A stretch of 64,000 bases of DNA, taken from IMG/VR virus record IMGVR_UViG_3300042545_001134, positions 120,600-184,599 of that record. One strand, given 5' to 3'. Below, piece after piece: positions 1-64,000 of this stretch; position 1 is the stretch's first letter; every line of letters starts with the position of its first letter. The notes under the pieces are model-generated. The model worked only from the letters and a program-made list of their open reading frames with translations, searched no databases and was not told where the DNA came from. Source of the stretch: a virus. A program made the position numbers and the translations under genes.

Positions 1-3000
1 ACCTGCGGTGGTTGCATATGTTGCGGTTGCCGCATTTCCTGATGTGTTTTGGTTCCACGTCGGAACTGTTCCAGTTAATCCACCATAATCAACATTGGTT
101 GCGGTGGACGCGTTACCTATAAAATTACCACTATTATCAATGTAAGATACATCGGTTCCGTTTCTTCTAAACTGAACAATTCTATCCGAAGCACTGTCAG
201 ATACTATATACCATCTTGCTGAGTGATATTGTATTTTTCCTTGTGTACCTGGGTCACCCGTCCAGTTAGAAGTAGAATTACTTCTTATATCGGTATTTGT
301 TATTGTTATAGTACCGGTCATTGTACCTCCACCTAAAGGTAGATAAGAACTTAACGAAGATGCCGCCGCGTAGTATGAACCATGTTGACCATCTAATAAG
401 TCGGCATCAAGTCCCGAACTCGCTCCGTCATTTCCTGCGTGCCATACTGTGTTACCTCTAATAGTTACGGCACCTGCATTATCTATCTTGAAATCATTTA
501 GACCATATCTACCCATTACAACTGTGTAATCGGCAAATGCCTCAATCACAGGTAAACCTGAAATTGTGTTAACCGAGAAGATTGAATCGGTCATGTCATC
601 GGTGATTGTAAACAATCTACCATTAACACCATCAACGGTCAATGCCTCAGTTCCGGCAACCGTACTATTAACCTTAACAGTTTTTAAGTTTGAGGTACTT
701 GCTGGATTTAAGTAATAATTTGTGTCGTTACTATCGTAGTAAATTGGTGCATATACTGCAGTTGTAACGTGAACGTTTTGTGAGTTATCACAACGTAACG
801 ACCAGTTTCCACCTGTGTTTAAGAAACCAATTTCATTTGAGGTGTTTGCGTATATATAACCTCTTAATGCACTTACGTGACCACCCGTGTAGAACCTAAT
901 ACCAGAATAAGTTGTGGTACTTGACATATCCCAATATCCATTTGAATTTGAGGACAAGTGCTGTGTTGTTACCTCATTATAAAAACCGTCGTTTGATTGG
1001 GTATTTCTAAACCAATTACTCGCATAAATATCGGTACCGGTTATTGTTCCAGTCACACCTAAATTACCTGATGCATCTAAAGTTGTTCTAACATTACCAT
1101 TTACAATTAAGTTTAATGGATGGTTTGACATTGTACCCATTTTACCCGCTCCGTTTCCGGTGTGGGAATACATGGATGTTATGATTCCGTCACTTACTGA
1201 AACAACATCAAGTCTTGCATGTGCCGTACCTGCAATGTTTACTCTTGCATTCCAACCACCATCATTTGAGACGCTACCATGTCCATCACCAAATTCATTA
1301 TATGAGTTTGAGAATGTGTTTATTCCCGAGAAACCATTATCTCCCGAAAATGTGAGGTTGGTTGAAGTACTTGCACCTCTTGCAGTTACAGACGCTAACG
1401 TATCTGTTTCAGAATACGATTCCAAATATCTACCATCAATATCAACAGTTACAGTACCACCGTCATTTCTTGTCATGGTGATAACACCAGTTGATGTATT
1501 GAATGTGGCTCCCGTTATATAATTGTCAGTTACTGTTTCAGTTGCTGTCGATAAACCTATAACGTGTCCAAAACTATCTAATAATATATCTTGAATGTAA
1601 GTTCTTCCTGAGTTGTCGGATGAAGATGCCGCAGCCACCGATGGGTGAGCAGTTAAATAAGTACCAAGTAGTTGGTATCTTCCATCCAAATTAGGAACAG
1701 TCACCGTACCACCGTCATTTCTTGTTAATGTGATAACACCAGTTGATGTATTGAAGGTTGCACCTGTTACATAATAGTTTGTATCGACATATGATGTAAT
1801 ATAACCACTGTTGTTTGTGAACTGAGAAATGTTCATTGAGGTTAGTGCACCTGCGGTGGTTGCATATGTTGCAGTTGCCGCATTTCCACTAATATTAGTT
1901 TGGTCTCCAGTGTTTGTTCCTGAAGAAGAACCACTAAAGTTTGACGCTGTAAATGTTCCGGCAATTTGCATATTACCATTACCCACATTTAATGCAGCAA
2001 TTGGTGTACCACCATCAGTTCCCCAAGTAAATCCTCTAGTTGCCCCATTACTATCAATGTTGGTCTTTATAGAATAATCGGTAACCGGACCATAATGATA
2101 TTCGGCACTGTTACCCATGTGGATTTTATATAAATCAGAACCTCCCCAGAATTTTAATCCATTACCAGCACCCGCTGTTACACCATAAGATGCGTTTAGA
2201 TTACTCGCGTTTGGTGCGGAACCTGCTGTGGTTGCATATGTTGCGGTTGCCGCATTTCCTGATGTGTTTTGGTTCCACGTTGGGATGTTTCCTGAGTGAT
2301 ATACTGTGTACTCTGTCAGACCTGCACCAATCCTAACAACCAATCCGTTTGTGTTAACAGGATTCAATACGATTATATCATCCGCATCATTTGATACACC
2401 GATAACCAATCTATTCGATTCACCTGACGAACCTCCAATACCAAATGCATGATATTGAATGAAACCAAAATCAGATGGGTGATTAATATTTGAGCCATCT
2501 CTTTCAGATTCGAAGAAGATACCACTAACACCAGTACTGTTACCTTTTAATACGATGTTATCCGCACCCGTTACATAATTTGATTCCGTTGTATATGTAC
2601 CTCTTGATAATGAACCACCAACGGTTAAACCACCAATGGTTATGTCATTTGTTGTTGATGCTCCTCTTGTTGTTACAGACGCTAATGTATCGGTTTCAGA
2701 ATATGATTCCAAATATCTACCATCGATATCAACTGTCACAGTTCCACCGTCGGTTCTTGTCATGGTGATAACACCATTACCAGTGTTGAATGTTGCACCT
2801 GTTACATAGGTGTTGGTGTCAGTAACAACCGAGAAACCAGTAACTGTTACAGTTCCTCCGTTTGATTTGGTAAGTGTTAATGTACCTGCACTGTACGTAC
2901 CACCCGTAACTGTAACGTCCGAAATGGACTCCAACATGGTGACGTTATATGTGTCACCATTATTTCTGGTGAATGTTAGAACCGCAGTTGACCCATTCCA

Positions 3001-6000
3001 CGTTACTCCCGTGGTGTAGTTATTGGTATCAACATACGATGTAATCCATCCAGGATTTGTGGATACACTACCGTCGGCCATTAAGAACTGAGAAGAACTT
3101 CCTCCACTCTTAACAAGTGAAGTTGCCGTTAATGCCCCCGCATTGGTTATTGTTACTATATTGGTCGCACCACCGTTTCTAAATACAAAATCACCTCCAC
3201 CTGTGTTTTGGAAATATAAATTGTTTGAGTGCCATTGAATTTTGTTTTCTTCTCCTGTCCAACTACCGTAGTTACCTTTTAATGCATAACCACCGGCAAT
3301 TGTTAAGTTGTCATCAACATAAACAGAACCATTGAAGTATGATGTTCCGTTGTTATAAAAAGTATATCCGGAGTTGGCTCCACCTATTGAGACATTTCCG
3401 TTAACAAAGAGTTTAACTCCTGAAACGGGTGATGCACCCATCGCAATGTTTCCACTAGTATTAAGATGGAAATCGTTTTGATTATAACGACCCATTATAA
3501 CTTTATTATCAGCGAACGCCTCAATTACGGGAACACCCGCAATTGTATTAACTGAGAATAATGAGTTACTTAAATCATCTGTGATTGTAAACAATCTACC
3601 ATTAACACCATCAACCGTGAATACTTCTGTTCCACTTGCTGTACTGTTTAATTTAACAGTTGATAAGTTTGAAGTACTTGCCGGATTTAAATAATATGCG
3701 GTGTCATTAATATCGTAGTAAATTGGTGCGTAAACTCTACCTGAACCATCTACTCTATATGTGAATGATGAACTGTCCGTTCTTAATGCGTAACCATAAG
3801 TGGCCCCTGCGGCAATGTTTACATAAATACCATATTCTGATTTAGAACTGTTATATGCGTTGAACTGTGCCAACCAGTCATTGTTGTTTGTTGCGGTTAC
3901 ATATAAAGTGGCATCTTGAACTGTGTTACTATTTCCACCATCAATCCAAAGACCTCTATTATCATAAGTTCGAACCATTGTTGATTCGGTTTGGTAGATA
4001 CCACCACCATGTGTTGAGTTGTACCAACCAGTATTTCCACTACTTCTAAACCAATCACTTGCGTTAAATGAAGCGGCATAAACGTAATCAGTTGATGGAT
4101 TTACATAAACTTCAGCGGTTCCATAAACCGCATTTCCTGAACCCCATAATAATTGATAGTTACTGTTACTATTATTGTTGTAACTAATTGCCCCAAGATA
4201 CGTTCCCGCCTCTTGGTACTTACCATCGATATCAACTGTTACAGTACCGCCATCATTTCTTGTCATGGTGATAACACCAGTTGATGTATTAAATGTTGCT
4301 CCGGTTACATAATAATTTGTGTCGGTATCAACAACTGTTTCACTTGCGGTGGTGATTCCGGTGATGTGACCAAAACTATCTAATAAAATGTCTTGTATGT
4401 AAGTTCTACCTGAGTTGTCTGAAGAACCAGCAGCACTTACTGAAGGGTGACCTGTTAAGAACGCAGATGCGTGTTGACCATCAAGAGTATCCGCATCCAA
4501 CCCACTTCCACTTCCATCATTACCAGAATGCCAAATTCTATATCTAACGTTACCTACTGACCATCCACCCCATACTAAGTCATTTTCTGCACCACCTAAT
4601 CCGAAGTAACCCGCATAATCTCCACCAATGTGGAATGTCATATATGCATCAGCACCTGCGGTATCTTGGTAGACAGTTAATCCCCTATTAGCGGCGGCAA
4701 CTGTATTAATAAATGTATTTGATGTTTGATAAAACTCGGCAGTTCTTGTTGTTGATGCCCCACGAGAAAGTACACTATCTAATGTATCGGTTTCAGAATA
4801 ACCAGTTATGTATCCACTATTATTTGTAAACTGAGAAATATTCATACTACTCAACGCACCAGCAGTATCGGCATAACCCGCATAAATCTTATACCAAGAA
4901 CCCCACGTAGTTGCTTCTCTTGTTCTAAATGTTACATACCTATCAGAAGTATTATATCTTGGGATTGCCAACTGCATTGCGTAGTTAGCAAATGAATAAT
5001 CATTACCAAGTCCCAAAGTAAATCCGTAGAATTGTGATGAACCCGTACCCGGACCGTTTGTTGACCCATTCACATATCTCGCTCCAAAGTCTCCAACACT
5101 ATTAAAATCGGTGTAGGTACTATGATTCTGACCCATGTTATTGAACAAACGATGTTCGTCTGTCATATCATCTATTACCGAATGGGTGTGTGATGATTCC
5201 GCATATTTTCCATCAATATCAACCGTGACTGTACCACCATCATTTCTTGTCATGGTGATAACACCAGTTGAAGTATTAAATGTTGCTCCCGTTACGTAAT
5301 AGTTCGTATCGGTGTTAACTGATGATATATCAACCGGACTACTAAACGCCCCTCCTGAACCGGTAAATGTTAAATTAGTGCCGTCAAAAGTAACATCACT
5401 AATAAAATCATTCGTATCGGTTACAGTCTCACTCGCGGTAGTGATACCGGTTATATGACCAAAACCATCCAATAAAATATCTTGTATGTATGTGCGTCCA
5501 CTGTTGTTCGATGAACCTGCAGCACTTACTGAAGGGTGAGCAGTTAAGAATGAAGATGCGTGAAGACCATCTAAGGTATCGGCATCTAATCCTGAAGATG
5601 CCCCATCAGTACCCGCAGTCCACACTTTTGAATTATCCCAATATAAAACACCATCAGTTCTCATTTCTAAGAACTTACCAACATTACCACTTATATGAAA
5701 CGCAACACCAGTGGTGGTGTTACCATATGATTCAGTTGTAAGTGCTGCGGTCGAGTAGTTATTATCGGTTTGATTCTTTCTGGCATTTAAACCTCCGGTG
5801 AACACCGATTGTGTTGAGGTTGACGCTCCCCTTGCTGTTACAGATGCCAATGTATCCGTTTCAGAATATGAAGTTAAGAATGAAGATGCGTGAAGACCAT
5901 CTAAGGTATCAGCATCTAATCCTGAAGATGCCCCATCGTTTCCTGAGTGCCATACCGTTCCACCATTTACTGTTGCGGAACCACTAACCGCAAATGAACC

Positions 6001-9000
6001 ACTTACTGTTGTTGTTGTTCCACTAACAACAAATGCGTTTGTTCCGAATGAACCCGCAACTAATTTGTCATCAGAGAATACCTCTAATATTGGTAAACCT
6101 GAAATATCGTTAACTGAGAATAATGAACCCGATAAACTATCGGTTATTGAGAACAATTGTCCTTGTGAACCTTGAACATCAAATACTAAACTACCTGAAC
6201 CATAAACTTGTAATGGAACGTTTGGTGTTGCTGTATCTGATTCACCATAACCAACTCTAACACCTCTAGCAACTGTTAAGTAACCATTGGTTGTAAGTGC
6301 CATTGCACCTTGTGCATCACTATGAGCAGTATCACCCCACCAAAAACCTCTATCGTCTTCACTATTGAATTGGAAAGTCATTGCGTAGTCATTAAGACCA
6401 CCATATGTCATTCCATTCATCATACCAATTGCATACTCACTAGATGTACCCCATAATCTAAACTTATCTCTTAATGGTGAATACGTTGTGTTATATGCCG
6501 TTGCGGTAACACTTGAGAATGTTGGACTATTACTTGTACCTAAATCTTGGTTGATTGTATATTGAGTAATATTGTATGCGTTTCCGGTAATATTACCTGT
6601 GATTTTTGAACCGGCAAGTGCGGTAATCCATGAAGGGTTACTATATGTACCGTTATCGTAAACACCATTAGTTACCGTTGCGGCATTTCCTGATATATTG
6701 ATACCCCAAGTACCATTTTCAAAAACATATTTGTAACCGGCACCATTTCTAAGGAAACCATCTGTCGCCAAATAGAATCTAACATTACCTGATTGTGTGA
6801 ATTTAATTTCTTCATCACTATCATCCTGTGTACCGATTTCTAAGTATGAACCACCAGCGGCGTTACTTGTTGAAATAAACTTGATGAATGCAGCATCGGT
6901 ATTCACTCCCCATGTTAAACCTAAGTTTGATGTTGCACCGAATGCAATGTTACCGGTCATTGTACCTCCCGATAATGGAAGTTTTGCTCCGATTGAACTC
7001 GCAATCGTTGTTGCGAAGTTCGCATCGTCACCTAACGCCGCCGCCAATTCATTTAAAGTATCAAGTGCTGAAGGTGCCCCATCAATCAGGTTCGTAATTT
7101 GTGTTTGTACATAACCTGTGGTTGCATAACCCTGACTTGCGTGGTTACCCCATCCATATGCGGTATCCCAATTTGATTTGTTATATCCTGTTATCGCAAC
7201 CGAACCTCCAAAGAAGTTGGCGATTTCAGTTTCTGTATAATATCTTGTATCTGTTGTAGTTGAATAGTTGTTTGTATTCAAATACTCATATTGTGTTATG
7301 TCTCCACCACCGTAGATTGGTCCCGTCACAATCATACCACCTTGTGGTGTTTGGTCAAGGTCAACTTGTGCTGGAGTTTCGGTCAATGCGGGGAAATTAC
7401 TTACATCTCCAGGGTCAACAGCCTCATCAACCCAATCTTTAATAACCCAACCGCTTGATTGGATATTTTCCAACATCCATGCTTGTACCGTAGAACTACT
7501 TTGGTCTATATAAACTTGAAGTAATGCACCATCGTATGTTGAACCATCTTGAATACGAATGTATCTAAATGGATTACCTGAATATCTTGAGTTAATTAAA
7601 ACTGTAATATCTGAGTAATTTCCATAATGGTGTGTTGCATAGAACACAACTGATTGGTGATTACCACTTGAGGTGTCTCTTAAAATAAATTTACCAACCG
7701 CTCTGCTCCCCGTGTTTACCGCAATGGTATACCATCGACCATCGGGTAATCCCAAAGTTTCTACATTTTTAACATACGGAAGATATCTATCATCATGAGT
7801 GTGACCCAATTCTGAATACTTTCCATCGATATCAACTGTTACAGTATTACCGTCATTACGTGTAAGTGTAATAATACCATTACCTGTATTGAAAGTTGCT
7901 CCTGTTACATAGTAATTTGTATTTGTATCAACAACCGTTTCAGTACCTGTTGTAATTCCTGTAATATGTCCAAATGAATCTAATAAGATGTCTTGGATAT
8001 ATGTTCTTCCTGAGTTATCAGATGAACTCGCCGCACTCACCGAAGGGTGAGCGGTTAAGAATCTACCATCGATATCAACGGTGATTGTGTTTCCGTCATT
8101 TCTTGTTAAAGTGATAACCCCATCACCTGTGTTGAACGTTGCCCCCGTTACATAATAGTTCGTATCGGTTACTGTTTCACTTGCGGTTGTTATACCTGTT
8201 ATATGTCCAAATGAATCTAAAAGTATGTCTTGGATGTATGTTCTTCCACTATTGTTCGAAGAACTTGCCGCAGATACAGAAGGGTGTGCGGTTAAATATG
8301 TGTTAGTGTCTAACGAACCATCACCCTTAACGAACTCACCACTATTACCTCCTTGGGTAATGAATGATGCCGCAGTTATTGATATTGTTGAGGTGTTACC
8401 TCTTTGAACAACATCCTCTAATGTTGATATTTCACTGTACGATGTTAAGAACCTACCATCGATATCAACAGTATATGTTCCACCGTCGTTACGAGTGTAT
8501 GTAATTACACCGTTACTGGTATTGAAGGTTGCACCTGTTGTGTAGTAATCAGTACTTGATACACCATATCTTCCATCTAAATCAACAGTATAAGTTCCAC
8601 CATCTGTTCTTGTGAAAGTTAAAACACCGTCGCCCGTGTTAAATGTTACACCAGTTGTGTAATAGTTTAAGTATGAAGTTAAATATGTATTTGTATCAAC
8701 ACTACCATCTGCCTTTAAGAACTGAGATGATGTTCCACCACTCTTAACAAATGATGTTGCTCTTACATTTCCACTCACCGCCAATTTATATCCCGATACA
8801 GGTAGTAATCCCATACCAATCTCACCTGTTGTTCCTAAGTAGAAATCATTTTGATTAAATCTACCCATTACAATGTGGTAATCGGCAAATGCCTCAATCA
8901 CAGGTAAACCTGAAATTGTACTAACTGAGAATAATGAATTACTTAAATCATCAGTAACCGCAAACAATCTACCATTTGTACCGTCAACCGCAAATACGGT

Positions 9001-11370
9001 TGCTCCCGATACTGATTCGTAAACTGTTAATGTACCACCACTAATTACAACATCATTATATGATGTCATTCCACTTACAGTGATTGCTTGGTTGGTTGTG
9101 TTACCTCTTGCGGTAACTGTTGCTAGTGTATCTGTTTCACTATATGAAGTTAAGAATCTACCATCAATATCAACTGTTACAGTTCCACCATCGTTTCTTG
9201 TTAACGTAATAATACCATTACCGGTATTGAAGGTTGCTCCCGTTACGTAATAGTTTGTATCGGTGTTAACTGATGATATATCAACCGGACTACTAAACGC
9301 TCCACCTGAACCGGTGAATGTTAAATTAGTACCATCGAAAGTAACATCACTAATAAAATCATTAGTATCTGTTACGGTTTCAGTTGCAGTTGTGATTCCC
9401 GTTATATGACCAAAACCATCTAATAAGATGTCTTGGATATATGTTCTTCCTGAATTGTTTGATGAACCTGCAGCGCTTACTGAAGGGTGGGCGGTTAAAT
9501 AAGTGTTCGAATCAACACTACCGTCTGCCTTTAAGAACTGCGTTGAAAGTCCACCTATTTTTTTTATTGTCGCGGCATTTAGTATACCACCATTTTCAAA
9601 GAAAATTCTTGGAACACCACCACCATCGATGAACTCTAATTGGTCAAAACTTGAATCCTTATTATATCTAATTAGGTACCCATTAAATGCACCCCCATCA
9701 CCGGCATACATTTCAATTGTTGTAAATCCGGTTGAGACGTTAATTTGACCTAATGTAAGTGTTGTATTATTCTTAAAGATACTAAGGTTACCAGTCATGG
9801 TATCGCCACTCTTAGAAACTTTGTTTCCAATTGATGTTGCGACTGTTGTTGCGAAGTTAGGGTCATCCCCTAACGCCGCTGCCAATTCATTTAAGGTATC
9901 TAATGTTGATGGTGACGAATCAATTAGGTTAGTAATTTGTGTTTGTACGTAACCTGTAGTTGCATAACCATTAAGTGATGTTGATGTTAAATATGTGTTT
10001 GTGTCAACACCTAATGTACCATCTGAGTTAATAAACTTAACGAAACCATTTGTTGAATATGCATTGAATCTTGTTGTACCATTATTACTTAAACGGAAGT
10101 ATTCACTTCCACCAAATGTATACCATAATCCTTGGTTAGGTGTTGATGCGTTACTTCCACCAATATTGAAAACACTTTGTGTGCTTCCATCACCCGCCTT
10201 TAAAACTAAATTACTAAAGAATTGGTCGGCGGTACCTTGGTTATTTGAGTGGATATTAATTTGTCCACCACTCTTAATTGAGTAATTAACATTATTATCA
10301 GCAACAGGTCCAAATTGGATGTCACCGTTTGTTGTTAATCCACCAACTTCGATTGTATTTGTTGTTACCGAACCTCTGTCTGTTACATTATCAAATGTAT
10401 CCGTTTCGGTGTATCCTGTTAGATATGAACCAGCGGGTTGGAATCTTCCATCAATGTCAACGGTGTATGTTCCACCATCGTTTTTTGTAAACGTGATGAC
10501 ACCATCTCCGGTGTTAAACGTTGCACCAGTTGTAAATGTATTTGTATCTGTGTAACCTGTTAGGAAACCAAGAGAATATATCTGAGCGGAACCACTAATG
10601 ATATTAGAAGGTATTCCCGTCAATCCACTATAAGAAATTTGAGATGAACCCGATACTAATGTTGGTACATTAATAAGGTATGAATAACCTAATGAACCCG
10701 ATAAACCGTTGGTTACAATTAATGAACCTGTAATTTCAGAATTACTATTGATTGATACGATTGTACCCGTATCTGTAATATTTGAAGAGGTGATGTGGTC
10801 ACCACCTTGACCTTTTGTTACTCTATTATTTATGGTACCAACTTCATCACCAAGAGAACCTGTGTTTCTTGGACCTGAAATTAACATACCACCACTATAC
10901 ATGGAGTCGACCGTGTTAGTGTAAACCCAATGATTTTTTTCACTATCCCATGTAAGAGATGCAGTCGCATTAGATGAACCCGAATCGTATACTTTAATAC
11001 CTCCGAATCTCTCTAACGGTTCAAAAACGTTTACACTAATGTATGATTCACTAACTGCAAGTTGTGATGCGGTCAAGTAAAGTACCGATGATGAACCGTG
11101 TACAATTAAATCATTAAGAATATAAACTGAACCACTTACAAATTGATTTCCTAAAAGATTTAGAGAACCCGTTAATGTATGTGAGCCGGAAATGTTAACA
11201 CTACCAGTAAAATTATGATTATCACTTAATTGGTCTCCGAACTTGGTGTTTCCATCAACAGTCAAAGAACCTGTAATAGTTTGTGAACCACTAACAACCA
11301 AGTTACCTTTTAATTCTGATGAACCCGATACGTGTAACGACCCCGTTACGTCTGCGTCAAATATTCTCAT
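1..11370 (-). CDS. Giant repetitive tail-fibre/adhesin protein, 3' end outside window
   Basis: The frame opens at ATG 11370 (MRIFDADVTGSLHVSGSSEL) and was open at every place sampled down to position 1, so at least 3,790 residues are encoded and the C-terminus lies left of the window. The first ~130 residues are Ser/Gly/Thr-rich beta repeats (GSLTVDGNTKFG, SGSVYILNDL) followed by a module ending SLTWDSEKNHW that is shared with the fibres at 42109 and 44137. The rest is built from recurring modules: GATFNTGNGVITMTRNDGG / TVTVDIDGRY (about a dozen copies), HPSVSAASSSNNSGRTYIQD, SETDTLASVTARGAST, WHSGNDGASSGLDADTLDG and NAATATYATTAG. These are typical of long phage tail fibres. It most likely acts outside the cell as a trimeric host-recognition fibre. 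No chaperone or peptidase domain is visible because the C-terminus is missing. Fibre identity is firm; exact role is inference. Confidence 0.9.
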   Translation of the reverse strand, partial: MRIFDADVTGSLHVSGSSELKGNLVVSGSQTITGSLTVDGNTKFGDQLSDNHNFTGSVNISGSHTLTGSLNLLGNQFVSGSVYILNDLIVHGSSSVLYLTASQLAVSESYISVNVFEPLERFGGIKVYDSGSSNATASLTWDSEKNHWVYTNTVDSMYSGGMLISGPRNTGSLGDEVGTINNRVTKGQGGDHITSSNITDTGTIVSINSNSEITGSLIVTNGLSGSLGYSYLINVPTLVSGSSQISYSGLTGIPSNIISGSAQIYSLGFLTGYTDTNTFTTGATFNTGDGVITFTKNDGGTYTVDIDGRFQPAGSYLTGYTETDTFDNVTDRGSVTTNTIEVGGLTTNGDIQFGPVADNNVNYSIKSGGQINIHSNNQGTADQFFSNLVLKAGDGSTQSVFNIGGSNASTPNQGLWYTFGGSEYFRLSNNGTTRFNAYSTNGFVKFINSDGTLGVDTNTYLTSTSLNGYATTGYVQTQITNLIDSSPSTLDTLNELAAALGDDPNFATTVATSIGNKVSKSGDTMTGNLSIFKNNTTLTLGQINVSTGFTTIEMYAGDGGAFNGYLIRYNKDSSFDQLEFIDGGGVPRIFFENGGILNAATIKKIGGLSTQFLKADGSVDSNTYLTAHPSVSAAGSSNNSGRTYIQDILLDGFGHITGITTATETVTDTNDFISDVTFDGTNLTFTGSGGAFSSPVDISSVNTDTNYYVTGATFNTGNGIITLTRNDGGTVTVDIDGRFLTSYSETDTLATVTARGNTTNQAITVSGMTSYNDVVISGGTLTVYESVSGATVFAVDGTNGRLFAVTDDLSNSLFSVSTISGLPVIEAFADYHIVMGRFNQNDFYLGTTGEIGMGLLPVSGYKLAVSGNVRATSFVKSGGTSSQFLKADGSVDTNTYLTSYLNYYTTGVTFNTGDGVLTFTRTDGGTYTVDLDGRYGVSSTDYYTTGATFNTSNGVITYTRNDGGTYTVDIDGRFLTSYSEISTLEDVVQRGNTSTISITAASFITQGGNSGEFVKGDGSLDTNTYLTAHPSVSAASSSNNSGRTYIQDILLDSFGHITGITTASETVTDTNYYVTGATFNTGDGVITLTRNDGNTITVDIDGRFLTAHPSVSAASSSDNSGRTYIQDILLDSFGHITGITTGTETVVDTNTNYYVTGATFNTGNGIITLTRNDGNTVTVDIDGKYSELGHTHDDRYLPYVKNVETLGLPDGRWYTIAVNTGSRAVGKFILRDTSSGNHQSVVFYATHHYGNYSDITVLINSRYSGNPFRYIRIQDGSTYDGALLQVYIDQSSSTVQAWMLENIQSSGWVIKDWVDEAVDPGDVSNFPALTETPAQVDLDQTPQGGMIVTGPIYGGGDITQYEYLNTNNYSTTTDTRYYTETEIANFFGGSVAITGYNKSNWDTAYGWGNHASQGYATTGYVQTQITNLIDGAPSALDTLNELAAALGDDANFATTIASSIGAKLPLSGGTMTGNIAFGATSNLGLTWGVNTDAAFIKFISTSNAAGGSYLEIGTQDDSDEEIKFTQSGNVRFYLATDGFLRNGAGYKYVFENGTWGINISGNAATVTNGVYDNGTYSNPSWITALAGSKITGNITGNAYNITQYTINQDLGTSNSPTFSSVTATAYNTTYSPLRDKFRLWGTSSEYAIGMMNGMTYGGLNDYAMTFQFNSEDDRGFWWGDTAHSDAQGAMALTTNGYLTVARGVRVGYGESDTATPNVPLQVYGSGSLVFDVQGSQGQLFSITDSLSGSLFSVNDISGLPILEVFSDDKLVAGSFGTNAFVVSGTTTTVSGSFAVSGSATVNGGTVWHSGNDGASSGLDADTLDGLHASSFLTSYSETDTLASVTARGASTSTQSVFTGGLNARKNQTDNNYSTAALTTESYGNTTTGVAFHISGNVGKFLEMRTDGVLYWDNSKVWTAGTDGASSGLDADTLDGLHASSFLTAHPSVSAAGSSNNSGRTYIQDILLDGFGHITGITTASETVTDTNDFISDVTFDGTNLTFTGSGGAFSSPVDISSVNTDTNYYVTGATFNTSTGVITMTRNDGGTVTVDIDGKYAESSHTHSVIDDMTDEHRLFNNMGQNHSTYTDFNSVGDFGARYVNGSTNGPGTGSSQFYGFTLGLGNDYSFANYAMQLAIPRYNTSDRYVTFRTREATTWGSWYKIYAGYADTAGALSSMNISQFTNNSGYITGYSETDTLDSVLSRGASTTRTAEFYQTSNTFINTVAAANRGLTVYQDTAGADAYMTFHIGGDYAGYFGLGGAENDLVWGGWSVGNVRYRIWHSGNDGSGSGLDADTLDGQHASAFLTGHPSVSAAGSSDNSGRTYIQDILLDSFGHITGITTASETVVDTDTNYYVTGATFNTSTGVITMTRNDGGTVTVDIDGKYQEAGTYLGAISYNNNSNSNYQLLWGSGNAVYGTAEVYVNPSTDYVYAASFNASDWFRSSGNTGWYNSTHGGGIYQTESTMVRTYDNRGLWIDGGNSNTVQDATLYVTATNNNDWLAQFNAYNSSKSEYGIYVNIAAGATYGYALRTDSSSFTYRVDGSGRVYAPIYYDINDTAYYLNPASTSNLSTVKLNSTASGTEVFTVDGVNGRLFTITDDLSNSLFSVNTIAGVPVIEAFADNKVIMGRYNQNDFHLNTSGNIAMGASPVSGVKLFVNGNVSIGGANSGYTFYNNGTSYFNGSVYVDDNLTIAGGYALKGNYGSWTGEENKIQWHSNNLYFQNTGGGDFVFRNGGATNIVTITNAGALTATSLVKSGGSSSQFLMADGSVSTNPGWITSYVDTNNYTTGVTWNGSTAVLTFTRNNGDTYNVTMLESISDVTVTGGTYSAGTLTLTKSNGGTVTVTGFSVVTDTNTYVTGATFNTGNGVITMTRTDGGTVTVDIDGRYLESYSETDTLASVTTRGASTTNDITIGGLTVGGSLSRGTYTTESNYVTGADNIVLKGNSTGVSGIFFESERDGSNINHPSDFGFIQYHAFGIGGSSGESNRLVIGVSNDADDIIVLNPVNTNGLVVRIGAGLTEYTVYHSGNIPTWNQNTSGNAATATYATTAGSAPNASNLNASYGVTAGAGNGLKFWGGSDLYKIHMGNSAEYHYGPVTDYSIKTNIDSNGATRGFTWGTDGGTPIAALNVGNGNMQIAGTFTASNFSGSSSGTNTGDQTNISGNAATATYATTAGALTSMNISQFTNNSGYITSYVDTNYYVTGATFNTSTGVITLTRNDGGTVTVPNLDGRYQLLGTYLTAHPSVAAASSSDNSGRTYIQDILLDSFGHVIGLSTATETVTDNYITGATFNTSTGVITMTRNDGGTVTVDIDGRYLESYSETDTLASVTARGASTSTNLTFSGDNGFSGINTFSNSYNEFGDGHGSVSNDGGWNARVNIAGTAHARLDVVSVSDGIITSMYSHTGNGAGKMGTMSNHPLNLIVNGNVRTTLDASGNLGVTGTITGTDIYASNWFRNTQSNDGFYNEVTTQHLSSNSNGYWDMSSTTTYSGIRFYTGGHVSALRGYIYANTSNEIGFLNTGGNWSLRCDNSQNVHVTTAVYAPIYYDSNDTNYYLNPASTSNLKTVKVNSTVAGTEALTVDGVNGRLFTITDDMTDSIFSVNTISGLPVIEAFADYTVVMGRYGLNDFKIDNAGAVTIRGNTVWHAGNDGASSGLDADLLDGQHGSYYAAASSLSSYLPLGGGTMTGTITITNTDIRSNSTSNWTGDPGTQGKIQYHSARWYIVSDSASDRIVQFRRNGTDVSYIDNSGNFIGNASTATNVDYGGLTGTVPTWNQNTSGNAATATYATTAG
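1200..10560 (-). repeat. Internal degenerate repeats of the giant fibre gene
   Basis: Repeated DNA blocks underlie the protein modules. The block encoding NTGNGVITMTRNDGG/TVTVDIDG recurs near 1440, 1695, 2720, 4220, 5215, 7825, 8060, 8460, 8575, 9165 and 10445. A ~130-bp block at about 5285-5410 recurs nearly unchanged at about 9240-9365. A ~65-bp block at about 5545-5608 recurs at about 5875-5940, and the first 60 bases of the window recur at 2221-2280 with about one change. Such near-identity suggests recent internal duplication or gene conversion. Counts were made by eye. Confidence 0.8.
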
Positions 11371-11394
11371 GTAAAGTTCTTATTATTTTATTAG

Positions 11395-11402
11395 ATAAAT
11401 AC
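11395..11402 (-). promoter_or_regulatory. TATTTAT motif upstream of giant fibre gene
   Basis: In gene sense it reads GTATTTAT and ends 24 bases before the ATG at 11370. It is one of about a dozen copies placed before structural-type genes in this window. A phage late promoter element is the proposed function, without experimental support. Confidence 0.5.
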
Positions 11403-11434
11403 TTCAAATGTCCGTTCTTTATCCCTTTGCTTGT

Positions 11435-11441
11435 TATTTAT
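11435..11441 (+). promoter_or_regulatory. TATTTAT motif upstream of GNAT gene
   Basis: TATTTAT on the plus strand, 25 bases before the ATG at 11467. It mirrors the copy serving the divergent fibre gene, which lies 24 bases before its own start. The matching spacing in a divergent gap supports an oriented regulatory element. Confidence 0.5.
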
Positions 11442-11466
11442 TCTTAGTAATCTATTATAAATATCG

Positions 11467-11943
11467 ATGGTCCCTTATAGTCTAAACATTCAAAACAGAA
11501 TTTATAGTGAAAATACACAATTAGTTGTGGAAGAAATACTAGAACCGAATCACTCGGATATCCAAAAAACAATTGACAATTTTAATTCCCAATACACATG
11601 GGATATGATGTTTACCATACAAGAAACCGAATTAAGAATGGATTATGGTGATAGACTGTTCTTATTTTATCTGAATGGTGAGGTTGTGGGACATACGTGG
11701 GTTTCAAAAAAACATCTTCCTGAACCACATATATACATATATAATGTGTTTGTGGATAAAACCAAACATAACAAAGAGTTATGTGATAGTACAACTTATG
11801 TTTGTATGGTGATGGATATATTATCTAAGGAAGGTTACACCGATGTTCACCTTTACGTGGATAAATGGCATAAAAAAGCCCAAACTTTTTTTACGAGAAT
11901 GGGCTTTAAAGAATCAAATTGGCTTACTCTCCAAGATGTTTAA
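11467..11943 (+). CDS. GNAT-like N-acetyltransferase
   Basis: A 158-residue protein. Residues ~55-80 (RLFLFYLNGEVVGHTWVSKK) and ~85-100 (IYIYNVFVDKTKHNKELCDS) resemble the central beta strands and the acetyl-CoA-binding turn of GNAT folds. The end (VHLYVDKWHKKAQTFFTRMG, FKE) matches the typical C-terminal pattern of a residue pair followed by a 'GFKE' strand. GNAT enzymes move an acetyl group from acetyl-CoA to an amine; the substrate is unknown. It is one of the few plus-strand genes here, is transcribed away from the giant fibre, and its last 20 bases overlap a convergent 49-aa ORF. Nearness to fibre and sugar genes makes amino-sugar acetylation possible but unproven. Family call moderate to good. 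Confidence 0.65.
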   Translation: MVPYSLNIQNRIYSENTQLVVEEILEPNHSDIQKTIDNFNSQYTWDMMFTIQETELRMDYGDRLFLFYLNGEVVGHTWVSKKHLPEPHIYIYNVFVDKTKHNKELCDSTTYVCMVMDILSKEGYTDVHLYVDKWHKKAQTFFTRMGFKESNWLTLQDV

Positions 11944-12073
11944 GTTTAATTGCATTAACAATTTGTGTCGTTAAATTCTTTAAAATTACCTTTTTAGGTT
12001 CTGAAACCTTTTTCAAGAACATTTTATATTCTTGAGCGGTATATAGTTTGTTTTTGTTTACTTCTGTACTCAT
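11924..12073 (-). CDS. Small hypothetical protein, 49 aa
   Basis: ATG at 12073, TAA at 11924-11926. The product begins MSTEVNKNKLYTAQEYKMFL and ends NAIKLKHLGE; it is Lys-rich with two probable helices and no membrane segment. It follows the 637-aa gene on the same strand after 18 bases and overlaps the convergent GNAT gene tail-to-tail by 20 bases. Codon use looks like its neighbours and it fills an otherwise empty gap, so it is probably real. Function unknown. Confidence 0.55.
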   Translation of the reverse strand: MSTEVNKNKLYTAQEYKMFLKKVSEPKKVILKNLTTQIVNAIKLKHLGE

Positions 12074-12091
12074 AGTTTTAATTTTTTAATT

Positions 12092-14005
12092 TTACGCTCC
12101 ATGTTCTTTTGTGTTACTCGTTTCACAAGTAAAAAATTCTCCCGGGCCTGAGGGGGGGTCGTATCTTAAAACATATTGTGGTGGATAGGAAGTTATTGAA
12201 CAATCAACTGGTCCAAATGTTTGAGTTGTCAACTCACCAGCACAACAAAAATAATCACAATAATTACACGTATAAGTTGGAAGGGGACCGCTGTATGGCA
12301 TTTGTCTTTCACAATCACTTCTGTTTGCCCCATAAAAATAAACGTACCATTGTGGGGTCATTGGGATACTCATTGGGTCATACCCTGGTGGAAATGGCTC
12401 ACATGGTTGAGTACAAGACCAACTACAATTCGGTTGGCCCCTTTCACCCCATTCAACCATCGGAGGTAAATCGTTACAATTACCACCAAAACCATTTCTT
12501 AAATTATTTTGATTAGGGGGGTTGGGTTGTGAAGGAAAGTTACCGTAAGATGGTTGATAAAAAGAAGCACAAACACCAGCGTTTGATTGTACTGACGCAA
12601 ATCTTGGTTGATTGTTTTCTTCTTCGACAACCATATAGTTATCTATATCTTCTATGTCGAGTGTCGATACATTTTGTTTTGTGAATTGGAATTTAATGTT
12701 CAAAATATTTTTTATAACAAAACTTTCTGTATCCATATCATATAAAACAACACCATCTCCAACCTCTAAGAATTGATATTTTTTATATTTTGTTATGCCA
12801 TTATTGTCCACCGCAATTGATGAGTTCGGTACGTCAGAAAAAATAATACCGTCTTCCAATTCAATTCTCCTAACCCAAATCAATACATTTTCATATTTTG
12901 AAATGTTTTTAACTTTTGAAAAACCTATCGTTGAACCTGTTAAAACATTTTCAGTTGTTGCCGACCATGATGTGGTAACACCGGTCAATGGTAACTCATA
13001 CAAATTTGCTGATTTAACATCGTCATCAATTTGTATGGTTGTTCCATTAACAAATGTACCGTCAGATTTTAAAATAAAACTATTATCATCTAAGTGATAT
13101 AAAACATTATATATAAGTGAGTTTTGGTGTTTTTGTAAATAAACAGGTCTTTCCCAATATTGTATCTCGTTGTTATCGTCGTAATCTACTGAAACTGATA
13201 ATGGGCAAGGGTTTGTTTGTTCAAATGGTTGGAATAGGTTTAAAATACTAAGAGTATCGCCATATAAAACATCGATGGTTCTATATGTTACCTGTTTACC
13301 TAAAACCAAATTATCCGTGTTAACGATATATTCTTGTAATAGTGTATTTTCAGGTAAATTAGTTTTTAAAGTTTCTAGTTCTTCAATTGTGTCTATTTTA
13401 AAAACTTTTGGGTATATCCCATAATTTGTTGTTGGGTATCTTTCCTTTATAATAAAATTAGGATGAACCCCATTGTCTCGAATATCACTACCGATGGTGT
13501 CAAACCCCAGTGTCCCATTTATAAAATATGTTTTAGGTATTGAAGTTGACTCCGTATCGTACATTAATTTTAAAAACTCAAAGTTGTCCTTTGCGTATGT
13601 TGAATCAACTAACGCGGTTGTATCATAAACCTGTCTTAAAATTAATTCATTTGGGGAGTTTTCAATATATGGAACAGTGATTGCCCTTGGGGATATGACC
13701 TCAATGTGTAATGAAATTCCCTTATCAGCACATTTATCAAATAAAAAATCTTGAAATGTATATAATGTACCGTAATTAACGTTATTGTTTTCATCCAAAT
13801 CACCATACTGACCCGGTAATTCTTTATTTAGAAGGTAGGTAATTTTTGTTATCTCATTGTCAATCAAAAAATTATCAAACGCAACCTCATTAATGTATTC
13901 TCTACAATCAGAAAAAACAAATCCAACGTTGGTATTAATTTCAAGTATTTTGAAACTACCGTCCGTATCCTGTATGTAATCAGTTCCTACTAAAACTCCT
14001 CTCAT
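12092..14005 (-). CDS. 637-aa protein with ATP-grasp-like N-terminal half and Cys-rich tail
   Basis: Residues ~1-270 show ATP-grasp-like features: an acidic metal-site-like LEINTN near residue 20, then PNFIIKERYPTTNYG, KVFKIDTIEELETLK and LLQEYIV, which resemble the lysine-bearing strand, the 'eel' helix and the Q-E-Y adenine-contact strand. The order appears permuted, since the EIN motif comes first. Residues ~300-500 are beta-rich (YQFLEVGDGVVLYDMDTESF). Residues ~510-637 are Pro/Cys-rich with many Cys pairs (CSWSCTQPC, CNYCDYFCC), which suggests metal binding or disulfides. Its start shares one base with the stop of the 92-aa gene (TAATG), so the two are probably translationally coupled. 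ATP-grasp enzymes ligate carboxylates to amines or thiols. It could also be a virion protein. The middle was considered as a Hint/intein-like region but lacks clear splice residues. Confidence 0.45.
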   Translation of the reverse strand: MRGVLVGTDYIQDTDGSFKILEINTNVGFVFSDCREYINEVAFDNFLIDNEITKITYLLNKELPGQYGDLDENNNVNYGTLYTFQDFLFDKCADKGISLHIEVISPRAITVPYIENSPNELILRQVYDTTALVDSTYAKDNFEFLKLMYDTESTSIPKTYFINGTLGFDTIGSDIRDNGVHPNFIIKERYPTTNYGIYPKVFKIDTIEELETLKTNLPENTLLQEYIVNTDNLVLGKQVTYRTIDVLYGDTLSILNLFQPFEQTNPCPLSVSVDYDDNNEIQYWERPVYLQKHQNSLIYNVLYHLDDNSFILKSDGTFVNGTTIQIDDDVKSANLYELPLTGVTTSWSATTENVLTGSTIGFSKVKNISKYENVLIWVRRIELEDGIIFSDVPNSSIAVDNNGITKYKKYQFLEVGDGVVLYDMDTESFVIKNILNIKFQFTKQNVSTLDIEDIDNYMVVEEENNQPRFASVQSNAGVCASFYQPSYGNFPSQPNPPNQNNLRNGFGGNCNDLPPMVEWGERGQPNCSWSCTQPCEPFPPGYDPMSIPMTPQWYVYFYGANRSDCERQMPYSGPLPTYTCNYCDYFCCAGELTTQTFGPVDCSITSYPPQYVLRYDPPSGPGEFFTCETSNTKEHGA

Positions 14006-14283
14006 TATATTAATGTAGTATTTTTCTTTGTTGGTAGGTATTTTTCATCAACCTCACCCCATTTTGCCAATGGACATGAATTGTGAATCATACTGAATAC
14101 CTTTTTATTAATCGGACATCCACATTCTCCACAGTACGCGGCCCAATCCTGATTTATGTTTAATCTTCTATTTAATGATGGACATTCCGCACAAATCGCA
14201 ATCCTCTCTTTGGACATATTTCGTTGAATGTCTGTTGGGTTGAATGAACTCAACCACGAATTAAAAATGTCTTTTAAGTCCAT
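14005..14283 (-). CDS. Cys-rich putative zinc-binding protein, 92 aa
   Basis: The protein has the spaced motif C-A-E-C-P ... C-G-E-C-G-C-P ... C-P-L-A-K-W, seven cysteines likely to hold one or two zinc ions. Small proteins with this C-x2-CP ... CP-x-x-KW pattern occur in many phages and near surface-glycan genes; I recall them as uncharacterised (DUF6171-like). The N-terminus (MDLKDIFNSWLSSFNP) is an amphipathic helix. It lies between the 637-aa gene (TAATG coupling) and the carbamoyltransferase unit. It may be a small adaptor or nucleic-acid-binding protein; no enzymatic signature is visible. Confidence 0.6.
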   Translation of the reverse strand: MDLKDIFNSWLSSFNPTDIQRNMSKERIAICAECPSLNRRLNINQDWAAYCGECGCPINKKVFSMIHNSCPLAKWGEVDEKYLPTKKNTTLI

Positions 14284-14308
14284 ATATGTAAATATCTTTT
14301 GATTAGAA

Positions 14309-14316
14309 TATAAATA
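14309..14316 (-). promoter_or_regulatory. TATTTAT motif before the 92-aa Cys-rich gene
   Basis: Gene-sense TATTTATA, ending 25 bases before the ATG at 14283. It is a member of the recurring set of putative phage promoter elements. Confidence 0.4.
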
Positions 14317-14323
14317 AAAAAAA

Positions 14324-14437
14324 CTAATGATTGTAGGTAAAAGGGTCTCTTTTCTTTAATTCCCTTAGTTTTTCCCTGAATTTCTTCTTCCGTTTATAGT
14401 CTAACCAAATTCCTTTAATCCACTGTATTATTTTCAT
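14324..14437 (-). CDS. Basic microprotein (37 aa) linked to carbamoyltransferase
   Basis: ATG 14437 to TAG 14324. The product begins MKIIQWIKGIWLDYKRKKKF and ends KKRDPFTYNH. It has an N-terminal hydrophobic/aromatic helix followed by a strongly basic helix. Its ATG overlaps the stop of the carbamoyltransferase gene (ATGA), a tight translational coupling. Tiny proteins with a similar basic helix and 'DPF-Y' ending sit beside NodU/CmcH-type carbamoyltransferases in several surface-polysaccharide loci, as I recall, so a partner or membrane-tether role is possible. Coding status is supported by the coupling and conserved layout, not by length. Confidence 0.6.
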   Translation of the reverse strand: MKIIQWIKGIWLDYKRKKKFREKLRELKKRDPFTYNH

Positions 14438-16104
14438 TTTTTTGTTATTATGTAGTTATTAATCACCAATATATCTATTTCGGTATCCAAAAATGTCTCT
14501 ACCGCATCTTGTGGGGTGAGTACCATAGTTTTATCTTTAATATTAAAAGATGTGTTAAGTAATATTGGATACCCTGTTATGATTTCAAACTTTTTTAATA
14601 GGTGGTATATGTCATTGTACGGTATAACGGATTGAATTCTTGCCGTCCCATCTACATGAACCACCGCCGGTAGTTTATCGATATATTTTTCTTCCACCTC
14701 TACCACTTGGTTCATATAGGGAATGAAATCACCACTTTTAAAGTATTTCTTTTGTGATTCAAACAATACCATTGGGGCAAAGGGTCTAAACCCTTCTCTT
14801 TTTTTGATTACTTTGTTGATTCTATCCTTCATATTAGGTGAAGTCGGGTTCGCCAATATTGACCTATGACCTAACGCTCTAGAACCAAATTCAATCTTAC
14901 CTTGAAACCACCCAACTATCTTGTTTCTTTTTAATTCCATCGCAATTTTATCATGAACTGATGTAATCGTTTCATATCTTTTATAAGTTATCCCATTTGT
15001 GTTTTTTAACACGTCAAGAATTTCCTCATTTGAGTATGATGGACCTAAAAAAGGATTCGTGTGAACCCTAACGGGTGTTTTCTTTTGATGAAAGTAATTT
15101 AAACATGCACCAATACAAGAACCCGCGTCAGATGGTGCTGGTGGGACCCACACGTTTTTAAAGTCAGTATTTTCTTTTATTTTCCCATTTGCGGTTCCGT
15201 TGTATGCGCATCCACCGGCCAATGCAAGATTTTTTGAATCACTGAATAAGTGAACATCCTTTAAAATCTCAAATAATACGTGTTCATACTTTTCTTGAAC
15301 GGATGCTGCAATGTTTTTATGTTCCTGTGTTATATCTTCTTCGGGTAATCTATTTTCAACACCCATTAATTCAATCAAATCTTCGTTGAACATTAGGTCA
15401 TCTCTATCCCATGTGAAATAAATCATATTTGTTTTTAACGACACACAATTGTGTATCACCAACTTATCAATCTTATCTCTATATGGTTCGGGGTCCCCGT
15501 AAGATGCAAGTCCCATCATTTTATATTCACCTTCGTTTGGTTTAAATCCAAGGAACGATGTCATTGCAGAATAGAATAAACCAATTGAATGTGGGTAAAC
15601 CGCCAGTGGTATAATCTTAAATGAATCTTTATTCACATATGCGGCCGATAATGTTTCCTTCTCACCAACACCGTCTACCGATAAGACAACACAATCTTTA
15701 AATGGTGATGTGTAATATGAATAATATAAATGTGAATCGTGATGTTTTGAGTAGAAGATATTGTCTGATAACTTTCTCAACTCTCTTTCTAATGACCAAT
15801 AATTGTATTTGGTTCTTATTAGGGTTTTGGCAACATATATTGGACGCTCAATAAAATTTCTGAAGAATGTATTTTTAACTCTCTCAAGTTTAATTTTTGG
15901 GTCTTCATAATAACAAATCATTTCAACATCTTTCTTTTTGATGTTATATTTTTTGTAGATGTATTGTAACGTATTAACTGGAAATCTATAATCATGTTTT
16001 ACCCCTGTGAATTTTTCTTCTTCACATGCAAAAACCAACTCCCCATTTTTGAACAAACAGACAGATGAGTCATGATAATATGATGATATACCAATTACGT
16101 ACAT
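14434..16104 (-). CDS. NodU/CmcH-family carbamoyltransferase
   Basis: A 556-residue protein of full family length. The N-terminal Kae1-like domain begins MYVIGISSYYHDSSVCLF, with a further H-H-D-S-H site (KHHDSHLYYSYY) and SVDGVGE. The C-terminal domain carries the hallmark G-x-x-E-F-G-S-R-A-L-G-H-R-S-I-L segment. These enzymes move the carbamoyl group of carbamoyl phosphate, through carbamoyl-adenylate, to a hydroxyl of a sugar or natural product. It sits in a row of sugar-active genes; TAATG joins it to the dehydrogenase upstream and ATGA joins it to the 37-aa microprotein. O-carbamoylation of a glycan made by this cassette is the likely role. Family assignment is very secure; the acceptor is unknown. 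Confidence 0.93.
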   Translation of the reverse strand: MYVIGISSYYHDSSVCLFKNGELVFACEEEKFTGVKHDYRFPVNTLQYIYKKYNIKKKDVEMICYYEDPKIKLERVKNTFFRNFIERPIYVAKTLIRTKYNYWSLERELRKLSDNIFYSKHHDSHLYYSYYTSPFKDCVVLSVDGVGEKETLSAAYVNKDSFKIIPLAVYPHSIGLFYSAMTSFLGFKPNEGEYKMMGLASYGDPEPYRDKIDKLVIHNCVSLKTNMIYFTWDRDDLMFNEDLIELMGVENRLPEEDITQEHKNIAASVQEKYEHVLFEILKDVHLFSDSKNLALAGGCAYNGTANGKIKENTDFKNVWVPPAPSDAGSCIGACLNYFHQKKTPVRVHTNPFLGPSYSNEEILDVLKNTNGITYKRYETITSVHDKIAMELKRNKIVGWFQGKIEFGSRALGHRSILANPTSPNMKDRINKVIKKREGFRPFAPMVLFESQKKYFKSGDFIPYMNQVVEVEEKYIDKLPAVVHVDGTARIQSVIPYNDIYHLLKKFEIITGYPILLNTSFNIKDKTMVLTPQDAVETFLDTEIDILVINNYIITKK

Positions 16105-17243
16105 TATTTAATTCTTTTACCGTAGTAGATTGTATCTTTATGTACTCTTTCTCTCCATGGGTCTAAAACAATACTACCCATTGGAAATTCTGTTCCATTA
16201 AAAACATTTCTATGTCCTAATAAATAAATAGCGGGTTTGTTAATAGTGTCATATTCAACTTCCATAATAAAACTACCAATAAGTAATGAATATGAACCAT
16301 CAATATATTCAACACCGGGTTTGTAACTCTTACCCATAATAACCACAGGTAAAGAATGTTCAACAGAAAGGTCAATTAATCTATTTGCCATGTTCTTTGC
16401 CTGTATTTCTCTCGACAACATAATTGAATCAAAAAGGTCATAACCTAAATCTAATTCTTTTGCCATGTATCTTAATGCAATATTGTCGCGAGGGTGACAC
16501 GAACCTCCATCACCTAATCCCGCCTTCATATACGCGGGACCCGTAATGCGGTAGGTACTTCTTTCCAACGCACCCGTTACAATATCGGTATCCATATTAC
16601 CATTCTTTTCCGCAACATCCTGAATCATATTGACCAATGAAATCTTTGCGGATATGAATGTATTATAAAATATTTTAATTGCCTCAGCATCATCCCACGT
16701 ACCAATTTCATAACGAGTCCACGGTGTGATGAGTGTTTCGTAAAAATCTCTCAGTATTTTCGCATCGGTTGTTTCTGAACCATCCTCAGTCCCAATGATA
16801 ACCATTTCAGGATTTACCATATCGTTTTTTACGGTACCCATGGCAATAAGATATGGGTTGTAAATGAATCGATAATTCTTAACAAGTGGAATGAACTCTC
16901 TACGAGTTGTTCCCGGTAGAACTGTTGAAATTAAAACAACCAATTGTTCTTTGGTTGTGTAATCGTTTATTTCATCTAAGATGTTCTTTACTGTCGTGTA
17001 ATCAAAATCCTTTGGGGTTAGATGTGATGTTGGGTGGCTACCATCATATAATGGGTCATGGGGTGTGGGTACCGCAATAAAGATTAAATCTTTACCGTTA
17101 CACACTTCTTTTATGGTTGATACCATTTTAAAATTAGTGGGAGTCACTTCTCTAACATCGTAACCCTCAACAAAGTGTTTCTCCGCCATTACTTCCCCCA
17201 CATCTTTTCCGAGTTTTCCAACTCCGATAAATCCTATTTTCAT
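16104..17243 (-). CDS. UDP-glucose/GDP-mannose dehydrogenase family protein
   Basis: A 379-residue protein with an N-terminal Rossmann motif (IGFIGVGKLG), a central helical dimerisation region (NTFISAKISLVNMIQDVAEK) and the catalytic motif GLGDGGSCHPRDN containing the nucleophilic Cys. Family members oxidise the C6 hydroxyl of an NDP-hexose to a uronic acid with two NAD+. At 379 residues it is slightly shorter than typical enzymes (~390-450). It overlaps the SGNH gene by 4 bases (ATGA). It would supply an uronic-acid sugar for the transferases encoded nearby. Family is secure; the exact sugar cannot be told. Confidence 0.88.
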   Translation of the reverse strand: MKIGFIGVGKLGKDVGEVMAEKHFVEGYDVREVTPTNFKMVSTIKEVCNGKDLIFIAVPTPHDPLYDGSHPTSHLTPKDFDYTTVKNILDEINDYTTKEQLVVLISTVLPGTTRREFIPLVKNYRFIYNPYLIAMGTVKNDMVNPEMVIIGTEDGSETTDAKILRDFYETLITPWTRYEIGTWDDAEAIKIFYNTFISAKISLVNMIQDVAEKNGNMDTDIVTGALERSTYRITGPAYMKAGLGDGGSCHPRDNIALRYMAKELDLGYDLFDSIMLSREIQAKNMANRLIDLSVEHSLPVVIMGKSYKPGVEYIDGSYSLLIGSFIMEVEYDTINKPAIYLLGHRNVFNGTEFPMGSIVLDPWRERVHKDTIYYGKRIK

Positions 17244-17971
17244 AATACGTTATTTTTTAAATACGGAACAATTACTTCTTCCGAAAACTTTTTATGTCCA
17301 AACTCAGTTGGGTGTATACCTCTATGTTCATAACCAACATGTCCATCAAATCCTAATTCGTTGTAGTTCTCTTTAACCCATTCATGACAACCACTCACGG
17401 GGAGGAACTTACTAAAATCAACCATATCAAATAGATATTTTACTTCGGGATGTGATATCAAAGTGTCTGCGCCATTTGCATGGAAAATATCCAAATATGA
17501 TGACATAAAATATTTGATACCTTTACGTTCCAAATACCATTGCACCATTAATATATTTTGCATGGTCATTAACATTGAACCAACATATGTATGTAGATTT
17601 TCGTACCAAATCTTTGCTTGGGGTATGTCCCACATATAGTTAGTTATAACCCAATTTTTTCTACCGTCAACAACATTAGTTGGGTTTTCAATCCATCCAT
17701 TAATGTTTGATATTCTTTTTGAATCTTCAGTGTAAAAATCGTGTCGGTCAATACCACTCCACATGACACCAACAATAATGTCTTCAGGTTTGTGTGTCTC
17801 TAATAATTTATCTACTTGGTATATTACTTTTTTAGAAATTAATCCGTTACCCTGTGATGCCATCCCAACATTAACCAAATTGTAATCCATTTCATTACAT
17901 ACAAATGTTGGCCAATTCCATGGTTCAAATGTGAAACTACATCCACTGGCAATTAGTGTTTTCTTATTCAT
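17240..17971 (-). CDS. SGNH/GDSL-hydrolase-like protein A
   Basis: A 243-residue protein. Block I is IASGCSFTF with a Ser in the nucleophile position, block II-like glycine is in VNVGMASQGN, block III-like is GVMWSGIDRHD, and the C-terminal HPTEFGH holds a candidate catalytic His. These blocks fit the SGNH fold, whose members are esterases or acyl-sugar hydrolases or transferases. It is adjacent to a second SGNH protein (TAATG) and overlaps the dehydrogenase by 4 bases. Possible role: removal or transfer of acyl groups on the glycan. Similar proteins are frequent in marine phage sugar cassettes. Confidence 0.7.
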   Translation of the reverse strand: MNKKTLIASGCSFTFEPWNWPTFVCNEMDYNLVNVGMASQGNGLISKKVIYQVDKLLETHKPEDIIVGVMWSGIDRHDFYTEDSKRISNINGWIENPTNVVDGRKNWVITNYMWDIPQAKIWYENLHTYVGSMLMTMQNILMVQWYLERKGIKYFMSSYLDIFHANGADTLISHPEVKYLFDMVDFSKFLPVSGCHEWVKENYNELGFDGHVGYEHRGIHPTEFGHKKFSEEVIVPYLKNNVL

Positions 17972-18759
17972 TATATTAATTTTTTATTTATGTGTTCAAA
18001 CCAATTGTTTGATAATTGTTCCTGATACTCTAATGTGGTGTGGAATCTATATTTAATTGATGGGTCACTTCCCCGATATGTCCACGGGTTTAGTTTAGAA
18101 TCTAACATTATCATTCTATCACCAAAAAATTCAAACTCATTTGAATATAGATTTGTGTTTATACAATAGAATTCAATTCCGTTATCTAACAACTTTCTTA
18201 ACCCATTGGCAACAATCCAAGAGTCCTGTTGTGCTTTCCAATTGAAGTCGTAGAATCTATCAAACCATTCTTCTAAAATTCTAACCTCAGATTTGTTAAG
18301 TGTCTCCTTAGATTGGTTACCCCAAAAAAAGTTATTTAATGTTTCACTAATCATCTTAGGTGTTATCACTCCGAATCCCCCATGTTCCGAACTCTTATCG
18401 GGAAACCCAACATAATCTATGTTATATAGTCCATTGTTTGGTTCGTACATATTTGTTTTAAATTCCTCTTTAAATTTATCAAAATAATCTTCAGTCGTTA
18501 AGTCGTATATTGGGTATTCAAATCTATCTGGTGAGGTTAGACCAATAATCACCAAATCGGGTTTGTGTTTTATAATCTCATCGATTTGTAAACGAATAGT
18601 TTGATTACTACATCCACCTCGAGCATAGGTTACGACATTCCACCCAAGTTTTTCTCCCAGTAACTCAGTAAAATGTTTACCGTAACCATTATCTAAATCA
18701 TTTTCATTAAATGAAATTGCAGACATAAAACTATCACCACAAACACCTAAAGTTTTCAT
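17971..18759 (-). CDS. SGNH/GDSL-hydrolase-like protein B
   Basis: A 262-residue protein beginning MKTLGVCGDSFMSA, a clear GDS block I with Ser nucleophile. Block II-like VTYARGGCSNQTI has the oxyanion-hole Gly and Asn, and PDLVIIGLTSPDRFE resembles block III. A terminal D-x-x-H is less clear; FHTTLEYQEQ near the end may hold the His. Its start overlaps the upstream glycosyltransferase-like gene by 4 bases. It and the next gene are a tandem, diverged pair of the same fold. Confidence 0.7.
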   Translation of the reverse strand: MKTLGVCGDSFMSAISFNENDLDNGYGKHFTELLGEKLGWNVVTYARGGCSNQTIRLQIDEIIKHKPDLVIIGLTSPDRFEYPIYDLTTEDYFDKFKEEFKTNMYEPNNGLYNIDYVGFPDKSSEHGGFGVITPKMISETLNNFFWGNQSKETLNKSEVRILEEWFDRFYDFNWKAQQDSWIVANGLRKLLDNGIEFYCINTNLYSNEFEFFGDRMIMLDSKLNPWTYRGSDPSIKYRFHTTLEYQEQLSNNWFEHINKKLI

Positions 18760-20186
18760 ATTAATCTATTTGATATCTTTTTGTTTTCAAGTACTGTGAA
18801 AAGTTTAATAACCTCATGATTACTAATCATATTATTAAAATTATGAATTAATACTTCTTCCATTTCTTGGGTTACCTGATAACATTTATCCATATCCCAC
18901 GATGCAATTTCCTCCATTACACTGGTAATCATGTCCATTCTTTTCGTATAATTGGTCTCATTGTCATAACTTTCATCCCACCATTTGTCAAATGTTTTGA
19001 ACCCCAACTCTTTTAATTTTTTAATTGAGTATGGGTTACCAACAATAATGAATGGTTGACACGTATACATTGGTTTGTATGTCTTTTCAGAATAAAATAT
19101 TGAACCTTCATCAATTAGAGATTCTGTAACCACATTTACAAAAGTGGTACTATGCGCTCCTTTACTCAAATTGGCCGCTTTGTTATTTTCTAAATCATTT
19201 TCATCGTACACGTAATGTTTTGATGAATCGTATGTGTTATAAAAATCTAATAGTCTTTTCTTTGAATGAACATAATACTCGCCTAAAGTTGCATTTAATA
19301 TGTTAAAAAATTCATGGTGGAACTTATTTTGTGAAGCACCTAAAGATTTAATTGATTTACCTATTAATTTTTCATTTGAAGATAATTCAGCAAACATAAC
19401 CAGTCTATGTGGTTTAGTAACCCTATTAAAAGATAAAAAATGAAATTCTTTTTTAGTGGTTTTATTATTTTGTAAATACCAATTAAAGTTTTCTCTCATT
19501 TTTTCTTTTGTTTCATCCATTAAAATTCTACCACCGTCATGAAACCAAAGACTGTGTTGAAAATATGAGTATGGGTGTATAGTAAAATTGTCTCGGATTA
19601 ACCCGTCATTAAGTAATTTTGAATATCTATTAGTAGTCAAGAAATTAGACGTGATAACGATTACATCATCTTTATTGAAATCATATTTAGTTGATAAATT
19701 TGAAACCCATACATAATCGTTCATATTTTGTCCAAAAAATCCCTCTGTTGCCTGTATAATACACAATCTTGCTCTTTTATTTTTAATACATTCAACTAAT
19801 TTATCATCTAAATCTATTGTTGGGTATTTTAAAAATAAGTCATTGTTATATAACACAATTGGGTAAACAAAACTTTTATCGGTTTCGTATATTTCATCTA
19901 AAGAAAATACTTTAAAATTACCATATGTGTTATCCAGTAAACCTTCAAAATTTTGACTATAAAATTTACACAAATACATCCTTAACTCATTAGAATCTTC
20001 GGACTTTAATCTATATGGAAATTTAATACCAAGTTCCTCCTCAATTTCATGTATTTTATCAAATTTAGCGGTGTGCCATGGGTGGATATCGTACTTCGCA
20101 ACATTTGAGTTGGGGTATAGAATTCTATTGTCTTCCGTATAAACCAAAATTTCGGAATATGCGACATTTATCTCAATATCTTTCAT
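18756..20186 (-). CDS. Glycosyltransferase-like protein (fucosyltransferase-like C-terminus)
   Basis: A 476-residue protein. The C-terminal third contains SIFYSEKTYKPMYTCQPFII followed by VGNPYSIKKLKELGFKTFDK. This resembles the 'F-x-E-K-x-x-x-P...G-x-P-I-x-x-G' nucleotide-sugar-binding segment of GT10-type fucosyltransferases and many phage proteins of unknown acceptor. The N-terminal part is less conserved, with FHFLSFNRVTKPHRL near the middle, a segment often seen in the same phage family. Junctions: TAATG with the radical SAM gene upstream and a 4-base overlap with SGNH B. Transfer of a sugar to a glycan or protein acceptor is the likely role. Confidence 0.6.
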   Translation of the reverse strand: MKDIEINVAYSEILVYTEDNRILYPNSNVAKYDIHPWHTAKFDKIHEIEEELGIKFPYRLKSEDSNELRMYLCKFYSQNFEGLLDNTYGNFKVFSLDEIYETDKSFVYPIVLYNNDLFLKYPTIDLDDKLVECIKNKRARLCIIQATEGFFGQNMNDYVWVSNLSTKYDFNKDDVIVITSNFLTTNRYSKLLNDGLIRDNFTIHPYSYFQHSLWFHDGGRILMDETKEKMRENFNWYLQNNKTTKKEFHFLSFNRVTKPHRLVMFAELSSNEKLIGKSIKSLGASQNKFHHEFFNILNATLGEYYVHSKKRLLDFYNTYDSSKHYVYDENDLENNKAANLSKGAHSTTFVNVVTESLIDEGSIFYSEKTYKPMYTCQPFIIVGNPYSIKKLKELGFKTFDKWWDESYDNETNYTKRMDMITSVMEEIASWDMDKCYQVTQEMEEVLIHNFNNMISNHEVIKLFTVLENKKISNRLI

Positions 20187-21586
20187 TAAATCACAATTGT
20201 TTTACAAAAATTATAAAACTCCTCATATTCGGGGAATGTTTTACAGAAGTTAGTTCCTCTTCTTATATCATGTTCATTAAAGAACCTATAAAAATCTCTA
20301 CGATTTATCATTTGACGATAATCATCCTGTGGTGAAATCATCCAATCATAAATTCTCTTAATTTTTGGGATTTCCATTTGTGTAAAACCGTAACTAACCC
20401 CCTCTTTATTTAACCCAACATGAAATACTTCTTCATATGATTCCATTAAATCCCCATGACCCTTTACTAAACCACTAAAATTATGTGGTAAAACTTGTAC
20501 AGTTTGATGTAACGGATACCTCAAGAATGATGAATCTAAAGAAACTGGTGTGGTCCATGCTCTTTGTGTTGATGCGTATTCCTTTTTAAGGTCGTAAACA
20601 CCACTAATCAATTTATCATAACTTAATACTGACAGTGCATTATAGGTGCTCATAATACCAATTGTCACAGTAGGACATTTAGTAAGTATTTTATTTAAGT
20701 TATCCCAAAATTTGTTAAACACTAATCCGTGTCTACCGTATTCGGCGTGTTCACCCCAACCATCAACTGAGGTGAAAATAACAAAGTCTTTTACTCTTCG
20801 TTGGTCCTCGATTATATTGATTTTCTCAATTAGTTTATCAATTAAATTATCTGGTACACCTAAGTTACTATTAATAGCCAAGTGTAGATTTCTATTTGGT
20901 TCTTTTTGTTCGATTATATAATCTAAAACACCCCATGTATCCTTAGATAATAATGGCTCACCACCAGTGATTCTAAAAGTATCTAAGTCTCGATATAATT
21001 CGGGCCACCACTCCCAAAATGCATCAACATATGGGTTTGGTTCCGTTGCCTTAAATGGCATTCTATTTTCTTTCTTTAAATAATCTAACCCATTAAAGTT
21101 AGTAGTTGTTGGGTATGCTCCGTGACGTTCAATTTCTTGAACCCACTGTGATGAAAATGACGGACCGCAGTACGAACATTTAAAATTACATGTGTTTGAA
21201 AATGCAACCTCAACGTAACGAGGGTTAAAATCTTCTCTCCAATCTGATTTTTTAATATCATCTAAAAGTGGTAATGACCATGGTTCGGCTGATTTAAATA
21301 TCCTATCCGAATGTTGGTCTGAATTATCTTCTACATTCCAACAATAAGCACATTCTGTTGGTCTACCGCCCTCTAACATTTCCTTTCTTTTCTCTTTTTT
21401 AAATTTAGTATTGTGTAGAGCAGAGGGGTTCCTTTTCAATTCGGATAAAGGGATAACGTGAGTATCGGGGTGGTGACATGAGTGTGTTCTACCCAATTGT
21501 AAGTGTATGGTTACTTGTGTCCATTTCGCAAGACAGAACCCGCAACCAACCTTATTTAATTCTTCTTTTATGTTATTTCGGTCCAT
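20186..21586 (-). CDS. Radical SAM protein with extra Cys sites (twitch-type)
   Basis: A 466-residue protein. Residues 133-140 are CNFKCSYC, the CxxxCxxC motif that binds the SAM-cleaving [4Fe-4S] cluster, followed later by RITGGEPLL, a GGE motif contacting SAM. An N-terminal Cys-rich region (GCGFCLAKW near 14-22, SCHHP near 36, CAYC at 79-82) suggests a further metal site. This matches 'twitch domain' radical SAM proteins common in marine phages and polysaccharide loci. The reaction is unknown; sugar or peptide modification is possible. It sits inside the glycan cassette, overlaps the GT7 gene start by 14 bases and is TAATG-coupled to the next gene. Confidence 0.85.
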   Translation of the reverse strand: MDRNNIKEELNKVGCGFCLAKWTQVTIHLQLGRTHSCHHPDTHVIPLSELKRNPSALHNTKFKKEKRKEMLEGGRPTECAYCWNVEDNSDQHSDRIFKSAEPWSLPLLDDIKKSDWREDFNPRYVEVAFSNTCNFKCSYCGPSFSSQWVQEIERHGAYPTTTNFNGLDYLKKENRMPFKATEPNPYVDAFWEWWPELYRDLDTFRITGGEPLLSKDTWGVLDYIIEQKEPNRNLHLAINSNLGVPDNLIDKLIEKINIIEDQRRVKDFVIFTSVDGWGEHAEYGRHGLVFNKFWDNLNKILTKCPTVTIGIMSTYNALSVLSYDKLISGVYDLKKEYASTQRAWTTPVSLDSSFLRYPLHQTVQVLPHNFSGLVKGHGDLMESYEEVFHVGLNKEGVSYGFTQMEIPKIKRIYDWMISPQDDYRQMINRRDFYRFFNEHDIRRGTNFCKTFPEYEEFYNFCKTIVI

Positions 21587-23003
21587 TTGTTTTTACGTTT
21601 ATTATCTTAGTGTTGTTGTAATTATAAGGATTTTCTTCAATATTTTGAATCGTTAAATTGTCCATAATTTGATTGAATCCATCATTTTTATAGTCTATTT
21701 TTCTTTGTTGCATTTCGGTAACAAATCTTTTTTCATTTCTCGCCGTGGTCTCACCCTTCACCCATCCTCCATTAACGAATCCCTCATCTTCATGTTGAAG
21801 GCATTGGAATGAACCTTCCCTTCTGTATGGGATAATATTTTCAATAATTTCAATATCCTCATCCTCAAATAAAATGTTATTTATGTCTCCATCTATTTCC
21901 TTTGTAAAGTTACAATCTAAAACTAAACTATCTACATCATCTTCCATTTTAGTGATATCATCAAAAAATCTGTTATATATCTTTATGTCCGCAATTTTAC
22001 CTTTATAGTGGGTGTTTGATTGACCGCAGAATCCAATTAGAAACGGTTTAATTGATGTGTGTGACCTTAAATCTCCAGATATGGGAAATGGTATGTTTTG
22101 TTTAATACCGTCCATCTGAGAGATTAATTCATCGTTTATGTAAAAGTACATATTTTTCTCCTCACTATTGTAAGAAAGAGTCACTTGTGTCCATAGATTT
22201 TCAAATCTCTTGGCCCAATTGTAATTGAATTGATTTGACTTATCGAATAGAGTTGCGGTTACTGCTCTTGAATTATTAAATGAAATCCCCCAAGTACCAC
22301 TACCATCTTTTCTCAATAATGGGTATTCTATAAATTTTCTATTCTTATCCCCAACTAACCAAATTGGTGTCTTTTCGTCTTGTTGCTCGGCATTAAAAAT
22401 GATTGTTATTGTATGGTCATTATGTAAACAAGAATTACTTTCCCTGTTAGATAATATTTTAATCGATGAGTTTTCACCATTAAATTTGGCAACTCGTTTG
22501 TTGTTTATTTTTTTGTGTATTTTACCGGTGGTGTAATTTTCAAAATAACATCTCCAAAACAAATCATCATCCTCTTGACCCCAATCCCAATACTCGTTTG
22601 AATATCCATTTGTTCTTTCAACATGTTCTTTGGTAAACAAAACAACCCCTCCGAAATATTGGTCATAACCTAATCCATATTGATATTTGGATAGTTTTGT
22701 TGCGATATGGATTGGGTTGTCTTTCGGATATGAATAATCGGGTAACGTATCCATATGTTTGGTATATGCTAACATATCAACATCGTGCCATGCAATATAA
22801 TCACAACCATCGTCAAATGCGAATTTGGCCGCAATGTTTTTCATCATACCCCTATTGAATAGATTATCATCCACCTGATGACCAACGTAAAATTTATGTT
22901 CAATACCTCTTTCATTTAGGTAGTTACTTAAATGTGGTACCAACCTATCGAGGTGTTCTTGTCTGTTTCTATATGGGATACAAATCCCTAATTTATGTGT
23001 CAT
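21573..23003 (-). CDS. GT7-type galactosyltransferase with inserted LamG lectin domain (copy 1)
   Basis: A 476-residue protein. Residues 1-150 match the beta-1,4-galactosyltransferase (GT7) core: IPYRNRQEHL at 9-18, LFNRGMMKN near 48, metal-binding D-V-D at 74-76, YFGGVVLFTKE near 116, and catalytic WGQEDDD at 141-147. Residues ~170-385 are instead a concanavalin/LamG-like beta sandwich (VAKFNGENSSIKIL ... TQVTLSYNSEEKNMYFYIND ... ADIKIYNRFF). GT7-like sequence resumes at ~400 (CLQHEDEGFVNGG, RNEKRFVTEM, DGFNQ). In animal GT7 enzymes these C-terminal pieces follow EDDD within about 30 residues, so the lectin is inserted in the catalytic domain. It is a paralogue of the next gene, which it overlaps by 4 bases. 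Transfer of galactose or a related sugar, with lectin-assisted acceptor binding, is inferred. Confidence 0.82.
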   Translation of the reverse strand: MTHKLGICIPYRNRQEHLDRLVPHLSNYLNERGIEHKFYVGHQVDDNLFNRGMMKNIAAKFAFDDGCDYIAWHDVDMLAYTKHMDTLPDYSYPKDNPIHIATKLSKYQYGLGYDQYFGGVVLFTKEHVERTNGYSNEYWDWGQEDDDLFWRCYFENYTTGKIHKKINNKRVAKFNGENSSIKILSNRESNSCLHNDHTITIIFNAEQQDEKTPIWLVGDKNRKFIEYPLLRKDGSGTWGISFNNSRAVTATLFDKSNQFNYNWAKRFENLWTQVTLSYNSEEKNMYFYINDELISQMDGIKQNIPFPISGDLRSHTSIKPFLIGFCGQSNTHYKGKIADIKIYNRFFDDITKMEDDVDSLVLDCNFTKEIDGDINNILFEDEDIEIIENIIPYRREGSFQCLQHEDEGFVNGGWVKGETTARNEKRFVTEMQQRKIDYKNDGFNQIMDNLTIQNIEENPYNYNNTKIINVKTNGPK

Positions 23004-24412
23004 ATTCCTACTACAATATTTGTTTGATTCTCAACATTCGCAACACTATGTTGAATGTACTTACAAGTGGATAAACCATCTTCCTTTATGTTTCGATAAC
23101 CTTTCATTACTTCATTGTAAAATCTTAATTGGTTAAACCTCGTCATGTCACTTCTCCAACCATCTTTAACAAAACCATTTTCTTCGTGGGTTAATAATTT
23201 GAATGTTGATTGTCTTCTAAATGGTACATCAATTGTTTTGAATTCATCATAGGTGTTACCAACAATCTCACAATTAATGATTTCCCCATCGTTTCCATTA
23301 CCAGATAAATCCATAAGTTTATAACCTTTAATGAATTTTGAATCATAATAAAGTTTCAATGCATAATCAGATGTATATCTTCCAAAACTTTGAGTTAAAC
23401 CAAAATAATGATTGTCAGATATTTCCCTTATCTCAGCATATGATAATTCTTTATCGAAGACCGCAAATGAACTAATTAATCCTCTATAATAATTGTTTTC
23501 TCGGGTTCTATTTGGATTACCAACACCTAAATAAAAATGTGGTTCCTTTGTGTACTCGTATAATTTGGTGAACTTGTCTTGTGAAACCAAATCCCCATCC
23601 TGATAAAATTTAATTATCTTATCTGTTGGGTTAATGGTTACCGCAATATTGGTTCTATAATTTGTTTTTATATTTGAATATTGATATATGATATTTCTAC
23701 CTCCATCAAAAATTTCCACTGTGTATCTTGAGTATGAGTTATATGTAATTGTGAAATCATAACCGGGTATGGTAAATAATGAATACTTATCACTTTTCTC
23801 CTCGAAGTCACAAACTAGTTCATCGGGGTAGAATGAAATGAATATTGTCATCTCCTCTCTTTGTTTGAAGAAGTTGTTACCCTTAACATATGCATCAACA
23901 CCATTAAATTTTAAAGATGCAACATTCCCACCCTTCATTTCAATTTTCTTTGTGTCGAGTGGAACTCCATTTACTTTACATCTAAAAAGTAAATCATCAT
24001 CTTCGTAACCCCATCCCCAATAATCATTTGAATACCCATTTATATGTTCGAATGAATCAATAGGAAACATTGTTACCCCACCGAAGTAACCATCAAAGAT
24101 TACCCTATTTGTTTCACCAATAAAGTTTGTTGCCATTTGAATTGGTATGTCAGAATACGAATAATCAACATCAACTGGTAACATGTCTACATCGTGGAAA
24201 ACAACATAATCACATTTAATTTTCTTGGCATACAAAAATCCCACATTCAATAATTTACCTCTATTGAATGCAGAAGAATCGTCCTGTTCAACTACAATTA
24301 ACTCAAAATCAATTCCTTTATTTTTTAAGTAAGGTATAATTGATTGTTTAAACATTTGTAGATGTTCATAACGGTCTCTATATGGGACTATGACACCAAG
24401 TTTCTTATCCAT
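23000..24412 (-). CDS. GT7-type galactosyltransferase with inserted LamG lectin domain (copy 2)
   Basis: A 470-residue paralogue of the downstream gene. GT7 core: VPYRDRYEHL at 9-18, AFNRGKLLNVGF at 48-59, D-V-D at 74-76, YFGGVTMFP near 109 and WGYEDDD at 134-140. Residues ~160-380 form a LamG-like domain (ASLKFNGVDAYVKG, YRTNIAVTINPTDKIIKFYQ, FYLGVGNPNRTRENNYYRGL, LISSFAVFDKELSYAEI). The C-terminus returns to GT7: FKLLTHEENGF, NQLRFYNEV and EDGLSTCKY, the last close to the D-G-L-x-x-x-x-Y element of GT7 enzymes. Key catalytic residues are present, so it is probably active. Overlaps: 4 bases with copy 1, 8 bases with the 72-aa gene. Confidence 0.84.
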   Translation of the reverse strand: MDKKLGVIVPYRDRYEHLQMFKQSIIPYLKNKGIDFELIVVEQDDSSAFNRGKLLNVGFLYAKKIKCDYVVFHDVDMLPVDVDYSYSDIPIQMATNFIGETNRVIFDGYFGGVTMFPIDSFEHINGYSNDYWGWGYEDDDLLFRCKVNGVPLDTKKIEMKGGNVASLKFNGVDAYVKGNNFFKQREEMTIFISFYPDELVCDFEEKSDKYSLFTIPGYDFTITYNSYSRYTVEIFDGGRNIIYQYSNIKTNYRTNIAVTINPTDKIIKFYQDGDLVSQDKFTKLYEYTKEPHFYLGVGNPNRTRENNYYRGLISSFAVFDKELSYAEIREISDNHYFGLTQSFGRYTSDYALKLYYDSKFIKGYKLMDLSGNGNDGEIINCEIVGNTYDEFKTIDVPFRRQSTFKLLTHEENGFVKDGWRSDMTRFNQLRFYNEVMKGYRNIKEDGLSTCKYIQHSVANVENQTNIVVGI

Positions 24413-24623
24413 TTATGGTTGGGTCTTTCGGTTTTGTGGTATCGTGCCACTCAGAAAGATAAAATTGAATTCTATCACTCCATTCTTTTTTATCAACCTC
24501 TTCAAACCAAACGGTTAGTGCATCTAAAGAGTTGGCAATTTTTTCCATTGCCTTAACTTTTCTTTGCTCAAGAAGTAGGAACTCATTTTGTTCTTCTGTC
24601 GTGTTTCCTTTTTTTACGGTCAT
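24405..24623 (-). CDS. Small helical protein, 72 aa
   Basis: An acidic/basic helical protein (FLLLEQRKVKAMEKIANSLD, then WFEEVDKKEWSDRIQFYLSEW). The K-A-x-E-x-I-A-x-S-L-D stretch predicts a coiled coil. Both ends overlap neighbours (4 bases with the upstream glycosyltransferase gene, 8 with GT7 copy 2), which supports translation within the cassette. Function unknown; a scaffold or partner of the flanking transferases is possible. Confidence 0.6.
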   Translation of the reverse strand: MTVKKGNTTEEQNEFLLLEQRKVKAMEKIANSLDALTVWFEEVDKKEWSDRIQFYLSEWHDTTKPKDPTING

Positions 24624-25477
24624 ATTGATATGATTTTTTTAATTAATTTATTCCATTGTTTATACTGTTTGAATTCGGGTTTTGATGTATTTTTTTCAAA
24701 CATGTATTCAGGTTCATTTAAATCTATTTTAAATTTTGATTTTCTCAATGATTCGTACATTTTTTTATACTCGGATGAATATGCGTATGGTTGATTGATT
24801 AACGCAACATTTTTAACCCTCCCAATTGAATCTTTATCCCATTTAAAATGGTGAACCTGTATTGAATATGTATCAATTGGTGCAATCAGTGGGTGACTCC
24901 AACCTTGCCATCTCCATGTGGTGTGACCATCTATTTTTGCATAGTGTTGACCATTTGTGATTTCAACATATCCTTTAACAACACAAATCTTATTGGGGCA
25001 GGCATCACTCATTGGATGTCTAAAGAAACCAGCATTTGGGTATTGTTTCCAAATAGATTCATTTGGTTGTAATTCTGAAAACTCCCCATCGGGTCCAATT
25101 CTATCAATAAATCCACCGCGTACAATATCCCAATTGTTTTTTTCACAATCAGATATTAATTGTTTTAAATTGTCTTTGGGGTATAGATGGAATTCATCGA
25201 TATCGGCGATTACCCACCAATCATCAGGATAATCCTTTTTAATGTAGTTGTATGATTGAGTTACTTTTTCCCAATCAAAAACTCTTTCGTTGATTGTCTT
25301 AACAATCTTTACATTGGTAAACTCGATAAGAATCTGACTAATTTCATCACCCAATTCTCGGTGTAAATCAGATTCGTATACAACGATGTTAATTTCGTCA
25401 ACATATTTTTCATAATGTTTTATAAAGTGGGGTAGTAACTTAGTTCCATGTCCAATTACAGTTAATAACCTTATCAT
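24620..25477 (-). CDS. Glycosyltransferase (GT2/GT92-like, DxD present)
   Basis: A 285-residue protein. It starts with a strand (MIRLLTVIGHGTKLLPHFIK) typical of families where a transferase contacts an acceptor 'at a distance', and contains WWVIADIDEFHLYP, a D-x-D-E-F motif used for metal and nucleotide-sugar binding in the GT2_4/GT92-type group. HYAKIDGHTTWRWQGWSHP and IQVHHFKWDK add conserved His residues seen in this group. It is ATGA-coupled both to the methyltransferase upstream and to the 72-aa gene downstream. Role: sugar transfer within the cassette; donor and acceptor unknown. Confidence 0.72.
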   Translation of the reverse strand: MIRLLTVIGHGTKLLPHFIKHYEKYVDEINIVVYESDLHRELGDEISQILIEFTNVKIVKTINERVFDWEKVTQSYNYIKKDYPDDWWVIADIDEFHLYPKDNLKQLISDCEKNNWDIVRGGFIDRIGPDGEFSELQPNESIWKQYPNAGFFRHPMSDACPNKICVVKGYVEITNGQHYAKIDGHTTWRWQGWSHPLIAPIDTYSIQVHHFKWDKDSIGRVKNVALINQPYAYSSEYKKMYESLRKSKFKIDLNEPEYMFEKNTSKPEFKQYKQWNKLIKKIISI

Positions 25478-26202
25478 TTTTTTCTATTTATAATCGTTAT
25501 CCCCGTCGAAGACGGTTTTGAAGGAATAATACGAAAATTAAATAGATTAATCAAGTTCCACTCGGGATTTTCTTGTAGTTCTTTAATAAATTTGGACGGA
25601 CCGTCAAACTTATGGTAATCTTTTTTTGCATCTTCAGACACAATTAGATTCTTTTCATAGTTTTCATCGGTATCGTGAATAACAATCACCCCGTTTTCAG
25701 ATAATAAGGTGGAGTAAAGGTCAAAATCTAATTTTACACCCTCATAGGTGTGGTCTCCATCAATAAATAGGAAATCAATCTTAATATCTTGGAGAGTAAA
25801 AAAGTTATAAAAGGCGTTTTCTGAGGTATTTTTAATAAATCGTGGGTAAAACGTTTTTCTATAGAAAGAATCTTCATTTTCAAGGTCAGTTTCTCCACCA
25901 ACACCGTTACATGCGTCCACAACATAAGTTGCACCAATGTCACCCCAATTATAATCGGGATTCCCCTCAAAAATACCTTGTTTGTGAAGGTCAATACGTG
26001 ACTGTGTGATGATACGTGGAATGAATCCACCACCTGAACCGATACACACACAATTCTTTGCTCTCATGTGTTGTATTAGACTATAAACAACAATCCCATC
26101 ACCCATATGGAAATCGGTTGCACCGTGTGTCCAACGATAGGGAACGGGATTATCCTCGTTATTAGTAATAAAGTTCTTTATGTAGTCACTATTGGTAATC
26201 AC
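25474..26202 (-). CDS. Class I SAM-dependent methyltransferase
   Basis: A 242-residue protein beginning at a GTG codon (26202). An N-terminal SAM-site-like NCVCIGSGGGFIPRI corresponds to motif I, and KIDFLFIDGDHTYEGVKLDF / ENGVIVIHDT is the motif IV/post region of the Methyltransf_24-type family often found with glycosyltransferases. Such enzymes methylate sugar or other small hydroxyls. It is the first gene of the overlapping glycan cassette (ATGA with the next). No clear promoter precedes it; an 18-base gap separates it from the 120-aa gene, so it is probably read through from there. Confidence 0.82.
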   Translation of the reverse strand: MITNSDYIKNFITNNEDNPVPYRWTHGATDFHMGDGIVVYSLIQHMRAKNCVCIGSGGGFIPRIITQSRIDLHKQGIFEGNPDYNWGDIGATYVVDACNGVGGETDLENEDSFYRKTFYPRFIKNTSENAFYNFFTLQDIKIDFLFIDGDHTYEGVKLDFDLYSTLLSENGVIVIHDTDENYEKNLIVSEDAKKDYHKFDGPSKFIKELQENPEWNLINLFNFRIIPSKPSSTGITIINRKK

Positions 26203-26221
26203 AATAGAAATTTACATAAAA

Positions 26222-26584
26222 TTATTCAGGTTGTGAAGGGGTTGGAAACATTTCAGGGTCCATGGGTACTGTCCACTCTTCTGTTGCCAAAAGCGCCAAA
26301 ATATCTTCATGGTTGTACTCAGGATAAGTACCATTATAAATTGCCGGTCTACCATATGTTCCAGCAAGAATTGTTGATGTCCCCTCTTCCATAGTTTCGG
26401 GGTTAATGAAGGTACTTGTTGTATCTTCTTCAACAATATTAACTTCATATTTAATGAATGTTTTAGTTCCATCAACTGAATAACGTAATGTTTCAGTTGA
26501 ATTCTCATGTACTTGATTGAAGTCTACGTTTTCGACTTCTGAGGTTGGGATTACCAACCAACGTCTATTAGGAAAATTGCTCAT
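26222..26584 (-). CDS. Hypothetical acidic protein, 120 aa
   Basis: Starts MSNFPNRRWLVIPTSEVENV and contains VHENSTETLRYSVDGTKTFI and YNHEDILALLATEEWT. It resembles small proteins that sit next to tail-fibre genes in marine phages, but I cannot name a family. Acidic C-terminus, no membrane or signal segment. A TATTTATA motif lies 12 bases upstream, so it may start a transcript covering the glycan cassette. Choice over the out-of-frame alternative rests on the motif and protein-like composition. Confidence 0.65.
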   Translation of the reverse strand: MSNFPNRRWLVIPTSEVENVDFNQVHENSTETLRYSVDGTKTFIKYEVNIVEEDTTSTFINPETMEEGTSTILAGTYGRPAIYNGTYPEYNHEDILALLATEEWTVPMDPEMFPTPSQPE

Positions 26585-26596
26585 ATTCTTTTTATT

Positions 26597-26604
26597 TATA
26601 AATA
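26597..26604 (-). promoter_or_regulatory. TATTTATA motif before 120-aa gene
   Basis: Gene-sense TATTTATA, 12 bases before the ATG at 26584. It overlaps a plus-sense TATTTATA, so the site is symmetrical (TATTTATAAATA). One of the recurring putative promoter elements; it may drive the glycan cassette. Confidence 0.45.
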
Positions 26605-26614
26605 TTCTTAATTA

Positions 26615-28567
26615 TTAAAAGACAACCCACAAACTCCAGTTATCTGCTCCACCGATAATTGATGGTTCTGTCCAACCGGCGTATCCACATACACCCGTTT
26701 TAAGTGGGTTACCACCATTGACACCTATACCGAACGCAGAACCTGCGGCACCATATGACAACGCACCTGTATTTCCGGTACTCTCATCCAATATACTACC
26801 AACTCGTATTCTTCCTCCTGAACTACCTCCACCACCACCATAGTGTCCCTCATGTTTTAAATCCATACCCATTAGGTATATTTCAGTACCAAGAGCACTG
26901 GTGTATCGTCTATCTGCACCAACTAAACTTCTATAGTCAATACTGTTACCGAAATGTGGTGAACTTCTATTTGCTGAACTATTCCAACTTCTTGTTTGTG
27001 CTGCGTACATACTACTCACTTCACTTGCCAATGAGAATGTTGATTGGTAATTAAGTTCACCCATGGTCCAATAGAATTCCGTAAATGGAACGACGTTGTA
27101 ACTTTGATATTTACTACTAACTCCGTTTGTTAGGGTAAAATCATTTTGGTTATCTAATGTTGTGTTTTCCCAATATGAACTATCGGGTACATAACCACTT
27201 TCATTTCCACCTTTCATTACGCAAACCATTGCCTTATTTAAATAAAATTTAACAGGTGCTTGAAACGCCGATTGTCCACTTGGTTGTAACCAATAGTTAC
27301 CATCTTTTGAAATACCTAAATTTTTTAAATAAGTGGCACTTGGAGCCGCTAACGCTTGGGTGCTACCATCCTTAACTGATGGTAATGAAAATCTACCTTT
27401 ATATTGTTGATAGTTATTTAAAATTTCATTTTCGGTTAATGCCCTGTTATAAACTTTTGTAACGTCTACTTGACCATTTAATTTATAAGTACCGTAACCA
27501 CTATGATTACTTTGTCCAATCCAAGTTCCGTATATTGGATATGCTCCCATTTTTGTGTCAACATAAACACCGGCAGATTGTCCATTAATATATAATCTCA
27601 CTCTACCATCTGTTGCACTTATTGTTTCGTAAATCCCAACAACATGATTATAATTGGTTTTTGGTTGGCACGCAACTGTTGCGTTTCCACTAACCGTGTA
27701 TTGATATCCTACAGTGTCGGGTGGCCCACTTCTTGTTGATAAACTAACAATATCGGATGAATATGAGTACCACAAATTAAAACGATAATTTTCAAATAAC
27801 GGTCCGTCATTACCTGATGCTCCACTAGCAATTTTAAAAACTTGTTCAACGGTTACCGCAGAAACGCTCGATGGGAAATAATCACTAACATTACCTAAAT
27901 CAATTCTATCATCTGTTCCATCTAAAACGGGTTTACCATTTGCATCAAAAGAAGATGCCGATAAATCAATAGTTGTTAAACCCACAATATCTAATAACCC
28001 TTGTGTTACACTTCTTGAACCGTCAACAAATGGTGTGGCAAACGAACCAGCCTCAATTTGTGGCATTGTTACTTCCCATGACGAAAAATCATCACAATAA
28101 GTTCCACCGAATGATATTAAATAAAAGGTACCGTTAGTTCCCGTGCAATTTTGTGTGTTGGACACTCTAATCCACTCACCGGGAGACGATTTACTATGGT
28201 ACGCTGCGGTGTCACCGATTCCAAAACCACTTGTATAGACTGTACCACCATTATTATTTGCCGAACCTCCAATATACCTAATATATGCGGAAAATGTGTA
28301 TGTTCCGGTTGATGGTAATGATATACCACCCATAACGACACCATTCCAAGAGCCAAGATTTGACATTCGATATCCTGTTGTTCCAAACTCTGTTGTAAAC
28401 GTAACAGGTGTACCACAAGAATAGTTACCAAAATTCGCCATAGTTGACGCATTGGTAACATAATTTGTTGTTGGTTTACCCTTAAATGAATTTTTAGTTT
28501 CACCAACATCATACCCAAAGGTTAATCCTGATGTTGAAATTTTTCCATATCCCGAATTTACTGACAT
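26615..28567 (-). CDS. LamG lectin protein with fibrinogen-like C-terminal domain
   Basis: A 650-residue protein. Array N-terminal tag (GLTFGYDVGETKNSFKGKPT TN), then a jelly-roll, CBM-like region (~45-180), the linker ATPFVDGSRSVTQGLLD, then a LamG domain (~215-395; FDANGKPVLDGTDDRIDLGN to KVYNRALTENEILNNYQ). Residues ~410-650 form another domain (SKDGNYWLQPSGQSAFQAPV, MVCVMKGGNE, IDYRSLVGADRRYTSA, GGGGSSGGRIRVG) that resembles a degenerate fibrinogen-related fold and is shared with the 689-aa paralogue. It ends hydrophobic (NWSLWVVF). Likely virion- or surface-associated carbohydrate binding; no enzyme site seen. First of eleven LamG genes. Confidence 0.75.
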   Translation of the reverse strand: MSVNSGYGKISTSGLTFGYDVGETKNSFKGKPTTNYVTNASTMANFGNYSCGTPVTFTTEFGTTGYRMSNLGSWNGVVMGGISLPSTGTYTFSAYIRYIGGSANNNGGTVYTSGFGIGDTAAYHSKSSPGEWIRVSNTQNCTGTNGTFYLISFGGTYCDDFSSWEVTMPQIEAGSFATPFVDGSRSVTQGLLDIVGLTTIDLSASSFDANGKPVLDGTDDRIDLGNVSDYFPSSVSAVTVEQVFKIASGASGNDGPLFENYRFNLWYSYSSDIVSLSTRSGPPDTVGYQYTVSGNATVACQPKTNYNHVVGIYETISATDGRVRLYINGQSAGVYVDTKMGAYPIYGTWIGQSNHSGYGTYKLNGQVDVTKVYNRALTENEILNNYQQYKGRFSLPSVKDGSTQALAAPSATYLKNLGISKDGNYWLQPSGQSAFQAPVKFYLNKAMVCVMKGGNESGYVPDSSYWENTTLDNQNDFTLTNGVSSKYQSYNVVPFTEFYWTMGELNYQSTFSLASEVSSMYAAQTRSWNSSANRSSPHFGNSIDYRSLVGADRRYTSALGTEIYLMGMDLKHEGHYGGGGGSSGGRIRVGSILDESTGNTGALSYGAAGSAFGIGVNGGNPLKTGVCGYAGWTEPSIIGGADNWSLWVVF

Positions 28568-28570
28568 ATC

Positions 28571-29782
28571 TTAAATAAACTTAGATTTTGTATTTGTATA
28601 TAGTTTATTAATTTCAGTTGCATTCAACACTTCATTGTATACCATAGATAGTGGTAATTTACCTTCATATGATGAGTGGTATTCTCTACCAATCATCGCG
28701 GTCGACGCTCTCGCAGTTCCACCCAAAAATCCCGTATTGGCACTATTAATCGATTGACCATTCAAATAAAGAATTAAACCTCCCGCTATATTGTAGGTAC
28801 ACGCTAACATATTCCAAGAATTTAATGGTGTACTTCCACCTCCAAGTAAATAATCATTTGCCCCATTATTGTTACCAACCCATGCGGCCAAACCACCATG
28901 ATAATAACTCATTAATTTAACACCATGTCTATATGCTGTATCAGTACAAATTATTGTTCTATGTGGTGCACCTGTTCCACCATTCCAATAAAACCAACCA
29001 GCAAGTGTTACATCACCGGTTATTGTACTTATTGGTCCGTTTGTGATGACACCATAACTATTCGAACCATCAAAATATATCTGACCATTATTATCGAATC
29101 CACCATTGGTCATTGTCACCGTTGAATTACCTGTTACATCGACAATTGCATTTGTTGTACTTCTTGTTCCTAAAACTAAAGATGTCATGTGGTTTTTTTG
29201 TTCGACTTGATGTCCAAAATACCATATTTTATCCCCAATATATGTTCCTATGTAGTTACTAATATAAATTCCATCCTCGTTAGCTGCTGTGGTTCCACTT
29301 GCAGTTATTTTTATCCATTGATTGGCTGGCCATGTACTTGTATCTGTATTTCCATTATAAGCCAAATTGGCTAAACCCACATTTGTAATATTGGTTCTTA
29401 AATATGGTTGGGACGCACCTGCCCTGCTTTGTCTGTACCATACTGAAACGGTATATGTTGTTGATGGGGATACGTATGTAAACCCACACCCAAATTGTAC
29501 ACTCCCACCCGTTGCGGTACTTCTTCCACTTAATACTCTAAGGTTTGTGGCATCAACCCCCGGAGTTGATGGTTTTGGAACATCGGTTTCGTTATCGTTG
29601 TATTCCCATGAACCCACATTCACCCATGATATTGGTGCTGCCAAATATTCACTACCACCTTGACCATTATTATATGAAAGGTTGGTTGTTGGTTCTCCTT
29701 TAAATGAGTTTGCAGTGTCAGTTACATCGTAACTGAATATCAATCCACTATTGTTAATATTTGGTCCTAAACTTTGTGACAT
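28571..29782 (-). CDS. LamG lectin array protein, long class (403 aa)
   Basis: Shows the standard long architecture: tag GLIFSYDVTDTANSFKGEPT TN, CBM-like jelly roll (~45-190, e.g. YTVSVWYRQSRAG), linker MTSLVLGTRSTTNAIVDVTG, LamG domain (~215-400; FDGSNSYGVITNGP, AGWFYWNGGTGAPHR, MLACTYNIAGGLILYLNGQS). The C-terminal 'SMVYNEVLNATEINKLYTNT' replaces the usual YNR-x-L-S element. Its start shares one base with the stop of the short paralogue upstream (TAATG). Probably a secreted or virion lectin; ligand unknown. Confidence 0.75.
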   Translation of the reverse strand: MSQSLGPNINNSGLIFSYDVTDTANSFKGEPTTNLSYNNGQGGSEYLAAPISWVNVGSWEYNDNETDVPKPSTPGVDATNLRVLSGRSTATGGSVQFGCGFTYVSPSTTYTVSVWYRQSRAGASQPYLRTNITNVGLANLAYNGNTDTSTWPANQWIKITASGTTAANEDGIYISNYIGTYIGDKIWYFGHQVEQKNHMTSLVLGTRSTTNAIVDVTGNSTVTMTNGGFDNNGQIYFDGSNSYGVITNGPISTITGDVTLAGWFYWNGGTGAPHRTIICTDTAYRHGVKLMSYYHGGLAAWVGNNNGANDYLLGGGSTPLNSWNMLACTYNIAGGLILYLNGQSINSANTGFLGGTARASTAMIGREYHSSYEGKLPLSMVYNEVLNATEINKLYTNTKSKFI

Positions 29783-30489
29783 TATAAACCGAATCTATTT
29801 TTTGTTGCGTTATAGTTTTGTGTTATTTCCGTTGGACTTAATGGTCGATTATAAATCCTATAAATTGGAATTGCACCATTTGTGGCATAAGACCCACCAT
29901 CATATGCTCCAATGGATATTGGGCTCGATGTGTTTTGAGAGTATACATTATTTGTGTCGTTTAATACCAAGGTTGTGTTAGAATATAATCTTCGATTAAC
30001 CCCATCATGTGTTGCCACAATATTTCTCCAAGTACCTGCAGATGACCCAATACTTGCACCACCATCATTTCCATTTGTTCCTTGTGTTCTGAAGGTCAGA
30101 GTAGAACAATAATATAGTTCCCAAGAACCATTCCATTTAGTAAACGCAGTACACACATATGATGTTTCTCTAATCCACATATCTATGGTCATACCATTCT
30201 CACATAACGCTTGGTCAAGGATACTTGTATTTGAGATTAATGCGTAGTTATTTGCATCACCATCACTTCCACCAAGATGTCTATCAAACATCATATATTT
30301 TGTTGTTGTGTCGTATCCCGATGTATTTCCCGCAGATGGTGAATTCATATTAATCATGCTAGCGTTATGACCATATCCACTTAAATCGTACCATGTGGTA
30401 CCACTACCCGGATATGATGTACTATCCATGGAATCTAATAAAACTATTAAACCATCTGTAACTAATCTCGAACTAAAATGTAATGCCAT
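29782..30489 (-). CDS. LamG lectin array protein, short class (235 aa)
   Basis: Lacks the CBM-like N-domain and is close to a bare LamG domain: TDGLIVLLDSMDSTSYPGSG, TWYDLSGYGHNASM, WRNIVATHDGVNRRLYSNTT, and end YRIYNRPLSPTEITQNYNAT KNRFGL. The 'SYPGSGTxWxDLSGxGxN' start is shared with the 232-aa and 255-aa paralogues. A TATTTAA variant of the recurring upstream motif lies near 30493-30500. Confidence 0.75.
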   Translation of the reverse strand: MALHFSSRLVTDGLIVLLDSMDSTSYPGSGTTWYDLSGYGHNASMINMNSPSAGNTSGYDTTTKYMMFDRHLGGSDGDANNYALISNTSILDQALCENGMTIDMWIRETSYVCTAFTKWNGSWELYYCSTLTFRTQGTNGNDGGASIGSSAGTWRNIVATHDGVNRRLYSNTTLVLNDTNNVYSQNTSSPISIGAYDGGSYATNGAIPIYRIYNRPLSPTEITQNYNATKNRFGL

Positions 30490-30501
30490 ATCTTAAATAC
30501 T

Positions 30502-32571
30502 TTATTTAATCCAAATACTATAGTAGTATGTCCCACCAATATTTGCCGGTGGAAAATCTTGACCCGCACCATAAACTGAACCAGGTATGATATCTCTATA
30601 ATCAATGGTACCACCTCTATTGGTAAAACAACCAATCCCTGAAGGACCGTCAACGCCATCAGCGGCATCATGTCGATGCCACGCAATCATAGTTCTATCT
30701 TTATTTCCGTCTTGAGCCCCGTCAATTTCACCGTATTTAAATAATAATTTACTCTTACCTGATGATTGTAAAACTGGGTCATCAACTCCAAAATTTGTTA
30801 TATTAAGTGCCTTAACTCTATTTCTATTAAATGCATCATTTGATGCATCGGAACCGAGTGCTCCCCATTTTAATGAACCAAACCAACTTGATAATGAAGA
30901 ATTATTGGATTTAATCTGACCTTCATTTGTATATAATAATTTACGTTGTGAATTACCTGCATCTTTTATCATTATCTGTGAGAAGGGGATTGATGACCAT
31001 CCTGTATTTTTATAATCGGAAACAAACGTCGGAGTCGAACCCCCAAAAGTTGTATTATCATCCCACGGCGGACATGATTGAATTGCATTCATATCATTAC
31101 TCCATTTATGATATGTTGAGTTATTACTCGGAGCATCCTCATCGTCGATTGTCCCGACATGAACCCATGGTGCGCCTACACTATTAAAATCAATATACGC
31201 CTGAAATGGTGTTGAACCTGATGTTGGTTTTAACCAATAAACACCGTCAGTTCTATATCCAACATCATATAATAATTGAGCACTTGGCGATGCTGATTCC
31301 GATGCGGTACCCAAAGTATTAACCGCCGTTAGTGATTTTACATCTCTTAAAACAAATCTATCTTTATAATGTAGGTAGTTTTTATGAACTTCCTCCGGTG
31401 TTAATTCTTTATTATAAATTTTAAGAACGGGAATGTCTCCTTTATAATAGTATGCTTTGACCGTATCAATATCATATCTACCAATACTTACACTATTAAG
31501 TAAAGAAATTGTTGATGTTTGACCCCCTCCATAGTGCCACAAAGTACCATCCAAATAAATTCTCATAATACCTGTGGTTGAATTCTTACTAACCACCCAA
31601 TGATGATTACCAAGATAATTATCAGACGACCCAATTGCTTTAGATATTCTATTAAACGGTCTACCAAAATCCCAATAAACATTTCCATCACCCCATGGTA
31701 GGTGTAAATTTAAATCTTGATTTCCTCCACTACCACCCGCAATAATTGAGTTATTCTGTAACGCACCACTCCACGATGTTACTATCTCGATTGTTATTTG
31801 ATTTCCTGTTGGTATTGCCGACGGACTCAAGTTGATGTAATCATCAGAACCATCAAAATTTATTTTTGGATTTGTATCTGAATTAAAGGTTACGTTCGTT
31901 AAATCTAATGAATGATTATTAGTTAAATCTTTTAACCCTTGGGTTACAGAACGAGTACCATAAACATATTGTGATATTGCGGTACTATTTAAATCTTCTT
32001 TGAATGGTCCCGCCCAAAATATAGTGATTGGAACATTTAATGATGCACTTAACGGGTTAATTGCCCAATATTTTCCATCGGATTGTGTTACCGTATTATA
32101 CCATAATACCCTTGCTCTAAACCAACCATCCCCCATATCTTCGGGTGCACAGCTTTGACATTGCCAACCACCAATATTTGAATAGTGTAGATAAATTGGT
32201 GTACCAGCCATTGGTACTGTTGGTTTAAAAAATATTGAGTGTCCCGTGTATCTATTCGCTAACCCACCGCCAGATGCTCCACCATAAAGAACAACACCTA
32301 ATCCGGGATTATTCGCATTCGATAACCAAGAAACACCACTACCATCCAATGGAGTTAGTGTTTGTCTCCATATTGGTGCACCTTTATATGTGTCACTTGT
32401 TTGAGTTAAATTTGTTGTAACACTTCCCGGTACGTTATTGTAGTTATATAAAGGTTCATTAAATCCGATATTATTTGTTGGTCTACCCAAATATGAATTA
32501 TATGTGTCACCCGTGTCAAATCCGAATACTAAACCATCTTTTGTTGTTGAACCGTTTTGTTTACTTGCCAT
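30502..32571 (-). CDS. LamG lectin with fibrinogen-like C-terminal domain (689 aa)
   Basis: The longest array member. Tag GLVFGFDTGDTYNSYLGRPT, CBM-like region (~45-200), LamG (~225-405; INFDGSDDYINLSPS, YYKGDIPVLKIYNKELTPEE), then a C-terminal domain (~430-689) with GYRTDGVYWLKPTSGSTPFQ and AYIDFNSVGAPWVHVGTIDD, resembling the N-terminal subdomain of fibrinogen-related folds (D-G-x-Y-W-I/L-x-P ... W). The end holds YGEIDGAQDGNKDRT and IGCFTNRGGTIDYRDI. It is paralogous to the C-terminal part of the 650-aa protein. No promoter is visible in the 12-base gap. Likely extracellular binding protein. Confidence 0.74.
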   Translation of the reverse strand: MASKQNGSTTKDGLVFGFDTGDTYNSYLGRPTNNIGFNEPLYNYNNVPGSVTTNLTQTSDTYKGAPIWRQTLTPLDGSGVSWLSNANNPGLGVVLYGGASGGGLANRYTGHSIFFKPTVPMAGTPIYLHYSNIGGWQCQSCAPEDMGDGWFRARVLWYNTVTQSDGKYWAINPLSASLNVPITIFWAGPFKEDLNSTAISQYVYGTRSVTQGLKDLTNNHSLDLTNVTFNSDTNPKINFDGSDDYINLSPSAIPTGNQITIEIVTSWSGALQNNSIIAGGSGGNQDLNLHLPWGDGNVYWDFGRPFNRISKAIGSSDNYLGNHHWVVSKNSTTGIMRIYLDGTLWHYGGGQTSTISLLNSVSIGRYDIDTVKAYYYKGDIPVLKIYNKELTPEEVHKNYLHYKDRFVLRDVKSLTAVNTLGTASESASPSAQLLYDVGYRTDGVYWLKPTSGSTPFQAYIDFNSVGAPWVHVGTIDDEDAPSNNSTYHKWSNDMNAIQSCPPWDDNTTFGGSTPTFVSDYKNTGWSSIPFSQIMIKDAGNSQRKLLYTNEGQIKSNNSSLSSWFGSLKWGALGSDASNDAFNRNRVKALNITNFGVDDPVLQSSGKSKLLFKYGEIDGAQDGNKDRTMIAWHRHDAADGVDGPSGIGCFTNRGGTIDYRDIIPGSVYGAGQDFPPANIGGTYYYSIWIK

Positions 32572-33845
32572 TATAATCCGTATTGTGATTTTGTTCTATT
32601 GTAATTATTTTGAATTTCTGATTGGGTTAACCCTTTTGAGTATGCCCTTACACTTCCAATTTTTCCATTAAAATTATATGATGAATTTCCTATTCCCCAA
32701 CTCCATGTTGGGGAACCGATTGTACATTGAGTTCCTTGTGGTGTGATTAAACCACTTCTCGTTGCGGTGTATTCCGTACCATTTAAATAAAATCTACAGG
32801 ATGTACCATACCATGTATAAGCCACATGCATCCAAGTGTTTACAGGGGCACTAACACCTGTTAACCAATCTTCAGTACTACTTCCATAATTAATAACGTA
32901 CCAAACACCATCTGAAATCATTAATGACCTCGATGCCCCATAAACTTGCGCTTCCCCCATTGAGAAAACATAATTTTGACCACTTACGTTTGTTGGGTGA
33001 CACCATGCCTCAATTGTTCCAAATGCCTGTTGGTGACCTGTAATTCCCGTGAACGACATGTAATCGTCAGTACCATCAAACTCAAGTTCCCCAAGAGTTT
33101 TAATAGGTAATCCAAAGTTTAAATGAGCAACTGCTGATGTATCAACAGGATAGTTTTCAAACGCCCAACCAAATGCATTTCCAACACCAAGACCTGGTCT
33201 ACCAACCAAAACCCATTCGGGTCTTCCCGGTGATGGGTTCCACCCTGAAACCAATGACGGTGCACCTAAATCCAACATCATATTGACTGTGTTAGTGTCG
33301 TATTGGTCAGCGGCGTGTGAACCAATTAAAATAAATGTACAATTTGGGAAACGTCCTCTTATTCTACTATAATCTCTAACTAACCAAACTAAATTATTTC
33401 CATAACCAGTTTCTGAACCACCATAGTTGTCATAAGTATGGTAACCACTTGAATTTGAACCAACAAAATACGAATCCGCAACCCAAGAACTTGTATCGTT
33501 ATCCCAAGCCCACATACCTATTCCTCTACCAACACCAAATAAATTGTACGAACCTCTAATATTGTATCCCGTGTGAATCCCTTGGTATAAAAAACCTATT
33601 GAATCGGTACCGTAGTTACCTTCGGGGTATGTTTTCCCACCTCCAGTATAATATGTTTTATTTGAAAGTCTTAATCCATTAATGAAAAGACTTTTATTAC
33701 TATTAATTTGATTAACCACACCATCAGTACTTCCATTATATCCACCACACCCAATAGGGCTAACACCCGTACCAATGTTATGGGTGTCAACTACAAAATA
33801 TGCATCTTGTAAACTCGATAATATGGTTCCCGATTTTGACGACAT
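32571..33845 (-). CDS. ILEI/PANDER-like domain fused to LamG lectin (424 aa)
   Basis: The N-terminal half (~1-245) differs from its neighbours: NKSLFINGLRLSNKTYYTGG, GRGIGMWAWDNDTSSWVADS, CTFILIGSHAADQYD, LDLGAPSLV and WVLVGRPGLGVGNAF. This order (ING, R-G-I ... D-T, ILI-G-x-H/D-A-A-D, LGA, G-x-x-G-x-G) resembles the ILEI/PANDER (FAM3) fold, known from animal cytokine-like proteins and some phage tail proteins. The C-terminal half (~250-424) is a typical array LamG (ELEFDGTDDYMSFTG to AYSKGLTQSEIQNNY). TAATG junctions on both sides. The ILEI assignment is tentative. Confidence 0.65.
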   Translation of the reverse strand: MSSKSGTILSSLQDAYFVVDTHNIGTGVSPIGCGGYNGSTDGVVNQINSNKSLFINGLRLSNKTYYTGGGKTYPEGNYGTDSIGFLYQGIHTGYNIRGSYNLFGVGRGIGMWAWDNDTSSWVADSYFVGSNSSGYHTYDNYGGSETGYGNNLVWLVRDYSRIRGRFPNCTFILIGSHAADQYDTNTVNMMLDLGAPSLVSGWNPSPGRPEWVLVGRPGLGVGNAFGWAFENYPVDTSAVAHLNFGLPIKTLGELEFDGTDDYMSFTGITGHQQAFGTIEAWCHPTNVSGQNYVFSMGEAQVYGASRSLMISDGVWYVINYGSSTEDWLTGVSAPVNTWMHVAYTWYGTSCRFYLNGTEYTATRSGLITPQGTQCTIGSPTWSWGIGNSSYNFNGKIGSVRAYSKGLTQSEIQNNYNRTKSQYGL

Positions 33846-34033
33846 TAAACGTTAATTTTTTCTACCTCAGTTATGTCCCATAAATTACCCATTTGATTTT
33901 CAAAATCAACGAATATTTGGTCACCATATATTGGGCAATAAATTTCCCAATTACTTTCGAAATCAATCTCACCTTCTGAGGTTTTGATTATTCTCTTATA
34001 CTTGTCTTCTTTTATGTGGAACTCTAATTTCAT
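33845..34033 (-). CDS. Small beta-rich hypothetical protein, 62 aa
   Basis: Begins MKLEFHIKEDKYKRIIKTSE and ends MGNLWDITEVEKINV. An acidic small protein of likely beta strands, without signal or membrane segment. TAATG-coupled to the ILEI-LamG gene downstream and separated by 6 bases from the fibrinogen-like gene upstream. The tight placement supports expression; function unknown. Confidence 0.55.
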   Translation of the reverse strand: MKLEFHIKEDKYKRIIKTSEGEIDFESNWEIYCPIYGDQIFVDFENQMGNLWDITEVEKINV

Positions 34034-34039
34034 AATATT

Positions 34040-34738
34040 TTATTTTATATAAACCGCACCATATTGGTGCGTGTCAGAACTTGAACCATTCCAATATGGT
34101 CCATTATCATATCCAAAATAGTTACCGCCCCAACATGACTCATACCACCACGGGTTATTACCGTAATATGATGAACAACTTCCACTATTGGTATCTTGGT
34201 CGTTATCGTATGTACTTAAATTATATCCGCCAGCAGCGTGATTATTGTATAAACCGGGTGAACCGGTACTTGTTTCATCACTTAACGCGGCAACACCAGA
34301 AAACGCAAATGTTGGTGTGAAATTATCAAACTTCCATCTGTATCTTTTGGTGTGTGAACCATTTAAAGGTGTCCCATTTGTTGGTGAAACAAACTGAGCA
34401 ACGGTTACATAACTTGAGTTGTTTCTTTTACCTAACGCCTCCCAATATTTTGTTCCAATCCAAACATTGTAGTTTGTTAATCCCGATAAATTATATAATG
34501 GTTCATTGGTATTACTCGATGTTCTATAGTTACACGTATTAATTGCATCATAGTACGTTAAGTTTCTCATTCCAACTGAACTCGCCCTATTCGCAATAAC
34601 ACATACCCATCCGCCACCATCATATTCTTGGTCCACGTACACCACAACATTGTCGTTTCCAACTTTGATGTTGTAATATCCACTAGGTCCTGTTATTTGA
34701 GATACACTCGTATATCTCCCTCCAAAATGCATTGCCAT
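34040..34738 (-). CDS. Fibrinogen-related (FReD-like) protein, 232 aa
   Basis: Fits the fibrinogen C-terminal domain over its whole length: VYVDQEYDGGGWVCVIANRA corresponds to the 'F-x-V-Y-C-D-M-x-x-G-G-G-W-T-V-I' opening; YNNHAAGGYNLSTYDNDQDT has the F-S-T-x-D-x-D-N-D calcium-site pattern; SCSSYYGNNPWWYESCWGGN corresponds to 'C-A-x-x-x-x-G-x-W-W-Y-x-x-C-x-x-x-N-L'; NGPYWNG follows. FReD domains bind acetylated sugars or glycans in animals. This copy sits among LamG lectins and is likely a receptor- or glycan-binding phage protein. A TATTTATA motif lies 17 bases upstream. Confidence 0.8.
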   Translation of the reverse strand: MAMHFGGRYTSVSQITGPSGYYNIKVGNDNVVVYVDQEYDGGGWVCVIANRASSVGMRNLTYYDAINTCNYRTSSNTNEPLYNLSGLTNYNVWIGTKYWEALGKRNNSSYVTVAQFVSPTNGTPLNGSHTKRYRWKFDNFTPTFAFSGVAALSDETSTGSPGLYNNHAAGGYNLSTYDNDQDTNSGSCSSYYGNNPWWYESCWGGNYFGYDNGPYWNGSSSDTHQYGAVYIK

Positions 34739-34755
34739 ATCTTATTCTTATATTA

Positions 34756-34764
34756 TATAAATAC
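34756..34764 (-). promoter_or_regulatory. TATTTATA motif before FReD-like gene
   Basis: Gene-sense GTATTTATA, 17 bases before the ATG at 34738, in the 29-base gap after the upstream LamG gene. Member of the recurring motif set. Confidence 0.45.
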
Positions 34765-34767
34765 CTT

Positions 34768-35940
34768 TTAAGTCAATCCGTATTGACGTTTATATTTTAA
34801 GTAATCATTTAGAATTTCTGTATCACTTAACTGTTTATTATAATGTTTGAAAACAGGAATATCCCCTTGGAAAAATTCATTTGTACTGTTATCACTACCT
34901 ATAGTTATTTTATTATTTGGTGCATTGTTGAATCCTGTTCTAACCGGTGTGGTTCCACCCAATACTCCATTTGAAAAGTGGGATATTGACCCATCATTAT
35001 TTAATCTTACAACGATGTGTACGTATTGATTATCTGGAATTGCACTTACGGTATGGTATGGTACATTTAAACTATCGTAATATGTGAATATTGCCCCCGA
35101 ACCTGAACCAATATATAACGCACCTCCACTTGTTCCGTTTCTATAACTAATAATGTTTTTTTGTCCCGTATATCCCGTACTTGTTTTTCTGATAACCGCA
35201 ACAATTGTGGTTCCTGTGTTCACATTAACGGTTGATGGTGGAACAACATCAATTTTATCGTTTGTTCCGTCAAATGTCATTACCGCACTTGAATTAAACG
35301 AAACTCCCGATATATTAACTGTCGAATTTGTGGTTAAATCTAATAACCCTTGTGTGTTACTTCTTGATGTTGTTGTAAATGGTGTAGAATGTGAATTTCT
35401 TTCCCATTGAGCGGAAGATATGAAAACATTTGTACTTGTTGTGATACCCCTAACCGCAACCCAATGATAATCAACAAACGTAGTTAAACTTTCTGTGATT
35501 GTGTATCTAACCCAATCACTAGTTAATGTAATATCGGGACCCAGTTGATAACAGCATTGGTCATTATATGTTGCCAAATGACATGTTCCACTTCCTTTTA
35601 AATAAACACTAAAACTTACCGTTTGATTAGATTCATTAACTACCGCATTTCCTTGTATCGTCCAATATGTTTGTGAATTTGTATCTGTTGTTGTTCCACT
35701 AACTTGGGAAAAGTTACCCGATGGTATTGTATTGTCAACTCCATTAATAACAATTGCACTGGTTTGATATTGTCCATTAGCATAACTAGTACTTACATTC
35801 CCACCATAGTATGAGGCAATTGTTGCCACTAAATTAGTTGTTGGTTCCCCTCTATATGAGTTTGTTGTATCTTTTAAATCGTAGGCAAACACCAACGATT
35901 CTGAACCTGAAGTTTTACCAAATCCGTCTTGTACTGCCAT
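34768..35940 (-). CDS. LamG lectin array protein, long class (390 aa)
   Basis: Tag LVFAYDLKDTTNSYRGEPTT, CBM-like N-domain (~50-190; TVSFSVYLKGSGTCHLATYN), linker HSTPFTTTSRSNTQGLLDLT, LamG (~215-380; VMTFDGTNDKIDVVPP, IVAVIRKTSTGYTGQ, FKHYNKQLSDTEILNDYLKY). It shares TAATG with the upstream paralogue. The N-domain holds a C-H ... C-C-Y-Q-L-G segment not found in other copies. Confidence 0.75.
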   Translation of the reverse strand: MAVQDGFGKTSGSESLVFAYDLKDTTNSYRGEPTTNLVATIASYYGGNVSTSYANGQYQTSAIVINGVDNTIPSGNFSQVSGTTTDTNSQTYWTIQGNAVVNESNQTVSFSVYLKGSGTCHLATYNDQCCYQLGPDITLTSDWVRYTITESLTTFVDYHWVAVRGITTSTNVFISSAQWERNSHSTPFTTTSRSNTQGLLDLTTNSTVNISGVSFNSSAVMTFDGTNDKIDVVPPSTVNVNTGTTIVAVIRKTSTGYTGQKNIISYRNGTSGGALYIGSGSGAIFTYYDSLNVPYHTVSAIPDNQYVHIVVRLNNDGSISHFSNGVLGGTTPVRTGFNNAPNNKITIGSDNSTNEFFQGDIPVFKHYNKQLSDTEILNDYLKYKRQYGLT

Positions 35941-37085
35941 TATATTCCGTATTTTCTTTTAATGTTATTATAGTTATTCAAAACTTCTGAGGATGATAAT
36001 GCTCGGTTATAGAACGAAGTATTCGTAATTTTACCGTTAAAGTTTGCGGAAGATATGGGTCCATCGTTTCCAATATAAGCGGTGGCCTGTACAAAGTTGT
36101 ACCCTGTTGTGGCTGTGGCAACTGAATTTGCATTATAGTAGAGTGTAACGGCGGTTCCATCTCTGGTTATGACTACGTTAGTCCATTGCCCCACTGTGGG
36201 AAGTGTACTGTATTGAAGATGGTCTTCGACATTATATGCCCTTAAAACCATATTAGAACCAAGTTTACCTATCCAAAGTCCTCCAGTGACCGCAACAACT
36301 AATAGACCAGCATAGTAAGAATATCCCACCGGATTTATCCAACAGGAGTATGTAAAATTTCCAGTTCCCGGAGCTAAATATGGATTATTACCAGCAGTAA
36401 TAAAATCATCCGTACCATCAAAAACCATTTGAGAGTTAGAATCGAATGAGACACTTGATAAATTAATTGTTGAATTGCCGGTCAAATCTAAAAGTCCTTG
36501 TGTTGTTGAACGGGTACCATTTACAAACGGTGTTGGATGTGATTTTACTTCTACTTGAAGATTTGAAAATCTCACTTTAACACTTCCCGATGAACCACCA
36601 CTACCGTTATTCATCCAAATTAAAATTCCAACCTTACCACCCGTACCAATAACTCCACTCCATGAAATTCTTTCTCGTGTTTTAGTATTTTTTGTGTTTC
36701 TATCTTGTTCGGGTGAATACCCTAAATAAGTTTCTTCATTAACCGTTTGACCAATCCACATAAAACTAAACACACCATTGGTTTCATCGAACGACTCAAC
36801 CACCGCAGATATTGTAACGTATTGACCTGTATAATCGGATACATTATAATAAAAAGTTGTCCATGCCGCAACACCTCCCCACTCAACAGATGATGTTGTG
36901 AAATCAAAAGTTTTTGTTGCGCTATCAATTAAGGCATATGAACTCGGCCAACCACCATATAGTGGAGTGTTGTTTGCCAAATTTGTTGTTGGTTCACCCA
37001 AATAGGAATTCTTTTGGTCAGATAAATCATAACCAAATACTAAATTCTCTTCTCCTGATATGTTGGGTCCTACGTGTGTTGGCAT
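35940..37085 (-). CDS. LamG lectin array protein, long class (381 aa)
   Basis: Tag LVFGYDLSDQKNSYLGEPTT, CBM-like N-domain (~50-185; VTISAVVESFDETNGVFSFM), linker HPTPFVNGTRSTTQGLLDLT, LamG (~215-375; QMVFDGTDDFITAGN, NFTYSCWINPVGYS, NVVITRDGTAVTLYYNANSV, SFYNRALSSSEVLNNYNNIK). TAATG junctions on both sides, so three consecutive LamG genes are translationally coupled. Closely related in tag and linker to the 372-, 385- and 390-aa copies. Confidence 0.76.
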   Translation of the reverse strand: MPTHVGPNISGEENLVFGYDLSDQKNSYLGEPTTNLANNTPLYGGWPSSYALIDSATKTFDFTTSSVEWGGVAAWTTFYYNVSDYTGQYVTISAVVESFDETNGVFSFMWIGQTVNEETYLGYSPEQDRNTKNTKTRERISWSGVIGTGGKVGILIWMNNGSGGSSGSVKVRFSNLQVEVKSHPTPFVNGTRSTTQGLLDLTGNSTINLSSVSFDSNSQMVFDGTDDFITAGNNPYLAPGTGNFTYSCWINPVGYSYYAGLLVVAVTGGLWIGKLGSNMVLRAYNVEDHLQYSTLPTVGQWTNVVITRDGTAVTLYYNANSVATATTGYNFVQATAYIGNDGPISSANFNGKITNTSFYNRALSSSEVLNNYNNIKRKYGI

Positions 37086-37783
37086 TATAATCCGAATCTT
37101 GTTTTAGTTGCATTATAATTTTGAGTAATTTCTGCTTGAGTTATTACTCTATTATACATGAGAAAATTATATACATTTCCATCTAACGGATAGTTTCCAC
37201 CAATTTGTAATCCTGATTGATTACCTAATGCCGCTCCACCTCCTCCTGTAGTAGTTAATAGGGTTGTGTTTTTGTAAAAATTTATATTTGAATTTGTTAA
37301 ACCATTTCCGTTATAGGTCATGGTAAAATAAAATATTTCGTTGTCAGTAAAGTTACTTGTAGTTTGAGTAAAGTTTGTTTGAGTTGCCGTGGAATTTTTT
37401 ATAAAATACCAATAACTTTGACCGTTACTATAGAATACATTTGTAACTATATAATGTAAACTATTGGATGAATTTAGATTGACTAAACACTTATCACCCA
37501 ATGTATCAAGTTTCATCCATGTACTAAATGACCACGCTCTTGATGACCAATCAATATCGCCAAATGGGGATGTTACTTGGGCATAATCATTACTCCCGTC
37601 AAAAACAATACTTCCTTTATTATTGGAGTTAAACGATGCACCATTAATCAATGTACCATTGTTTGCATTACCACTTAAATCATTCCACGAAGTACCCGAC
37701 CCCGGATACGAATTGGTATCGGCGGAGTTCAAACATAAAACTAATCCATCTGTAATGATTTTTGCGGTGTATTCTAAACCCAT
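37085..37783 (-). CDS. LamG lectin array protein, short class (232 aa)
   Basis: Short class without CBM-like domain: TDGLVLCLNSADTNSYPGSG, SWNDLSGNANNGTLINGASF, IVFDGSNDYAQVTSP, WSFSTWMKLDTLGDK and YNFLMYNRVITQAEITQNYN. It resembles the 235-aa member most closely. A GTATTTAT motif lies only 4 bases before its ATG, closer than in other members, so either translation starts later or the motif has another role here. Confidence 0.75.
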   Translation of the reverse strand: MGLEYTAKIITDGLVLCLNSADTNSYPGSGTSWNDLSGNANNGTLINGASFNSNNKGSIVFDGSNDYAQVTSPFGDIDWSSRAWSFSTWMKLDTLGDKCLVNLNSSNSLHYIVTNVFYSNGQSYWYFIKNSTATQTNFTQTTSNFTDNEIFYFTMTYNGNGLTNSNINFYKNTTLLTTTGGGGAALGNQSGLQIGGNYPLDGNVYNFLMYNRVITQAEITQNYNATKTRFGL

Positions 37784-37787
37784 ACCA

Positions 37788-37795
37788 ATAAATAC
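37788..37795 (-). promoter_or_regulatory. GTATTTAT motif before 232-aa LamG gene
   Basis: Gene-sense GTATTTAT four bases upstream of ATG 37783, in a 64-base gap. The short spacing is hard to reconcile with a -10 box for this start codon, so confidence is lower than for other copies. Confidence 0.3.
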
Positions 37796-37847
37796 CCAAA
37801 ACCTCAGTTATTAGGTCTCAATTTGTTAGATAATAAACATGGTAGTG

Positions 37848-38615
37848 TTAAATGTCGTATCTTTTCTTGAAGATTTCCCAATGATGTTCAATTTCAGTGT
37901 CAGATAATCTCTTTGAGTGGCACATCACGACCCCCATTTGACCGTTAAACTGAGTACTAGGTCCATCCGTACCGGGACCATAACTATCGGAGTTACAAGG
38001 ACCCCATAAACACCCAATACTATTTAATGGTGGATTAATTGACCCAACTAAAGTGGTATCATCCACCATATTATTATCAATGTACATTTTAATGTTTGTA
38101 CCTGCAACTGACCAAACGCAATAATGCCAATTACCATCATTAATTCCACCCGTTGTACTGTCAATTATTTGCCACGGTGCGGTATAATACCACATTCTTA
38201 GAAATCCATTTGAAATAACAAATCCAGCTCCCGATGGACCTCCATTACAGTGACCTAAAATTGCGTTATCACCACTAACACTTAATTTAACCCACGCCGA
38301 TACGGTAAAGGTTGTTCCTAAGTTAAACGTTGATGGTGTTTTACCAAAATCATTAACACCATCAAATGTAAATTCACCACCTTTTGTTGTGGTGAATGGT
38401 ACTCCTTGTGATGGGTTACTGGAGTAAGTTGTCCCCCCATATGTGTACATGGTCAAATCTCTACCATTACCACTTAAATCTTTCAATATAGGACCATTAC
38501 CTGAATATGAATAATAACGAGCAGGGTCGTAATATAATTGTAGTGAGTCAGTAACCACACCACTAATGTTGTAGTTTGAGTTTATTTTATTATCGGGTCC
38601 AGTTGTTATCGACAT
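37848..38615 (-). CDS. LamG lectin array protein, short class (255 aa)
   Basis: Short class: VVTDSLQLYYDPARYYSYSG, LKDLSGNGRDLTMYT, GEFTFDGVNDFGKTPSTFNL, FTVSAWVKLSVSGDNAILGH, WHYCVWSVAGTNIKMYIDN and MCHSKRLSDTEIEHHWEIFK. It is more diverged than other short copies; the final element is HWEIFKKRYDI. A one-base gap separates it from the 385-aa gene upstream. Confidence 0.75.
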   Translation of the reverse strand: MSITTGPDNKINSNYNISGVVTDSLQLYYDPARYYSYSGNGPILKDLSGNGRDLTMYTYGGTTYSSNPSQGVPFTTTKGGEFTFDGVNDFGKTPSTFNLGTTFTVSAWVKLSVSGDNAILGHCNGGPSGAGFVISNGFLRMWYYTAPWQIIDSTTGGINDGNWHYCVWSVAGTNIKMYIDNNMVDDTTLVGSINPPLNSIGCLWGPCNSDSYGPGTDGPSTQFNGQMGVVMCHSKRLSDTEIEHHWEIFKKRYDI

Positions 38616-38616
38616 A

Positions 38617-39774
38617 TTATATTCCGAATCTATTTTTTATTGCATTATAGTTTTCTAAAACTTCATTACTACTAAGTGTTCTATTATATATTTTAGATAT
38701 CGGGATTTCTCCTGAAAAATTAGCGGCAGTTCCTAAGTTTTGCGCTCCAATTATTAAACTCACGTCAGGGTCTTCAGTCCACGTTCCTGTCGCAACTGAA
38801 TCGGTACTATCCAATACCCCATTTATATAATAAGATAAAACGGTGTCGTTTAAAGTTACGGTTATGTGGTAATAATTTAATGTGGAAGAAATGTCTCCAT
38901 CACTAAAATACGCATAATATCCACCATTAATAATAAATGCAATATGTATTTTTGTTGTGGGGTATCTTCCAAACCACCATACCGACCCTAAAGTATTATC
39001 CCATCTCGTAATAAATGCTTCTGAACCTGTGGAGTTATTAAATTTTACAACCGATTCCCAAGTCACTCTTCGACTATTTAAATCAAACGGTTGGACTAAC
39101 CCACAATTAATAAAATCATTCGTACCATCAAATTCTATTTGTGAACTAGAATTAAATGAGACATTTGATATATCGATAGTTAAATTTCGTGATAAATCTT
39201 TTAACCCTATAGTGGATGAGCGCGTACCATTAATAAATGGTGTTGTGTGTGATTTCTTTTCAACTTGTGGTTCTTTTAATTCAAATGAGTGTGTATATGG
39301 AGTATAATCATCACCATCTTGCATATACCAAAAAAACAAATCAGTACCTGGTGGTGTAGTATAGTTATATGTCGCGGTTTGCCATTCATATGTATCAACA
39401 ACCCCTAATTGAATTGTTGTTGGAAACGCTGGTTGTACATAACTCCCACCTACTCTAGAATAAATTTGAAATCTAAGTGATGGTGTACCTCCAATTTTTC
39501 TATATTTTACCGAAAAAGTATATATTGAATTTTCATTAACACCCCCCATCGTAATTGATTGTCTTGTATTTGACGCAATGTCATCAATTCTACAATGGTA
39601 TGGAGATATTATCGTTCTTGTTCCAGCGGCACTGTAACCTGACGCATCTATTCCCCATGCACCCCATACTGGATTAACCAAATTAGTTGTTGGTTCTCCA
39701 ACATATGATTTGGCATTATTAACATCGTAATAAAACACTAATCCATCTCTCGTTATTTTAGGTCCATTACTCAT
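38617..39774 (-). CDS. LamG lectin array protein, long class (385 aa)
   Basis: Tag GLVFYYDVNNAKSYVGEPTT, CBM-like N-domain (~45-190; YTFSVKYRKIGGTPSLRFQI), linker HTTPFINGTRSSTIGLKDLS, LamG (~215-380; QIEFDGTNDFINCGL, ITVTLNDTVLSYYINGVLDS, SKIYNRTLSSNEVLENYNAI). TAATG with the upstream 372-aa paralogue, with near-identical tag, linker and end, which points to tandem duplication. Confidence 0.77.
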   Translation of the reverse strand: MSNGPKITRDGLVFYYDVNNAKSYVGEPTTNLVNPVWGAWGIDASGYSAAGTRTIISPYHCRIDDIASNTRQSITMGGVNENSIYTFSVKYRKIGGTPSLRFQIYSRVGGSYVQPAFPTTIQLGVVDTYEWQTATYNYTTPPGTDLFFWYMQDGDDYTPYTHSFELKEPQVEKKSHTTPFINGTRSSTIGLKDLSRNLTIDISNVSFNSSSQIEFDGTNDFINCGLVQPFDLNSRRVTWESVVKFNNSTGSEAFITRWDNTLGSVWWFGRYPTTKIHIAFIINGGYYAYFSDGDISSTLNYYHITVTLNDTVLSYYINGVLDSTDSVATGTWTEDPDVSLIIGAQNLGTAANFSGEIPISKIYNRTLSSNEVLENYNAIKNRFGI

Positions 39775-40892
39775 TATATTCCAAATCTTGTTTTAATTGC
39801 ATTATAGTTCTGATATAATTCCGAAGATGTGAGTGCCCTATTATACACCTTCGCAATTGCGATTTTTCCAATCCATCTTTCTCCATCACCTGACCCATGA
39901 GCACCTATACGTAAAAAATCCCAATCCATAATATCAGCACATGTGGTTGTTACAACTTGAATTGTTCCATTTACGCAGAAAGTTAAAGTGGTACCATTAT
40001 ATGAAACGGCAACATATGACCATTGTCCGGTTGGAACAGATAAACTTGAACCTGCACATGGCCAAAACCCTAAAGTTCCATTTGGGAATACGTACAACGC
40101 ATCGTCACTATCAACATTATTTTGAATGATTGCCTCATATCTTCCAGTTGCGGTGTTTCTATAAACAACCGCCTCTATTGTTGGGTAATTAATTGAAGTT
40201 GGGGAAAAATTGGTATCGATAAAATCATCTGTTCCATCAAACGACATTTGTGCATTTGAGTCGAAAGAAACACTAGATAAATTTATTGTTTCATTTCTTG
40301 TTAAATCAAGTAAACCTTGTGTTACTGAACGTGTACCATTTACAAATGGTGTTGCATGTGACTTTGCTTCCACTTGCCAATCCGCAACATAAAAAGTTTT
40401 AGGTCCGCCCTCACCATAGAACCCAGTTATCGATGTTAGAGTCATAGATGTTCCATTATATAAAAGAGTACCTAAATACCATCCATCGAATAGATAAGTG
40501 AATGTTGGTCCAGGATAAAAAGAACCCTCAGAACCGTAAATATATCCACCCGTTATTATTGTATTGGGATTTGACCCATCTGACATTTTTATTTTAAACG
40601 ATACCGTAAAAATTGGACTACTAACACTAGTATTATATGAGTAAACATATGAATTCCAAAATCCACCAGCATTTATTACCACCTTTCTTGATAATCTTCC
40701 TTGGAATGTTTCTTCCGAAGAATTTGCGGTTTGAGTGATATTCAATGGAGTATCACTACTAAATGTATTATTCGCAATATTAAAATTAGATAAATTTGTT
40801 GTTGGTTCACCGGCAAACGACTTTTCATTACCTGTATCGTAATAAAAAATTAAATCTTGTGTTGTTGTTTTTGGTCCTCTGTGGTGTCCCAT
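39774..40892 (-). CDS. LamG lectin array protein, long class (372 aa)
   Basis: Tag DLIFYYDTGNEKSFAGEPTT, CBM-like N-domain (~50-185; FTVSFKIKMSDGSNPNTIIT), linker HATPFVNGTRSVTQGLLDLT, LamG (~210-365; QMSFDGTDDFIDTNF, SYVAVSYNGTTLTFCVNGTI, AKVYNRALTSSELYQNYNAI). First LamG gene after the fibre at 40898, from which it is separated by 5 bases, so the array is probably read through from the structural fibre genes. Confidence 0.77.
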   Translation of the reverse strand: MGHHRGPKTTTQDLIFYYDTGNEKSFAGEPTTNLSNFNIANNTFSSDTPLNITQTANSSEETFQGRLSRKVVINAGGFWNSYVYSYNTSVSSPIFTVSFKIKMSDGSNPNTIITGGYIYGSEGSFYPGPTFTYLFDGWYLGTLLYNGTSMTLTSITGFYGEGGPKTFYVADWQVEAKSHATPFVNGTRSVTQGLLDLTRNETINLSSVSFDSNAQMSFDGTDDFIDTNFSPTSINYPTIEAVVYRNTATGRYEAIIQNNVDSDDALYVFPNGTLGFWPCAGSSLSVPTGQWSYVAVSYNGTTLTFCVNGTIQVVTTTCADIMDWDFLRIGAHGSGDGERWIGKIAIAKVYNRALTSSELYQNYNAIKTRFGI

Positions 40893-40897
40893 ATTAA

Positions 40898-41971
40898 TTA
40901 CGCTATTTGAGACATTGTTACAATTATTGATGGTGTTGCGGGTCTAGATGGACTGGATTGTATTCCTTCGTAATATATTTGAGTGTCAGAACGGGTTGAT
41001 GACCACATTAATTCCACATATTCGGTTGCGTTTAATTCAACAAAAAAATTCCATGCGGCAACTAACTTCCCACCACCCGATATTTTTTCAATAGTTAAAT
41101 CGGTATTGGAATTTGGGACATTGTTTCCATTCTTTCGTAACCAAATCGATATCTCCGCAGCATTATTTGTGGTTTGAAGTAACTGTGCCGAGAATTGTAA
41201 ATTATATATCCCACTATTTGCTGCGGTTATTCTTGTTCCACTAACAATACTAAATCCACTCGCCAAATCAACGGTATTAAGTCTCATTTCATGTGGAGTG
41301 GATGAAGTCCCACCTCCATTTTGAATTGTTGTGTCACTAAATTGTCCGTAGTTGAGTGGTTTCCAACTCGCACCCACTCCATCAGTCTGTAAAATTCTTC
41401 CATCATATGAAGAACTAATTGCCGGTAAACCACCACCAACTGTAGCAGTTGCATAACCTGATTGTGCTAAAGAAAATGTAATAATTGTTGTTATGTCACT
41501 GAACATCTCAATAGATGTCGGTATTACCACAAATCCGTTATCGTCATATACCTGAATAACGGGAAATTGTTCACCTAAATTGTGATTAAATGTCCAAGTT
41601 GTTGCTGGTGTTGAAACTGTTAATAATTGTGTTGAACCCGGAGTGGATTCAATTGTAAACGCCAAACCAGCATAAGAAGAGGAAACAGAATATGAGGATG
41701 ATACCGCATATGATGATGAAATTACATTCGTAATTCCTGAACCATTACCGACGAAATTAGACGCGGTTATATCTCCAATTAAATTTATCGAACCCGTGTT
41801 TACGGTATTCGTGGAGATTAATTCTTCGATTGAGGGTCCCCCCGAACCTGACTTGGCAAGAAAAACTTTACCGTCACCAGTGTTAATGGATAATTCCCCT
41901 AATTCGAGTTGTGCGTTTGTAGGTTTTTTACCTAAAACGGAACTTCTACGCAGTCTTACTATTTGCGCCAT
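40898..41971 (-). CDS. Tail-fibre protein with C1q/TNF-like C-terminal jelly roll
   Basis: A 357-residue protein. The N-terminus MAQIVRLRRSSVLGKKPTNA resembles that of the 659-aa fibre and is probably a virion-attachment segment. The middle (SYAVSSSYSVSSSYAGLAFT) is a Ser/Tyr repeat. Residues ~215-357 (GTRITAANSGIYNLQFSAQL, AAEISIWLRKNGNNV, AAWNFFVELNATEYVELMWS) look like a C1q/TNF-like trimeric jelly roll common at fibre tips. Trimeric receptor-binding role inferred. A long regulatory gap with terminator and motifs precedes it. Confidence 0.75.
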   Translation of the reverse strand: MAQIVRLRRSSVLGKKPTNAQLELGELSINTGDGKVFLAKSGSGGPSIEELISTNTVNTGSINLIGDITASNFVGNGSGITNVISSSYAVSSSYSVSSSYAGLAFTIESTPGSTQLLTVSTPATTWTFNHNLGEQFPVIQVYDDNGFVVIPTSIEMFSDITTIITFSLAQSGYATATVGGGLPAISSSYDGRILQTDGVGASWKPLNYGQFSDTTIQNGGGTSSTPHEMRLNTVDLASGFSIVSGTRITAANSGIYNLQFSAQLLQTTNNAAEISIWLRKNGNNVPNSNTDLTIEKISGGGKLVAAWNFFVELNATEYVELMWSSTRSDTQIYYEGIQSSPSRPATPSIIVTMSQIA

Positions 41972-42108
41972 ATGTATGGTTTCTTCTTAAACTTGGTATG
42001 TACCAAAAATTATTATAACCTATATAGGTCTAACAATAAATACTTCATTACCTACAAATAAAAAACCCCAATTTCTTGGGGTTTTCTTTTGTTTGTGTTT
42101 GGTTGTTT
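41972..42108 (-). promoter_or_regulatory. Intergenic control region with inverted repeats
   Basis: A 137-base non-coding gap. It holds the perfect palindrome ACCTATATAGGT (42018-42029), an inverted repeat TTGGTA-TG-TACCAA (41993-42006), a gene-sense GTATTTAT (42036-42043, 64 bases before ATG 41971) and a terminator (42062-42085). The arrangement suggests transcription stops after the 659-aa gene and restarts for the 357-aa gene and lectin array. Protein binding to the palindromes is speculation. Confidence 0.45.
42062..42085 (-). terminator. Rho-independent terminator after 659-aa fibre gene
   Basis: A perfect 10-bp stem, AAAACCCCAA / TTGGGGTTTT, with loop TTTC, flanked by A and T runs on both sides, so it could work in either direction. 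It lies 23 bases past the stop at 42109. Confidence 0.85.
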
Positions 42109-44088
42109 TTAGTAAGTTCCACCATCAATGACGGTCGAGAATATTAATCCACCATTTGAGTTTTTATAACCCAAAATACCATCCATAACGTCAGTTGTTT
42201 CTGTTGTTGAAACATAACCAACTACGTTGGTATTATTTCTAAACATAATTGCCGATGTTTTGGTTAAACCATCCGCACCGCCCGCAGAACTCAAAGTAAC
42301 GTTACCAGCGATTAAGGTTGCCCCATCACTCGCAGTTACGGTGAATTTATTTGTGTTGTACGCTAAAGTTGTTCCATTATCAGTAAGTAAACTGTTTCCA
42401 ATACTACTTGCTCCGGTTGCTTTAGGGATTGTATTTGTTGTTAAACTTATTTCAGAACCATATGTTCCTGGAGTTGTACCAATTAATTTACTTGATTCAC
42501 CACTTGAAGAAACGAACATCCAATAGTCACTCAATGAATCCCAAACCAATGATGCAGAAACACCAACAGAACCTGAGTCAATAACTTCAAATCCAGCATA
42601 TCTTTCAAATGGAGAATATGCGTTCAATCTGATAATATTGTCATCCAATTCAATAACTGATGAAGAGATATGTACTTGAGTTGCACTACCTAATAAATTT
42701 AAATTACCACTAATATTAACATCACCACTGAAACCTGTGTTTCCTGTGATTGTCATTGTACCACCTGTAATGTTAGTTGATACTAAGTTAGTATGGTTAG
42801 CGGTTGTTGAATTTAATGTTGAACCCGTTCCTAAATCTACCGTTTGTGGTAAACTAACCGTCCAAGTTCTATCACCTGTTAAGTTTTGAGCCCCACCAAC
42901 TACAGTTACTTGGTTTGTTGTTCCTGTCACAGTTAAGTTTCTGTCACCCCTAACCGCATGTGATGTGGTGGTTGCTTGAGAACTTAATGTAAATTGATTA
43001 AAGGTAGGAGTTGCTCCTGTTCTAATGTCTTGGTCTAAATCATACTTTAATGTGTTTGTACTATTGTTGAATGTGGTGGTTAAACCTTTAGATGCAACAC
43101 CTTCAAATGTTATACTTTCAGTTTTCAATGAAACCTCACCGATATTGGTGGTCGTACCATCGGAAGATGTAACAAATAATGTTGAAACAATTCCTGTTAA
43201 GTTAGAACCATCACCGATAAATGAACCTGTGAATGTAGATGCGGTAACTGCTCCTGTTAATATTGCTGAACCCTGTACATTCAATGAACCTGTAACGATA
43301 ACTTTATCAGTTACTTCATTACCCAAATAAGAACTACCACTAACAAGTAAATCCTGAGATATTGTCACTCCAGTGGCATTTAATGTACTAACGTATGCGG
43401 TACCACTAAGGTATAGGTTTCTCCAATATTTTGAAGTAGAACCAAGGTCAAACGCGTTATTAATGTCGGGAACAATTGAAGAGGAGATATCAGCACCAAA
43501 TGATACAAAATCTGTATCACCGTCACCAACCGTGATATTACCACCTAAAGTGATATTACCATCAATAACTGCGTTTCCTGTTAATTTTAAGTTTGAACCA
43601 GTAATGTTTCCTGTAAAGATACTATCACCACCAACAGTTAAACTGTTTGTTACTTTTACGTGAGAACCTGTTAATGCAGATGTGAAGTTACCAATACTAC
43701 CAGTTACTGAATTAACGTTTGCATTACTACCTGTTAAACTAGTAACGGTAACGTTGGAAATCGTATTTCCCTCCATGTTACCTGTTAAGTCTACCTTTCT
43801 GTTACCACCCGACGCTAAAACATATAATGCCTCATCTGTGGTTGAATAAAATGGAGTACCATCTAAAACAGTACCGTATGAACCGGCAGCAATTGTGGGT
43901 ACTGTTGACCCTTCATAAATTTTAGAAGTGGGTTTATATCCACCAGCGATTTCATCATCACCAACGAACACCCAAGGTCCATTCATTGTACCGATAGAAC
44001 CGGTTGCTACAACAAATTCACCTTTTCTGGCTGTTACATCTTTCAGTTGTGTGATGGAACCCCTTCTGTGTTTGATTATTTGTGCCAT
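42109..44088 (-). CDS. Tail-fibre protein, 659 aa, beta-repeat rich
   Basis: N-terminus MAQIIKHRRGSITQLKDVTA, shared in pattern with the 357-aa protein. Then APFYSTTDEALYVLA-like metal-free beta segments and many GSLTG/SGN repeats (VNSVTGSIGNFTSALTGSHV, GNITGSNLKLTGNAV). Near residue 500 the module IELDDNIIRLNAYSPFERYA and SASLVWDSLSDYWMF matches modules in the giant fibre and the 237-aa protein. The C-terminus is LIFSTVIDGGTY. Likely long or hinge fibre segment. It has its own TATTTAT motif upstream and a strong terminator downstream. Confidence 0.8.
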   Translation of the reverse strand: MAQIIKHRRGSITQLKDVTARKGEFVVATGSIGTMNGPWVFVGDDEIAGGYKPTSKIYEGSTVPTIAAGSYGTVLDGTPFYSTTDEALYVLASGGNRKVDLTGNMEGNTISNVTVTSLTGSNANVNSVTGSIGNFTSALTGSHVKVTNSLTVGGDSIFTGNITGSNLKLTGNAVIDGNITLGGNITVGDGDTDFVSFGADISSSIVPDINNAFDLGSTSKYWRNLYLSGTAYVSTLNATGVTISQDLLVSGSSYLGNEVTDKVIVTGSLNVQGSAILTGAVTASTFTGSFIGDGSNLTGIVSTLFVTSSDGTTTNIGEVSLKTESITFEGVASKGLTTTFNNSTNTLKYDLDQDIRTGATPTFNQFTLSSQATTTSHAVRGDRNLTVTGTTNQVTVVGGAQNLTGDRTWTVSLPQTVDLGTGSTLNSTTANHTNLVSTNITGGTMTITGNTGFSGDVNISGNLNLLGSATQVHISSSVIELDDNIIRLNAYSPFERYAGFEVIDSGSVGVSASLVWDSLSDYWMFVSSSGESSKLIGTTPGTYGSEISLTTNTIPKATGASSIGNSLLTDNGTTLAYNTNKFTVTASDGATLIAGNVTLSSAGGADGLTKTSAIMFRNNTNVVGYVSTTETTDVMDGILGYKNSNGGLIFSTVIDGGTY

Positions 44089-44115
44089 AATTTTTGTATA
44101 ATTTTTTTTCTTTTA

Positions 44116-44123
44116 TATAAATA
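44116..44123 (-). promoter_or_regulatory. TATTTATA motif before 659-aa fibre gene
   Basis: Gene-sense TATTTATA, 27 bases before ATG 44088, in the 48-base gap between two fibre genes. Member of the recurring set. Confidence 0.5.
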
Positions 44124-44136
44124 GTTAATTTTTCCT

Positions 44137-44850
44137 TTAAATAAAACCTCCCAAGTCAATTTCAGCATTTGCGGTTGGATTGGAAAACACACCCAAACCT
44201 TGGAGACTTAAAGAGGCGGATACTACTTGTGTGTTAATCATGTTTTGAACAATAGACATCGTTCCTGAAACCACAAGAGATTCGGTATTTGGGTCATTTT
44301 TCTGAATAAGGGTTGTTTTACCCTCAACGATTAAATCTCCCTTAATTATGGTCGCACCACTAATAGTAATGATGGAACCGTCGTCAGATACTCGTGAATC
44401 TACAAGAGTACCGTTCGCATGAACTTTTTGTAACACATTTGTGTTACCCAAACCACCAATAAGAATTGGTTGTTCAGAACCTGAAGGACCCGCTATCCAT
44501 CTGTCATTTGCGGAATCCCATAATAAACTTCCCGACACCAAATTTGGTGATGTTGGGTCTCTAACGATAAAACCACCAAATGCATCTGCAGTCCCGTTTA
44601 GTTCGATAATATTATCGCCAAGGGATATTGTGGTTGAATCAATAGTGGTAGTTGTACCAAGTACAGTTAAGTTACCACCAACAACAACACTACCAGATGT
44701 TTGGAGGGTATTGATTGTGAGTGCTCCACTAACGTTTAAATCATTAGCGAATATTCCCTCTAATGGGGAACCGATACTACCTAAAACTACCGTAGTACCT
44801 GAAGGTGGAACCGTCTCAATTTGTGTCCAATTAATCTTTTGTAATGCCAT
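44137..44850 (-). CDS. Tail-fibre/connector protein, 237 aa
   Basis: Starts MALQKINWTQIETVPPSGTT. Residues ~40-110 are beta-repeat fibre sequence (LNVSGALTINTLQTSGSVVV) leading to IELNGTADAFGGFIVRDP and SGSLLWDSANDRWIAGPSGS, the module shared with two other fibres. The C-terminus ends SNPTANAEIDLGGFI. A short fibre or adaptor that joins a longer fibre to the virion is plausible. It has its own TATTTAT motif upstream. Confidence 0.75.
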   Translation of the reverse strand: MALQKINWTQIETVPPSGTTVVLGSIGSPLEGIFANDLNVSGALTINTLQTSGSVVVGGNLTVLGTTTTIDSTTISLGDNIIELNGTADAFGGFIVRDPTSPNLVSGSLLWDSANDRWIAGPSGSEQPILIGGLGNTNVLQKVHANGTLVDSRVSDDGSIITISGATIIKGDLIVEGKTTLIQKNDPNTESLVVSGTMSIVQNMINTQVVSASLSLQGLGVFSNPTANAEIDLGGFI

Positions 44851-44870
44851 GTAAAAGTAAAGTCTTTTAC

Positions 44871-44877
44871 ATAAATA
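44871..44877 (-). promoter_or_regulatory. TATTTAT motif before 237-aa fibre gene
   Basis: Gene-sense TATTTAT, 20 bases before ATG 44850, in a 61-base gap just after a strong terminator, so this is the expected place for a new transcript to start. Confidence 0.5.
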
Positions 44878-44901
44878 TTTTATATTAAGTTATAGGCACA
44901 A

Positions 44902-44928
44902 AAAAAGAGGATTAATTATCCTCTTTTT
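44902..44928 (-). terminator. Rho-independent terminator overlapping the glutaredoxin-like stop codon
   Basis: Stem AAAAAGAGGAT / ATCCTCTTTTT with a five-base loop, followed in gene sense by a T run. The stem includes the last codons and stop of the 97-aa gene (TAA at 44912-44914), so coding and termination signals are merged. Confidence 0.85.
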
Positions 44929-45205
44929 CTAAAGTAATGTACTTTTTTATAATTTCTAACGCTTCTTCCTCGTTATTGAAGTCCCTTGTGGGACAAAAAA
45001 CAGGTCCATTTTCGGTTCCTTCCTGTTTTATAAAAAATGTTGGTAGGTAATCCAATTTGGTTTGAGCAACCACTTGGTCCCATAATTTTTGATTAGAATC
45101 AACATCAATTTCGGTAAACGGAATGGAAAGTTCTTTTAGTTTACCCTTTAGGGTTTTACAGTGTCCACATCCTTTTAGGGTGAACAATAACAATTTATTA
45201 CTCAT
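44912..45205 (-). CDS. Glutaredoxin-like thiol oxidoreductase
   Basis: A 97-residue protein with FTLKGCGHCKTLKGKLKEL: a C-x-x-C active site (CGHC) after the first beta strand, then IPFTEIDVDSN and the cis-Pro segment LDYLPTFFI. This is the thioredoxin fold with glutaredoxin-like order. Such phage proteins supply electrons to ribonucleotide reductase or keep thiols reduced. It overlaps the thioredoxin gene by 8 bases, making a redox pair. No ribonucleotide reductase is in this window. Confidence 0.82.
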   Translation of the reverse strand: MSNKLLLFTLKGCGHCKTLKGKLKELSIPFTEIDVDSNQKLWDQVVAQTKLDYLPTFFIKQEGTENGPVFCPTRDFNNEEEALEIIKKYITLEKEDN

Positions 45206-45515
45206 TTATACTCAATTGTGACAATACATCTCGATAATGAGTGTCGGCTTGTATACCTGTGGTTGTGTTAACTTTTAAATTTCCATCAAAAAATATAACA
45301 GTCGGTACTGAGCGAATACCCAAATCTAACATGTATGATTGGTTATCATCAACATTTACCTTAACAAATTTAACGTCAGGGTACTCTGATTCTAATCTTT
45401 CTAATCTTGGGATTAACGTTTTACAGGGTCCACACCAGTCGGCGTAGAAATCCGCTAATACTTTTTCTCCACGGAACTTCATTTGTTCCAATTCTTCACT
45501 TGATACTTGTTGCAT
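45198..45515 (-). CDS. Thioredoxin
   Basis: A 105-residue protein with the classic active site ADFYADWCGPCKTLIP, the conserved VDDNQSYMLDLGIRSVPTV cis-Pro loop and full thioredoxin length. It reduces protein disulfides. It overlaps the glutaredoxin-like gene and follows the AAA ATPase gene after 5 bases, so all three are probably co-transcribed. The N-terminus MQQVSSEELEQ is typical, without signal peptide, so it is cytoplasmic. Confidence 0.92.
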   Translation of the reverse strand: MQQVSSEELEQMKFRGEKVLADFYADWCGPCKTLIPRLERLESEYPDVKFVKVNVDDNQSYMLDLGIRSVPTVIFFDGNLKVNTTTGIQADTHYRDVLSQLSINE

Positions 45516-45520
45516 ATTTT

Positions 45521-46594
45521 TTAATTAAATCCTATTTGTGTTTTATTATCGTGTTTAAAGACTTCTTCGTCTATATTGTAAATATCAGCCAAAGTCATTC
45601 CTTTGTCAACCCTTTTTTCATTTCCAAGGTGTTCTAAAAGACGATTTGACTCTTCAGTTGTTAGTTTTTCAAATTTGTGTTCGGCAATCAATCTTCCTTT
45701 ACGAAGTAACGCTTGGTCAATCTTCTCTCTTTTCATATTAAATGTTGCCACAACCTGAATGTTCAAACAATCACCCAGAATACCGTCTGTAAGGTTCAGG
45801 ATGTTCGAAACTCCAACAGATGACCCATTACCCTCTCTATCGGCAATAACTCTCTCAGCGTCCTCTACAATCAAAATAGAGTTCTTATGTTCCATTAGGA
45901 ATGGAATGATTGATGGTTCGGATAATGATTCCGCCATTGATGGTGGAATGAATAAAATTTCCTTATCTGTAATCAAACGAGTAAGATATTTGATATATGA
46001 AGTTTTACCTGTCCCCGGGTCACCGTGAAATAGGATAATACCTTTATCATTCGGGTTGTTTAATCTTTTGATGATAACATCATGTACTTTAACAAACTCA
46101 GAACCGTAATTTAATTCCAAATTAATATCAGGTACATTCATCTCATACTCTTCAGTATCTAAATGTCCCATTTCTGATTTGACCAAGTTGATGCCCGATT
46201 TTTTAATTGAGATTTCAAATTGACTTAAATCCAAATATACAGTTTGCTCTTCGAATGAACCATTCTGAGTATTATAAAGTACTGATATCTCATAATAAAT
46301 CCCATGAGTCTTATCATAATTACCTTTTAATAGGATACCAAGATGACCATCCGCATTAAAGAATAAATGATTATTCGATGGTTTATCGTATCTTCTACCG
46401 GTGTGTCTTGTCTCCACTTCTAAATAAAATTTATTTGAAATTAAGTGGTTATATAAATTATGTCCGTATTTTTTTGTTGAATCTGAAAATTTAGACGGTA
46501 CTGCGTCGAAGTAATGAACAAATAATTGTTCTAACGGCATTTCATATCCATATGAAATTTCGTGTAGTGGGTATTTTTCTGGTAATCTATTCAT
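45521..46594 (-). CDS. AAA+ ATPase (BCS1/FtsH-like AAA domain)
   Basis: A 357-residue protein. An N-terminal ~165 residues of unknown beta-rich sequence precede an AAA domain with Walker A FHGDPGTGKTSYIKYL, Walker B-like SILIVEDAERVI, sensor-like QVVATFNMKREKIDQALLRK and Arg-finger region KGRLIAEHKF. Classic AAA enzymes of this type remodel proteins. The 'E-D-A-E' Walker B is slightly unusual against D-E, but the acidic pair is kept. It lies between the thioredoxin and a 97-aa gene; similar ATPases occur near phage metabolism genes. Confidence 0.85.
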   Translation of the reverse strand: MNRLPEKYPLHEISYGYEMPLEQLFVHYFDAVPSKFSDSTKKYGHNLYNHLISNKFYLEVETRHTGRRYDKPSNNHLFFNADGHLGILLKGNYDKTHGIYYEISVLYNTQNGSFEEQTVYLDLSQFEISIKKSGINLVKSEMGHLDTEEYEMNVPDINLELNYGSEFVKVHDVIIKRLNNPNDKGIILFHGDPGTGKTSYIKYLTRLITDKEILFIPPSMAESLSEPSIIPFLMEHKNSILIVEDAERVIADREGNGSSVGVSNILNLTDGILGDCLNIQVVATFNMKREKIDQALLRKGRLIAEHKFEKLTTEESNRLLEHLGNEKRVDKGMTLADIYNIDEEVFKHDNKTQIGFN

Positions 46595-46595
46595 C

Positions 46596-46889
46596 TTATT
46601 TTAAATAAAAATTTATCTGGTTTGGGATGTATTCGTATATTGAGTCATCCGGTATTTCCTCTTCTGATTTTTTAAATGCAACTAATGTTATTCTAACTAA
46701 TTCAAATTGTTCTTTACTTAATTCCGGTTGTCCTCTCTTTTCAAAATTGATTTGTGAAATGTCACTTACCAAATCAAAAAAATCAGATTCACTATCATTG
46801 GCAATAAAATACCTTTTTGCGTCTTCATTACCATCGATATATTTTTTTACAGTCTGCAGATAAATTAATACCTCAGGTGATTTCTCCAT
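46596..46889 (-). CDS. Hypothetical protein, 97 aa
   Basis: A mostly helical acidic protein (PEVLIYLQTVKKYIDGNEDA, SDFFDLVSDISQINFEKRGQ, EYIPNQINFYLK). No known motif. It lies one base from the AAA gene and 3 bases from the Dam gene, consistent with a four- to five-gene unit. A binding partner of the AAA ATPase is possible but not shown. Confidence 0.6.
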   Translation of the reverse strand: MEKSPEVLIYLQTVKKYIDGNEDAKRYFIANDSESDFFDLVSDISQINFEKRGQPELSKEQFELVRITLVAFKKSEEEIPDDSIYEYIPNQINFYLK

Positions 46890-46892
46890 AAA

Positions 46893-47780
46893 TTAATAAT
46901 TCATTATCAGTAATTCGATGCCATCGTTTTGTGTTCCATCTTTCTTAGAACCCGCGGCCTTTTTGAACGTTCGTCTTTCCCATCTAAATTGTTTACTGAA
47001 CATTGATAGTTGACCATTCTCACCTACATTGGTTCCGTATATTGGAAACCAATCATGTAGTTGTGGGAATTCGTAATATGATAAACTAAATTTACCTTGT
47101 GCACCCTTCAATGCGTTTGCCAATCTTTCGTGGTCTTTTGAATCGAAGTCGTGGTTTGAGTAATAGTTCTCAGTTTTCCAATACGGTGGGTCCATATAGA
47201 AATATGTTGTGGGTGAATCGTATTTTTCAATTACTGTTTGAAAATCCATATTCTCAACGAATGTGATTCTCCCTAAATGTGCTCGGTATTCAAGATGTTT
47301 TAATTTATCCATGAATATCAAGACTTTACATCTGTACTTACCCTTATAATCAGTGTAATTTGATGACTCGGGTTTTGACCCCGAGAATACTTGGGTTAAC
47401 ACATAGACGTACTTCGCAGCAACATCATAGTTAGGTTCGTCTCCAATTACTAAATCAGGACTAAACACCTCTTTTTGATAGGTTTTGAACATCTGTTCAT
47501 ATTCAGGTGGGGTTACCTCAACACCAACCTGTTGACATGGGTATTTTGCCAACTCTTCCCACATCCTATCGCAGTCTCTTGAACATTTAAATAGATTGGC
47601 GTTCAATCCATTAAAGTCATTGTAGACTACAGTTTTCAAGTTAGGGTAGTTCTTTAAATCCATGTTAAAGAAAACCCAAAACATCCCTGAAAACCCTTCA
47701 ACATATGTTTCAATATCCGTTGGTATGTACGGAACTATCCATTTACCTATTCTTGCTTTTCCACCAATGTATGATATCAT
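46893..47780 (-). CDS. dam: DNA adenine methylase (Dam family)
   Basis: A 295-residue protein. The N-terminus MISYIGGKARIGKWIVPYIP corresponds to the SAM-binding F-x-G-G/K region of Dam-type enzymes, ETYVEGFSGMFWVFFN to the following 'E-P-F-x-G' motif, VVYNDFNGLNANLFK to 'x-N-D-x-N', and TYFYMDPPYWKT carries the catalytic D-P-P-Y. It transfers methyl from SAM to N6 of adenine in a short DNA site; in phages this protects DNA from host restriction. It starts a minus-strand unit; AGGAG directly abuts the ATG, too close for a normal ribosome site. The recognition site is unknown. Confidence 0.9.
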   Translation of the reverse strand: MISYIGGKARIGKWIVPYIPTDIETYVEGFSGMFWVFFNMDLKNYPNLKTVVYNDFNGLNANLFKCSRDCDRMWEELAKYPCQQVGVEVTPPEYEQMFKTYQKEVFSPDLVIGDEPNYDVAAKYVYVLTQVFSGSKPESSNYTDYKGKYRCKVLIFMDKLKHLEYRAHLGRITFVENMDFQTVIEKYDSPTTYFYMDPPYWKTENYYSNHDFDSKDHERLANALKGAQGKFSLSYYEFPQLHDWFPIYGTNVGENGQLSMFSKQFRWERRTFKKAAGSKKDGTQNDGIELLIMNY

Positions 47781-47887
47781 CTCCTAAAGTTGTAATTTAG
47801 TGTTTTATTTGTACGTATTAGAAAATATAAGTAAAAAAAACCGTAAAAAAAAGAGGTGGGTCAAAGTTTTTTGAGTGTCCTTATTTC

Positions 47888-47916
47888 TTGACAAACTCCT
47901 ATTTATTATGTATACT
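47888..47916 (+). promoter_or_regulatory. Sigma-70-like promoter TTGACA-N17-TATACT
   Basis: A near-consensus -35 (TTGACA, 47888-47893) and -10 (TATACT, 47911-47916) with the ideal 17-base spacer. It faces the plus-strand pair beginning at 47924, leaving an almost leaderless message. It differs from Bacteroidota promoters (TTG-N19-23-TAnnTTTG), though TTG with TACTTTAA 22 bases on is a weak match to that type as well. Confidence 0.6.
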
Positions 47917-47923
47917 TTAAATT

Positions 47924-48076
47924 ATGGCATGTTCAGAATGTAAGAAAAAACAATCTCTCAAGGAGGAATTGGTTAAGAGCACCGAGTTTGTTCAGAAGGG
48001 GGTGATGTGGTTTGTTGTTATTTGGAGTGGGTTCGCCATTTACGGTATCTACACACTCATCTGTAAGTTTATATGA
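47924..48076 (+). CDS. Membrane microprotein with CxxC, 50 aa
   Basis: The ATG at 47924 opens a 50-residue product beginning MACSECKKKQSLKEELVKST; a C-x-x-C at residues 3-6 is followed by a short charged helix and one transmembrane segment (~28-47, MWFVVIWSGFAIYGIYTLI). The stop TGA overlaps the ATG of the 212-aa gene (ATGA), so the two are probably co-translated. The cysteines may bind metal or be modified. Function unknown. A strong promoter sits directly upstream, which supports it as a real, early gene. Confidence 0.7.
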   Translation: MACSECKKKQSLKEELVKSTEFVQKGVMWFVVIWSGFAIYGIYTLICKFI

Positions 48077-48711
48077 AAAACGGAAAGTACTTTATAGTTC
48101 TTTTCTGTAATAAGAAGAGAATAAAAATTTTGTATCGTTGTCAGAAACTGACGACAATACATGAGTACTGGCGCGAATTTAAAACTGAAAGACAACCACG
48201 TTTCTTAAAGACACAAGGTGGTAAAAGAAAACAAGAACAATTATTTGAATTGGCATTAATCTTCCCAAATAGTCGTTGGGTTAAGAGTACATATGTTAAA
48301 GATAGTCTTGGTAGATTAATTGAGACAAAGATGGAAGACGATAAACTTCGCATCAAAGAAATTATTCCATATTGGAAAGAAGAATTAATTTATGATTTTC
48401 AAACAAAGAAAAGAATCCGATATCATGAGATGTTATCATCAATAATGGAGATATCGGAGATTGGTCAGATATTCACATTAAATAACAAACTATTTGTACA
48501 GGTTGAGGATGATATAAGATTGTACGGTAATAAAAATATTGCGGATGCTGAGAGATTGTTTGGTTTGGTTAGAGAGGACCTATTAAAAAAGAAAAAGGGT
48601 AATTTCATCTTCGTTAAAGATGTAACTACCGCTCAAAGAAAATTACTTTATACTTTATTGGAATCAAAAGGATTTAAGAGGACTGAACTTTTTCGTCATT
48701 ACTCTTATTAA
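48073..48711 (+). CDS. Hypothetical protein, 212 aa, plus strand
   Basis: A basic protein (many Lys/Arg), starting MKNGKYFIVLFCNKKRIKIL and ending FKRTELFRHYSY. It contains EYWREFKTERQPRFLKTQGG and FPNSRWVKSTYVKDSLGRLI, mixed alpha/beta without a motif I can name. One of only four plus-strand genes; ATGA coupling ties it to the membrane microprotein. Its 3' end overlaps the convergent 83-aa gene by 38 bases. It is likely an early protein given its promoter; nucleic-acid binding is possible from its charge. Confidence 0.65.
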   Translation: MKNGKYFIVLFCNKKRIKILYRCQKLTTIHEYWREFKTERQPRFLKTQGGKRKQEQLFELALIFPNSRWVKSTYVKDSLGRLIETKMEDDKLRIKEIIPYWKEELIYDFQTKKRIRYHEMLSSIMEISEIGQIFTLNNKLFVQVEDDIRLYGNKNIADAERLFGLVREDLLKKKKGNFIFVKDVTTAQRKLLYTLLESKGFKRTELFRHYSY

Positions 48712-48925
48712 ACACAATATCCACCTCACCCATTTTAATTGTAAATGATTTACCGGGGTTTGAGGTTTTTCTATTTTGTTTTTTAGAAACGTAATCATAT
48801 GTTTTATAGAATTCTAATTCGGCAACCTCAATTACGATTGTGTTTGAAACCGAGGCGATATTTAATTTTTCAATTAAATCGCTAACAATCGCAAGTTGAT
48901 TTAATAAGTCACCCTTTTTTTCCAT
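48674..48925 (-). CDS. Hypothetical protein, 83 aa
   Basis: Begins MEKKGDLLNQLAIVSDLIEK, with a helical N-terminus, a beta-like middle (NTIVIEVAELEFYKTYDYVS) and a charged tail (MGEVDIVFNKSNDEKVQSS). It overlaps the convergent 212-aa gene by 38 bases and the 71-aa gene upstream by 17. No motif recognised. Composition is protein-like, and such small proteins are common in phage accessory regions. Confidence 0.55.
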   Translation of the reverse strand: MEKKGDLLNQLAIVSDLIEKLNIASVSNTIVIEVAELEFYKTYDYVSKKQNRKTSNPGKSFTIKMGEVDIVFNKSNDEKVQSS

Positions 48926-49124
48926 AACCGAATATCATTAGTATTTTAGTAAATATGTTTATTTTCTTTTTTTCAGGTTCTTTGAACATTTGAGTCTTAT
49001 CAATTTTTTTGATTTCCTCAATCATCCTCCTCTTCTGGTTCAGAATCTCCCTCTGGTCCCTCTCCGCTTCCTTCTTCAACCAATTTAATCCCTGTTGTAG
49101 GCTCTTGTTGTTTTTCTGTGCCAT
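48909..49124 (-). CDS. Basic helical protein, 71 aa, deeply overlapping the 154-aa gene
   Basis: Begins MAQKNNKSLQQGLNWLKKEA; the next part RDQREILNQKRRMIEEIKKI is a strong coiled coil, and the C-terminus INIFTKILMIFGYGKKG may be amphipathic or membrane-associated. Its first ~107 bases lie inside the 3' end of the 154-aa gene in another frame, so the same DNA encodes a basic helix here and an acidic tail there. Unusually long overlap; both frames look protein-like. Confidence 0.5.
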   Translation of the reverse strand: MAQKNNKSLQQGLNWLKKEAERDQREILNQKRRMIEEIKKIDKTQMFKEPEKKKINIFTKILMIFGYGKKG

Positions 49125-49482
49125 TATCTATAAATGAAATTTCTTTTAGTTTATCAAGTGTTTCATGTTGGAACAGCAATTCCAATTCTTTAATTTTTGA
49201 CTGTAGTAGTTTTTGTTTTTCCTCCATCTCTTTGTTAGTGTCGATTACATCCTGAGCACATCTGAAGACAACATCATAACCATCTGTGGTTGCATGTGAA
49301 ATCAATGACAACAAAGTAAACTTATCGTTCTTGTCTTGGACTTTTGTTTTAATTGATTTATACGGAGCGACGATTTGTTCGAATCTCCATGTTACAGGTA
49401 GTTTAATGTCTAAACTGACATTGCCGTCAATCTCCCTTAATGAGAAAAAGAAAGGTCTTAAAAATCTTATAGTTTCAAACAC
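49018..49482 (-). CDS. Hypothetical protein with coiled coil and acidic tail, 154 aa
   Basis: Begins MFETIRFLRPFFFSLREIDG, with beta-like KLPVTWRFEQIVAPYKSIKT, then a coiled coil (NKEMEEKQKLLQSKIKELEL) and an extreme acidic end (VEEGSGEGPEGDSEPEEEDD). It starts 4 bases after the stop of the 59-aa membrane protein gene, in line with the H1-like operon. Acidic tails often bind basic partners; here both the H1-like protein and the overlapping basic 71-aa protein are candidates. Function unknown. Confidence 0.6.
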   Translation of the reverse strand: MFETIRFLRPFFFSLREIDGNVSLDIKLPVTWRFEQIVAPYKSIKTKVQDKNDKFTLLSLISHATTDGYDVVFRCAQDVIDTNKEMEEKQKLLQSKIKELELLFQHETLDKLKEISFIDNGTEKQQEPTTGIKLVEEGSGEGPEGDSEPEEEDD

Positions 49483-49486
49483 GTTG

Positions 49487-49666
49487 TTAAATTATAAAGT
49501 AAGTTATTATGTATGATGTTGTTAAGTAAAGAATCGTTTCATTTACTTTTGATACCTTCATCGGTACCGGTTCAGACTGAAATAGTTTAACTATAAACTC
49601 CAATATGAATCTTAGAGTGTAAACACAACTCAGAATGAGTAAGAATAATTTAAATTGCTCAATCAT
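49487..49666 (-). CDS. Small membrane protein, 59 aa
   Basis: ATG 49666, TAA 49487. Begins MIEQFKLFLLILSCVYTLRF and ends YLTTSYIITYFII. Two hydrophobic segments (~6-30 and ~46-59) flank a short loop (QSEPVPMKVSKVNET), so two membrane passes are likely. It overlaps the H1-like gene by 8 bases (ATGATTGA) and the next start follows 4 bases after its stop. Tightly packed, so very likely expressed. Function unknown; could be a holin-sized or signalling protein, but no direct evidence. Confidence 0.65.
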   Translation of the reverse strand: MIEQFKLFLLILSCVYTLRFILEFIVKLFQSEPVPMKVSKVNETILYLTTSYIITYFII

Positions 49667-49838
49667 GTTGTTTAATCTCCTCCAAAATTTCTTTACGATA
49701 TTGTGCCATTAGTATTTTAACCTCCTGTGCGTGTTTCCTAGCACGTATCGATGCACTTCGGTTACCCTTTTCATAAACTTTAGTAGTGTCAACAGACATT
49801 TTCTCCACCAAGTCTTTTATTTTCTTTAGCGTTTCCAT
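49659..49838 (-). CDS. Histone-H1-like (Hc1-type) DNA-binding protein, 59 aa
   Basis: ATG 49838, TGA 49659. Begins METLKKIKDLVEKMSVDTTK and continues VYEKGNRSASIRARKHAQEV; the core closely resembles the 'KGNKAAGTRARKALQELK' helix of Hc1/histone-H1-like proteins widespread in Bacteroidota. Such proteins bind DNA non-specifically and compact the nucleoid. This copy lacks the long Lys/Pro tail. It may alter host or phage DNA packaging, or be an acquired host gene. It heads a 3-gene overlapping unit and has a promoter-like element upstream. Confidence 0.78.
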   Translation of the reverse strand: METLKKIKDLVEKMSVDTTKVYEKGNRSASIRARKHAQEVKILMAQYRKEILEEIKQHD

Positions 49839-49856
49839 ATTTTTCCGTTTTTATTA

Positions 49857-49887
49857 CTAATATACGGAAAAAATTCTATTTTTTCAA
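49857..49887 (-). promoter_or_regulatory. Putative Bacteroidota-type promoter of H1-like unit
   Basis: In gene sense: TTG, 20 bases, then TATATTAG (7 of 8 matches to TAnnTTTG), 18 bases before ATG 49838. It overlaps the last codons of the 49876-50331 gene. Moderate match only. Confidence 0.45.
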
Positions 49888-50331
49888 GTTTTGTTCTAAT
49901 AATTTATAGACCTCAGTTAACATATCAAGCTCTGACCTTGATTTTTTATGTTTGAAGTCAAATAATTTATAGAAATACTCACCCATACGGGGATTACCTT
50001 CATCCATTTTGGTACCGTAGTATGCCTCATAGAAGAAATTCCAAAGGTATTCATAATGATTACCCTTTTCTTTAAAATAAATCTTTTCCTTTGAAAAATC
50101 AGACAGTAATTTATCCCAACACCAGTTGAAGTGGTTTCGTTGGTCTGTCTCGTTGAATAGGACATCGACACCTAAGAATGTGGTATCGACTAGTTCATAT
50201 AAAGAAGATAGAAAATCATAAAAAAGTTCTACCCTCTCTCTATGTATGTTATATGCCCTGTACCAAATGTCGATTTGATGTTTGTATTTGTCGGTAGTTT
50301 CAAACTCAATGTAATCTTCTCTCTTTTCCAT
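49876..50331 (-). CDS. Hypothetical protein, 151 aa
   Basis: The start was placed at ATG 50331 (MEKREDYIEFETTDKYKHQI) rather than a Met 13 codons earlier, because the earlier part (MSFSFLIFFIFGN) looks like translated non-coding AT-rich DNA. A mostly helical, aromatic-rich protein (HYEYLWNFFYEAYYGTKMDE) with ending SELDMLTEVYKLLEQNLKK. I recall similar proteins only as uncharacterised phage genes. A 47-base gap separates it from the 484-aa gene upstream. Confidence 0.6.
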   Translation of the reverse strand: MEKREDYIEFETTDKYKHQIDIWYRAYNIHRERVELFYDFLSSLYELVDTTFLGVDVLFNETDQRNHFNWCWDKLLSDFSKEKIYFKEKGNHYEYLWNFFYEAYYGTKMDEGNPRMGEYFYKLFDFKHKKSRSELDMLTEVYKLLEQNLKK

Positions 50332-50378
50332 GTTGCCGAATATAAAAAATATAAGGAAAGAAAAGGACAAAAAGAAGT

Positions 50379-51833
50379 TTATTGAGTTTTTTCGTTGTAT
50401 CCAAAGATTTTTTTCATTCTTTGAACTTCTTCCTCTAAGATTGATGACATTGTAGTTTTAGACTCGTTAACTGTTTTAACGTTCAAAGGTTCAATACCTT
50501 TATGTCCCCAACTAACTTGTTTTTCTCCCGCTAACTTCTTTGCTTTTCTTTCTACTTTTTTACCCATGTTCTCACCTGTTTTAGAAGGGATAACATTTGC
50601 CGCGTCGTGTGAGTTACCCATTGTAGAATCACCCTCTAACGCCTTTTTTAATCTTACTTTAAATCTTTCTGATGGTTCGTAGTCGTATTGTAAATCTTCC
50701 ATTCCACCACCTCTATTATCTTCAATTGTTTCGTTTTCTTCGTCAGTTGTTCTTTGAGCAACTTTCTCACCTTTATTGATTTGGTTAGGAAACTCAGGGT
50801 TATCATTACCATCAAACGTTGAGATGTCTTTCAATTTCTTTTCAACATCAGACATGTGTGATTTAGAGTCGTCACCCGAAGTTTTTTGCACCTTCTTAGT
50901 AAACTCAAGACCCGGTACTGATTCAGAAACCATTCTTGAAATCAATGAAACTAATTCACTTTCTGACAATCTTAAAGTTGCCCTTTTAGATTCACCTAAC
51001 TGGTCTAAAGATGTAACGATTTCTTCGTCATCACCTTCGCCAAGGTCATCCATACTTGTAACAACCGTTTCATCTTCTTCCTTCATTGTTGAACATTCAC
51101 TACATTGTCCTTCCTCATTCATAGGAGAACCACATTCGTTGCACATTCCTTCACCTTCATTTAATTTATGGTCATGACCTTCACACTTACAATCTTCAAC
51201 AGATTTACCACATGAATCACATGTTTCCATTTCACCCTCATTAGTGTCAATATCTTTGGTTATGGTTACTTTATGCATTTTACCACTTCCTTTTGGAAAT
51301 TCAAATTCTTTTTTACCACCATCTCTAGCAGCATCGGCAGCTAAAACAAATGCATTAGATTCTTCAACATCACCTTCTTCATTCACATCACCATACCCAG
51401 AATGCATTTCTTCTTCTTCAAGTTGTTTATAGTATTCATTAACATTATAAGATTCGGTTCCTACTTTTATTTCAGAAAGACCTCTTTCTTTAGCATCTAA
51501 AATTGCTTGTGCTATGTTTTTAACTTTTATAGACTTTTTTTCCATGGTTTTTGTTTCTTTTACTTCAAAGGTTTCTCCCATCTCATCCAATTTGTCAATC
51601 ATATCAGAATGTGAGTTATATTTTTGTTTTTCAATAATAAACTCCTTTTCAGGATGTTTATCTTTATAAATATTTAAATGTTGATTTGCTTCTTCCTCAG
51701 ATTCAAATGAATCAATAGGTTCACCTTCACAAGTAATATGAAACACATCATTACCTTTTTCACCCTCTAAAATGGTTCTTTTTACCTCATCCATTAGGGT
51801 TTCATTAATTATATTTTGAATATTTGTTTTCAT
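50379..51833 (-). CDS. Acidic 484-aa protein with zinc-ribbon-like Cys pairs
   Basis: A strongly acidic protein. Around residues 215-255 are Cys pairs CDSCGKSVEDCKC and CNECGSPMNEEGQCSEC, typical of small zinc ribbons. A repeated element is E-D/E-TVVTSMDDLGEGD and EIVTSLDQLGESK. The C-terminus SILEEEVQRMKKIFGYNEKT resembles a short 'M-K-x-L-x-G-Y-N' tail found at the end of many phage structural-cluster proteins, possibly an anchoring peptide. One base separates it from the DUF5661-like gene. Likely a scaffold or virion-associated protein; function unknown. Confidence 0.6.
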   Translation of the reverse strand: MKTNIQNIINETLMDEVKRTILEGEKGNDVFHITCEGEPIDSFESEEEANQHLNIYKDKHPEKEFIIEKQKYNSHSDMIDKLDEMGETFEVKETKTMEKKSIKVKNIAQAILDAKERGLSEIKVGTESYNVNEYYKQLEEEEMHSGYGDVNEEGDVEESNAFVLAADAARDGGKKEFEFPKGSGKMHKVTITKDIDTNEGEMETCDSCGKSVEDCKCEGHDHKLNEGEGMCNECGSPMNEEGQCSECSTMKEEDETVVTSMDDLGEGDDEEIVTSLDQLGESKRATLRLSESELVSLISRMVSESVPGLEFTKKVQKTSGDDSKSHMSDVEKKLKDISTFDGNDNPEFPNQINKGEKVAQRTTDEENETIEDNRGGGMEDLQYDYEPSERFKVRLKKALEGDSTMGNSHDAANVIPSKTGENMGKKVERKAKKLAGEKQVSWGHKGIEPLNVKTVNESKTTMSSILEEEVQRMKKIFGYNEKTQ

Positions 51834-51834
51834 A

Positions 51835-52677
51835 TTATCTTATAAATATCTTATTTATTTCATTTAACACTACTTTCTCCATCTCTGAGTATGGAATTCC
51901 GTATTTTTTTGATACTTTCTTTACCGCTTCAACCAATCCATCCACTTCATAGAATTCAAGTGCTTTGGTACTTCCTTGGTTACAATAAGGGAATTTCTTA
52001 CACTTATCCTTAACTCTTACGTAAACACCCTTAGGACCACCCCATTTAGGGAATTTTTTATCCTTAACCGCTCTACTTTGTTTGATACTCTTTTCCCCAC
52101 CAATACTCAGTGGGTTTTTACGGTTTTTACTTGGGAATGGTGCATCATACGCACCATTAGAATCTGCAGTCATCGCCTCATCGATATCACCCTCTTCATT
52201 CATATTATGTATCTTGGTGATTGGTCTATTAATTGGTTTACTATTAAACGCCATTTCAAATGAACCACCAGATTCTGCACCCATCGCCTCTGTGGTATCT
52301 TGTTTCTTCTTTTTACCTTGACAATGTGCCCTCTGTGAGAATCCTTTTGGATTTGAACAATCTATAGAATCTTTATATTCCTGTGACCATTTCTCCTCAA
52401 TCTCCATCTTACTTAATTTATCATAGTATTTTGGGTCTTCACCAATATGGTCCATGGCAATTTCCTTTGCTTGGCTTTTATTTTTGGTGTGTTCAAGTTC
52501 AATCTTAATACCTTTATTCAATTGTTTTAACAATTCTGAAACCGTGATTTCAATGTCTTTTTTATCAACTGAATCGGTTGAATCGTCGTAGGCGTGTTTT
52601 ATCGCAATGTCTTTAATCGACATATTATCAGATTTACCACCCTTTAATTTGTTTGATTCTTTCATATTACTTGACAC
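51835..52677 (-). CDS. DUF5661-like protein, 280 aa
   Basis: Residues ~52-95 (LLKQLNKGIKIELEHTKNKS, QAKEIAMDHIGEDPKYYDKL) match the pattern G-I-x-V-E-L-E-H-T ... A-x-x-I-A-x-D-H-L-x-E-D-P-x-Y-Y-x-x-L of phage DUF5661. Later come a Cys pair segment (CSNPKGFSQRAHCQGKKK), a linker, and CKKFPYCNQGSTKALEF. The DUF is common in phage structural and assembly regions and has unknown function. Its start overlaps the 79-aa gene by 11 bases. An alternative start four codons later (MKESNK) is equally possible. Confidence 0.65.
   Translation of the reverse strand: MSSNMKESNKLKGGKSDNMSIKDIAIKHAYDDSTDSVDKKDIEITVSELLKQLNKGIKIELEHTKNKSQAKEIAMDHIGEDPKYYDKLSKMEIEEKWSQEYKDSIDCSNPKGFSQRAHCQGKKKKQDTTEAMGAESGGSFEMAFNSKPINRPITKIHNMNEEGDIDEAMTADSNGAYDAPFPSKNRKNPLSIGGEKSIKQSRAVKDKKFPKWGGPKGVYVRVKDKCKKFPYCNQGSTKALEFYEVDGLVEAVKKVSKKYGIPYSEMEKVVLNEINKIFIR
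51841..51848 (-). promoter_or_regulatory. TATTTATA motif before 484-aa gene
   Basis: Gene-sense TATTTATA overlapping the last codons of the 280-aa gene and ending 7 bases before ATG 51833. The overlap with coding sequence and short spacing make this a weaker member of the motif set. Confidence 0.35.
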
Positions 52678-52906
52678 TCTTTAATGAACTTTCCCAAAAC
52701 GACTTACGCTGCCAAAGAGTTTTGAATAGTTCAACAACCACCTTAGTTGATAGGTCCACAATTCTGTCGTCGATACTTTTTGCACCGGTTTCCTTTTGTA
52801 TCATCTTAATAACGATATTATGTGCTTGAGTGGACTCAAGGAAGTCTTTCATTTCTTTCCTTGAAATTTTTTCAATCTCTTTAATATCTGCGCTTGATAA
52901 TGCCAT
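52667..52906 (-). CDS. Hypothetical helical protein, 79 aa
   Basis: Begins MALSSADIKEIEKISRKEMK and contains GAKSIDDRIVDLSTKVVVEL and FKTLWQRKSFWESSLKSVK. All helical, fits the short proteins found near phage neck and structural genes, which I cannot name. One base gap from the 184-aa gene and an 11-base overlap with the 280-aa gene support translation within the operon. Confidence 0.6.
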   Translation of the reverse strand: MALSSADIKEIEKISRKEMKDFLESTQAHNIVIKMIQKETGAKSIDDRIVDLSTKVVVELFKTLWQRKSFWESSLKSVK

Positions 52907-52907
52907 C

Positions 52908-53462
52908 TTATGTGTTTCTTCTTGTTCTAATCAAAGGTTCCATTGCCGATGTATATGTCGGTAAAAACTTAACTAACTTGTCTAACATAGTCATAGTTTC
53001 GTTTTCAATTGGTAACATGTCTGAGTTAATATATAAACCACCATCTTGACCAACAATCATTACAAAGTTGATGTCTAAGTCACTAATAGTACCATCTAAC
53101 CTAATTTGGTTATCGTCAATTGTAAAACCTGGGTCTAATTCCGCAAGTTGTGCGACTTGTTGTCTGAATGAGTCAATCAATTGACTTATTGAACCCTTTT
53201 CATCTTCCTGTAGTTTAACATCCTCTTGGTCATATGAAAGTAATTTAACTTCCACATCGTTAACCACTTCTACGTTGTCAAACTGTTCTTGACTTGACTC
53301 AGGTGCTGGTTCATTAATATCGTCACCGGGTTCCATTGGTCTTGTTTCCTCAACCTCTTCGGTGATTGTTTTCTTGTTTGTCACTTTTGACTCGTTAAGA
53401 TTTCTCATTATATTGAGGAAACCTTTCATCTCGTCATATGGTGTCTGTTTCTTGTTGCTCAT
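52908..53462 (-). CDS. Hypothetical protein, 184 aa
   Basis: An acidic protein beginning MSNKKQTPYDEMKGFLNIMR, a Pro/Glu-rich middle (RPMEPGDDINEPAPESSQEQ) and a folded C-terminal half (SQLIDSFRQQVAQLAELDPG, FTIDDNQIRLDGTISDLDIN, FLPTYTSAMEPLIRTRRNT). Probably a virion or assembly-cluster protein; no motif recognised. It overlaps the amidase-fold gene by 29 bases. Confidence 0.6.
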   Translation of the reverse strand: MSNKKQTPYDEMKGFLNIMRNLNESKVTNKKTITEEVEETRPMEPGDDINEPAPESSQEQFDNVEVVNDVEVKLLSYDQEDVKLQEDEKGSISQLIDSFRQQVAQLAELDPGFTIDDNQIRLDGTISDLDINFVMIVGQDGGLYINSDMLPIENETMTMLDKLVKFLPTYTSAMEPLIRTRRNT

Positions 53463-54057
53463 TTCTAAAAAATATTCTAAAATTAAATGATGGGTTTATA
53501 TCTGTATAAATATTCGAAAAGTTGGATTTACAAACAACTCCATGGAATTTTATGACATTTTCTAAATAACCTTGTGATTGTACCACCTGTTTAGGTATAC
53601 TATGTAACCCACATAAGTGGTCACACAGGTCAGCAACAGACTCTAATTGACTGTCACTGTACTTATCCCAGAAATAATAGTTTCTCCAATTCCTAACGAA
53701 TGGTTCGGACCTATATGGGTCTCCAATCCAATTATTTAAAAACCCCGTGATGGTATTTTTACTTAACCACCCGAGGTTTTCAATTGCTATTTTAATAAAT
53801 TGTTTATCTACTTTAGGTTCCTCAAAAGTATTTGAGTAGTAATTTGTATCGTATAATTGATACACCGTACCTAATTTAGTAACCACGAAATGTGGTATTT
53901 CAGAGTATTTCCCGTTATTTCTATACTTTAACTTATTAATGAAGTCGTCGGCTCTTCTACCGGTATCGTATAGTAATATTTGGGTTTTTTTTGTTTTTCT
54001 TTTTGTTATGTTTAGTACCTTACTATCTAAACCTTCTACGTTGTGTATTTCCAACAT
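53434..54057 (-). CDS. Amidase_2-fold protein with degenerate zinc site
   Basis: A 207-residue protein whose order of strands matches T7-lysozyme-type N-acetylmuramoyl-L-alanine amidases: QILLYDTGRRADDF (first strand), EIPHFVVTKLGTVYQLYD (central), and KFHGVVCKSNF ... INPSFNF (C-terminal). In T7 lysozyme the zinc ligands are two His and one Cys. Here the first His position is Tyr30, the second His is kept (His172) and the Cys position is Asn188. It may therefore be an inactive or structural relative rather than a lysin, or use a different metal site. It overlaps the 184-aa gene by 29 bases and the -1 frame extension of the gene upstream by 35. Confidence 0.55.
   Translation of the reverse strand: MLEIHNVEGLDSKVLNITKRKTKKTQILLYDTGRRADDFINKLKYRNNGKYSEIPHFVVTKLGTVYQLYDTNYYSNTFEEPKVDKQFIKIAIENLGWLSKNTITGFLNNWIGDPYRSEPFVRNWRNYYFWDKYSDSQLESVADLCDHLCGLHSIPKQVVQSQGYLENVIKFHGVVCKSNFSNIYTDINPSFNFRIFFRNEQQETDTI
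53505..53512 (-). promoter_or_regulatory. TATTTATA motif inside amidase-fold gene, upstream of 184-aa gene
   Basis: Gene-sense TATTTATA, 42 bases before ATG 53462, within coding sequence of the preceding gene. Possible internal promoter; weak support. Confidence 0.3.
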
Positions 54058-54232
54058 TCCTTGTAATCGTTTTTCTCATGGGGGAAGGTCTTGGCGATAA
54101 CTCCGCCGTTGGTGTCTCCTCCACGTTATTGTCCTCAGATTCCCAATAAAGGTCATCATTTTTAATAGTATCCGTAACCTTTTCCAAACCATCGTTTGGA
54201 GAATTTATTACTTGGGATTGGGACTCTGTTAC
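54023..54232 (-). CDS. -1 frame extension of the 407-aa membrane protein (69 codons)
   Basis: The -1 frame is open from 54232 to a TAG at 54023 and encodes 69 residues beginning VTESQSQVINSPNDGLEKVT and ending GNTQRRRFR. It has no plausible start codon of its own near the beginning; the first ATG is 18 codons before the end. Composition resembles coding sequence (Asp/Glu/Asn-rich then Arg-rich). It directly follows the slippery site, so a ribosome slipping back one base would make a 476-aa fusion with a basic tail. A homopolymer error in the A10 run would also fuse the frames, in which case the gene is simply 476 codons. Confidence 0.65.
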   Translation of the reverse strand, partial: VTESQSQVINSPNDGLEKVTDTIKNDDLYWESEDNNVEETPTAELSPRPSPMRKTITRNVGNTQRRRFR

Positions 54233-55452
54233 TTTTTTTTTTCTTCCTCAGATTCTATCGTTGGAAGTTCTTCAGTTGGTGTTTCGATAAGAGGTTCTGA
54301 TAATGGTTCCTCGTATGGTGGTTCATCTTCAAAACCATCCATTAACGTAATATCCCACTCTTTAAACTCTTCCATATCTTCAGGTGAATATATTTCATCC
54401 GATTCAATTGGCATATCCTCAATCGTTAATTGTGGTACTTCAACCACAGGAATATTTTCGAGTAAAACCTCTATAACCTCCTCTGGTGTTACCGTTGCGG
54501 TTGGGGTGAATGTCGGAACCTCAGTCTCTGTTGGAGTCATTGTAGGTGTCTCTGTTGGGGTATTAGTTGGGGTTGGTGTTACTGTAATTGTAGGTGTCTC
54601 TGTTGGGGTATTAGTTGGGGTTGGTGTTACTGTAATTGTAGGGGTTGGAGTCACCTCAGGTATAATAAGTGGTTCCGTACCAAATCCATCTAATTCTTTT
54701 TCATAGACCCCAATAGGTTGTTCAGTAATTTGGGGTTCTTGTTGTTTTTTATACTCCTCCGCCGCCTTAACTAACGTATCATTTGGTTTAGGTGGGTTGT
54801 TTAAATATCTTTCCAATATGGCCAAATCTTCTTCAGTTAATCTAACTCTTGAAACCTCACCAACAATGTCTTTTGCATCAACCACAGGGATTTCTTCTTT
54901 AACTTCTTCTTTGGATTTATTTTTCTGCTCCCTTATGTATTCACTAATACCACCATCATCAATAATTGCGTCAATTCCCCTTTCTTTATTTTCTTGAGTA
55001 AACTTAACTAACATGTGTAAGAATGACAATGAAATGATTGGTAACATTCCACCAGCAAAAAACGATAAGAATCGTTTATGACCAACAAGGTCTGTTTGGT
55101 CAACTCCCATGAATTCAACAAATGGGGCAACCAATTCTACCCATGATTTAAATGAGTCACTCGTAACATCAATAAACGAATACGCAAAATAGACATTACC
55201 AATAAATTGAATAAGGGTCACTATACCAAATGGAAAATATACTTTTCTACCCATATCGGCGGAAATTGCTGCAAGTGCTGATAATGCGGCAATCTCAATA
55301 CCAATTGATAGGTAAACCGCCCAAGTAACTGGGTTTGATAACCCATACCACTTTGTTACGTGTGATATAGATACCAATGCAACCGTAATAATCGGTATTA
55401 AAAATGCCGATATAATGATTGTTTTATAATTCCTTTTAAACCAAGTCTCCAT
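54229..55452 (-). CDS. Four-helix membrane protein with Pro/Thr-repeat cytoplasmic or surface tail
   Basis: A 407-residue zero-frame product. Hydrophobic segments at ~11-30, ~42-63, ~72-93 and ~128-148 predict four membrane passes. Residues ~150-235 are a charged linker (SEYIREQKNKSKEEVKEEIP). Residues ~265-315 are a P-T repeat (ITVTPTPTNTPTETPT, two full copies), and the end is acidic (YSPEDMEEFKEWDITLMDGF ... ESEEEKKK). The run of Lys codons is A10 G followed by TAA, a slippery site. It starts with TAATG coupling to the 95-aa membrane protein. Function unknown; P-T linkers are typical of extended spacers. Confidence 0.75.
   Translation of the reverse strand: METWFKRNYKTIIISAFLIPIITVALVSISHVTKWYGLSNPVTWAVYLSIGIEIAALSALAAISADMGRKVYFPFGIVTLIQFIGNVYFAYSFIDVTSDSFKSWVELVAPFVEFMGVDQTDLVGHKRFLSFFAGGMLPIISLSFLHMLVKFTQENKERGIDAIIDDGGISEYIREQKNKSKEEVKEEIPVVDAKDIVGEVSRVRLTEEDLAILERYLNNPPKPNDTLVKAAEEYKKQQEPQITEQPIGVYEKELDGFGTEPLIIPEVTPTPTITVTPTPTNTPTETPTITVTPTPTNTPTETPTMTPTETEVPTFTPTATVTPEEVIEVLLENIPVVEVPQLTIEDMPIESDEIYSPEDMEEFKEWDITLMDGFEDEPPYEEPLSEPLIETPTEELPTIESEEEKKK
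54232..54238 (-). promoter_or_regulatory. Programmed -1 frameshift slippery site A_AAA_AAG
   Basis: In gene sense the heptamer A AAA AAG lies within a run of ten A residues (54242-54233 then G 54232) and is followed immediately by the zero-frame stop TAA (54231-54229). A AAA AAG is among the most slippery bacterial -1 sites (used in dnaX). The -1 frame then stays open for 69 codons. No stimulatory stem-loop was identified by eye. Transcriptional slippage on A10 is an alternative mechanism. Confidence 0.6.
54539..54634 (-). repeat. Two 48-bp tandem repeats encoding a Pro/Thr linker
   Basis: Two essentially identical 48-bp units (54539-54586 and 54587-54634), followed by a partial third from 54635. 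Each encodes the 16-residue unit ITVTPTPTNTPTETPT or a close variant. Typical of recent slippage expansion of a linker. Confidence 0.85.
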
Positions 55453-55739
55453 TAATTCAATTTTGATTCTAATGATTTTAATTCATTGTCGATTTCGGTT
55501 TGTCTTGTAACATCTAAAATCTTTCTGTCTGTTGATTGAATCATTCTTTTTTCTGCCTTCAATCCTTCAATTTGTAATCTAACATTTAATTCTTCTTTTG
55601 TATAAGTCGAATCTTTAATTGTCTCGATTTCTTTTCTCATTTTAGACAATTCTCTACCGTCACCACATCCTTTAAGGAATGTTAACACGGCAATTACAAG
55701 AACAATTACAATGAAGTTATTTTCAACGAACTTTTTCAT
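55452..55739 (-). CDS. Small membrane-anchored coiled-coil protein, 95 aa
   Basis: One N-terminal membrane helix (VENNFIVIVLVIAVLTFLKG), a Cys just after it, then a long coiled coil (GRELSKMRKEIETIKDSTYT, LQIEGLKAEKRMIQST). The pattern could fit an N-in, C-out anchor. TAATG couples it to the 407-aa membrane protein, so the two may form one complex. Not recognised as a named family. Confidence 0.65.
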   Translation of the reverse strand: MKKFVENNFIVIVLVIAVLTFLKGCGDGRELSKMRKEIETIKDSTYTKEELNVRLQIEGLKAEKRMIQSTDRKILDVTRQTEIDNELKSLESKLN

Positions 55740-55750
55740 AATTTTTTATT

Positions 55751-56560
55751 TTATAAATAGTTTAGTAATCCATAACTATCGTTTCTAAGTTTTTTAAGTG
55801 CCTTGTCACGTAGTTGTCTAATACGTTCTTTGGTACATCCAAACTCTTCACCGAGGTCTTCCAAATTCATTTCTACACCAGCAAGACCGTAGGATTTTTC
55901 AATTATGACCTTTTCTCTGTCATCTAAGATAGATAACATCATATCCACTCTTCTACGAACTTCTTCGGGAGTGTTTAATAGTGCCTCAGGGTCATCGGCA
56001 TCTTTATTTGGGATTACATCAATAAGTTGGTCCCCATCTTCATTTATTTCATCATTAAGGTTTACACAATGTGGTAAAATAAAATCTCTTCCCTTATCTT
56101 CATAGTTAATGAAAAATTGGTCGTCTTTGTATGGTTGGTTTTTTTGTCTTTTCTGATTTTCTTGAATGATATTCGAAGGTAATCGAATGATTCTTGCATT
56201 CTCATTAAGAGATGCCATGATTGATTGTTTCACCCACCAAACGGCGTATGATATAAATTTGAAACCACTAGTTGGGTCGAATCTTTCCGACGCTTTCATT
56301 AGACCGATATTACCTTCAGATATTAAATCCATAATATCCATTCCTTGACCTTGATATAATTTGGCAACGGTAATAACAAAACGAAGATTTCCTACAACTA
56401 ATTCATTGAGATAATTTTCTCTTTCTTTTTTTGGTAGGTCTTTTCTTTTTAGTTCAGTAAAAATTATTTCTTGTCTCTCGTGAGAAATAACTTTAATCTT
56501 TCTAAGGTCTTTTATGTATTGTTGTATTTCCTCCGTGTTGATTAATATTGATTTACTCAT
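55751..56560 (-). CDS. Sigma-70 family RNA polymerase sigma factor (RpoD/RpoS-like)
   Basis: A 269-residue protein. Region 2 is well conserved: ELVVGNLRFVITVAKLYQGQ, GMDIMDLISEGNIGLMKASE, FKFISYAVWWVKQSIMASL (promoter melting and -10 recognition) and ARIIRLPSN. Region 3 is shortened. Region 4.2 has MNLEDLGEEFGCTKERIRQL / RDKALKKLR, the helix-turn-helix for -35 contact. Region 1.1 is absent. It resembles a compact housekeeping-type Bacteroidota sigma rather than T4 gp55, and would direct host polymerase to phage promoters, possibly the TATTTAT set. Its own upstream region carries a host-type promoter, so it could be expressed early. Confidence 0.92.
   Translation of the reverse strand: MSKSILINTEEIQQYIKDLRKIKVISHERQEIIFTELKRKDLPKKERENYLNELVVGNLRFVITVAKLYQGQGMDIMDLISEGNIGLMKASERFDPTSGFKFISYAVWWVKQSIMASLNENARIIRLPSNIIQENQKRQKNQPYKDDQFFINYEDKGRDFILPHCVNLNDEINEDGDQLIDVIPNKDADDPEALLNTPEEVRRRVDMMLSILDDREKVIIEKSYGLAGVEMNLEDLGEEFGCTKERIRQLRDKALKKLRNDSYGLLNYL
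55752..55759 (-). promoter_or_regulatory. TATTTATA motif before 95-aa membrane protein
   Basis: Gene-sense TATTTATA, 12 bases before ATG 55739, overlapping the last codons (Tyr-Leu-stop) of the sigma gene. Possible start of the membrane-protein unit. Confidence 0.35.
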
Positions 56561-56582
56561 AAATTTGTTGTTTGGTTCACTA

Positions 56583-56613
56583 CAAATGTACGAATATTTT
56601 TTTAATTTTCAAA
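56583..56613 (-). promoter_or_regulatory. Bacteroidota-type promoter TTTG-N19-TACATTTG before sigma gene
   Basis: In gene sense TTTG (56613-56610), 19 bases, then TACATTTG (56590-56583), an exact match to the Bacteroidota -33/-7 consensus TTTG...TAnnTTTG. The -7 box ends 22 bases before ATG 56560. The strongest host indicator at the promoter level in the window. Confidence 0.75.
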
Positions 56614-57066
56614 GTTATCTAGAAAGTTTTTTTCGTCTTCCGTTAAACTCCCAACACCAAACTGTTCTATTTTTTCGAGGATAATATCTAAATCCATGGT
56701 TTCGAAGTTAATAGGGTCTTTAACGTCTTTATCCAATGGATACTCCACTCTAAGGGATGTGTGATTTTCTTTTGGTTTAAAGATGAATTCTTTCATCTGT
56801 ACAGGTAAATTGGCACTGTAGATGTTCTCACGGTCAAAAAGAAAGTAAAACTTCACGGTATCATTAACTAGAATACTATGAAGTTCTGCGGATAATTCTT
56901 TTCTTTCCATTTCAGAATCAAATATAACAATTATATTCTTATTATTTTCAATCACAAATCTAACAGAATTAACTGCTGGACTTGTACCTAAAATTTCCAT
57001 ACAGAAAAATTCAATATCCTCAATATCTTCAAATGTTCCGTATAAAAACAATAAAAATGTTTTCAT
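56602..57066 (-). CDS. Hypothetical protein, 154 aa, with SLTxxEKxFLD end
   Basis: Begins MKTFLLFLYGTFEDIEDIEF; an alpha/beta fold with IENNKNIIVIFDSEMERKEL. The end LDIILEKIEQFGVGSLTEDE is close to the 'I-L-D-K-I-x-x-x-G-x-x-S-L-T-x-x-E-x-x-F-L' element seen at the C-termini of several Bacteroidota proteins, including rhomboid-type ones, and probably forms a small docking helix pair. A host-derived feature. Function unknown. The sigma gene's promoter overlaps its 3' end. Confidence 0.6.
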   Translation of the reverse strand: MKTFLLFLYGTFEDIEDIEFFCMEILGTSPAVNSVRFVIENNKNIIVIFDSEMERKELSAELHSILVNDTVKFYFLFDRENIYSANLPVQMKEFIFKPKENHTSLRVEYPLDKDVKDPINFETMDLDIILEKIEQFGVGSLTEDEKNFLDNFEN

Positions 57067-57083
57067 ATATAATAAAAATGTAT

Positions 57084-57494
57084 TTAAGGTAACAACAATA
57101 AAACTCCTAAAACTGCAACCATACCACCACCAAGGATTGTTTTGAATTTACCTTTTACTTTCTCTTTCTTTAATTGAAATTCAAGTTTTTTAGTATATCC
57201 TTCTAACACAGTATATTTTTGGTTTTGAGCGTCAACTATTGATATGTAATTCTGTTCTTTGATTTGCATAGTTGAGATGACACTATCTTTAAGTATTACC
57301 TTTTCCTCGGTTTTAATTAGTTGTTCGTTAACTAATTTTAACTCAGCCATTGCTGAATCACCTCTTAATAAATCTTGTGCGATTTTCTTAAAAGTTGATA
57401 CTGGTAGACATTTAACTTTAATACTAGTATCTGTCTGAGAAAAAGCTGTCAAGCTCAGGCTCAGTGTAAGTATTAACACGATTAATTTTCTCAT
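57084..57494 (-). CDS. Secreted coiled-coil protein, possible outer spanin-like partner
   Basis: A 136-residue protein with a clear signal peptide MRKLIVLILTLSLSLTAFSQ; the AFSQ cut site followed by Gln is typical of Bacteroidota. Then helices (STFKKIAQDLLRGDSAMAEL, INTTE-like coiled coil, KYTVLEGYTKKLEFQLKKEK) and a C-terminal hydrophobic segment (TILGGGMVAVLGVLLLLP) that may be a membrane anchor. It overlaps the next gene upstream by 71 bases in another frame, as spanin pairs often do. No lipobox Cys, so it is not a standard Rz1 lipoprotein. Confidence 0.6.
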   Translation of the reverse strand: MRKLIVLILTLSLSLTAFSQTDTSIKVKCLPVSTFKKIAQDLLRGDSAMAELKLVNEQLIKTEEKVILKDSVISTMQIKEQNYISIVDAQNQKYTVLEGYTKKLEFQLKKEKVKGKFKTILGGGMVAVLGVLLLLP

Positions 57495-57780
57495 GATATT
57501 CTTTTTTAACTGTTGTTTTTTTATGTTTTATTTCTTCAATTTGTTTGTCAACCGCGTCAATTTCTTTATTTAGACCAAGAATGGTACTATCTAATTTTGC
57601 GTTCTCTTTATGAAGACCTTGAATTACGACATTTAATGAGTCAATTTGTGACTTTTCTTTGCCGGACATTGAAACTGAAGGTGTTAATACGAAAATCATC
57701 CAATATAACACAAACAGCCCAAACAGTAAACCTAAGATAATTTTGTAGTTTTTACCGATAAAAGATGTTACTTTATTCAT
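57424..57780 (-). CDS. Membrane-anchored coiled-coil protein, possible inner spanin-like partner
   Basis: A 118-residue protein: N-terminal membrane helix (IILGLLFGLFVLYWMIFVL), then a periplasmic coiled coil (QIDSLNVVIQGLHKENAKLD, LGLNKEIDAVDKQIEEIKHK) and the end PELDSFFSDRY. This is the layout of Rz-type inner spanins, which join inner and outer membranes at lysis. Its 3' end overlaps the signal-peptide gene by 71 bases. Assigned from layout and topology only. Confidence 0.6.
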   Translation of the reverse strand: MNKVTSFIGKNYKIILGLLFGLFVLYWMIFVLTPSVSMSGKEKSQIDSLNVVIQGLHKENAKLDSTILGLNKEIDAVDKQIEEIKHKKTTVKKEYHEKINRVNTYTEPELDSFFSDRY

Positions 57781-57793
57781 ACCTATATTTTAT

Positions 57794-57801
57794 TATAAAT
57801 A
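57794..57801 (-). promoter_or_regulatory. TATTTATA motif before spanin-like pair
   Basis: Gene-sense TATTTATA, 13 bases before ATG 57780, just after a terminator. Lysis genes are normally late, which fits a late-promoter reading. Confidence 0.5.
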
Positions 57802-57808
57802 TGAAGAA

Positions 57809-57827
57809 GGGGGAAAATGTCTCCCCC
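57809..57827 (-). terminator. Hairpin terminator after clpP
   Basis: Stem GGGGGA / TCCCCC with a 7-base loop, 9 bases past the ClpP stop at 57836. The following gene-sense tract (TTCTTCATATTT) is T-rich but imperfect. Confidence 0.65.
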
Positions 57828-57835
57828 ATTTTTAG

Positions 57836-58510
57836 TTACTTCTTCTTACGGATAATTTCATCAATGATTCCGTACTCAAGAGCGTCATCGGCAGATAACC
57901 ACAAGTCTCTCGATGCATCATTTTTAACCTGTTCTGCCGGTTTATTACAGTAAGAACCCAATAATTCAAAGAGAACATTGTTGAGTTTGTCCCACTCAAT
58001 CATGTCAATTCTCGCATCTTGGATGTTTCCTCTAAAACCACCTGAAGATTGGTGTAACATTGTGCGTGAGAAACGAAGTGAACTTCTCTTTCCAACTGTG
58101 CCCGCTCCGAGTAGAATGGAACCCATTGATGCCGCCATACCGGTGTTAATTGTACGGATGTCTGAATTGATGTAATCCATTACGTCAACCATTGACAAAC
58201 CAGATTTAACTGAACCGCCGGGACTATCAATATGCATTGTTATATCATTATTATCTATACTATCCAAGAACATCAACTGTGCTTGGACAATTGTTGACAT
58301 GTGGTCGTTTACCTCACCGGCAACCCATATGATACGTTCCATCATTAAACGAGAGAACACATCCATTACGGTGATGTTCATTTGTCTTTCCTCAAGGATA
58401 TAAGGTGTTAGACTTGATTCAATTTGTTTATTGAAATTGTGTAGACTTAGACTACTGATACCTTTGTCTTTGGCATATAATCCAAAGTCTTTATAATCGT
58501 TTGTGTTCAT
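57836..58510 (-). CDS. clpP: ClpP-type serine protease
   Basis: The start was set at ATG 58510 (MNTNDYKDFG); a Met 20 codons upstream (MLPPKFPKTKN) lies inside the gp46-like gene end and lacks conservation. 224 residues, standard ClpP size. The catalytic triad is complete: Ser128 in GMAASMGS, His153 in MLHQSSGG, Asp202 in RDLWLSADDALEYGIID. The oxyanion Gly pair is in HIDSPGGS. ClpP forms 14-mers that degrade proteins with a Clp ATPase, or processes phage head proteins as prohead protease in some phages. No Clp ATPase is next to it. Phage ClpP homologues are known. Confidence 0.92.
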   Translation of the reverse strand: MNTNDYKDFGLYAKDKGISSLSLHNFNKQIESSLTPYILEERQMNITVMDVFSRLMMERIIWVAGEVNDHMSTIVQAQLMFLDSIDNNDITMHIDSPGGSVKSGLSMVDVMDYINSDIRTINTGMAASMGSILLGAGTVGKRSSLRFSRTMLHQSSGGFRGNIQDARIDMIEWDKLNNVLFELLGSYCNKPAEQVKNDASRDLWLSADDALEYGIIDEIIRKKK

Positions 58511-58547
58511 AATTTGTTTTTTATAAAAATAAGAAAAATTTTTGGTT

Positions 58548-60890
58548 TTAGGAAATTTTGGGGGTAACATAATCCACAGAACTTATGTTATCCTCTTTTT
58601 TAACCATAATCAAGTTATCGGACCAATTACGTATTAATGTATTGTGTGAGATAACAAATATATGGTCAAAGTAAGTTTTAATCTTTTTGAAGAACTCACC
58701 AACCATCTCCAAGTTCTCATCTGCAATCTTACCGAACACCTCATCCATCACAACGATGTTTGGTTTTGGTAATGATGATATCTTAGTTAATACACTTCTA
58801 AGTGCTAACGATGAAATGGTACGTTCATAACCTGAACCAGAATTAAGTGGTTTTACAACTCTTGTTTCTGTGTCAATCATTACGAATTCAACCTCATTCT
58901 TTTCATTAATATTCAATTCCAATATGAAGTGACAACTATCAACCAACAAACGATACAACTCCTGATTGATTAATGGAATCATGTTTTTAAGAACAACCTT
59001 AGAGATTCCATTTTTACCAAACACAGTTAAATACACTTTGAAGATTGCCTGAGTTTCATTCTCTACTTTGATTTTTGCGATTAATTCTTCTGAAGTCTTA
59101 ATCTTATCATTTAGTACGGAGATGTTACTGTTACATCTTTCAATTAGTGAATTGTAGTTACGAATGTTGGCGTTTGCGGTTTCAATCTGTGTTCTCAAAC
59201 CAACCAAATCCGTATCAATCTTTTTATTCTCCTCTAACTTTTGTTTGTTACGGTCAAAGTTGTCTAACTTGGTTTGTAACTTATCAATTTCATTTTGTTT
59301 TTGTTCCGACTCGAGTTCATAACGAGCCTTCTTTAACTTATTCTTCTCGTACTCATCAAACTCTTTCTTCAAGTTAACGAATACCGTTTGAAGTTCATTC
59401 TGTTCGTTCAAGTTCTTTGTGAAACCATCTTTTAAATCGTACAGTTTTTTGATGTCCTCTTTAATTTTATTAATCTCATCAGTGTGGTCAACGTCCGCAA
59501 GTGCTCGTTTACATGTTGGACAAATTGAACCCTCGGTCAATTGTTTAACCAAATTTTCTAAACGGGTAATCTCACCTGTATTCGCTCTACCTTCAACAAT
59601 AATGTTGTTGATTATATCATTTTGTTTTTGATGGGCATCCTCATCATAATATTGAGATGGTTCTTTTACATCGACAGATTTTGCGTTGTTTACCGCAGAA
59701 GTTTTTGAAACATTGAACGCATTGATATCCGATTTGATTTGGTCGGGGTTTGTCCTGATTAACTCTTGGTCGATGTCGTTGTTTCTTCTCTTTAACGCAT
59801 CTTCTTTTTTCGTTTCAAGTTCCAATAAGTTAGTTTGTGTTGTTTCTAACTCTCCCTGATATTTTAGAATATTGTTTTGATTGGTTTCAATCTCTTCTTT
59901 GTATTGGGTGATGTCTGTTTCTAACTGAATTGTATTATAATTGTTGGATGTTAGTTTTTTAGACCACTCAGTTTGAATACTCTTACAAATCTCCTCCTTT
60001 TGTTTAAGGGTTTCCAATCCTAAGAATTTAGTAAGGATTTGTCCACGTGCGGTTGGTTTAGATTCAATTAACTCCTCCAAGTTATATCCTGTTGTTAAGA
60101 TAGTCGATAAGAAGTCCTCTTCTGAACCAATTGCGGACGTAATAAACGCCTCAGTTTCTCTACGTTGTTCACCATTTAAGTTCTCAATGGTACCGTCAAG
60201 ATTTTGTCTGTAGAACTCAAGTTTATTGGTAACGGTATAATCACCACTTCTACCTTTTTTACGATTAGTGATTCGTTCAATAACGTAATCGTCACCATCT
60301 ATCGACACAAACCCTTTTACATATACATCATCGATGTCTGTAAAACGATTAAAGATTTCAATATTGGTTTTGGTCTTAGTTGTCTTATTGAAGAATAAGA
60401 ACATTAATAGGTCAACTGTTGCAGTTGATTTACCCCCAAAGTTTTTAGGTGTTGACTCAACAACAGTGATTCCAGGTAAATCTGTAAAATCAATAATATT
60501 ATCGTTACCATAAGAAAGAAAGTTTGAAAATTCTACTTTCTTAATGAACCACTTATTATATTTTACTTTACTACCGTTAATATGTAATAACTCTTCGTTG
60601 ACTTTATTATCCAACTTGTCAAGTCTTTCCCAAATAACATCAATTTTGTTTTCCTCAACAAAATCCTTCATTAAGGTTTTTTGATAATCGTTATCTGAAA
60701 TGTTTTCAGAAATATCAAGTGACTTTAATTTCGTATCCTCAACATTAGAAACGGTCTTAGTAATAATTTGAACATTCTTACTATTGTATTTATTTTGGAA
60801 ATAGGATTTAACACTTCTGATTTTTTCAGGGGTAAAATTCTCAGGTGTATCCTGCCAAGTTACTTTAATGTATGGGTTATTGTATGCCAT
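58548..60890 (-). CDS. 46: Recombination endonuclease ATPase subunit (T4 gp46/SbcC-like)
   Basis: A 780-residue protein from ATG 60890 (MAYNNPYIKVTWQDTPENFT), chosen over a Met 13 codons upstream that lies deeper inside the next gene. N-terminal ABC half: ITVVESTPKNFGGKSTATVD (Walker A, with Phe-Gly-Gly-Lys-Ser-Thr). A long coiled coil follows, with a zinc hook CPTCKRAL in the middle, then the C-terminal half: LNSGSGYERTISSLALRSVL (signature) and NIVVMDEVFGKIADENLEMV (Walker B and D-loop). With gp47 it forms an exonuclease/endonuclease that processes DNA ends for recombination-dependent replication. The gp47-like gene lies about 1.5 kb upstream. Confidence 0.92.
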   Translation of the reverse strand: MAYNNPYIKVTWQDTPENFTPEKIRSVKSYFQNKYNSKNVQIITKTVSNVEDTKLKSLDISENISDNDYQKTLMKDFVEENKIDVIWERLDKLDNKVNEELLHINGSKVKYNKWFIKKVEFSNFLSYGNDNIIDFTDLPGITVVESTPKNFGGKSTATVDLLMFLFFNKTTKTKTNIEIFNRFTDIDDVYVKGFVSIDGDDYVIERITNRKKGRSGDYTVTNKLEFYRQNLDGTIENLNGEQRRETEAFITSAIGSEEDFLSTILTTGYNLEELIESKPTARGQILTKFLGLETLKQKEEICKSIQTEWSKKLTSNNYNTIQLETDITQYKEEIETNQNNILKYQGELETTQTNLLELETKKEDALKRRNNDIDQELIRTNPDQIKSDINAFNVSKTSAVNNAKSVDVKEPSQYYDEDAHQKQNDIINNIIVEGRANTGEITRLENLVKQLTEGSICPTCKRALADVDHTDEINKIKEDIKKLYDLKDGFTKNLNEQNELQTVFVNLKKEFDEYEKNKLKKARYELESEQKQNEIDKLQTKLDNFDRNKQKLEENKKIDTDLVGLRTQIETANANIRNYNSLIERCNSNISVLNDKIKTSEELIAKIKVENETQAIFKVYLTVFGKNGISKVVLKNMIPLINQELYRLLVDSCHFILELNINEKNEVEFVMIDTETRVVKPLNSGSGYERTISSLALRSVLTKISSLPKPNIVVMDEVFGKIADENLEMVGEFFKKIKTYFDHIFVISHNTLIRNWSDNLIMVKKEDNISSVDYVTPKIS

Positions 60891-61404
60891 TTTTCTTTTT
60901 AATTCGTTGTTTTTTCCATTTACCACCAACCAAGTCGTATGTGTCTACGTGTTCTTGTCTGAATGACATCCACTTCTCAACTTCAGTACTATTGTTTGGT
61001 TGGAACTCGGTCCACAGTATTTTGTTTCTGTTCTTAATTGTTGTTGGTTTAATTACAATCGCTTGGGTGAAGTCTTTATTGGTGCGAATAAACAGATTTT
61101 TTTTCCTATTCGGAAGTAAAACTTCATTTATTTTATCATACCAATATTTTGTTTTCCTGATTGGGATATTAATTGTACCAAAATCTAATTTACTAATCTT
61201 CACATATTTCTCATTTAACCAAAAATCACCTTCCCATCCTCCTCCTTCCATCTCAACTCCTTTATTGTAATCTTCAGGGTTGATTAGGTCTATCGCAATT
61301 TTGTTTGGGTGGTTTTCAAATAGTAAACCAAACTGTTCTTTTGTAAATTTAATTCCAAATTCTCTAACAAGAGTGTCATCAAAATTTCTTCTTATAAATG
61401 CCAT
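60877..61404 (-). CDS. Hypothetical protein, 175 aa
   Basis: Begins MAFIRRNFDDTLVREFGIKF and contains KIAIDLINPEDYNKGVEMEG, GGWEGDFWLNEKYVKISKLD and IPIRKTKYWYDKINEVLLPN. The alpha/beta sequence with D-x(n)-E-x-E/G could be a degenerate nuclease-like fold (E-M-E-G-G-G-W-E-G), but I cannot confirm it. The basic end (KWKKQRIKKKNGIQ) suggests nucleic-acid contact. It overlaps the gp46-like gene by 14 bases, so it may serve the recombination complex. Confidence 0.6.
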   Translation of the reverse strand: MAFIRRNFDDTLVREFGIKFTKEQFGLLFENHPNKIAIDLINPEDYNKGVEMEGGGWEGDFWLNEKYVKISKLDFGTINIPIRKTKYWYDKINEVLLPNRKKNLFIRTNKDFTQAIVIKPTTIKNRNKILWTEFQPNNSTEVEKWMSFRQEHVDTYDLVGGKWKKQRIKKKNGIQ

Positions 61405-61438
61405 TAATCATAATCTAATGCATCCACTCAATGGTGGT

Positions 61439-61747
61439 TTATTTTATTCTGCTCTCCTCGAAGAACTCAACGATTCCGTTAATCGCCCAAACAATACCCG
61501 CAGTAAACATACCATCGAAAAAAATTGATGGTATCCAATGGATATCCAATGATGTAGTTAATCCACCAAGGGTTATTGACATGAAGAAACCGACCCACGT
61601 CGATGTACATAACATGCATGAAATTAAATCTCCAAAGAATTTTGAATTTCGTTTAATCCACTCTCTTGATTTTTCAAAGATGGAACCATAGACAAGTATT
61701 GTTGTCATTCCATATGCCATAAAAGACCATAAAAATAATGTTGCCAT
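61439..61747 (-). CDS. Membrane protein with CxxC, 102 aa
   Basis: A 102-residue protein with three hydrophobic segments (MATLFLWSFMAYGMTTILVY, TWVGFFMSITLGGLTTSL, FFDGMFTAGIVWAINGIVEF). The segment FFGDLISCMLCTSTWVGF has the C-x-x-C-x-x-x-W pattern of DUF1360-like phage and bacterial membrane proteins. Function unknown. Flanked by 34- and 46-base gaps with no clear promoter. Confidence 0.65.
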   Translation of the reverse strand: MATLFLWSFMAYGMTTILVYGSIFEKSREWIKRNSKFFGDLISCMLCTSTWVGFFMSITLGGLTTSLDIHWIPSIFFDGMFTAGIVWAINGIVEFFEESRIK

Positions 61748-61793
61748 AAGTTTTTTTATTAAAATAATACGAAAAAAATTTGACTAAACCAAA

Positions 61794-62405
61794 TTATTCG
61801 TCATATAATGATGACATATTACTACCACGCATTAATGTACCCTTCTTACCAATATTGTCGAGGGAACTTTTAAGTGAATTCAATTCGTTTGTTAGTTTAA
61901 GATTCTCTTGGGTTAATTTGTCAATTTCTTCTGTGTTGATTACTTCTTTTATAACCTCAACAATTTTTTCAACCTTAACTTCCTTAATAACCTCAACAGG
62001 TACCTCTACCTTAACTTCTTTGATTATTTCTTTTGTAATGACTTGAGTGTCACCTTTTATTTCGATAGGTACTTCTCTAACCACTTCAACGGTTACCTCT
62101 TTAATTACTTCCCTAATGACCTCAACTGGTACCTCTTTGATTACTTCCTTAATAACTTCAACAGGAACTTTAACTATCTTCTCAACAATCTTCTCTACCT
62201 CAACCTCTTTAATAACTTCTTTGATTACCTCCTTTTCAACAACCGTGGGTTCTGATTTAAACCCGTTAGGTGTCTCACCATACTTCAACAACGAAAACCC
62301 CTTATTGAATACTTGTTTGGCAAGTTTCTCAGGGTTTTCAATGTTGTTTAAATCACAATATTGTTGAAAGTCGTTATCTAACGTTAAGGAGATTTTCTTC
62401 TTCAT
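61794..62405 (-). CDS. Repeat-rich protein with helical N-terminal domain, 203 aa
   Basis: Residues 1-48 (MKKKISLTLDNDFQQYCDLN, PEKLAKQVFNKGFSLLKYG) look like a short helical or ribbon-helix-helix-type domain. Residues ~55-155 are a low-complexity array of VIKEV-x-VE units (VPVEVIKEVIKEVPVEVIRE), followed by a coiled coil (LTQENLKLTNELNSLKSSLD). The alternating Val/Glu/Lys pattern would form beta strands or an extended fibre. It overlaps the gp47-like gene start-side by 32 bases. Function unknown; odd for a recombination module. Confidence 0.65.
   Translation of the reverse strand: MKKKISLTLDNDFQQYCDLNNIENPEKLAKQVFNKGFSLLKYGETPNGFKSEPTVVEKEVIKEVIKEVEVEKIVEKIVKVPVEVIKEVIKEVPVEVIREVIKEVTVEVVREVPIEIKGDTQVITKEIIKEVKVEVPVEVIKEVKVEKIVEVIKEVINTEEIDKLTQENLKLTNELNSLKSSLDNIGKKGTLMRGSNMSSLYDE
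61930..62240 (-). repeat. Low-complexity EVIKEV-coding repeats
   Basis: In-frame short repeats encoding V-I-K-E-V / V-P-V-E units, about ten copies of a ~21-24-bp pattern with variants. Counted by eye. Confidence 0.7.
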
Positions 62406-63177
62406 TTTCTATGTCTGCAATATCTGATATTGAGAAGTGCAGGAATGGTTGTTCGTTTTTTAAATCGCGTGTTGTGTATTCGTTTGTTGGTACATCATAA
62501 ATACCATATCCGTGGTAGTTTACGGTCTCACCGAAGTTCTGTTGGATTAATGAACCAATCATTATTGCCTTACCTCCACCGGGTAAATCAAACATTTGTC
62601 TCTTATGAATATCACCACATAGAAGTAAATCTAAATCAACAAAGTTTAATGGTGAGTACGCACTTTCAAATTCAAATCCTAAGTCGGTTGACAGACCTTG
62701 AATTGGTCCGTGAAATAAACCAACGTAGAAACCTTCTTCTTTTGTGTACTCAGGTTTTTGATTGTGTTCATATAATGAATAAACAACCCAATTGATGTTG
62801 TCATCTTCATATACTCCACTATTTTTATAGTATTTAATATCCTCGTGGTTTAATAACTCAACCACAGGTGTGATACTATCTAAACGCTGTACGTTGTTCT
62901 CCAAGAAGTCATGGTTACCCGGAATGATAATAACTTTACCAATAATATCGGCAAGTTCTTTAATTAACCAAGAGGTTAACATCATTTGTTCGTTTGAAAT
63001 ATTAATCTTTTGATGTGCAATGTCTCCAGCAATTACAACTCTAATTTCAGAATAGTCATAATCCAAAACTTGTTCCTTTAAATCTTCCAATAGTAAATCA
63101 AATTGTCTCTTGTACATCTCATGGTATTGATATGTACGAATGTGCAAATCTGCAATATGTATAATCTTTTTTATCAT
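62374..63177 (-). CDS. 47: Recombination nuclease phosphoesterase subunit (T4 gp47/SbcD-like)
   Basis: A 267-residue calcineurin-like phosphoesterase: metal motifs IIHIADLHIRTYQY (D-x-H), VVIAGDIAHQK (G-D), VIIIPGNHDFLENN (G-N-H-D), VGLFHGPIQGL (H) and LLLCGDIHKRQMF (G-D-I-H). This matches Mre11/SbcD/gp47. It is shorter than cellular SbcD (~400) but near T4 gp47 in core size. It acts with the gp46-like ATPase on DNA ends. ATGA overlap with the upstream nuclease gene, so it is co-expressed with it. Confidence 0.92.
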   Translation of the reverse strand: MIKKIIHIADLHIRTYQYHEMYKRQFDLLLEDLKEQVLDYDYSEIRVVIAGDIAHQKINISNEQMMLTSWLIKELADIIGKVIIIPGNHDFLENNVQRLDSITPVVELLNHEDIKYYKNSGVYEDDNINWVVYSLYEHNQKPEYTKEEGFYVGLFHGPIQGLSTDLGFEFESAYSPLNFVDLDLLLCGDIHKRQMFDLPGGGKAIMIGSLIQQNFGETVNYHGYGIYDVPTNEYTTRDLKNEQPFLHFSISDIADIENEEENLLNVR

Positions 63178-63974
63178 TTCTTTTTCATGTATTGTTTAAC
63201 ATTCATTTGTAATATTGATTGGGTAACTTCAAATGGTACCTTAAACTCTTCAAATGTACCATCGTCTTTTAATAAAACAACAACACAACCCAATAATTTT
63301 GTTAGGTCAAATTTAGTACCCTGTAACATTTTAATTAACAACTTACCGTATAATGGTAATTGAATAAAATAATGTGTTAATGCCGTATCGTAATAATTTT
63401 CAAACGGATGTATCATCTTACCTGTGTAAGGTTGGATTTTAAAGTTCTTTGGTTGATTTGTTTTCCAATCCGTAACAACGATACCAAAACCATCTTGTGT
63501 TTTGTTCATCATCAACCACACTTTATCTGGTTGACCTGTGTAACCTAATTCAGGGTCACCAAGTACAAGTTCCGTGTCTAATAATACCGCATTTCTCTCG
63601 GTCATTAAATCTAAGAACTTATTACCAGCACCAATCATCGAATCACTCTTAATAATTTGACTGTTATCACAATTAAAGATTGGTTCTCTAACTTGTTTAT
63701 AGTCTCCATACCTTGTGATGGTTTCGGTTTCTAACAAATAGTGAACACGACTACCCATATTGGTTGAGTAATCTCCCGATGCCTTCCATTGCTCCAGTAA
63801 TTCCCTTTGTTTATTTAAATCACCTTTGGCCATTTGAAGTGATTTTGTTTCAGCGTCAAATGGTACATAAAAATTCTTTATTACTTTAGAAACTGAAGGA
63901 AAGTTACTTTTAATAACACCATCGGTATCCTTCATATAATAAATGTGGTCCTCTTCAATGAATGTGAGTTCCAT
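63174..63974 (-). CDS. PD-(D/E)XK nuclease, RecB/Cas4-type
   Basis: A 266-residue protein. RecB-type motifs: MGSRVHYLLETET (G-x-x-x-H), GYTGQPDKVWLM (catalytic Asp), GIVVTDWKTNQPK (D-x-K with Asp and Lys), and YFIQLPLYGKLL (Q-x-x-x-Y). The motif set predicts DNA exonuclease or endonuclease activity, consistent with its place beside gp46/gp47-like genes. The frame stays open to the window edge before ATG 63974, so an upstream start cannot be excluded, but MELTFIEEDHIYYM looks like a natural beginning. Family secure, substrate unknown. Confidence 0.85.
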   Translation of the reverse strand: MELTFIEEDHIYYMKDTDGVIKSNFPSVSKVIKNFYVPFDAETKSLQMAKGDLNKQRELLEQWKASGDYSTNMGSRVHYLLETETITRYGDYKQVREPIFNCDNSQIIKSDSMIGAGNKFLDLMTERNAVLLDTELVLGDPELGYTGQPDKVWLMMNKTQDGFGIVVTDWKTNQPKNFKIQPYTGKMIHPFENYYDTALTHYFIQLPLYGKLLIKMLQGTKFDLTKLLGCVVVLLKDDGTFEEFKVPFEVTQSILQMNVKQYMKKK

Positions 63975-64000
63975 TTCCTGTCTTCTAATCTCAAGAGCAT
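63975..64000. other. Window edge
   Basis: The last 26 bases contain a minus-strand TGA near 63992 in one frame and an ATG at 63998-64000 in another. The upstream neighbour of the nuclease gene may end here, but too little sequence remains to define it. Confidence 0.3.

Follow-up and report, generated by a model that had tools for sequence, protein, structure and literature searches.

A conserved A10 run in a phage membrane protein gene: a putative bidirectional slippage site with three alternative C-termini

Organization of the locus

The window analyzed here is a 64-kb part of a 310,691-base virus record (IMG/VR IMGVR_UViG_3300042545_001134). On the minus strand, it contains a zero-frame open reading frame of 407 aa (54229..55452) that consists of a predicted four-transmembrane (4-TM) domain, a TacA1-like segment, an acidic stalk rich in Pro, Thr, and Glu, and a terminal EEEKKK followed by the stop codon. 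The N-terminal domain with the four predicted transmembrane helices (54973..55452) is common to all homologues. The AlphaFold model of the protein has a mean pLDDT of 74; a fold search with it yielded no PDB match with E <0.001 and, in a viral library, only uncharacterized phage proteins. A sequence search against PDB produced nothing below an E-value of 0.5, and no holin family matched the 4-TM protein above the cut-off. The positive-inside rule predicts a cytoplasmic location for the variable tail. The TacA1-like segment (residues 192-235; 54748..54879) matches PF08681 (TacA antitoxin 1-like) at 26.4 bits against a cut-off of 21, and 14 of 30 homologues match the same family at E-values up to 1. 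Thr/Pro-rich repeat DNA resembling the TPTPTNTPTETPT stalk is found repeatedly at other places in this phage genome (G000:C1:191231-197438 and 253992-254079).

The 3' end of this gene reads GAG GAA GAA AAA AAA AAG TAA on the minus strand, ending at 54229, and the A10 run within it (54242..54233; T10 on the plus strand) is the branch point of three reading frames. As described in the initial annotation, the run ends in A AAA AAG and is directly followed by a zero-frame TAA (54231..54229), which terminates the default product, and the -1 frame has no stop for 69 codons; the lengths given there for the two proteins, 407 and 476 aa, were confirmed. The -1 extension (54023..54232, minus strand; 69 codons plus a stop at 54025..54023) includes a DDLYWESEDN motif (54128..54157), ends with TRNVGNTQRRRFR, and gives the 476-aa product if the mRNA carries 11 A. 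The statement that this frame lacks a start of its own is accurate near its beginning; TTG, GTG, and ATG codons that could serve as starts are present within the frame, the ATG about 18 codons before its end. A short basic tail, NRVPIPSNKFSKRWFGKGYGYY (54162..54230, minus strand; 22 codons plus stop), is specified by the +1 frame, so that an mRNA with 9 A would give a product of 429 aa.

The gene downstream on the same strand (53434..54057) encodes an Amidase_2 domain protein (35.2 bits against a cut-off of 26). Its ATG lies within the end of the -1 extension, where the sequence AATGTT encodes the Asn-Val of an RNVGN motif. Upstream of the membrane protein gene are genes for a putative sigma factor and for a membrane-anchored protein of 95 aa, and a candidate Rz-like spanin (phrog_739, E = 1.9e-5) is encoded 2 kb upstream. 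The factor encoded directly upstream of this cluster (55751-56560, minus strand) is of the sigma-70 type by the look of its sequence.

Distribution and conservation of the A run

Scans of IMG/VR retrieved 56 distinct loci around the region encoding the C-terminus, along with more distant relatives. In a phylogenetic tree built from the N-terminal domain, plus the amidase where recognizable, 46 loci form a single clade with support of 100/99, and all of them carry a run of A9 to A11 in this gene at the same place; the 10 sister loci lack the run. No bacterial or archaeal homologues were found in a scan of GTDB genome contigs, and annotated phages provided only one match, distant and itself unannotated. 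The phages encoding this gene are large, uncultured members of one family and occur widely in the environment.

Such runs are rare elsewhere in these genomes. The A10 run is the sole A/T homopolymer of at least 9 within the 64-kb window, for which a first-order model predicts about 7 A/T runs of at least 9 and 2.4 of at least 10. Across 43 loci (351 kb), we counted 44 A runs of at least 10, nearly all of them at this site, and one T run of that length. A 100%-identical contig (L009) carries the same A10, and near-identical contigs agree in run length in general; for example, 13 contigs of the L038 group have identical flanks, although all of these are consensus assemblies. Recurrence at the same place in 46 loci, combined with this rarity, indicates that the run is neither a chance occurrence nor a homopolymer error.

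Most sites are A10, and two are A9. The flanking sequences vary by lineage (GAAGAAAAAAAAAAK, GATGAAAAAAAAAATTAG, GACGAAAAAAAAAAATAA, TTAAAAAAAAAAGTT, CTAAAAAAAAAATCA, and GTAAAAAAAAAGTAG), and the run, be it of 9, 10, or 11 A, begins in differing codon phases, after GAA-, TTA-, CTA-, ATA-, GTA-, or GAT-type codons. The site reads as two or three AAA codons in a row, and A_AAA_AAN heptamers are present at most sites. The comparison of homologues for a conserved slippery site together with the -1 frame, which the initial annotation had proposed, came out divided: the run and the frame are conserved, but the phase and context of the slippery site are not.

The relationship among the three frames is largely constant. 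In 42 of the 46 loci, the zero frame stops 0-4 codons past the run, the -1 frame continues to the start of the amidase gene, and a short basic tail is read from the +1 frame. The -1 extension spans 32-151 codons after the run, mostly at least 50; in many lineages, it contains a YWExDD-like motif, and it usually ends in RNVxN..RRxFR. The +1 tail is usually 12-38 residues long, as exemplified by RRVPTTGGIVGKLWFGQWGNK in L038, RRVPNSDIGGIEGGLGFVNNRKYTPPRANPNVRINRF in L067, and PYRGTPLRGGGKQPLKHGRFSILRFGGGNPNLNS in L118. The segments differ sharply in charge: the final 100 zero-frame residues have a mean net charge of -25.5, the -1 extension without its last 20 residues -12.8, those last 20 residues +5.6, and the +1 tail +4.3, with a positive value in 40 of 41 tails.

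Coding in both shifted frames

Selection on the shifted frames was assessed in 15 disjoint pairs of homologues by comparing the observed substitutions with the same substitutions placed randomly on matching bases. In the segment bounded by the run and the +1 stop, 79 amino acid changes fell in the +1 frame where 119.0 were expected (z = -8.2); for the -1 frame, the corresponding figures were 120 and 119.1, and for the frame containing the stop, they were 130 and 117.0. Beyond the +1 stop, with the last 45 nt omitted, the constraint is found in the -1 frame, with 103 changes against 161.0 expected (z = -10.5), and the other two frames show a slight excess of changes. Thus, the -1 extension, which had been noted as looking like coding sequence, is a selected sequence joined at the run. 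The result agrees with that from a previous comparison of 16 pairs that overlapped in part.

The openness of the +1 frame was evaluated separately, by randomizing the synonymous codons of the -1 frame. It exceeds the randomized expectation at P of about 0.01-0.07 in most loci, and the combined Fisher p is 2.8e-8 over 27 loci, not all of which are independent. We considered the possibility that the basicity of the +1 tail is a mechanical by-product of the acidic -1 frame; this explanation is countered by the synonymous-codon randomization together with the substitution test. Jointly, the two tests argue that each alternative frame is coding, mainly in a stretch of its own, and it is highly probable, judging from these sequence comparisons, that both are expressed. 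The conserved +1 frame did not figure in the initial annotation and emerged from the comparison of homologues.

The basic end of the long form calls for caution. The conservation of RNVGNTQRRRFR was not counted alone as evidence, and the main test excluded the final 45 nt, because this segment overlaps the amidase start. Even over the amidase start, the final 36 nt show constraint in the -1 frame (15 changes against 21.0 expected, z = -2.95). The Arg-rich end pointed out in the initial annotation is present and constrained, with the conservation partly confounded by its position over the start codon. Nor is the third product universal: the +1 frame comprises only two codons in L123 and L154, and in the group of L061, L062, L116, and L126, the +1 tail shows no excess conservation.

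Lineages with the extension in the zero frame

In four loci (L030, L057, L084, and L121), the extension is encoded in the zero frame, and the A10 run is still kept; on the tree, these four fused loci require four separate changes. In L057, a short tail, SFRKPLTRGKYSIFTFGGNPRLDK, is encoded in the -1 frame and resembles the +1 tail of L118 and L119, with a similarity score of 58 against about 18 under the null, a value reached in 0 of 2000 randomizations; the remaining frame stops immediately. L030 is laid out in the same way, although its similarity is weaker: of five comparisons, the best was with L083 (P = 0.005). In L121, both shifted frames encode short tails, and in L084, both stop immediately. 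In at least two of the four in-frame lineages, the two remaining frames thus retain their roles in rotated form. The initial annotation had named homologues whose extension lies in frame with no slippery site as a finding that would refute frameshifting; in-frame homologues do exist, but they retain the run.

Three of the fused lineages contain extra A runs upstream in the same gene, further A10 runs in L030 and L121 and an A9 in L057. There, the shifted frames either end after a few codons or extend a short way, which might give rise to further truncated forms.

Given that the in-frame lineages retain the run with the other frames rotated, run length and the set of frames are the conserved features, rather than a -1 heptamer. 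Maintenance of the run and the frame set whichever frame is the default calls for slippage in both directions.

Mechanism of frame choice

A nine-A run with a length conserved in homologues marks transcriptional slippage (PMC1088944), and the RNA polymerase of Escherichia coli and other enterobacteria slips in either direction at runs of at least 9 A (PMC6260861). The characteristics by which slippage sites are recognized, a conserved run of at least 9 A among homologues and conserved coding in the shifted frames, are both found at this locus. We therefore favor bidirectional slippage of RNA polymerase as the main agent, yielding three isoforms of 407, 476, and 429 aa; this is probably the correct reading of the sequence data and fits them better than a dnaX-type -1 ribosomal shift. 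The A10 run would then be a programmed site from which one gene gives three products. Faithful mRNA with 10 A would specify the default 407-aa membrane protein with its acidic stalk ending in EEEKKK; mRNA with one extra A (or 3n+1 more) would specify the 476-aa form, the acidic extension of which ends in the basic RNVGNTQRRRFR over the amidase start codon; and mRNA lacking one A (or with 3n+2 extra) would specify the form of about 429 aa, which carries the short basic tail. The enzyme that slips is most likely an RNA polymerase, presumably that of the host because no RNA polymerase beta subunit was found in the phage record that contains the window, a record that may be incomplete.

The initial annotation attributed the 407- and 476-aa products to dnaX-type -1 ribosomal frameshifting at A_AAA_AAG, which would make the +1 frame incidental. 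The window indeed contains the canonical heptamer in the right phase with a stop immediately after it, and the -1 frame is coding. However, the +1 frame, which is out of reach of -1 shifting, is constrained; runs of A9 to A11 in other phases and contexts, including those of the in-frame lineages, are still kept; and the heptamer would require only about 7 A. Stimulatory elements are not conserved either: no downstream RNA structure is shared among seven folded loci (fold z-scores from +0.7 to -4.7), an Rfam search for an RNA stimulator found nothing, and no conserved upstream Shine-Dalgarno-like element was detected, GAGGAAG being absent in many lineages. Coding in the +1 frame rules out pure -1 ribosomal frameshifting as the sole mechanism, and we consider this explanation of the locus unlikely; because most sites contain A_AAA_AAN heptamers, ribosomal -1 slippage could nevertheless account for some of the long form. 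An 11-bp hairpin in L118 (L118:5324-5350) ends just before the A10, recalling stem-loop-aided slippage; it is absent in the other folded lineages.

Alternatively, ribosomes might slide both ways on the poly-A mRNA and so produce all three frames. E. coli ribosomes move forward and backward on iterated AAA codons, of which this site encodes two or three in succession, but in vitro sliding is robust at A11 and slight at A9-A10 (PMC4363877), and the sites here are mostly A10, with two A9, which makes this a quite improbable source of the three frames.

Phase variation at the DNA level, with changes of tract length in the phage population switching the tail, could account for the differences in default frame among relatives (L030 compared with L031, as well as L057, L084, and L121), and these differences imply that frame-changing events at or near the run were fixed several times. 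A drifting tract, however, should give a mixture of defaults, whereas 42 of 46 loci share the immediate stop. Contigs with identical flanks also agree in run length, although minority variants are invisible in consensus assemblies. We regard phase variation as very unlikely. Homopolymers are error-prone in sequencing, which had made a sequencing or assembly error in a single true open reading frame the main alternative in the initial annotation, but no computed result favors it, and the same frame relation in dozens of diverged loci from many samples and in different contexts, save where the gene is fused, rules it out, leaving it a negligible probability.

Overall, what the initial annotation observed is real and larger than reported. 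Its interpretation is partly supported, with a different mechanism favored and a second alternative frame added.

Gene neighborhood and possible function

The sister loci without the run have the same gene order, and in most of them, the stop codon of the membrane protein gene overlaps the amidase ATG, which suggests ancestral translational coupling of the two genes. In L145, L134, L140, and L156, at about 4.7 kb in each locus, the stop/ATG overlap reads GATGCTTAA or AATGTTTGA. It is a reasonable reading that the -1 extension preserves the old amidase junction and that the run inserts an earlier default stop and a third tail.

The role of the protein is suggested by its four predicted transmembrane helices and the lysis-type neighborhood. 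Involvement in lysis is possible but, on our assessment, some way from being probable; control of lysis, for example by holin-like isoforms in a set ratio, is plausible. Under bidirectional polymerase slippage, the isoform ratio, possibly together with coupling of amidase translation, would tune a membrane complex. We infer the transcriptional slippage, the accumulation of all three proteins, and the tuning of a membrane complex by their ratio. The complete scenario, in which polymerase slippage makes three functional isoforms in a set ratio with overlapping selected tails, the long form couples amidase translation, and slippage tunes lysis, is put forward as a tentative and rather doubtful one. 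A toxin-binding, antitoxin-like segment of this kind on a phage membrane protein might sequester a host acetyltransferase toxin.

At this locus, one site appears to serve three frames, with the frame set kept while the default rotates. This compact arrangement is found widely among environmental phages. A gene caller would report the truncated default alone and overlook both tails.

Comparison with known slippage and frameshifting systems

Bacteria and RNA viruses are known to use programmed transcriptional slippage, normally to gain access to one alternative frame. Ebola GP is a case in which three products are made by polymerase slippage. A literature search found no three-way slippage in a double-stranded DNA (dsDNA) phage; the closest phage case is a Campylobacter phage gene with a poly-A frameshift that was suggested to be rescued by slippage (PMC2853527).

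The phage frameshifts in lambda G/GT and in coat protein genes resemble the present case in that recoding occurs near the 3' end and gives a fixed product ratio (PMC5009743). They are, however, ribosomal, proceed in one direction per phage, and affect structural or tail chaperone genes (PMC5009743), unlike the gene described here, which encodes a membrane protein next to an amidase. The dnaX gene of Thermus thermophilus likewise has a nine-A run and produces mRNAs in all three frames (PMC1088944), but its shifted frames only truncate the protein, whereas here both carry conserved peptides in most lineages. The bovine parainfluenza virus 3 (bPIV3) P gene and Ebola GP share with the phage gene a single slippage site with alternative C-termini in more than one shifted frame (PMC5009743); these are genes of RNA viruses with their own RNA-dependent polymerase, in contrast to a dsDNA phage that presumably uses a cellular-type RNA polymerase.

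Two bacterial genes provide close parallels. In Citrobacter rodentium, slippage at an A11 run in tssM generates two length variants, both of which are required (PMC4256274); as here, the product is a membrane protein and the run lies shortly before the stop. Unlike the phage gene, tssM gives two products and belongs to a bacterial type VI secretion system, and no homology is claimed. In Shigella spa13, slippage at an A10 run leaves 25-30% of the product C-terminally extended, and the coding end of the extension overlaps the start of spa32 and affects its expression (PMC5009743, PMC6260861). An extension that overlaps the start of the next gene matches the layout of the -1 extension and the amidase gene. 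One extended product has been reported for spa13, whereas in the phage gene, a second alternative frame is coding as well and the default is rotated in four lineages.
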